DNA from: a virus
Length of the DNA stretch: 25,779 nucleotides
Direction: 5' to 3' (one strand)
Virus record (IMG/VR): IMGVR_UViG_3300009537_002006
Location: 1-25,779 of that record
Part shown: positions 1-25,779 of the stretch, piece by piece
Position numbering within the stretch: position 1 is the first letter of the stretch
Layout: the number at the start of each line of letters is the position of its first letter
Program-made: the position numbers and the translations under genes
Notes under the pieces: generated by a model
Told to the model about the DNA's origin: nothing
What the model saw: the letters and a program-made list of their open reading frames with translations, nothing else
The model's database searches: none

Positions 1-1176
1 CTGCAAGGAGGGACCTCTGCATCAAAGACAATTTCAATACTGCAGGTTCTAATAGACATGGCTCAAACGGACAAGACACCGACCATCACATCGATTGTCT
101 CTGAGTCGCTACCACACCTTAAGAAGGGTGCGATGCGTGACTTCTTGAACATCATGCAAGGGCACAACTATTACCAAGAGAGCCAATGGAACCGGACCGA
201 CTTTATCTATACATTTAAATCAGGAAGTCAAATCGAATTCTTCGGAGCAGACCAGCCACTCAAGGTGCGGGGACCGCGTCGTGACCGTTTGTTCTGCAAC
301 GAGGTGAACAACTTGGCACTGGAAACATTCGAGCAGCTTGAGGTACGAACGCGCGAGTTTGTTTTCATGGACTGGAACCCGTCAGTGGAGTTTTGGTTCT
401 ACCACGACATACTGGAACAGCGCGACGACGTGGAGCACATCATACTTACCTACCTCGACAACGAGGCACTTGAGCCAAGTATCGTGGCATCAATCGAACA
501 ACGAAAGAACCGACCGGGATGGTGGCAGGTGTTCGGCTTAGGCCAGCTCGGAGAGGTGGACGGCAAGATATATACCGGGTGGAACTTGGGTGTGGAAGAC
601 ATTCCACACGGAGCCAAGCTCGTTCGATACGGGCTTGACTTCGGCTACGCGAATGACCCCACCGCTATCGTGGCTATCTATCAATATGATGGTGGCTACA
701 TACTCGACGAGATACTACACCAGAAGGGTATGCTGAACAGCCAGATAGCGGCGGTGATACAGAACCAGGAGCAGAAGGTGCTCGTGGTGGCAGACTCGGC
801 GGAGCCGAAGTCGATAGATGAGATAGCTACCTATGGTATCCCTATCATCGGGTGCACTAAGGGCAAGGACAGTGTGAAGCAGGGTATTGACTTGGTACAG
901 GACCAACAGATAAGCGTCACCAAGCGTAGTGTCAACGTCATCAAGTCATACCGTAACTACCTATGGGAGGTGGATAAGAATGGGAAGGTACTCAACGTAC
1001 CTGAGCATACATTCAGTGATGCTATGGATGCAGTGCGCTATGGCATTGGTAGTCTACCCAAGCTAGTGCAACCACTAACACCTGAGCAACGTAGGACCAG
1101 GAACTTCCAACGGGCCATGGCACGTAAGCATGAGATGAGAGGGGGCACCAAGCGTGAACGTAAGTTTGTTGTGTAG
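1..1176 (+). CDS. terL: Terminase large subunit (5' partial)
   Basis: This is the ATPase-nuclease motor that packages DNA through the portal and cuts concatemers. The frame is open from base 1, and codons 3-10 read GGTSASKT, a terminase Walker A P-loop, so the gene begins left of the window and the ATG at 58 is internal. Numbering from that ATG, the Walker B region is DRLFCNEV (76-83) with a catalytic Glu at 82, and MDWNPS (104-109) is the motif III coupling segment. The RuvC-like nuclease follows, with acidic residues at Asp194 (LDFGYANDP), Asp246 (VADSAEP) and Asp321/Asp324 (SDAMDAVRYG). All hallmark motifs are present, so the gene looks intact apart from the window edge. It is GC-richer than most genes downstream (about 58% in two 60-base lines counted by eye). 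No small terminase subunit is in view. Unusually, the portal gene does not follow it. Confidence 0.95.
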   Translation: MQGGTSASKTISILQVLIDMAQTDKTPTITSIVSESLPHLKKGAMRDFLNIMQGHNYYQESQWNRTDFIYTFKSGSQIEFFGADQPLKVRGPRRDRLFCNEVNNLALETFEQLEVRTREFVFMDWNPSVEFWFYHDILEQRDDVEHIILTYLDNEALEPSIVASIEQRKNRPGWWQVFGLGQLGEVDGKIYTGWNLGVEDIPHGAKLVRYGLDFGYANDPTAIVAIYQYDGGYILDEILHQKGMLNSQIAAVIQNQEQKVLVVADSAEPKSIDEIATYGIPIIGCTKGKDSVKQGIDLVQDQQISVTKRSVNVIKSYRNYLWEVDKNGKVLNVPEHTFSDAMDAVRYGIGSLPKLVQPLTPEQRRTRNFQRAMARKHEMRGGTKRERKFVV

Positions 1177-1218
1177 GAGAATGGTGATCGTGTCAGAAGG
1201 CGACCCCCGGAGGCACAC

Positions 1219-1265
1219 CCCCCGTCTGAGTGAGGGGGCAGGCACCTGAAAATTTTTCACTTTTT
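1219..1265 (+). terminator. Possible terminator after the terminase gene
   Basis: CCCCC at 1219-1223 can pair with GGGGG at 1234-1238 around a 10-nt loop. The T runs at 1253-1257 and 1261-1265 lie 14 nt or more beyond the stem, farther than in a classical intrinsic terminator. The position, between the terminase and a new promoter, supports termination, but the geometry is imperfect. The rest of the 1177-1325 gap holds only the promoter. Confidence 0.35.
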
Positions 1266-1290
1266 CCACCCCTATCCCCTTGCTATACTA

Positions 1291-1326
1291 TTGCTATCCT
1301 ACGCAGTCCTTGTTATAATGAAAGTA
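1291..1326 (+). promoter_or_regulatory. Sigma70-type promoter for the chaperonin operon, predicted leaderless
   Basis: TTGCTA at 1291-1296 (4 of 6 matches to the -35 consensus) is followed after exactly 17 nt by a perfect TATAAT at 1314-1319. The expected +1, about 7 nt past the -10 box, falls on the A of the ATG at 1326. The transcript would therefore start at, or within a base or two of, the start codon and have no leader. No Shine-Dalgarno sequence precedes the ATG. Confidence 0.7.
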
Positions 1327-1562
1327 TGGCAAATCCAAAAATAATAAAAACCGAAGGGGCAGAGGAGTCTGTCGAAATTTTAGCAAAAAGTATTGTGGAG
1401 ATTTCTGAGGGCTTCGAAGCTTTCAAAAATGGTCCCGTCACCGAACGAACACTGATATTGCTTTTGCACGACTATATCGGGGCTGCTTCTATATCAAAAG
1501 GTGATATTAAAAAGGTGCTAAACGCAATCCCCCAATTAAAAGGTTATTACTTACGAAAATGA
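1326..1562 (+). CDS. Small helical phage protein (78 aa), first gene of the chaperonin operon
   Basis: The frame extends upstream, but the ATG at 1326 is chosen because the promoter's predicted +1 coincides with it and the residues upstream of it do not look like protein. The product is mostly helical, with a central hydrophobic stretch LILLLHDYIG and a C-terminal region of the form SKGDIKKVLNAIPQLKGYYLRK. Small proteins of this general look occur near head genes of other phages, but I cannot name a family or function. It ends with TGA inside an ATGA overlap with the next gene, implying translational coupling. It is the first of seven closely linked genes leading through the chaperonin and two zincin-like proteins. 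Confidence 0.7.
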   Translation: MANPKIIKTEGAEESVEILAKSIVEISEGFEAFKNGPVTERTLILLLHDYIGAASISKGDIKKVLNAIPQLKGYYLRK

Positions 1563-1756
1563 CAATAGAAATAATTTTTAGAAACAAACAGTCAGAGCTC
1601 TTTACAATTGAAAATGTAACAGAAGCCAACCACCACGGCGACCCCCTGGTGGTATCGACAGTCGAATACCTCGACGCCGACCAAACAACCGAGAAAAGCC
1701 GTAACGATAAATTTTTCAAGTTACAAGATATTAAGGAAGTTAATTATTTTTTATGA
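1559..1756 (+). CDS. Small acidic protein (65 aa), unknown function
   Basis: The start codon overlaps the preceding stop as ATGA (1559-1562), and its own stop overlaps the next start as ATGA (1753-1756). Two such couplings make this a real gene despite its size. The sequence is mixed beta and charged, beginning MTIEIIFRNKQSELF, with His-His at the centre, several acidic residues and no Cys. I see no signal peptide, membrane segment or known motif. Its position suggests co-expression with the chaperonin; nothing more can be said about its role. Confidence 0.65.
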   Translation: MTIEIIFRNKQSELFTIENVTEANHHGDPLVVSTVEYLDADQTTEKSRNDKFFKLQDIKEVNYFL

Positions 1757-1869
1757 AAAGACTACACCAGCAAGAGCTGAAGCAACGGCTCGCCATGCCC
1801 GGTATTTTACGAAGAGAGCTTTGGAAGAAGACGAGAGAAGGTATCAGACAAAATAAACGATTTACATAA
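1753..1869 (+). CDS. 38-aa basic microprotein upstream of the chaperonin
   Basis: ATG at 1753 overlaps the preceding TGA as ATGA. The frame runs through 38 codons to TAA at 1867-1869, one base before the chaperonin ATG at 1871. The product begins MKRLHQQELKQRLAMPG and ends in an Arg/Lys-rich stretch (RRELWKKTREGIRQNKRF), so it is strongly basic and probably one or two helices. It is far too short to be a GroES co-chaperonin (about 95 aa). It may be a nucleic-acid-binding or regulatory peptide, or simply a leader ORF coupling ribosomes into the chaperonin gene. The evidence for reality is its exact fit between two neighbours with no spare sequence. Confidence 0.55.
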   Translation: MKRLHQQELKQRLAMPGILRRELWKKTREGIRQNKRFT

Positions 1870-1870
1870 T

Positions 1871-3418
1871 ATGGCCATAAAAAAACTCTACGCCGACGGC
1901 AGCGCGCCCAAGGACACAGACCAGACACGCCCAATGGTTATTCGAGTAGCTGAACAAATAGCCACCCGTATTGGCAATACGATTGGTCCTGGAGGGAGAA
2001 ACTACATGACACCCGATGGTATAACGAACGATGGTGTCTCTATTCTGGATCACATGCGCTTCAGCGACGAACGAGAGGACTCGATAGCGGATGCTTTCCA
2101 AGAAGTAGCCCGCCGGCAGGACACTGACGCTGGTGATGGTACAACGACTGCTACTTTACTTACCTGTGCGCTCACTCCGCTTGTCCTTAATGATGTCTCA
2201 GACATAAATGTCCCTATGCCAGGCGGAAAGACAGTAATGGACATCAAAAAGACATTGGAAGAGGAGCTTACTGAAGCCCTCACTCACCTAGAGACACTGA
2301 AAAATGAGGATGTCACGCTTGACGAACTCAAGAAGGTGGCCTATACAGCGATGGAGTCACACCCTTCCAGTGATCTGATTGCTGAAACTATCTTCGAAGT
2401 CGGTTATAACTCGAATACTTCCATCAAGGAAGGCTTTTCTGGTAAGGTGGAGGCTACTGTGGTGCCTGGAATTCATATGCCACTGAAGATTGAGACTCCA
2501 TCAATGTATACGAACCCCACACGCAAGGAGGCAACACTCGACAATCCTGTTATTATCGTTGCAAACCATGTTTTTGAGGCAGTCTCAGACCTCAGTCAGT
2601 TCCTCTCTACCATGGTTGCCAATAAAGAGAAACCCTCCCCCATCGTTATCATTGGGAAGCATTTTTCGGTGCAGTTTACTGCGCAGATTGTCGCGATGAG
2701 TCGTCAGAGTGGTCTTCGGATCCTTCTGCTGAACGCTAATGGTCTGCGGGACGACGAATTTAAGGATATTGCGGAATATGTGGATGCAAAATACTACGAT
2801 ACGCATCCGAAGGAGGGGGATAGCATCACAACGATGACTTACCAGGATGCAGGTGAGGCGGAACAGCTTATTGCTGGGCCAGTGCAGACTTCTCTCACTG
2901 GTGGCCGTGGAATTGTGTCAGGACGGGTGTCATCAAGAATAGCTGACCTCCAGGAACTTGCCTCTAAGGAACAAATTCCCCTCGAGCGAGATCTCCTTCT
3001 CAGAAGAGCCGCTGGTCTTGATGGTGGCGTTGCTACCTTATATGTCGACGCTAAAACAGCTGTTGACAGGTACTACCTAAAGAAAAAGGTAGAGGATACG
3101 GTGAACTCATGCAAGGCAGCCATGGAGTACGGTACGTTGGCAGGGGGTGGTGTGGCATTGATGGGTGTAGCGAAAGAGATGGATGCTGAAAGTTACCTAT
3201 TTCAAGCCCTCCAAGTAATCCACGACCGCGTTCAGAAGAACGCCGGTGGCAACCTAGCTATTGGTGATGATGTCCGCGACTCCTACCACACAGTGAAGAG
3301 CGCGCTGGAGAATGCGGTGGCGGTAGTAAAAATCCTCACAACGATGGAAGGTGTTATAGCTGACCCCGACCGCTCCTTCGTCGACGACCTAAATCAGAAA
3401 TTGGGATATGAAAACTAA
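1871..3418 (+). CDS. groEL: Phage-encoded GroEL-type (group I) chaperonin
   Basis: This is an ATP-driven ring chaperonin that folds substrate proteins in a cavity. Hallmarks appear in order: GPGGRN (39-44, GPKGRN in GroEL), TNDGVSIL (52-59), DAGDGTTTATLL (86-97), GGVATLYV (385-392), VEDTVNSCKAAMEYG (407-421) and LAGGGVAL (423-430). Asp residues matching the E. coli ATPase residues D52, D87 and D398 are present at 54, 89 and 409, so ATP hydrolysis is probably retained. The apical domain (about 185-370) is strongly diverged. At 515 aa it is slightly short of the usual 540-550 and lacks the Gly-Gly-Met tail. No GroES-like gene is in the window. It starts one base after the 38-aa gene and overlaps the next gene by 11 nt. 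Phage chaperonins of this kind are known in some large phages, where at least some work without GroES; the substrates here are probably virion proteins (inference). Confidence 0.93.
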   Translation: MAIKKLYADGSAPKDTDQTRPMVIRVAEQIATRIGNTIGPGGRNYMTPDGITNDGVSILDHMRFSDEREDSIADAFQEVARRQDTDAGDGTTTATLLTCALTPLVLNDVSDINVPMPGGKTVMDIKKTLEEELTEALTHLETLKNEDVTLDELKKVAYTAMESHPSSDLIAETIFEVGYNSNTSIKEGFSGKVEATVVPGIHMPLKIETPSMYTNPTRKEATLDNPVIIVANHVFEAVSDLSQFLSTMVANKEKPSPIVIIGKHFSVQFTAQIVAMSRQSGLRILLLNANGLRDDEFKDIAEYVDAKYYDTHPKEGDSITTMTYQDAGEAEQLIAGPVQTSLTGGRGIVSGRVSSRIADLQELASKEQIPLERDLLLRRAAGLDGGVATLYVDAKTAVDRYYLKKKVEDTVNSCKAAMEYGTLAGGGVALMGVAKEMDAESYLFQALQVIHDRVQKNAGGNLAIGDDVRDSYHTVKSALENAVAVVKILTTMEGVIADPDRSFVDDLNQKLGYEN

Positions 3419-3827
3419 CATAAACAAAACCCCACCAAACTGGTTGGAGATTATTGAACGCTTCCCTGCAGTGGAGCAGATGGTGGACCGGGTGGTATTC
3501 ACTTACTTCCCGCATATCTACGTGCCTAGTGGAGCCAAGCTCCCCTCTGATCTTCAGGTACACGAAGGGATTCATTTGAAGCAACAGGAGGAGATGGGGG
3601 TAGAAGCCTGGTGGGCATCTTACTTGTCGGACAATGATTTTCGACTGGAACAGGAGCTCCAGGCGTATGCGGCGCAGCTGCATGTGTGGCGACCGGCTGG
3701 GAACAGTCAGTTTCAGAAAGCGAAGGATCGGTTTTTGATGGATTTAACTTCACCAATGTACGATCTAGGAATTACTTATTCGGAAGCCGAAGGTAAATTA
3801 CGACGTTATGAGAAACTCATTAAGTAA
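3408..3827 (+). CDS. HExxH zincin-like protein 1 (putative metallopeptidase)
   Basis: This 139-aa protein carries HEGIH at residues 52-56 (bases 3561-3575). Zincin-type metallopeptidases use the two His of HExxH to bind zinc and the Glu as general base. A downstream helix with FRLEQELQAYAAQ (78-90) offers Glu81 and Glu83 as a possible third zinc ligand in the gluzincin manner. There is no signal peptide or membrane segment, so action would be in the host cytoplasm or inside the virion. It is shorter than most free peptidases but similar in size to phage SprT-like or minimal zincin proteins. It overlaps the chaperonin by 11 nt and the next zincin by 20 nt. Substrate unknown; capsid processing is possible. 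The fold assignment is from the motif only. Confidence 0.7.
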   Translation: MKTNINKTPPNWLEIIERFPAVEQMVDRVVFTYFPHIYVPSGAKLPSDLQVHEGIHLKQQEEMGVEAWWASYLSDNDFRLEQELQAYAAQLHVWRPAGNSQFQKAKDRFLMDLTSPMYDLGITYSEAEGKLRRYEKLIK

Positions 3828-4218
3828 ACACGAAACCTGGCTCAAGAAATTGAACTTAAAAGAAATCCCTATTCACATGGGGATGTTCGACTTTGGTATC
3901 AATTGTGTGATTGGCGATTATAAAGGTGTTGATGAGTATATCCAGACTAAGTTTGATGACCCTGAATTTAAAGCATCCAATTTTGACCAAGGATATGAAC
4001 CAAGAGGTAAGTGTCTGTATTGCCCTGGGTATCAACCAGTAATTTGGATTCCTCGTTATCCAAAGACACCAAGAGAACACGCCACACTAGCTCACGAGTC
4101 ATTACACGCTATGTTCCATGTAGTCCGATGGGCAGCCATCCCGATTGATGACTCTACCGAAGAAGTAATGACTCATGGAATGGCGCACATTATTCATGAA
4201 ATAATAAAAAGTAAATGA
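3808..4218 (+). CDS. HExxH zincin-like protein 2 (putative metallopeptidase)
   Basis: This 136-aa protein contains LAHESLHAMFHVV with HESLH at residues 96-100 (bases 4093-4107). The downstream Glu118/Glu119 (DDSTEEVMTHGMAHI) could be the third zinc ligand. The pattern HExxHA, a gap, then a Glu and a helix resembles small phage proteins annotated as putative metallopeptidases. A CLYC pair (69-72) may bind a structural metal. Apart from HExxH it has no visible similarity to the zincin just upstream, and the motif sits near its C-terminus rather than in the middle, so the pair is probably not a recent duplication. It overlaps the upstream gene by 20 nt and the downstream one by ATGA. No export signal is visible; the target is unknown. 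Confidence 0.7.
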   Translation: MRNSLSKHETWLKKLNLKEIPIHMGMFDFGINCVIGDYKGVDEYIQTKFDDPEFKASNFDQGYEPRGKCLYCPGYQPVIWIPRYPKTPREHATLAHESLHAMFHVVRWAAIPIDDSTEEVMTHGMAHIIHEIIKSK

Positions 4219-4514
4219 GAAACTTCCTCCTCCGACTCCTCCTAAAACCCGAAACCCCCCGGGGCGCCCTAGCCCAGGAGCAATATGAAATGGCTCTCTC
4301 CAAGATGTACCAGAACCCGGCTGTTATGCAGTACCTGGATGTCCGTGAGAAATATTTAACTTATAAGGGGATGGAACTCATCCTTAATAATAAATTGGAT
4401 AAAGCTCAAGGGATAACCGGGCAGATGTTAGAGATTAGATCCATGCGATTGCGCATGCGAGCTTGCTATAACATTAAGCATAAAGAGCTGCAGGATAGAA
4501 AAAAGAAAAAGTAA
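4215..4514 (+). CDS. Small basic helical protein (99 aa), last gene of the chaperonin operon
   Basis: The start overlaps the upstream stop as ATGA (4215-4218). The product is predicted almost entirely helical and basic, with a hydrophobic N-terminus (MRNFLLRLLL), a central KMYQNPAVMQYLDVREKYL region, and a Lys-rich end (LQDRKKKK). One Cys is present. I do not recognise a family. The hydrophobic N-terminus is too short and too charged to be a convincing membrane anchor. It closes the tightly coupled operon that starts at 1326; an 83-base gap with hairpins follows before the scaffold-like gene. A role in head assembly is possible from location only. Confidence 0.65.
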   Translation: MRNFLLRLLLKPETPRGALAQEQYEMALSKMYQNPAVMQYLDVREKYLTYKGMELILNNKLDKAQGITGQMLEIRSMRLRMRACYNIKHKELQDRKKKK

Positions 4515-4534
4515 TGTGCTATTATTATGGCATA

Positions 4535-4569
4535 AGGAGTGAAGTTACTCCTAGGTCGGCGTCATAGCC
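4535..4569 (+). other. Two consecutive short hairpins between operon and head genes
   Basis: AGGAGT (4535-4540) pairs perfectly with ACTCCT (4547-4552) around a 6-nt loop. GGC (4558-4560) pairs with GCC (4567-4569) around another 6-nt loop. No T tract follows, so this is not a standard intrinsic terminator. A 17-base AT-only palindrome, TAAATAATAATTATTTA (4582-4598), then runs into the next start codon. These could be an mRNA processing or stability element, or an operator. Confidence 0.3.
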
Positions 4570-4597
4570 TGTAAAATTTGTTAAATAATAATTATTT

Positions 4598-5146
4598 ATG
4601 TCAGAAGAAATCAAAAAGGAACCGGAGGTAACTCCAGAGTTAAATGATGATGGAACACCAAAGGACCCGAGTAAGGACCCACTAGATGCTATAGAGGACG
4701 AGGAGGCAAGAGCTTTAGCAAAGAGAGAGCGAGCAATCGCGATACGAGATGCTAAGAAAGATGTTGAAGTAGTCCCTCCGAAGGAAGAAGAGCCAGCTAC
4801 ACCCCCAGCGGATTACGCTACCAAGGACGACCTAAAAAGTTTTGCTACAAGAGATGCAAAAAACCTGGTCGCTCCAGAAGTGTTAGAAGTATGGGACGAG
4901 CTGACTAAGATTCCTTTGGGCGGATTTGACCCGATGGACGCCACCGCGATGGCGAAGAATATGGCACAGCGCTATACGATTTACCTCCAGGATCATCCTG
5001 TGGATGCGGAAGACCCAGCGAAAGTCTTGGCTTCATCTCCAGCAACCCCTCCAGCGGGCGGCGGCGTAAAGCCGAAAGCGCCAGCTGCAAAACCTCTCCC
5101 CGGATTCAAAGAGTCGGCTCAGCCGGCAGACTGGTATCCGGAGTAG
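4598..5146 (+). CDS. Putative scaffolding protein or head minor protein (182 aa)
   Basis: The protein is highly charged and rich in Glu, Lys, Asp, Pro and Ala, with little hydrophobic core. An acidic N-terminus (MSEEIKKEPEVTPELNDDG) leads to a helical Glu/Arg/Ala stretch (about 30-55). A Pro-rich linker follows, then a more structured middle (about 85-130) and a Pro/Ala-rich tail ending DWYPE. This composition and the place two genes before the major capsid protein match phage scaffolding proteins, which guide capsid assembly from inside and then leave. No catalytic Ser/His protease motif is visible. There is no Shine-Dalgarno sequence; the ATG follows TTATTT. It is GC-rich (about 58% in one 60-base line counted by eye), unlike the HNH gene that follows. 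Confidence 0.55.
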   Translation: MSEEIKKEPEVTPELNDDGTPKDPSKDPLDAIEDEEARALAKRERAIAIRDAKKDVEVVPPKEEEPATPPADYATKDDLKSFATRDAKNLVAPEVLEVWDELTKIPLGGFDPMDATAMAKNMAQRYTIYLQDHPVDAEDPAKVLASSPATPPAGGGVKPKAPAAKPLPGFKESAQPADWYPE

Positions 5147-5153
5147 CAAATAA

Positions 5154-5171
5154 ATGGTTCTTGCTAAGTAA
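5154..5171 (+). pseudogene. Possible detached 5' end of the decoration gene (5 codons)
   Basis: Eight bases after the scaffold stop, ATG GTT CTT GCT AAG TAA encodes MVLAK and stops. It sits where the next structural gene would normally start and is in the same frame as the start-less decoration gene beyond HNH endonuclease 1. Joined across the HNH cassette it would read MVLAKNIAILPINYSEGN, a natural-looking N-terminus. This is inference; a five-codon match of frame can occur by chance. Confidence 0.35.
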
Positions 5172-5181
5172 TTAGATTAAA

Positions 5182-5760
5182 ATGGCTAAAACAAAATTTA
5201 TCGATCTGAAATGTGAGATATGTTCAACTGTTTTTAGCGGAAGTTTTCATCTAAGACGAAAGACTTGTTCTCGTGAGTGTACGATTAAACTCATGTCAAA
5301 AAATTCAGGAAGACCGAAAGGTATTCCCCATACAGCCGAATGGAAAGCGAAAGCCTCTGAGCGGAATAAAGGGGAGGAGAACTATTTCTTTGGTAAAAAG
5401 TTTACGAAAGAAAGTCATCCTGAAAATTTTAAAAAAAGAGTAGCTTCTTTACCTAGAGGAAAAGACCATCATGCCTGGAAGGGTGGAAAAGGGTCTTATC
5501 ATCATAAGGTGCGATGTACTCCTGAATGGCGTGAGTGGAGAAAAAGTATATATGAGCGCGACGGGTATAAATGTTTGGACTGTGGATCAAATGAGAATTT
5601 GGAACCACACCACATAATTCCCGTTAGAGATGAACAAAATCGTCATTTATTATTTGCGATAACCAACGGTGTGTCACTATGCCGTGAATGTCACATGAGG
5701 ACATTCAAAAAGGAAGAGAGTTTAGTTAGGATTTATTCCTCCTTAATCTCGGTTTCTTAA
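5182..5760 (+). CDS. HNH homing endonuclease 1 with NUMOD3-like DNA-binding region
   Basis: This 192-aa protein has an N-terminal zinc-finger pair (CEIC at 11-14; CSREC at 29-33). A basic region with the NUMOD3 look follows (SGRPKGIPHTAEWKAKASERN at 42-62 and GKKFTKESHPENFKKR at 71-86), which in homing endonucleases binds DNA. The catalytic HNH domain is C-terminal: CLDC (131-134), PHHIIP with His143/His144 (142-147), TNG (161-163) and CRECH (167-171). Such enzymes cut a target allele and spread their own gene by repair. The gene is lodged between the scaffold-like gene and the capsid decoration gene, whose normal start codon is missing. It is less GC-rich than the scaffold gene, consistent with separate acquisition. 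The sequence outside the ORF is too short to house a group I intron core. Confidence 0.9.
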   Translation: MAKTKFIDLKCEICSTVFSGSFHLRRKTCSRECTIKLMSKNSGRPKGIPHTAEWKAKASERNKGEENYFFGKKFTKESHPENFKKRVASLPRGKDHHAWKGGKGSYHHKVRCTPEWREWRKSIYERDGYKCLDCGSNENLEPHHIIPVRDEQNRHLLFAITNGVSLCRECHMRTFKKEESLVRIYSSLISVS

Positions 5761-5768
5761 AAAGATGA

Positions 5769-6188
5769 ATCAATATTGCTATTTTACCTATCAACTATTC
5801 TGAAGGAAACGTTGTTTCTCTTCAGGTAGCTGCAACCACTTTCACCAAGGGTGATGCGTGTGTTTTTGATGGTTCTGGACAAATGACAAAAGCGACAGCT
5901 GCGGCTGGAGTACCGATCTTCTACATCTGTATGGAGACTGTTGCTACCACTGCGACTGCAGGTGATGAGCACCTCTTTTACCGAACAGTGAACGTACCTA
6001 TTTTTGAAGTGGATACCTCTGGTACTCCAACTCAAGATCAGATGGGAACCTACATGGACACTGTGACCAACGCCGGAACAATCGATGAAGATGCTTCAGC
6101 TGATGACTTGTTCTTTGCTGAAAAAATTATTAGTGCTTCGGATAAGAAGATCCAAGGCTGGTTCAAAGGTTTCACCGTTGAATCTTAA
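5769..6188 (+). CDS. Putative capsid decoration or head protein, lacking a normal start codon
   Basis: Coding potential is clear from just after the in-frame TGA at 5766-5768: the frame reads NIAILPINYSEGNVVSLQ and continues through FTKGDACVFDGSG to FKGFTVES. It ends 13 bases before the major capsid gene. The beta-rich sequence, small size and position suit a capsid decoration or stabilising protein. No in-frame ATG, GTG or TTG occurs until the ATG at 5883, which would drop about 37 conserved-looking residues. Two explanations fit. The HNH insertion may have separated the first codons (5154-5168). Alternatively there is one extra T at about 5776-5777: deleting it makes the ATG at 5765 read MNQYAILPINYSEGN in frame. 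Rare ATT or ATC initiation is a third option. The gene may be expressed by an unusual route, broken, or affected by a sequencing error. Confidence 0.65.
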   Translation: MNIAILPINYSEGNVVSLQVAATTFTKGDACVFDGSGQMTKATAAAGVPIFYICMETVATTATAGDEHLFYRTVNVPIFEVDTSGTPTQDQMGTYMDTVTNAGTIDEDASADDLFFAEKIISASDKKIQGWFKGFTVES

Positions 6189-6201
6189 TCTCAATTAGTA
6201 T

Positions 6202-7185
6202 ATGGCTATTCTTAAAGCAGATTTCGCTAGTTTGACAACCAAACTAAATGACTGGTACAACGAGGCATCACGCGATGCAATCGCTGACTGGACTGGAAAA
6301 GACTACTACGATGTGGGCGAGACTGATTGGGAAGTGTTCAACACTCTTAATCTTTACGGTCTTGGCCGTCCGTCGCGAGTAGCAGAAGGAGCGCAGTTCC
6401 CTGCACTCAACACTGAGGAAGGAGACACAATGTCTCTTACTCAGATTCAATACGCAGATCGTATTGGAATCACAAAGCGACTACGAAAGTTTGATCGTTA
6501 CGATCAAATTCAAGTGTTGGTTAAAAGTCTATCTGAAGGATTCTTCGATGCAATCGATCAATCTCATGCTGACCTTTTGACAAACGGTTTCACTGGAACT
6601 TCATACACCAACGTGTTTGGAGATGCCCAGTCTAACCTTGCAAGCGATGGTGTTTTGCTCTTTAGTGCATCACACACAAACAACCACAATGCTAATACCT
6701 TTAGCAACTTGATTACTAACGCTGCCGCTACAGCAAACCCTGGTATCGATCGTGATCCGATTGTTGCTACAGTTTCTGCCGGACGTAAGTATCGAGACCC
6801 GAACAAATTGAACCGACCGATTAAGCTTGACCGATTGCTTGTATCTGCAACTAATCATGACCTCGCACAACGAATCGTTTACTCACAAGGTGTACAAGGA
6901 ACTCCAAACGTGGATTCCAACCCACTCCGAGCTGATGTGAACTCTCTCGTACTGTGGAGTCGTCTTGATGAAGACGCAGCTGGAAACGACAAGTCAGCTT
7001 ACTGGTTCATGGCTGACTCACGTAACGTGAAGTCAACTCTACGATCACCGTTTGCTCAACGTCCAATGATGTTCCCACCTGAAGAGGTGAATGACTCAAA
7101 GACTTGGGAGTATACTGCGGATATGTTTTACGCAATGGGCGCCGATAGCGCCAAGAACATATTTGGAAGCACGGGAGCGTCATAG
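6202..7185 (+). CDS. Major capsid protein
   Basis: The 327-aa product is the probable shell subunit, presumably HK97-fold. It begins MAILKADFASLTTKLNDWYNEASRDAIADW, continues with an E-loop-like region around EGAQFPALNTEEGDTMSLTQ and a helix QIQVLVKSLSEGFFDAIDQSHADLL, and ends in a beta-rich section. Around the middle it resembles the Mu gpT-like major head subunit group (extended N-arm, then ADRIGITKRLRKFDRYD). Size, soluble composition, lack of Cys and position after scaffold and decoration genes all agree. No Shine-Dalgarno is present; the start is in the TATATG context shared across the window. The gene is followed by a short gap carrying the promoter of HNH endonuclease 2. Family placement is by appearance and not confirmed by alignment. 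Confidence 0.8.
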   Translation: MAILKADFASLTTKLNDWYNEASRDAIADWTGKDYYDVGETDWEVFNTLNLYGLGRPSRVAEGAQFPALNTEEGDTMSLTQIQYADRIGITKRLRKFDRYDQIQVLVKSLSEGFFDAIDQSHADLLTNGFTGTSYTNVFGDAQSNLASDGVLLFSASHTNNHNANTFSNLITNAAATANPGIDRDPIVATVSAGRKYRDPNKLNRPIKLDRLLVSATNHDLAQRIVYSQGVQGTPNVDSNPLRADVNSLVLWSRLDEDAAGNDKSAYWFMADSRNVKSTLRSPFAQRPMMFPPEEVNDSKTWEYTADMFYAMGADSAKNIFGSTGAS

Positions 7186-7202
7186 GGGTTGACTAAGAAA
7201 CG

Positions 7203-7218
7203 TGGTATACTGTAAGCA
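7203..7218 (+). promoter_or_regulatory. Extended -10 promoter of HNH endonuclease 2, predicted leaderless
   Basis: TGGTATACT at 7203-7211 is an extended -10 element (TGn plus TATACT). Its expected +1, about 7 nt downstream, falls on the ATG at 7218. A TTGACT lies upstream at 7189-7194, but with only an 11-nt spacer it is too close to act as a normal -35. As with the 1291 promoter, the transcript would be leaderless. Confidence 0.5.
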
Positions 7219-7736
7219 TGATTCATTCGAAAAATTGCAAACAGTGTGAGAGAAAATTTACCAAACCTCAAGGATGTTCTGTCAGAAGGTTCTTGGAGCG
7301 GACTAAATTTTGTTCAAAAGTTTGTGCATCAAAATCAATGATGGACAAATCTCCACGCTTCAAAGTTTGTGTTCATTGTAAAGAGAAGTTCAATAGACCA
7401 GATGACTACAGTAACAAGATGTGGTCGACTAGAAGGTTTTGTAACAAAAGGTGTGATTCTGATTATCGTAGCCTGAATCTCAGTGCGAACGATCCGAAAT
7501 GGAAAGGCGATAAAGTCGGTTATCGACAACTTCACGCTTGGGTTACAAAGCATAAAGGTAGACCTACAACTTGTGAATTCTGTTCAAGAAAAAGATTGAA
7601 AGGAAGAAGTATTCACTGGGCTAATGTAGACGGAAAATACCGTCGTGACCTCGACGATTACATACGACTGTGTGTAAAATGTCATAGTGCTCACGATCGT
7701 AGTACCAACTATTTACTTACTCGACACAAGAACTAA
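7218..7736 (+). CDS. HNH endonuclease 2 with two N-terminal zinc fingers
   Basis: This 172-aa protein has two treble-clef-like Cys4 modules: CKQC (7-10) with FCSKVC (31-36), and CVHC (51-54) with FCNKRC (75-79). A HNH domain of the HNH_3-like style follows: CEFC (119-122), SIHWANVDGKYRRDLDDYIRL with His133 and Asn136, then CVKCH (152-156). It probably cuts DNA as a free-standing homing or nicking enzyme. The gene lies between the major capsid gene and an intact downstream gene, and it carries its own promoter, typical of a self-sufficient mobile cassette. A weak AT-only hairpin (7735-7750) marks its 3' end. It shares little visible sequence with HNH 1 and 3 beyond zinc-binding Cys, so the three look like separate acquisitions. 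Confidence 0.88.
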   Translation: MIHSKNCKQCERKFTKPQGCSVRRFLERTKFCSKVCASKSMMDKSPRFKVCVHCKEKFNRPDDYSNKMWSTRRFCNKRCDSDYRSLNLSANDPKWKGDKVGYRQLHAWVTKHKGRPTTCEFCSRKRLKGRSIHWANVDGKYRRDLDDYIRLCVKCHSAHDRSTNYLLTRHKN

Positions 7737-7760
7737 TTATCAGAATAATTCGCTTGAATT

Positions 7761-8174
7761 ATGGCTCAACAGAACTTAACCAAACTAGCCTCTGAAGGAC
7801 GCGCTTTTAGCGCAACCCAACCCTGGAGTGAAGAGCAGCTTAACGCTCTCATCACTTTGGAGAAGGAATGTGAACTACAACGTGTCGAAGCAGCTAATTA
7901 TATTCGAAATGGTATCACTACTGTGGAAGCATATAAAAAGGCTCAAGAAGCTGAGTTTGTACCAAAGACTCTGGAAGTTATTCAGGAAGAAGCAATGGCA
8001 GCTCACCAGAAAGCGGTGGCTGAACAGCTTGGGACTGAAGCTGAGGAAGTAAGTGAACCGGAGGCAGTAAGTGAACCTGAAGCTGAGGCCAGCGTGGAAG
8101 CTGAACCAGAAGCTGAAGAAGTAGCAGAACCCGAAGTAGTACCTAAAACCAAAGCTAAGAAAGGCGGTAAGTAA
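7761..8174 (+). CDS. Acidic structural-region protein with Glu/Pro/Ala repeats (137 aa)
   Basis: The N-terminal two thirds are helical and soluble (TKLASEGRAFSATQPW, then EQLNALITLEKECELQRVEAANYIRNG). The C-terminal third is low complexity, with a VSEPEA unit repeated in tandem (encoded by two 18-base units, AGTAAGTGAACC at 8048 and 8066) followed by further EAEPEAEE stretches. It ends in a Lys/Gly-rich basic tail, KTKAKKGGK. I do not recognise a family; a head completion or capsid accessory role is suggested only by its position right after the capsid gene. Short in-frame repeats of this kind expand and contract easily, so tail length may vary between relatives. Start context is TTATG without Shine-Dalgarno. 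Confidence 0.7.
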   Translation: MAQQNLTKLASEGRAFSATQPWSEEQLNALITLEKECELQRVEAANYIRNGITTVEAYKKAQEAEFVPKTLEVIQEEAMAAHQKAVAEQLGTEAEEVSEPEAVSEPEAEASVEAEPEAEEVAEPEVVPKTKAKKGGK

Positions 8175-8183
8175 TCAATAATT

Positions 8184-8780
8184 ATGATTAAAAATCAATG
8201 GATTGGAATCGTAGCGCTTGTGCTTGTCGCAGTCTCGATGGTAACTGGTGGGGACACTGTCATCATCGAGAAGGGTGATAGTGGAGAGAACCGTCTTGGA
8301 AGTGGAGCAGTTACGACTGTTTCAAACCCTTGGACTTTCTCTAACACCCACACTGTTTCAGGAGCTCTGAATGTGTCAGGAGCTACTGTGGTTGATGAAT
8401 TCACCGAAGGTGGTGGTGTTCTATCAATCACAGCAGTTGACTCGTCAGAAACTCTTACAGAGGCACAGCTATTGGCTAATAATGTTATTACGTTTGCAGC
8501 TTCAACAACTATGCCCGCGTATACAGTGACGCTTCCAGCGACTTCAACTATGACGACTCTCTTGGCTACGTCCGGAGATACTCGTACTTGGATCGTGGAG
8601 AACCCATTTACAGCAGCAGCTACGACTACTACTCTGGCAGCTGGTACAGGTGTGGACCTCCAGGAACCGGACGGACAAAATGTTGTGATTGGAATCAACA
8701 ACTATGCTTATGTAACTTGTACCCGTATGGCGAGTACAGATGTTACTTGTAAAGTTGATGAGACTATCCCAGCTGATTAG
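8184..8780 (+). CDS. Fibre-like beta-rich protein with N-terminal membrane segment (198 aa)
   Basis: Residues 4-22 form one hydrophobic helix (QWIGIVALVLVAVSMVTGG) after a short basic start (MIKN), which reads as a signal peptide or signal anchor. There is no lipobox Cys at the end of the segment. The rest is rich in Thr, Ser, Val and Ala with repeated short beta units (TFSNTHTVSGALNVSGATVV) and a segment AASTTMPAYTVTLPATSTM. Two Cys near the C-terminus (CTRM and CKVD) could form a disulphide, implying an extracytoplasmic or virion-surface location. It is architecturally like the partial gene at the right end of the window. Function is unknown: a virion fibre, or a phage protein displayed on the host surface. 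Confidence 0.7.
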   Translation: MIKNQWIGIVALVLVAVSMVTGGDTVIIEKGDSGENRLGSGAVTTVSNPWTFSNTHTVSGALNVSGATVVDEFTEGGGVLSITAVDSSETLTEAQLLANNVITFAASTTMPAYTVTLPATSTMTTLLATSGDTRTWIVENPFTAAATTTTLAAGTGVDLQEPDGQNVVIGINNYAYVTCTRMASTDVTCKVDETIPAD

Positions 8781-8792
8781 TTTTCCACTCTG

Positions 8793-8849
8793 CCGCTCTC
8801 TCCTGATCCTGAGAGCGGTGGGGATGGGAACTTAATTCCCTTTAATTTT
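8793..8849 (+). terminator. Hairpin plus intrinsic-terminator-like hairpin with T tract
   Basis: CCGCTCTC (8793-8800) pairs perfectly over 8 bp with GAGAGCGG (8811-8818) around a 10-nt loop. A second hairpin, GGGAA (8826-8830) with TTCCC (8836-8840), is followed immediately by TTTAATTTT (8841-8849). The second fits an intrinsic terminator with a short stem. It ends the transcript after the fibre-like gene or attenuates read-through into the small basic gene at 8855. Confidence 0.55.
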
Positions 8850-8854
8850 CACTT

Positions 8855-9046
8855 ATGTATCCAGCAAATAGAAGAATTCACACAATTAGTGACAAGCTTG
8901 GAGCAACCCCTCCAAAGCCAAAACAGCGGCAAAAGCCAGCACGTTATGTTGGTGTCAATCCGCGAAAGCAGAAGACTCTTAAAAGCTTAACTGCATCGGC
9001 TCGACGACGAATGAATCCGTCTAATGGAATCGGTGTTGGTCCTTAA
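8855..9046 (+). CDS. Small basic Pro/Lys/Arg-rich protein (63 aa)
   Basis: The product begins MYPANRRIHTISDKLGATPP and is dominated by Lys, Arg, Pro and Gln (KPKQRQKPARYVGVNPRKQK, then SARRRMNPSNG). It has no Cys, no membrane segment and probably little stable fold; the charge suggests nucleic-acid binding or a disordered tail bound to DNA inside the capsid. I recognise no family. It follows a terminator-like double hairpin and precedes the next gene by 9 bases. The ATG is in the CTTATG context typical of this genome. Reality is supported by its fit between neighbours and by the shared start pattern, not by similarity. Confidence 0.55.
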   Translation: MYPANRRIHTISDKLGATPPKPKQRQKPARYVGVNPRKQKTLKSLTASARRRMNPSNGIGVGP

Positions 9047-9055
9047 TTAATATTT

Positions 9056-9427
9056 ATGTCTATACAACGACTAGTAACTGCCCTTGATGCAGTAACAGCA
9101 ACTACTACCTCTGAGGCAATCTCAGTAAAGGAAGCGAAGAAAGTAACTTTGGCGTTCACTCGAGCAGATCACAGCTCTGGTTCTTCAACTTTCTCAGTGA
9201 CAGGAACTGTAGATGGAACGACTTATGTGACGCTGAATAAGCTCATCACTAATGTGACGAATACAAATGCTCAAACACCAGTTCGAGCTGCTTCAGTAGC
9301 TTTATCAAGTGATACGACAGAAATCGCTACTCTTGATATGGAAGGGCTCGCGCTATTAGCGATTAAGGTTAAAGTAGTAGAGGTTACAGACGGCACACAC
9401 ACCGCTTTGGTAAGTATCGAAAATTAG
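9056..9427 (+). CDS. Beta-rich virion accessory protein (123 aa), unknown function
   Basis: The sequence is Thr/Ser/Val/Ala rich with alternating beta patterns (KKVTLAFTRADHSSGSSTFSVTGTVDGTTYVTL). An amphipathic stretch MEGLALLAIKVKVVEV follows near the C-terminus, which ends HTALVSIEN. It has no Cys, signal peptide or membrane segment. The look is that of small jelly-roll or Ig-like head or tail accessory proteins that phages keep between capsid and neck genes. I cannot assign a family. It is one base away from the next gene (stop at 9427, ATG at 9429), so the two are probably translated together. Confidence 0.65.
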   Translation: MSIQRLVTALDAVTATTTSEAISVKEAKKVTLAFTRADHSSGSSTFSVTGTVDGTTYVTLNKLITNVTNTNAQTPVRAASVALSSDTTEIATLDMEGLALLAIKVKVVEVTDGTHTALVSIEN

Positions 9428-9428
9428 T

Positions 9429-10883
9429 ATGACTCCATTAATTCAGCACCGGAATCGTATTGTCAGAATCGATCAAGTAAAGGTCGCTGAGAATGCACTA
9501 GCTAAAACTTTCTTGTCAGCTGATGAAGCGGCCGGGCAGACAGCTATTACAGTAAAAGATATTAGTGGTTTTGCTGTCGGTAAGTATGTTTGGTTTGATC
9601 CCTTTGGACCGAACTCTGAACTGATAGCGATGCACGCTTCGACTGCTCCGACTGGAACAACTATTACTTTGGCTTCGGCTACTACGTATGCGCATAGTGC
9701 TGGAGAAGAGGTTCTGTATGTAGAGTTTAATCAAGTAGAGATTACTCATGCAGCTACCTTAACAGGTTCAAAATCTGTCTTAGCGACTGAAGGACTGACA
9801 GCTCGAGAGAATGAACATAAGTATCTGGATATTTCTCAGACTACTGGATTCTATTTTGCTCGATTTAAAGACTCGGTAGGATCAACTTTTGGTGGATATT
9901 CGGATGGAGTGGCCTACGATGGTTGGGCGAACAATACGGTTGGATTCATGATTGACTCAGCTCTGCGGGAACTCTCGATTAGTTTTTCTAATCAGATCCA
10001 AATGGTTGATTGTGTACGCTGGGTGAATAAAGGACTACGTGAAATTAAAGGGAAAGTACGAAGATGGGCGGAACACTACATTTATAATGCAGTGATTGGT
10101 CAGGCTCAGCGGGGAGTGAACATCGTCGCGATGCCAGTTACTATTTACGATACAGAAACGAATCGGTCAGTGGAAGCCTTCCGGATTGGTGATGGTGCAT
10201 CTTTGTTGTATGCGGAACCGGATGTGTTCGATGCGCAGATGGGTGATGTGAAGTTTACTGATGTTACTACGGAAGCGGTAGCGACAGATACGACTCTTGA
10301 GATTGATAACTCATATGATTTTGAAGATTCAGGGTCAGTAGCGGTTTATATTGATGGAACAAAGCATACGATTACTTATACCGGAGTAACAAGAAGTGAC
10401 ACTGCTGGTGTGTTGACGGGGGTACCTGCGAGCGGTGATGGTTCTATTACAGTAACGATTCCAGTGGATACGAAGGTGTGGCAGGACGAAGAAGAAGGTC
10501 GTCCGATTGTTTATACAGTTCGAAACGGAGCTCTGGAGTTTTGGCCTTTGGTAGATGCGCAGCATGATAATCAAAATGTGTATCTGGACTACAATACTGA
10601 AGCGACTGAAGTTGATTCAGAATCGGATACTATCGACTACCAACGGTTCGATATGTTGAATGACTATCTGACTTGGCGGATCTGGTGTAAGGCTGAGAAT
10701 GATGGAAAGTTAGATAAGAACTCAGGATTCTATCAGACATATAAGGAAGGATTGAATGATGCTATTCGAACTATGCCAACTTTGCAAAGTAAGAGTATGC
10801 CGAACATTAACCGAATGAGTCGCCGCCGCGGTGGCTTCCGACAGAAAGCCGATCCTAAATTACTACCTAACGATCAACAATAA
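9429..10883 (+). CDS. Head-tail adaptor / neck protein candidate (484 aa)
   Basis: The N-terminal part has a beta module of the type TAITVKDISGFAVGKYVWF followed by ITLASATTYAHSAGEEVLYV (about 38-105), seen in many virion proteins. A helical region (SFSNQIQMVDCVRWVNKGLREIKGKVRRW) and a second beta module (DFEDSGSVAVYIDGTKHTITYTG) follow. The C-terminal helix (about 405-440: FDMLNDYLTWRIWCKAENDG, then GFYQTYKEGLNDAI) resembles the end of podovirus gp4/gp11-type adaptor or head completion proteins, where a Tyr-rich helix carries the last contact with the portal. The tail is basic (MSRRRGGFRQK). Its place just before the gp10-like gene supports a neck role. The assignment rests on layout and general appearance. 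Confidence 0.5.
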   Translation: MTPLIQHRNRIVRIDQVKVAENALAKTFLSADEAAGQTAITVKDISGFAVGKYVWFDPFGPNSELIAMHASTAPTGTTITLASATTYAHSAGEEVLYVEFNQVEITHAATLTGSKSVLATEGLTARENEHKYLDISQTTGFYFARFKDSVGSTFGGYSDGVAYDGWANNTVGFMIDSALRELSISFSNQIQMVDCVRWVNKGLREIKGKVRRWAEHYIYNAVIGQAQRGVNIVAMPVTIYDTETNRSVEAFRIGDGASLLYAEPDVFDAQMGDVKFTDVTTEAVATDTTLEIDNSYDFEDSGSVAVYIDGTKHTITYTGVTRSDTAGVLTGVPASGDGSITVTIPVDTKVWQDEEEGRPIVYTVRNGALEFWPLVDAQHDNQNVYLDYNTEATEVDSESDTIDYQRFDMLNDYLTWRIWCKAENDGKLDKNSGFYQTYKEGLNDAIRTMPTLQSKSMPNINRMSRRRGGFRQKADPKLLPNDQQ

Positions 10884-10885
10884 AT

Positions 10886-12358
10886 ATGGCTAAACTACCT
10901 CCACAATTTTACAAAGATCATACTGGTGGAATGGTGTCTTCGTTGAATGAATCAATTGGGCTCCCGAACATTGTGAAGCTTGGGCTTAATGTTGATTTTG
11001 ATGTGGAGTTAGGTTCAGCTGTAACTCGCTTGGGAACTGGGATTATAGGTAGTCAGACAGTGGCTAGTAAATCAATTTTAGGGTTGCACGATTTCCGTGA
11101 TAGTGTTGGAGCTAATCATGCGCTTCTAGCGGCTGTAAACGCTGCTGGCGATGCTACTAGCGTAGTTTATAAGGTTGGTACTGGAACGATAGTCACAGGG
11201 CTCACAGCGTCAAAGAAGATGCGTTTTCTTACCTTCCTTGATTCAGCCCTAATGATGAATGGTACAGATGCTCCTCGTAGTTATGATGGCTCGACAGTAA
11301 TTACTACTGGTGGTGCTTTTGATTTAGCTAATGTTCCTTTTGAAGAACCTTCGATAGGGCTTGAATGGTTGGATAGGGTTTATTTGATTGGCGATACTGC
11401 TAATCCTGATCGAGTATATTACTCTTCGACTCCGACTTCTGGAGCAGTCTCTTGGACATCTGGTAATGGGTATATTGACCTTGAGCCCGAAGATGGCGGA
11501 GGTGGCTTGAAAGGACTGGGAAAGATCCCTGGCTTCCTTCTTATCTTTAAAGAGCGTTCAATGAAGCGTTGGAACTTTGATAGTGCTTTTCCTGAAACTT
11601 TGATTGACCTTGGTACTCCTTCGCATGAAAGTATAATAAATGCTGGTGGTCTTTGTGCTTTCTTCTCTGCTTCGTCTAAAGATACTCGAGGATTCTATGT
11701 CACTGATGGTGGACGGCCTAAAGCAATCTCTCATGATCGAATGCGAAATATCCAATCATGGATTGATGCTATTCCTGTGTCAGCGGAAGCTAATATCGCT
11801 GGCGGTGGAAACTCACGGGTGTTGAAGTGGAGTATTGGTGATGTGACTGTTGATGGTCGAGATTATACAAATGTTGTACTTCGTTACAATCTTCTCTTGG
11901 ATCAGTGGAGTGTTCGTACCTATCCAACAGAATTTAAAGTGTTCTCACCGTATGTAGATGCGAGTGGGAACAATACCTTGGTGGCTGGTGATGATGACGG
12001 TACAGTGATTGAGCTCGATAAACCGGGTACATATACTGACTATAATAATAAACCGATTGAATATGAGATTGTCTATCACGATGATAATTTCAAATATAAT
12101 CAAGCGAAGTCCTTGTCGAAAAATATTGTTGTAGTTTCTAAAGGGATGAAAGGAGCACAGGTTGAAGTCTCAACAGAAGATAAGCGCCATGTAGTTCAGG
12201 GTGTGACTGATAAACGTGTATCAGAACTCACTTTTGGAGAGGCAATAAAAGGAAACGCCTTCTCTGTAGCAGTAAGGGGTACAGTAAATGGCGAGCGAGG
12301 TATCCTTAAAGAAGTTGAGATTCCAGAGGTTAATGTAAATGATACTTATGTCAGTTAG
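10886..12358 (+). CDS. P22 gp10-like tail hub / DNA-stabilisation protein
   Basis: The 490-aa product reads like the beta-propeller tail proteins of P22-type phages, which close the head-tail channel and hold the spikes. Typical elements are repeated Trp/Tyr-rich blades: LDRVYLIGDTANPDRVYYSS with SGAVSWTSGNGYIDLEPEDG (about 160-200), LLIFKERSMKRWNFD (about 218-232) and FYVTDGGRPKAISHDRMRNI (about 269-288). Then come VLRYNLLLDQWSVRTYP and TLVAGDDDGTVIELDKPGTY. Two Cys at most; no signal peptide. It begins two bases after the preceding gene and overlaps the fibre gene by a few codons, so neck, hub and fibre are translationally linked. A role as tail tube B or gp12-like protein is an alternative. 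Confidence 0.65.
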   Translation: MAKLPPQFYKDHTGGMVSSLNESIGLPNIVKLGLNVDFDVELGSAVTRLGTGIIGSQTVASKSILGLHDFRDSVGANHALLAAVNAAGDATSVVYKVGTGTIVTGLTASKKMRFLTFLDSALMMNGTDAPRSYDGSTVITTGGAFDLANVPFEEPSIGLEWLDRVYLIGDTANPDRVYYSSTPTSGAVSWTSGNGYIDLEPEDGGGGLKGLGKIPGFLLIFKERSMKRWNFDSAFPETLIDLGTPSHESIINAGGLCAFFSASSKDTRGFYVTDGGRPKAISHDRMRNIQSWIDAIPVSAEANIAGGGNSRVLKWSIGDVTVDGRDYTNVVLRYNLLLDQWSVRTYPTEFKVFSPYVDASGNNTLVAGDDDGTVIELDKPGTYTDYNNKPIEYEIVYHDDNFKYNQAKSLSKNIVVVSKGMKGAQVEVSTEDKRHVVQGVTDKRVSELTFGEAIKGNAFSVAVRGTVNGERGILKEVEIPEVNVNDTYVS

Positions 12359-14558
12359 TCGAGATTACGTTAGTGAAGGGTTGAATGTAAACGCGCCAAT
12401 GGTGGGGCAGGATTCCCCTGTAACAATTCAAGGCGGTGGAGGCGATGGTGGAGTAAATGTACTCCTTCAAGGAAAGGTAGAACGAACTAATGCTAGTAAT
12501 GGAAAAACTGCGACTGTAACAAATGGAGAAAATATTCAAATTGCTTTAGATAATGTGTATAAATCAGGAGGTGGTACTGTAGTTGTATTACCGGGTACCT
12601 ACGTTCTAAATTCTGATCTAAATATTCCTTCAGGAGTTAAACTCGAAGGAGCATCCCGTGATGGTGTTTTAATTGATTGTAACACTAACTATTCAGTAAA
12701 AATGAATGGTGTCTCTGTTTATAGTACTGGCACAGTTACGATCGCAGTAGGTGATTCTATTGTTGTCGGTTCAGGTACTACTTGGACTTCAGATATGGTA
12801 GGTTCGTATATTTTACTGGATGATTATTACTATGAAATAACTGGTTATAATTCAGCAACTTCACTTGATATTGGTGAAGTTTACGCTGGTGTCGCTTTAA
12901 GCACAGATACTTATGTAATAGCTGATCCAAACTGGAATCCAAGTTTGGTCCGAGTGACAATTTTTAATTCTAGTGGTGCTGGTGTTGAATGTCATAATTC
13001 TTCTGAACCTAATCTTGATGATATATATGTATATGAATGTGGTACTGGTTTTGATATAAGCGAAGTAATTTTTCCACGTCTTCTTTTAACTGCGATTGCT
13101 AATGGAATTAACTTGGATTGTTATAAGATGCACGGATTTAAGATTGATTATACAGGACTTGAAGACGCAACGAATCAAGGAGCTATTTTTGACACTTGTA
13201 CTAGTGGAACATATTTTGATTCAAATATTACTGGAAATGGAGCGGATGGAATAAAACTAAATGACTGTAGAGGAATTGCTTTTATTTCAGTTTTTATTAA
13301 CGTTAATAGTGGTAAGGGTATTGAATTTGTTTCAAATAATTCTGATATACAGATGATGGGATGTACCATATCCGAGAATACAAGCGATGGAATAAAACTA
13401 ACAGCTTCAAGTGATCGTATTTCAATTTCTACAACATCTATTACAAATAATGGAGGTTACGGTGTGAATATAGCTGCTACAACTTGTGATGACAATTATA
13501 TTGTTGCTCCGTCATTTAATAATAATACATCTGGAGATATAAATGATAGCGGTACAGGTACAGTTTTAATTCCAACACTTTCAGAAGCTAATTTCGGTGA
13601 TGGGTCAGATGGAGTAATTGATTTAGATGGAACTAATACCTATGCTGGACATATCAGCAAGTCTGGAAATACTTATACACTTTTACGGAATTTATATGCG
13701 CTGTCACTAAATATTGATTCAGGTATCACCCTGATTGCAGATGGTTATAAAGTATACGTAGATGGTGCCACATCAGGATCTGGGACTATTAAAGGTGTGT
13801 TGGCAAGTAATGGTACAGCTGGTAGTAATGGAACTTTATCTAATGGAGGAGCTGGAGGAGCTGGAGGAGTTTCAACAGGTAGCGGGTATTTCAAAACTAC
13901 GGTTGGTGCTGCTGGGGCTGCTGGTCAAAATGCTGGTCTTTTAAGTGCTCCACCTGCAGGATCAAACGGAGGGGCAGTAGACCCTGGTATCGGAGTAGCT
14001 GGAGTAGCTGGAGGAGCTGGAGGAGCTGGATCACCAGCCGGTACTGGACCAGCAGTTTCGTCAGGAGGTGCAGTAGTATCTCCAGATTTAAAATTTGGAA
14101 CAGGTGTTTATGGGATTTATGAGATGGAGGACGTTGATTTTGATGGTACCCACAAAAAAATACTAGGGTCAGCTGGGTCTGGAGGAGGAGGTGGTGGAGG
14201 AACAGATGATTTTGATAATGGTGGCGGTGGCGGCGGTGGCGGTGCTGGTGCTTCAGGATCAATTGTTTGGATGGCAGTAAAAAATTGGTCAGGAGCAATT
14301 GTTATAGAATCAATTGGAGGGGATGGAGGGGATGGAGGGGATAGTTATGCGAGTGCAGGAGATACTGGTGGTGGCGGTGGCGGCGGTGGCGGTGCTGGAG
14401 GTGTGAGTGTGGTAATTTATAATAAAAAGAACTGGACCGGAAGTTATACTCTAACTGGAGGAGCTGGAGGTGCTGGAGGTTCTGGACGTGGAGCTGGATC
14501 AGCTGGATCAGCTGGAACAACTGGAACAACTGGAACTTCTTATGAAATACAAGTTTAA
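12348..14558 (+). CDS. Tail fibre or spike: beta-helix followed by glycine-rich adhesin tip
   Basis: The start at 12348 is chosen over the in-frame ATG at 12339 because it has the TTATG context used throughout; both overlap the upstream gene. The first 55 residues should bind the tail. Residues 55-430 look like a right-handed parallel beta-helix (pectate-lyase type): NIQIALDNVYKSGGGTVVVLPGTYVL and SGVKLEGAS, then repeated short Asn/Gly/Asp coils. A small beta unit at about 440-483 (TLLRNLYALSLNIDSG, LIADGYKVYVDGA) leads to a glycine-rich domain (about 498-736) with GGAGGAGG and poly-Gly runs, resembling polyglycine-II adhesin tips of T4-like gp38 proteins. No polysaccharide-cleaving residues can be identified by eye. 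The protein is probably a receptor-binding trimer. Confidence 0.8.
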   Translation: MSVSRDYVSEGLNVNAPMVGQDSPVTIQGGGGDGGVNVLLQGKVERTNASNGKTATVTNGENIQIALDNVYKSGGGTVVVLPGTYVLNSDLNIPSGVKLEGASRDGVLIDCNTNYSVKMNGVSVYSTGTVTIAVGDSIVVGSGTTWTSDMVGSYILLDDYYYEITGYNSATSLDIGEVYAGVALSTDTYVIADPNWNPSLVRVTIFNSSGAGVECHNSSEPNLDDIYVYECGTGFDISEVIFPRLLLTAIANGINLDCYKMHGFKIDYTGLEDATNQGAIFDTCTSGTYFDSNITGNGADGIKLNDCRGIAFISVFINVNSGKGIEFVSNNSDIQMMGCTISENTSDGIKLTASSDRISISTTSITNNGGYGVNIAATTCDDNYIVAPSFNNNTSGDINDSGTGTVLIPTLSEANFGDGSDGVIDLDGTNTYAGHISKSGNTYTLLRNLYALSLNIDSGITLIADGYKVYVDGATSGSGTIKGVLASNGTAGSNGTLSNGGAGGAGGVSTGSGYFKTTVGAAGAAGQNAGLLSAPPAGSNGGAVDPGIGVAGVAGGAGGAGSPAGTGPAVSSGGAVVSPDLKFGTGVYGIYEMEDVDFDGTHKKILGSAGSGGGGGGGTDDFDNGGGGGGGGAGASGSIVWMAVKNWSGAIVIESIGGDGGDGGDSYASAGDTGGGGGGGGGAGGVSVVIYNKKNWTGSYTLTGGAGGAGGSGRGAGSAGSAGTTGTTGTSYEIQV
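14220..14398 (+). repeat. 29-bp exact direct repeat pair in the glycine-rich fibre tip
   Basis: The 29 bases at 14220-14248 recur exactly at 14370-14398, 150 bases apart and in the same frame, both coding for a Gly run followed by Ala-Gly. Shorter tandem repeats lie around them: GGAGGGGAT three times (14316-14342), and GCTGGATCA twice (14493-14510) followed by GGAACAACT-type units. Such repeats can recombine or slip, changing tip length without breaking frame. Confidence 0.85.
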
Positions 14559-14566
14559 TAGTAAGG

Positions 14567-14583
14567 TATAATAATTAGTAATA
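14567..14583 (+). promoter_or_regulatory. Possible -10 element before the Ser-rich virion gene
   Basis: A perfect TATAAT sits at 14567-14572, 10 bases before the ATG at 14583, in the gap after the fibre gene. No acceptable -35 is found 16-18 nt upstream. In AT-rich DNA a lone TATAAT can arise by chance, so this is a weak call. If used, the leader would be only a few nucleotides. Confidence 0.25.
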
Positions 14584-15797
14584 TGGCAGTTTACAAAACA
14601 ACAGATGGAAAATGGGTCGCTTCCTATGGGGGAAAGAAGGTGTATACCACATCACAGTCAAAAGCACAGGCGGCTTATACTGATTTGAAAGCTGCTAAGA
14701 GCAGTAGCTCTTCTTCTAGTAGTAGTTCCTCTTCTAATGGTCGCTCTGTTCGTCTGGACCAAGCTAAGGTCGGTGATATAAAATCGATAAGAAGTGGTAA
14801 GTATACTTACTATACTCAAGCTGATATTAATGCGCGAGATGCTGCTAATCCTCCAGCTAAAAAGACTCTGTCTCCTGAAAAGATAGCGGAGATTGAAGCT
14901 ACTGGAGCTAGTATTGGCTGGACTCCCAAGCAAATCCAATGGGCTAAAGATGCTGCACTCGCGGCCTTGAATGGTACAGCTCAACCAGCTGGGACTCCTC
15001 CGCCTGAAGTTGCGGCTGTTGTTGAAGATGTTCCTGCTCCAGAGGAGACTGGCGGTACTGCGGACTCAACTGATTTAGAGAACTCGGCGGAGTTTAAGAA
15101 GTTGAGTAAAGAAGATCAGGAAGCAGTGTTGGCGGTATTTAATACGATTGCGAATAATGATCAAAAGCAGGCGGTTAAGTTTGCTGAAGCACTGAAGACT
15201 GCTGCGAAGATTAATGACCCTTACTTTGCTCAACAATTAACTCTGGCGGTTGATGCTATCGAACGTGGATATGTCTCGATTGATAATGAGGCGGAATTTG
15301 CAGAAGCTCAACTAATTAAGCGTCGTGATGACTTGGAGCAAGACTATCAGAGCAAGAAGGATTTCATGACATTAGAACAAGCGTCAGTGATGCGTGAGAT
15401 TGATAGAGCTTATGGCCAGAATTTGGAGAACCTACAACAGAGTATGGCTGCTACTGGGTTTACTCAGTCTTCACGTCGAGCGAAGAAGGAGGGGTTCTTA
15501 AATGAAGCAACTGGTGATCTAAGGGAATCAAAGAATCGAACCTTTGCTTACCAGCAATCACAAGAAGATCGTTCTTTGAGTAGAGGGCAACGTGATACCG
15601 CTGCTGAGATTGCTCGGTTGAAAGAACTGACAGCGGAAGGAAAATTAGACTTTTTGCGCAAGGCAGAGGCGCAAACGGGAACGGGAAATCTCCCTGATTT
15701 AGCAGGGGCTCCAGCGCCTTTAGGTAATATCACGGGTGACATACCAGAGAAACGTTTGCAAAACACAATACAAGCTGCCCAATCCTTTGTGTTCTGA
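14583..15797 (+). CDS. Putative internal virion protein with AP2-like N-terminus and Ser run
   Basis: Residues 8-38 (DGKWVASYGGKKVYTTSQ, then KAQAAYTDLKAAK) have the three-strand-plus-helix pattern of AP2-like or integrase-type DNA-binding modules. A run of 12 Ser (40-51), encoded by mixed AGC, AGT, TCT and TCC codons, forms a flexible linker. The rest is long helices: a Pro/Ala/Glu linker (about 138-160), then helical segments SAEFKKLSKEDQEAVLAVF and RRDDLEQDYQSKKDF to about residue 350. Composition and position between the fibre and very large internal protein suggest an ejection or internal virion protein, comparable in role to P22 gp7, gp16 or gp20. Mixed Ser codons indicate selection for serine, not slippage of a simple repeat. 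No enzymatic motif is visible. Confidence 0.55.
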   Translation: MAVYKTTDGKWVASYGGKKVYTTSQSKAQAAYTDLKAAKSSSSSSSSSSSSNGRSVRLDQAKVGDIKSIRSGKYTYYTQADINARDAANPPAKKTLSPEKIAEIEATGASIGWTPKQIQWAKDAALAALNGTAQPAGTPPPEVAAVVEDVPAPEETGGTADSTDLENSAEFKKLSKEDQEAVLAVFNTIANNDQKQAVKFAEALKTAAKINDPYFAQQLTLAVDAIERGYVSIDNEAEFAEAQLIKRRDDLEQDYQSKKDFMTLEQASVMREIDRAYGQNLENLQQSMAATGFTQSSRRAKKEGFLNEATGDLRESKNRTFAYQQSQEDRSLSRGQRDTAAEIARLKELTAEGKLDFLRKAEAQTGTGNLPDLAGAPAPLGNITGDIPEKRLQNTIQAAQSFVF

Positions 15798-15807
15798 CAC
15801 ATAAATT

Positions 15808-16473
15808 ATGAAATGTCAATATAATAAAAAACTTAGGTCTATTTATTTAAACAAAACTTTTGATGTTGTTTGTTCGGAGTGTAAAAAAGAAAGGACTGTA
15901 AAAATGAGTACATACCGAACTATAAAAAATAGAGGGAGCTTATGTGGTTCTTGTTCTCATAAAGGTATGGAATCTTGGAATAAAGGAAAAAAAGGTGTTC
16001 AAAAAGCCTGGAATAAAGGTTTACATACTGTTAGTAAGAGAGATTGTTTGTTTTGTAAAAAGGAATTTAAGACTATTATTTCTAATATTCAAGAGTGCTG
16101 TTCGCATTCATGTGCTCAACGATTACGAGTTCGAATAGGAAAGCATCATTTTGGAGATGGGACTAAGACAGATTTGAATTTTGCAGTAAGAACATCTGCT
16201 CCATATAAAAAGTGGAGAAAAGCTGTGATAAAAAGAGATGGGTACATTTGTGGTGAGTGTGAGGTGGAGAGTAAAAAGGGTAAGTTCTGTCTTATGCATG
16301 TGGATCATATAGTTCCCCTAAGTTTTTTACTTAAGGAGAATAATATTAATACTGTCTATGAAGCAATCGGATGTAAGGCTTTATGGAAGATAGAAAATGG
16401 AAGGGTGCTCTGTAAGGAGTGTCATTTATTAACCGATACGTATTCCGGGCGTGCTTTAAGTTATAATAATTAA
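15808..16473 (+). CDS. HNH homing endonuclease 3
   Basis: This 221-aa protein has an N-terminal zinc finger (CSEC at 22-25; CGSC at 46-49), a NUMOD-like basic repeat (SWNKGKKGVQKAWNKGLH at 56-73) and a second Cys module (CLFC at 80-83; CCSHSC at 97-102). A C-terminal HNH nuclease follows: CGEC (148-151), MHVDHIVPL with His164 and His167, ENGRVLCKECH with Asn197 and Cys202/Cys205. It shares the core pattern WRKxxxxRDGYxC with HNH 1, so these two may be related. The gene is much more AT-rich than its neighbours (about 27% GC in one 60-base line versus 45% in the upstream gene, counted by eye), indicating recent or foreign origin. It sits between two intact internal-protein genes, one base before the next ATG. 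Confidence 0.88.
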   Translation: MKCQYNKKLRSIYLNKTFDVVCSECKKERTVKMSTYRTIKNRGSLCGSCSHKGMESWNKGKKGVQKAWNKGLHTVSKRDCLFCKKEFKTIISNIQECCSHSCAQRLRVRIGKHHFGDGTKTDLNFAVRTSAPYKKWRKAVIKRDGYICGECEVESKKGKFCLMHVDHIVPLSFLLKENNINTVYEAIGCKALWKIENGRVLCKECHLLTDTYSGRALSYNN

Positions 16474-16474
16474 T

Positions 16475-17500
16475 ATGGCTGGATTAAATCAAGATCAACT
16501 AGATATACTAAAAGGAATGCCTGGTATTGACCAGAAGCTTGTTTCTGCGTATGAGAAGGGTGGGGCTAATCTTTCTAAAGATGAGCTTTCTTATGTTGAA
16601 AGCAAAGTGGTTACTCCTTCAGTTGTTTCTCAAACTCAAACTGGAGCGAAGGTTACTCCAACAGCAGATTTTAATCCTGATGAAGCGACTAGTCGTATAA
16701 CTAATTTTAGTGCTGCTTTGAATACGGCAATTGATAAAGCTCGTACCCAGCGACAAGATCAAACTTTGGATATGTTGGGTGGAGTTATTCCTTCCGGAGC
16801 ACTTCCAGCAACCTCGTTTGGTAGTGTACTGAAAGCATTTGATAATAGTTCAGCTCCTATCGAAGCGTCTTTACTAGATAGCGCCACTGGTTTTGCACAA
16901 GATATGGAACAGATGAAAGCTGATGAAGCTGCTCAAGCTAAACAGATTCAGGTAGATAATCAGAATTATATACGTGAGTTAGCTCTTTCAGTGGCTACCG
17001 AAACTGGTGATACGAAAGCCGCAAAAGTAATTTCTTCGTTAGTTGAAGGTGGAGACATCGATGCAGCGATTAACGCTTCATTGGCTGCCTATGGTGAGGA
17101 GTACTATAGAAGTGGAAATAATATTGTTACAAGGGATGAAGATGGTTCAGAAGAGACTGTGCTTGAATTCAAGAGTAGTGGCGAACCTCTAGCAACTTAT
17201 GGTCCGGCTGATAAATTTATTACCATGGCGGCTAAAGATGTGAAGAGTGAAGCGGTTCGTTTGTTTGGAACAGAGAATTTAGATTACTTTGATAATGTGC
17301 AAAAGCATACTCAAGATGAGTTGAAGAGCTTTATGGCTTTTTATCTTGAAATGATGAAGACAGAGAAAATGTCAATTCCTTTCACTATTGCTTATAATGA
17401 GTGGAGAGATGCTCGGGGTACTCCCGTAGAGAAGGATAAGAAGGGTGAGTCAGTTGAGACTGGAGATCTTTGGGATGACGTGTACGGAGAAAAAGAATAA
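16475..17500 (+). CDS. Putative internal virion/ejection protein (341 aa)
   Basis: The sequence is mostly helical and soluble. It starts MAGLNQDQLDILKGMPGIDQ, has an Ala/Gln/Asp-rich helix around 140-180 (AQDMEQMKADEAAQAKQIQ) and ends with an acidic tail (TGDLWDDVYGEKE). There is no Cys, signal peptide or convincing membrane segment, and no enzymatic motif. Together with the preceding 404-aa and following 1690-aa proteins it forms a helix-rich trio between fibre and portal genes, a typical position for proteins that leave the virion with the DNA. It starts one base after HNH 3 and ends 2 bases before the 1690-aa gene. Function is inferred from location only. Confidence 0.6.
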   Translation: MAGLNQDQLDILKGMPGIDQKLVSAYEKGGANLSKDELSYVESKVVTPSVVSQTQTGAKVTPTADFNPDEATSRITNFSAALNTAIDKARTQRQDQTLDMLGGVIPSGALPATSFGSVLKAFDNSSAPIEASLLDSATGFAQDMEQMKADEAAQAKQIQVDNQNYIRELALSVATETGDTKAAKVISSLVEGGDIDAAINASLAAYGEEYYRSGNNIVTRDEDGSEETVLEFKSSGEPLATYGPADKFITMAAKDVKSEAVRLFGTENLDYFDNVQKHTQDELKSFMAFYLEMMKTEKMSIPFTIAYNEWRDARGTPVEKDKKGESVETGDLWDDVYGEKE

Positions 17501-17502
17501 TT

Positions 17503-20500
17503 ATGTCTTTATATACTGAATATAAAAAAAGGAAAGAACAAGAAAAGGTAGTTCAGAATGTTGGGCTACCTGATTTCGGTGTAAGTGAATCAACTCATGC
17601 TCTTCCAAAAGATTTACAGCCAGCTAAAGTTCTTCCACCTTCTCCAAATACTACGCCTTCGACTCCTTTGGTGCGGGCTCCTGGATTAAAGATTAGTGGA
17701 ACAGGAGGGGAGGTTAAGAGCCTCTATGGTGAAGATGGAAAAATCTCTAAGGAAGTTATTGAAACAAATAAAGAAATTCGGGAAAAGAATACTCGCGAAT
17801 GGTTAAAAGGAAAGTTACCGGAACCGGTGCGCGAGGCTTTTTTTGGTACTGCGGTTCAAGGCGATAATGGTCTTATTGGTTGGATGTATGAAGAGAATTT
17901 AAAGTCAGATGAAATGAAGTACAACCAATACGAACGAGCCTTCCAGAGGTCAACTCCAGATCCTTACCGTCGCAGTGAATTAGCTACCGAGATAATTAAT
18001 GGTACTGAAATTAATGAACTTACTGAAGAGGAGAAGAGGGTGAAAAGGAGTTTAGTATTCTCGCGAGCTTTCTGGGGAACCTTAGAAAAACTTGACGCAA
18101 TTGGTCCGGTTGGTACCTTTGCTAAAGCTGCAGTAAGTAAGGTGGCAAAGCCTGTATTTAAAGCTATTAGCGCGGCTTCAAATTTAGATGAAGCTCAAAC
18201 AGTTCTGCGAAATATTGGAATAGAAGAAGATGTGATTGCGAAGTGGGGTGATGATGCTGTAAAAGCAACGACAGAAGAAGAAGTAACAACATTATTAAAA
18301 AATGTAGTTGATGACCAGAAGGTCAAAACCGGTATTGAAGAATCTGTTCTAAAAACAGTAGATGCTACTGATCCAATAACTGTTAGCGGTAAAGCTTTTT
18401 CTGATGAGGTATCAACCTTTAAGAGTGATATCAGAGAGGCGGCTGGTGAGGCTGGAGTAGTGATAAAAAAAGCTGATAATACTGTAGCAGCTTACCGCCG
18501 AGTAGTGGATCAAATAGAACAAGCTGGAGTGAAAGTGGAAGGTTTAGTAAAAACTCTTGATAATATCGAAGCTACAATCCGAACTGAGCCGGGGCGGTTT
18601 ATTGAAAACATTGTTCCTAAGATTCAAGAGGTAGTCCGAGCTGGGGAGGTTCCTAAAGATACTACCGGTCCTGTGTTCTTTGCTGATAAGACTGAGGATG
18701 GGATTAATTATGCCCGTGGTTATACAATAAAAGATATTATAAAAACAAATGAACCAGGTGTGATCCATACAGCAGAGTTACCAGAGGATTTAAAGATTTT
18801 TGATTCAAGTAAATCAGAAGATATTATAGCTCTTCGCAAAGTGTCTCCAGAAGCTGCTGATGCCCTTCAGGCTACTCCAGACTGGCAAGTTGGTACAAAG
18901 TATCTAAAGGAGGTAGAGAAGGCAGGCTTTGATGCTGCACGGCTGTTAGAACGCCCTTCTGGCTCTCCAGTTTTCGATGCAGTGGGGAAACAAGTAGCAG
19001 CTAAGGCTGATATTTATAGTACAGCAGTATTTAATCCTAAAAAAGTAAAATGGGGTAAACAACTAGATGAGGTGGCTGATCCTGTTAAAGAGAATTTAGG
19101 AATATTGGCAGTACACGTCCAAGAGCGGTATGGTAAGGCAGCGGTTACAAAAGCAAAGGCTCGTAAGTTTGCTGAGAATGAAAAGAAGGTATTTTTTCAG
19201 ATTGCAAAATTTTCTGAAGAAGCTAGATACGTAGCTGAAAATGGTGGTGAGATGATTCAAAGAATGCCAGAGTGGGTACCTAAAAATCTACAGAATGTAG
19301 TCCTTTTTGATGAAGTAACAGAAATTCTTGGTCGAGGAGGTGCACCAACTATCCATGGTGGTCCACATATGGAGCTATATACAGCGATGGTTGATGAGAC
19401 TGCTAGGTTGGCTGGGATTGTCAAGAAAGGTCCAAAGCCAGCGGTTGATGGTTCAGGAGCGATTGTACAGTCAATGCGTGAGAATACAGCGTTGCCTGGA
19501 GTTCCTCGACTGCGTGAAGAGCCTGGAGTCACAAAAACAAAGCCTGAAGCAGTAAAGGACAAGAAAAATGTCTTTGAAGATGATGAACCATCTGATTTTG
19601 ACCTTGAGAAATATGTTGCCAATAGAGGTGAAGAAGTTCGACTAGCGATGCCAAAGGCTCCACGTAAGGATATTAAGTGGATGGAGAAGGTTGAATTCAA
19701 GTTCGAAGGTGGTGATGTAAAGGACGTCGGTAAGTTCACTGCCTATGGTAACGATGTGTTCGCTGTCTCTGAGCGTGTCCTTAAAGAAAACTGGGCACTG
19801 ATTAAAGAAAAAGTCTTTGATCCTTTTGATGCTGCTAAAGGACGCTACGCTCGGGAGTCAATAGATCTTAATGAGGAACTCACCAATGTTATTGTCAAAA
19901 AATTAGGTATCACTCGAAAGAGTAAAGCTAGTGCTGCGGTTCAGGACTTTGGGGAAGGATTGAAAACTTATGACCAAGTGGTTCGCGAGTTTGGAGTTGA
20001 GCGAGCTAATCAGATCAAAGAAGCCTCTGAATGGTTCCGCGGAAAGTACGATGATATGCTCACAACTCTCAATGCTGGTCGACCAAAGTGGAGTCAGATT
20101 CCTAAACGAGATGATTACTTCCGGCACTTCGATGAACTTAGTGACTTCGGTCAATTAAAGAATAACTTTGAAAATCCTTCACTTGGTAACATTCGTGATG
20201 AGAGTTTAACCACAGCTGCTCGAAAGTTTTCCTTCACTAAGGCTCGAGAAGGTGAGAAAACCATTCGTGATGCGGTTGGTGGTTTTGCTAATTATATTCC
20301 GCAGTATACCTACACTAAGCATTTGAACCCTGAGATTTCAAAGATTAATGCGTTCATTAATGCGATGGAGAAACAAGGTGGGCCACAGGGTTATATTGAT
20401 TTTATAAAGACCTGGAATAACGAATTGGCTTTTGCTTATAATCCAATCGATGCCGGACTCGACTGGATGCCCGGCAGTCGTCAGACTATTGAAGTGGTCA

Positions 20501-22575
20501 ACTGGTTTAACAACCGAGCGAAAAGAAACGCAGTCCTTGGTAACTTCGGTACAGCACTTGCTCAAGCTTTCAACTGGCCGAACTTGGTATCAGAAGCTGG
20601 TCCAGTAGCGGTAGCAAGAGGAATGAAGACGTTTACAACAGATCTTCGTAAAGGAGGAGAGATGACTTGGCACCAGAGTGATTTCTTGACTGAACGATTT
20701 ATGGCTAATTCCCAGCGTGGTCTTAGTGTTGGGTTCTGGGAAAAGACTACAGATAAAGCCGGGTGGATGATTGCTAGTCTTGATGAGGTAGCTTCAGTCC
20801 ATGGATGGTATGCCTTACGAGAAAAAGGGATAGCACTTGGAGTGGCTGACCCAGTGAAATATGCAGATGATTTAACTCGCCAGATGATTGGAGGTCGTGG
20901 AATTGGCGAAGTATCAATCATGCAGAAAGCGAAGCTCTTCCAATTGGTAGCACCATTTACTTTGGAAGCAGTGAAAACTCTTCAGATTTTAAGTAAAAGA
21001 GTGAGAGAGAAGGAAGGTGGCAAAATCGCCTACTATCTTCTTGCTACCTATTACATGAACATGGGTGTTGAAAAACTGACTGGTCAGGAGGTTTCTATGA
21101 ACCTTGGTGGAGCAGCTTCAGATGCTTACGATATTTATAATGATGCCGAATCAGATAAGGCAAAGCGTATCGCTGGCCGTATGGGTGGAGAAGTCACTGA
21201 TGGTATTCCGCTTGGAAAGTATGTAATGGGTGGAGTACAGTGGGCTTCAGGCATGAGTGATGACGATCGAAAGAAAACCTTTGGTGAAGGTGATCCGTTG
21301 AAATATGGTACTTCTCCATTACTTTGGAACGCGATAAGTCCATTGTTTGAAGCTGGGTATGGTAAAGACTCAGAGGGTAATGACCTGACAGACAAGAAAC
21401 GTGCAGCTCTTATAGTGAAGTCGATGTTCAAGATAGGTACTCCACTTGGTGGACGCCAGTTAGATAAAACTGTTGGTGGTGCTCTTCATTTGTCAGAAGA
21501 AGATCCAGATCCAGCGGTGCGTCCTGGTTATCCTGGAGTTGCTCAGAACTTGTTGTTCGGGAAGTGGTCGCCAAATATTAGTTATGAAAAAGCTCAAGAG
21601 GATGCGATGCGTGAACTTCATCATGAAATAGAATCACATCTTCAGAGTGGCGATGAAGAAGTTAAGAAAGCCATCAAAGCTGAAATCAAGAATATGGATC
21701 CAAAGGAGCAAGCGATTCTTCGCAAGGTTGCTTTGGAAGAAAAAGCTATCCAGAAAGAGAAGGATAAAAGAGATATGCTACCAACCTATCGAGCTGTTGG
21801 AGCGATGGTGGCTAATGGATATAAAGATAAAGCTCGTCAGGTGCTTGGTGAATTGACTGAAGAGGAGCAGAAGATTTATCGTGAAGTAAATAAAGAACAG
21901 AAAACGGAAGCTGTAAAGATTGCTGAAGGAGTTGAAACAGATCCGGAATCTATTATCCGAGAGGTTGTTGATTATGCTTATGCTATTGGTACTAATCCAA
22001 TTCAGGCTTTTAGTCATATCTTTAAAGGACAACATATCGAAACCACAGTTGGAGGTGGCTTTGGTGGTATGGTTACCGTGCGACGTATTCCTGAAAAAGG
22101 TAATGGAGGTTCGGCTGAAATTAAAGCTACGTTAGCGAAAGAACAGGGAGTAACTGACTTAACTACAGTTAAGTTGGAGCACAAACTACCTTTGACTCTT
22201 GGTGGAAATAACCGGATGGAGAACTTAGAACTGGTTACTACTGAGGTTCATGATTCATCAACTTGGATGGAGGGGTATTTAGGTCGAGCAGTTAAAGCTG
22301 AGAAGATTTCATATGTGGATGCTCAGGAATTAATTATGCGGTTCAAGGGGTATACTGGAGAGAAGATTACCAAGGAGGAAATCCTTGAGGTTGTTGGGCA
22401 AAGTAGTTTTAGTAAAGATGAGTATCATAAAGGATGGGATGATCTTGGAAAAGATACTTGGTTACTGAGTGATCAGGATTATGCAGAGCGAAAGGACCCC
22501 GTAACCGGTAAGAAGCAAGGAAAACGAACATTGGACCATCGGGAGCGAGATCAATTATTAGAGGTCAATAAGTAA
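17503..22575 (+). CDS. Giant multidomain virion protein (1690 aa) with ART-like region and HNH-like C-terminus
   Basis: One uninterrupted frame covers a fifth of the window. The N-terminal 120 residues are Pro-rich and disordered. Helices follow, with Ala-rich amphipathic segments (about 205-230). Region 388-520 (GPVFFADKTEDGINYARGY, GVIHTAELPEDLKIFD, VFNPKKVKWG) has the outline of ADP-ribosyltransferase-like domains found in phage polyvalent proteins, but lacks an obvious N-terminal HGT motif. A long helical stretch (about 780-1250) includes WFNNRAKRNAVLGNFG, KAKLFQLVAPFTLEAVK and a hydrophobic KIAYYLLATYYMNMG. The C-terminus carries an HNH-like motif: LEHKLPLTLGG with His1560, then MENLELVT with Asn1574 and His1583. 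This fits an ejected internal protein that may act on host or phage nucleic acid. No lysozyme motif was identified by eye. Domain calls are tentative. Confidence 0.6.
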   Translation: MSLYTEYKKRKEQEKVVQNVGLPDFGVSESTHALPKDLQPAKVLPPSPNTTPSTPLVRAPGLKISGTGGEVKSLYGEDGKISKEVIETNKEIREKNTREWLKGKLPEPVREAFFGTAVQGDNGLIGWMYEENLKSDEMKYNQYERAFQRSTPDPYRRSELATEIINGTEINELTEEEKRVKRSLVFSRAFWGTLEKLDAIGPVGTFAKAAVSKVAKPVFKAISAASNLDEAQTVLRNIGIEEDVIAKWGDDAVKATTEEEVTTLLKNVVDDQKVKTGIEESVLKTVDATDPITVSGKAFSDEVSTFKSDIREAAGEAGVVIKKADNTVAAYRRVVDQIEQAGVKVEGLVKTLDNIEATIRTEPGRFIENIVPKIQEVVRAGEVPKDTTGPVFFADKTEDGINYARGYTIKDIIKTNEPGVIHTAELPEDLKIFDSSKSEDIIALRKVSPEAADALQATPDWQVGTKYLKEVEKAGFDAARLLERPSGSPVFDAVGKQVAAKADIYSTAVFNPKKVKWGKQLDEVADPVKENLGILAVHVQERYGKAAVTKAKARKFAENEKKVFFQIAKFSEEARYVAENGGEMIQRMPEWVPKNLQNVVLFDEVTEILGRGGAPTIHGGPHMELYTAMVDETARLAGIVKKGPKPAVDGSGAIVQSMRENTALPGVPRLREEPGVTKTKPEAVKDKKNVFEDDEPSDFDLEKYVANRGEEVRLAMPKAPRKDIKWMEKVEFKFEGGDVKDVGKFTAYGNDVFAVSERVLKENWALIKEKVFDPFDAAKGRYARESIDLNEELTNVIVKKLGITRKSKASAAVQDFGEGLKTYDQVVREFGVERANQIKEASEWFRGKYDDMLTTLNAGRPKWSQIPKRDDYFRHFDELSDFGQLKNNFENPSLGNIRDESLTTAARKFSFTKAREGEKTIRDAVGGFANYIPQYTYTKHLNPEISKINAFINAMEKQGGPQGYIDFIKTWNNELAFAYNPIDAGLDWMPGSRQTIEVVNWFNNRAKRNAVLGNFGTALAQAFNWPNLVSEAGPVAVARGMKTFTTDLRKGGEMTWHQSDFLTERFMANSQRGLSVGFWEKTTDKAGWMIASLDEVASVHGWYALREKGIALGVADPVKYADDLTRQMIGGRGIGEVSIMQKAKLFQLVAPFTLEAVKTLQILSKRVREKEGGKIAYYLLATYYMNMGVEKLTGQEVSMNLGGAASDAYDIYNDAESDKAKRIAGRMGGEVTDGIPLGKYVMGGVQWASGMSDDDRKKTFGEGDPLKYGTSPLLWNAISPLFEAGYGKDSEGNDLTDKKRAALIVKSMFKIGTPLGGRQLDKTVGGALHLSEEDPDPAVRPGYPGVAQNLLFGKWSPNISYEKAQEDAMRELHHEIESHLQSGDEEVKKAIKAEIKNMDPKEQAILRKVALEEKAIQKEKDKRDMLPTYRAVGAMVANGYKDKARQVLGELTEEEQKIYREVNKEQKTEAVKIAEGVETDPESIIREVVDYAYAIGTNPIQAFSHIFKGQHIETTVGGGFGGMVTVRRIPEKGNGGSAEIKATLAKEQGVTDLTTVKLEHKLPLTLGGNNRMENLELVTTEVHDSSTWMEGYLGRAVKAEKISYVDAQELIMRFKGYTGEKITKEEILEVVGQSSFSKDEYHKGWDDLGKDTWLLSDQDYAERKDPVTGKKQGKRTLDHRERDQLLEVNK

Positions 22576-22591
22576 TGTATAATAAACCATA
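22555..22591 (+). promoter_or_regulatory. Possible leaderless promoter before the portal gene
   Basis: A perfect TATAAT at 22578-22583 lies 7 bases before the portal ATG at 22591. TTATTA (22555-22560, 3 of 6 matches to the -35 consensus) sits 17 bases upstream of it. The predicted +1 is at or near the ATG, the same geometry as the promoters at 1291 and 7203. The -35 is poor, and part of the site overlaps the end of the upstream gene. Confidence 0.4.
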
Positions 22592-24525
22592 TGGGAATCT
22601 ACACAGAAACACCAGAGCAGTCGGCAGCTCGCACACAGGCATACAAATATCTACATGAGATGATTGATCTCAAGGATAAGGTGATGCCTCATTTCTCTGG
22701 TCCAGATGGGGAGCGGTCATGGAATGATATGGTGGATGACTCCGAGATGATTTTGAATGGTTATACTCAGTCTCGAGAATCACAAGGTAAAGAAGATTGG
22801 CAGTCGAACATGATGGACAATGTGTCAAGAGTAAAACTCAAGGCGGTAGCGGCTGGAATAGGACTCCAGGTACCAGGGATGTCTTTTGTGGCCACTAATA
22901 AAAAAGGATTACGGTCTGCTACTCGAGCGGAAATTTTCAAGCACGTAACTCGACAAACTTTTCTCGATGGTAATCCAACCATGTCAGCTTTCCGAGAAGT
23001 GTGGCATATGTTAAGTCATGGAACTCTTTTTGAATACGAAGGATATAAGAGTGGTGGAGCGATGCGAGATCGAGTGATTTCTTTTAACTCACTTACAGGT
23101 GAAGTCGAGACAAAAAAAGAGTATGTAAAGATGGATGCAAAGCCGTTTAACGTTATTCTTAATCCACAGGAATTCTTCTGGTGGACTTTCTTTACTAATG
23201 ATGTTCAACAACAACCTCGTATTGCTTGGGTGCAGACATATACAAAAGGTCAATTAGAATTGGAATTTAGTAAGTACAAAAACTATGCTCTTGTTAAAGA
23301 TAAGAAGGGGTGTAAAGGAATTTCTCAATTAACTTCCTCTACGTTCTTTGAACGATGGAGTGAACGAATTACTCAAGAAGAAGATGAGTATGAAGTCTTT
23401 CGACTATACGATAAGGAACGAGACAAGTATGAGATCTGGATTAATGGTATCAACGTATTAACTGCACCAATTCTTTGGGGTGATAAGGAAAAAGCCTATC
23501 CTTTCGCTGTACAGCAAGGTGAAGCTTACGCTAATACCAACTTCTTTGTTGGTATGCCTTTTGGTCAGATTATGGAAGCGTACCAAGAGCACAAGAATAC
23601 TGTTATCAATACGATTATTGATAAGCTCTACCGGTCAGCTAAGAAGCCATTCCTTGTTGGTCTACAAAATAAGGATCTACTTGATGTTCAGGATCAATTA
23701 GTTGATGAAGATAACAAGTTCTATGTTCCTGATATTAATGACGTGAAGCCATTCCCTTACGAGGGACCTAACCAAGGGGAGTTCATGATGCTTTCTATTC
23801 TTGATAAGGGGCTTGAAACGATTTCAGTTGATAAAGCTCAACAGGGTCAATCAGCTGGCGGGGAACGAACAGCGCGTGAAGTAGTAATTGCAGATACTAG
23901 AGCCCAGGAAATTAAGGGAGCTCTTTATCTATCTCTTGAAAACCTATGGCTACAAAAGACTCGACTACGTACTCAAGTGAATATTTCACACTTCATAAAT
24001 GATAAAGCTGCTAGTAGTGACATGAAGGATCAGATTATCTCGATTGAAGATTACGAATTTGGTGACGGTTATCGTGGAGTCCTTGATATTCATATCGCCA
24101 AAACTAAGGCTAAGATGATGACTAATGATGAGCTCGAGAGTCGAGCTGCAGCAATGGAAGAGCAGGGGATGGCTTACAAGATTGTTTCAATAATGAAGTC
24201 ATATATTGATGACTGGAAGTACGACTTCAAAATCATTCCTGATTCATTCCATAAGAAAGAAAAGGATCTGGAGCAAGCTGAGTTCGATAGTGAAGTTCAA
24301 TGGCTTGCTACACTGGTTCCACAGTTCTTCCAAGCGAATATAGATACCTACCTGAAAGAGAAGTTGGCGTTCCGAGGGAAGAGGATGGAAGATTATAAGC
24401 AGTCGCAACCACCACAAGCTCCGGCGGGAGCAGAGGAGCAGCCAGCTGAGCAGGGTGGGGCTCCAATACCATCACCAGGTGGAATGAATCCTTTAGATGA
24501 AGGGGCTCAAGCTTTAGTTAAATAA
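22591..24525 (+). CDS. Portal protein
   Basis: This 644-aa protein forms the dodecameric ring at the capsid vertex through which DNA enters and leaves. Supporting elements: a helical N-terminal part with ARTQAYKYLHEMIDLKDKV, a beta-rich wing (FNVILNPQEFFWWTF; EVFRLYDKERDKYEIWINGI), and the long clip/stem region GQIMEAYQEHKNTVINTIID with KLYRSAKKPFLVG. The helix entry SAGGERTAREVV (421-432) matches the T-A-x-E signature of podovirus-type portals. The C-terminus is a Pro/Gln/Ala-rich tail. Length is within the range of podovirus portals. Its place after the internal proteins, more than 21 kb from the terminase, is unusual. Start context is CATATG with a possible leaderless promoter. Confidence 0.85.
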   Translation: MGIYTETPEQSAARTQAYKYLHEMIDLKDKVMPHFSGPDGERSWNDMVDDSEMILNGYTQSRESQGKEDWQSNMMDNVSRVKLKAVAAGIGLQVPGMSFVATNKKGLRSATRAEIFKHVTRQTFLDGNPTMSAFREVWHMLSHGTLFEYEGYKSGGAMRDRVISFNSLTGEVETKKEYVKMDAKPFNVILNPQEFFWWTFFTNDVQQQPRIAWVQTYTKGQLELEFSKYKNYALVKDKKGCKGISQLTSSTFFERWSERITQEEDEYEVFRLYDKERDKYEIWINGINVLTAPILWGDKEKAYPFAVQQGEAYANTNFFVGMPFGQIMEAYQEHKNTVINTIIDKLYRSAKKPFLVGLQNKDLLDVQDQLVDEDNKFYVPDINDVKPFPYEGPNQGEFMMLSILDKGLETISVDKAQQGQSAGGERTAREVVIADTRAQEIKGALYLSLENLWLQKTRLRTQVNISHFINDKAASSDMKDQIISIEDYEFGDGYRGVLDIHIAKTKAKMMTNDELESRAAAMEEQGMAYKIVSIMKSYIDDWKYDFKIIPDSFHKKEKDLEQAEFDSEVQWLATLVPQFFQANIDTYLKEKLAFRGKRMEDYKQSQPPQAPAGAEEQPAEQGGAPIPSPGGMNPLDEGAQALVK

Positions 24526-24527
24526 TT

Positions 24528-25271
24528 ATGATTGATATACAAAAATTAATGAATGCCGCGCTTAAGTATCTTGAAAAGAGGATTGCTATGGCGTCGGATA
24601 AAATTGTTGCAGCTATAAAAGCTTCTGAAAAAAAGGACGATGGTGGAGTCCAAAAGGCTATTAATACTCAAACAGCGACACTAAAAGATGTATTAGGTCG
24701 ACAGACTTCTGCTCTTGAAAAAGTAGCAAATCCGAAATTTGAAGTAAAGGTAGATCGTACACCAATAAAGGTAGAAGCTCCTGACTTCACACAAATGGAA
24801 AAAATGATGGTGCTAATGTTGAATGCTTTGGAAGCAATGAAGCCAGCTGATTACACAGAGTCATTCGATGCTTTTGGTAAGGCAATTCTTGAAGCGAAAC
24901 CAAAGGATCAGGTTAGTATCAATCCAAAACAAATCGAAGGGCTTATGATGGCTATTACAAATAGTGGTGGAGTAAAAGAAGCCCCTAATGGTGGTTTGTA
25001 CTCTGGTCGAAAAGTGGTCACGACTGCCGGAACAGCGGTGCAGCTTCAAACTACTAAGGAACGGTGTGAGAATATCACTATTACTGCAGAATCTGACAAC
25101 TCTGGCTTAATTGCAGTGGGTGATAGTTCAGTCGTAGCAGCAGAAGGAACACAGCAAGGAGCCATTCTCACTCCTCTGGGCAGTATCACAGTGAAGGTTG
25201 GAGATTTATCAAAGATTTATATTGACTCAACTGTTAATGGTGACGGTTGCACATTTGCTTATGAACGCTAA
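24528..25271 (+). CDS. Coiled-coil plus beta-domain virion protein (247 aa)
   Basis: Residues 1-65 form a basic coiled coil (MIDIQKLMNAALKYLEKRIA; QTATLKDVLGRQTSALEKVA), followed by a helical linker to about 150. The C-terminal 90 residues (GRKVVTTAGTAVQLQTTKER, NITITAESDNSGLIAVGDSS, LGSITVKVGDLSKIYIDSTV) form a beta sandwich of a type frequently attached to phage neck or fibre proteins. No signal peptide; a single Cys in each half of the C-terminal domain. It follows the portal by two bases and overlaps the next gene by 11 nt. A trimeric fibre or head-vertex appendage is a reasonable guess; no enzyme motif is seen. Confidence 0.65.
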   Translation: MIDIQKLMNAALKYLEKRIAMASDKIVAAIKASEKKDDGGVQKAINTQTATLKDVLGRQTSALEKVANPKFEVKVDRTPIKVEAPDFTQMEKMMVLMLNALEAMKPADYTESFDAFGKAILEAKPKDQVSINPKQIEGLMMAITNSGGVKEAPNGGLYSGRKVVTTAGTAVQLQTTKERCENITITAESDNSGLIAVGDSSVVAAEGTQQGAILTPLGSITVKVGDLSKIYIDSTVNGDGCTFAYER

Positions 25272-25779
25272 ACAACTACTAGCAGGAATGATGGGGATAT
25301 ATGTCGCGGTAGCGATAGGTATTATATTTGTTGTTCCTCAGACAGAAGAACCGCAGTCCTTGGGAGCGGTAAGTAATGTAAATAATGTACTCTGGAAACT
25401 CTCTGGTGGTGATTTAGTACCTTCATTAGCTTCTTGGGGGCTAACTATCCCCGGTTTAGCTTCTGCAGACCTTTGTCTTTCAACAGATGCAAGTGGAGTT
25501 GTGACAGCTGTTGCTTGTGGCAGCGGCTCATCTCTCCATGTAGACGGTGGTGGCTTTGTCTATCCAGCTAATGGTGATTATCATAGTGCGCCTAATTATG
25601 TGGCGACCTCAACAGCCTCTTCAACCTTTGCTGGTGAAGTGGTTATGTATGAATCACTTACTCTAGAAGCTGGTGTTCCGACTTTAGTTTTTGACGATAC
25701 TCACCCTACCCATGATAAATACCGTATCAGAGTAGACGACGACAAGTTTTCATTTTCCGCTGGCGCTCCGTCTGTCACT
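25261..25779 (+). CDS. Membrane-anchored fibre-like protein (3' partial)
   Basis: ATG at 25261 overlaps the upstream stop by 11 nt, and the frame stays open to the right window edge (173 codons). Residues 8-25 are a hydrophobic helix (AGMMGIYVAVAIGIIFVV) after a short basic start, giving a signal-anchor N-terminus. The following sequence is Ser/Gly/Ala/Thr-rich with NVLWKLSGGDLVPSLASWGL, two Cys (LCLSTDASG, AVACGSG) and the segment NYVATSTASSTFAGEV. I associate this last style of sequence with repetitive surface proteins of Patescibacteria (memory-based, unverified). A segment VPTLVFDDTHPTHDKYRIR suggests an Ig-like or fibre shaft repeat starting. The architecture parallels the gene at 8184. 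The product is either a virion fibre with a hydrophobic anchor or a surface protein made during infection. Confidence 0.75.
   Translation, partial: MNAKQLLAGMMGIYVAVAIGIIFVVPQTEEPQSLGAVSNVNNVLWKLSGGDLVPSLASWGLTIPGLASADLCLSTDASGVVTAVACGSGSSLHVDGGGFVYPANGDYHSAPNYVATSTASSTFAGEVVMYESLTLEAGVPTLVFDDTHPTHDKYRIRVDDDKFSFSAGAPSVT

Follow-up and report, generated by a model that had tools for sequence, protein, structure and literature searches.

A Giant Cysteine-Free Protein with an HNH Nuclease-Like C-Terminus in a Candidate Ejection Cassette of an SU10-Portal-Type Phage

The Late-Gene Cassette and the Slot before the Portal

We analyzed a virus record of IMG/VR (IMGVR_UViG_3300009537_002006) over its entire length of 25,779 bases (designated the window), which is probably a genome fragment. 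An uninterrupted ORF on the plus strand (17503-22575), with an ATG start and a single reading frame, encodes a 1690-aa protein (designated P0001) in which a residue count found no Cys. It is preceded on the same strand by two genes for Cys-free proteins of 404 aa (cassette gene 1, 14583-15797) and 341 aa (cassette gene 2, 16475-17500), between which a gene for a free-standing zinc HNH endonuclease with 16 Cys is inserted (15808-16473, plus strand). Directly downstream of P0001 is the gene for a 644-aa SU10-type portal protein (22591-24525, plus strand; Pfam SU10_portal, 5.2e-5, with a score under the curated cut-off). The arrangement is that of an ejection cassette, i.e., adjacent late genes with the largest last (404, 341 and 1690 aa).

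The N-terminal ~80 aa of P0001 (17503-17742, plus strand) are, by eye, rich in Pro and Thr and probably unstructured. A large body (residues ~720-1480; 19660-21942, plus strand), in which the Pfam search recognized no domain, appears helix-rich from a reading of its sequence. With the full-length protein, no Pfam, PHROG or NCBIfam match passed the cut-off, and PADLOC gave no matches. No homologs were detected in IMG/VR with the full protein and both candidate domains as queries, tblastn against INPHARED returned chance-level matches only, and no relatives were found in 380 genomes of Patescibacteria, the phylum of a relative on a Staskawiczbacteria contig (see below); six matches of 8-13 bits were inspected there and taken as chance. 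Several other candidates were rejected. A SieB match in the body (Pfam, 0.003) was under the cut-off, a relationship of the body to LPD38 was not detectable, a citrate synthase match of the C-terminus was short and in the wrong context, and a match to phage Ptacy1537 was spurious, lying on the opposite strand of the Ptacy1537 gene.

Comparison loci were fetched as relatives of the window portal, to which their portals showed 38-78% identity (78% in L002; 47-53% in L003, L004, L005 and L018). The slot before the portal was again occupied by a longer protein in L002, L003, L004, L005, L006, L015 and L018 (1428, 1789, 1709, 912 (partial), 1161, 1523 and 546 aa, respectively), and the order of two conserved Cys-free genes, slot gene and portal was shared by the window, L002, L003, L004, L006, L015 and L018. 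Both genes preceding the slot were recognizably homologous in several loci: cassette gene 1 is kept in L002, L003, L004, L006, L015, L018 and L134, and cassette gene 2 in L002, L004, L006 and L015. The inserted HNH gene has a relative (47%) at the same place in L003. The slot proteins were mostly unalignable, the only aligning pairs being L003-L005 (C-terminus, 38%), L004-L015 and L004-L005. P0001 had no BLASTP match at 1e-3 in the portal-relative loci (L002-L006, L015 and L018), and a two-sequence search against the L002 slot protein (20.6% over 180 columns, 1.6e-4) provided the sole sign, a hint, of shared ancestry. Domains in the slot proteins included LPD38 (L004, 1.3e-17; L015, 4.6e-32), a weak Hydrolase_2 at the C-terminus (L003, 0.027; L005, 0.018) and an HExxH motif (L003).

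A short motif was observed near the ends of slot proteins. P0001 starts with MSLYTEYKKRK, resembling both MSLFDDYKNN in the prophage protein of Staskawiczbacteria and, in L006, FLDAYKKKK. The motif, [LFMIVY]...Y-[KQ], occurred in the window, the prophage protein, L006 (2 copies) and L002 (4 copies, three of them C-terminal). It was defined after looking, and 10 of its 11 matches in eight proteins were near a terminus. Other duplicated motifs of slot proteins were LDFIS-x-PI in L003 and YTPV-x-QR in L134. Regions with such repeated end motifs were 17503-17560 in the window, 2256-2440 in L124, 6355-6450 in L006, both termini of 5665-9951 in L002 and 11897-11975 in L134. One possibility is that the end motif serves as a tag for packaging or docking. 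A Cys-free 1100-aa protein in L023 (15614-18916), located at a different position relative to the portal, is possibly also a delivered protein.

A Candidatus Staskawiczbacteria (Patescibacteria) MAG harbored one relative (L035) on a contig of 130 kb. This prophage-like region (G001 contig 17, about 83-128 kb) lies where a terminase-portal-capsid-tail series comes after ribosomal-protein-type genes (recognized by eye). Genes for 413- and 306-aa proteins with PG_binding_1 and LysM domains precede a Cys-free protein of 3903 aa, which matched LPD38 (3.1e-14), Helicase_C and SNF2, Eco57I and ResIII, as well as ART-PolyVal under the cut-off (1.8e-4). It is a polyvalent protein of the classical kind in the position equivalent to that of P0001. 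The context of L035 suggests Patescibacteria as hosts; for the window itself it is no proof. Another locus (L034) was on a 9.7-kb Aenigmatarchaeota contig, whose assignment may be a binning error.

Among other genes of the window, a full GroEL-like chaperonin is encoded just after the terminase (1871-3418; 6e-35 to a PDB GroEL chain, Pfam Cpn60_TCP1 1.3e-18). It had no relative in the portal-related loci and could serve the folding of the giant virion proteins of this phage. Two small overlapping ORFs (3408-3827 and 3808-4218) contained HExxH-type motifs (HEGIH and HESLH), the latter ORF with a SprT-like match under the cut-off (0.015). Cys-rich HNH-type ORFs, including the one inserted in the cassette, adjoin structural genes.

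Cysteine Exclusion in the Cassette

Nine slot proteins contained no Cys in 14,661 residues, compared to 97.5 expected, and 14 upstream cassette proteins had none in 5178 residues (34 expected). The expected numbers were based on 6.7 Cys per 1000 residues in the remaining ORFs of the same loci, with Cys-rich ones removed. Because the neighboring portals were also Cys-poor (0-4.6 per 1000), the contrast with virion proteins is smaller than that with all ORFs; even a rate of 1.5 Cys per 1000 would predict about 22 in the nine slot proteins. The cassette of a later locus (L134), fetched with another cassette gene after the nine-protein count, also had no Cys in its 990, 326 and 382 aa.

Cys exclusion is a marker of ejection proteins, not part of their formal definition, and was calibrated here on T7, P22, N4, SU10, phiKMV, Sf6 and epsilon15, using proteins known or annotated as ejected. 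Among late proteins of at least 400 aa, Cys was absent from 12 of 15 ejected ones and from only 2 of 30 others (Fisher p = 1.2e-6, proteins from related phages not being independent). The ejection proteins had 10 Cys in 17,477 residues, whereas the rate seen in the other late proteins would predict 119. Absence of Cys is neither exclusive to ejection, as scaffolds, the N4 major capsid protein and N4 gp57 are also Cys-free, nor universal in it, as epsilon15 gp13-17 have 1-2 Cys each. The three cassette proteins of the window carry this marker. For N4-like virion RNA polymerases, the lack of Cys has been noted and attributed to their route through tail and periplasm (PMC3715699, PMC5795418), and this was the only such remark that we found in the openly accessible literature; passages searched in papers on SU10 and DEV and in a review of ejection proteins yielded no discussion of it. 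The present data support, and provide a first calibration of, the testable rule that long Cys-free late proteins are ejected ones. An earlier note on this DNA had described P0001 as a 1690-aa virion protein; the ORF and its length are as stated, and virion status, though indirect, is well supported by gene position and Cys exclusion.

Two Candidate Enzyme Regions of P0001

An HNH-like nuclease domain without zinc Cys was found at residues ~1535-1620 (22105-22362, plus strand). Its core, E1559-H1560, N1574 and H1583 (22177-22251, plus strand), spans residues 1559-1583 (EHKLPLTLGGNNRMENLELVTTEVH). In a search of all PHROGs, the segment 22105-22407 had eight matches, among which phrog_333 (HNH endonuclease, 0.0037) and three further, weaker HNH families (phrog_6050, phrog_589 and phrog_9645) shared one place. 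When phrog_333 was searched against the window only, it matched three places: 5506-5700 (1.1e-7), P0001 at 22165-22299 (9.1e-5, 16.9 bits) and 16204-16425 (2.7e-4, 15.2 bits). Plain HNH ORFs underlie the first and the third of these places, and therefore P0001 outscores one undoubted HNH member. The match extends over only about 45 residues, and Pfam HNH_3 reached only 0.07-0.14, under the cut-off. A tblastn search of the HNH segment against phages gave no significant matches; several of the non-significant ones were annotated as HNH endonuclease, endonuclease VII or restriction endonuclease.

With a DNA pattern encoding EHK-x-P-L-x2-GG-x-N-x3-N-L, 24 loci were retrieved; the 21 proteins listed from them were zinc HNH proteins of the typical kind, in which the third catalytic residue lies at the distance found in P0001 (9 from N1574 to H1583). 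Thus, P0001 has the His-Asn-His catalytic triad at conserved spacing and shares with PHROG 333 and zinc HNH proteins the core E-H-x2-P-L-x2-GG-x-N-x3-N-L, including the exact spacing up to the third catalytic position. Unlike them, it lacks the two zinc-binding Cys pairs of the zinc (homing-type) subfamily, having no Cys at all, and its HNH-like part is fused to a 1500-residue virion-type protein. The motif was reached in 0 of 20,000 shuffles of P0001; given this and the PHROG 333 match, it is not due to chance. A single-sequence AlphaFold model of this end had a pLDDT of 42.1, too low to show a fold. The earlier note had proposed an HNH pattern at 1560, 1574 and 1583 lacking zinc Cys; these positions are exact, and spacing and sequence profiles agree with it. 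The sequence comparisons therefore support an HNH nuclease-like domain at the C-terminus, with a presumed nuclease activity on a DNA substrate.

An ART-like region (residues 374-520; 18622-19062, plus strand) was recognized by motif resemblance to proteins of L064, L073, L074 and L084. The motifs R379-A-G, FFADKTEDGINYA (392-404), GFD477 and VFNPKKV follow the order seen in ART-PolyVal proteins, with FFADKTEDGINYARGY lying between R379-A-G and GFD477 and VFNP located after the latter. The pattern FFAD-x4-A-x2-YA, built from the P0001 motif, retrieved 39 loci, of which those four had a Pfam ART-PolyVal match (under the family cut-off in L064). P0001 itself had no match to ART-PolyVal (PF18760), either by hmmscan of pieces or in a one-genome search, and PHROG and NCBIfam models were silent on this region. 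A home-made profile of seven ARTs ranked the region first, a circular test because five of the seven members were picked via the FFAD motif; after masking of the FFAD...YA motif, the score dropped from 12.6 to 2.2 bits, while shuffles reached 4.8. The polyvalent ART clade has an active site composed of H (strand 1), Y (strand 2) and D (strand 5) (PMC5512222). Y403 and D477 are, by eye, plausible counterparts of the Y and D; the strand-1 His is absent, with R379 instead. The single-sequence AlphaFold model of the region (pLDDT 40.8) was too low in confidence to show a fold. An ART-like region at 388-520, as earlier suggested, has thus one motif resembling ART-PolyVal, and ART in P0001 is unproven.

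A ubiquitin-like stretch at residues 347-403 (18541-18711) reached whole-sequence E-values down to 0.003 against polyubiquitin and was judged a chance similarity, with single-domain E-values of 3-13 and no response from Pfam ubiquitin. In L134, residues 431-498 of the Cys-free slot protein (13187-13390) contain VTIYRAG...GDWTTLSKKYAQTH...NEFGY, which resembles phage ART-like domains. Pfam found nothing in this region, and the YRAG motif was rejected as an ART link, as phmmer detected no similarity to P0001.

Delivery with the DNA and Alternative Explanations

We favor, with a probability of about 0.6, the view that P0001 closes a three-gene ejection cassette, as its largest product, in a podovirus-like phage with an SU10-type portal, and that its HNH-like end cuts DNA early in infection. 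Packaging and ejection of P0001 are inferred from its place in a portal-adjacent late operon, the parallel with the SU10 cassette and the absence of Cys, which also give indirect support to the earlier idea that it is delivered with the DNA. P0001 would be packed in the head together with the two Cys-free cassette proteins, threaded with the DNA through portal and tail, and would regain its fold within the host envelope or past it. The body of P0001 would perform the delivery task that gp16-like proteins share; the HNH-like end, with H1560 as general base, N1574 and H1583, would cut DNA, candidate substrates being the host chromosome, resident plasmids and prophages. The HNH would lack zinc Cys because the whole delivered chain was purged of Cys; the likely reason for such a purge, proposed for the N4-like virion RNA polymerase (PMC3715699), is to avoid disulfides during unfolded passage through the tail and the oxidizing periplasm.

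The closest parallels are SU10 gp20-gp24 (PMC9509320) and T7 gp14-15-16, which likewise form a late cassette whose last protein is large (1318-1473 aa) and Cys-free. In SU10, which shares the portal type, all five proteins of the run gp20-gp24 are Cys-free and the last has 1473 aa. In contrast to both systems, the portal comes after the cassette in the window, and P0001 ends in an HNH-like domain and showed no sequence similarity to their proteins in our searches. The N4 virion RNA polymerase gp50 (3500 aa) is also giant, Cys-free and virion-delivered, and is encoded beside two more Cys-free proteins, gp51 and gp52, an arrangement comparable with the window cassette; however, it has polymerase and zincin-like parts and no HNH-like domain, and no sequence similarity to P0001 was detected. 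Like P0001, polyvalent proteins (Iyer et al. 2017, PMC5512222) are large late-gene proteins, and in the slot of P0001 relatives (L004, L015 and P0005) carry ART-PolyVal, Eco57I methylase, SNF2 helicase and LPD38, whereas P0001 matches no ART-PolyVal or LPD model. In the main text of that study HNH appears only once, for GmrSD and for no polyvalent protein.

P0001 could itself be a polyvalent effector proper, as Iyer et al. use the term: an active ART (374-520) would modify host proteins, and the HNH, delivered along with it, would cut nucleic acid. The order R379AG, FFADKTEDGINYA, GFD477 and VFNP, the four Pfam ART-PolyVal proteins among the 39 loci and the ART-PolyVal match of the Staskawiczbacteria relative are in favor of this idea, but ART profiles never reach P0001, the signal is abolished by masking the motif, an Arg replaces the strand-1 His of the H-Y-D clade (PMC5512222), and the same stretch also resembles ubiquitin at chance level. 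Of the at least two disparate domains expected in one virion-delivered polyvalent protein, the HNH is supported and the ART unproven, and we regard this alternative as unlikely. P0001 might instead be a plain structural ejection protein, i.e., a channel component like T7 gp16 or SU10 gp24, with a non-catalytic HNH-like motif that serves, for example, DNA binding during translocation. Its position and size match gp16/gp24-like proteins (PMC8954989), and most of the chain has no recognizable enzyme domain. However, the H-N-H triad is intact, the slot proteins of relatives are too dissimilar for a conserved channel component alone, and some have enzyme-like parts, making this explanation improbable as well.

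It is rather doubtful that the HNH-like end is a domesticated or decaying selfish (homing) endonuclease, fused by accident and without a role in infection. Three free-standing HNH-type genes do occur in the window (5182-5760, 7218-7736 and 15808-16473), one of them inside the cassette, but they carry 9, 13 and 16 Cys, compared to none in the fused domain, and decay would not keep three catalytic positions intact at exact spacing. That P0001 is a tail or head structural protein which stays in the particle is very unlikely: although Cys-free structural proteins are known (the N4 major capsid protein and scaffolds), each locus has three Cys-free cassette genes, the signature is calibrated, and SU10 gp20-24 offer a parallel for ejection.

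Beyond delivery of P0001 itself, we tentatively propose, at somewhat less than even odds, that the cassette ends in an exchangeable cargo slot, in which the genes for delivery are retained, the giant protein at the end is swapped wholesale and every cargo is purged of Cys. The cargo in this proposal is an HNH nuclease in the window and elsewhere comprises cell-wall-hydrolase-like or zincin-like parts or a methylase-helicase-ART polyprotein. Some of these phages would probably infect Patescibacteria. If every cargo is Cys-purged, Cys-free giants encoded in late operons could serve as a guide to virion-delivered effectors in phages at large. Giant proteins delivered from virions are already known, as are polyvalent proteins; what is new, as far as checked, is an HNH-like cargo carried by an ejection protein free of Cys, together with a last cassette gene that is exchanged wholesale between close relatives. 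A giant ORF that could not be annotated thus becomes a concrete candidate for a delivered nuclease. The comparison also draws attention to an effector slot with swappable contents in phages that have at least one relative integrated in a genome of Patescibacteria, about whose phages little is known.
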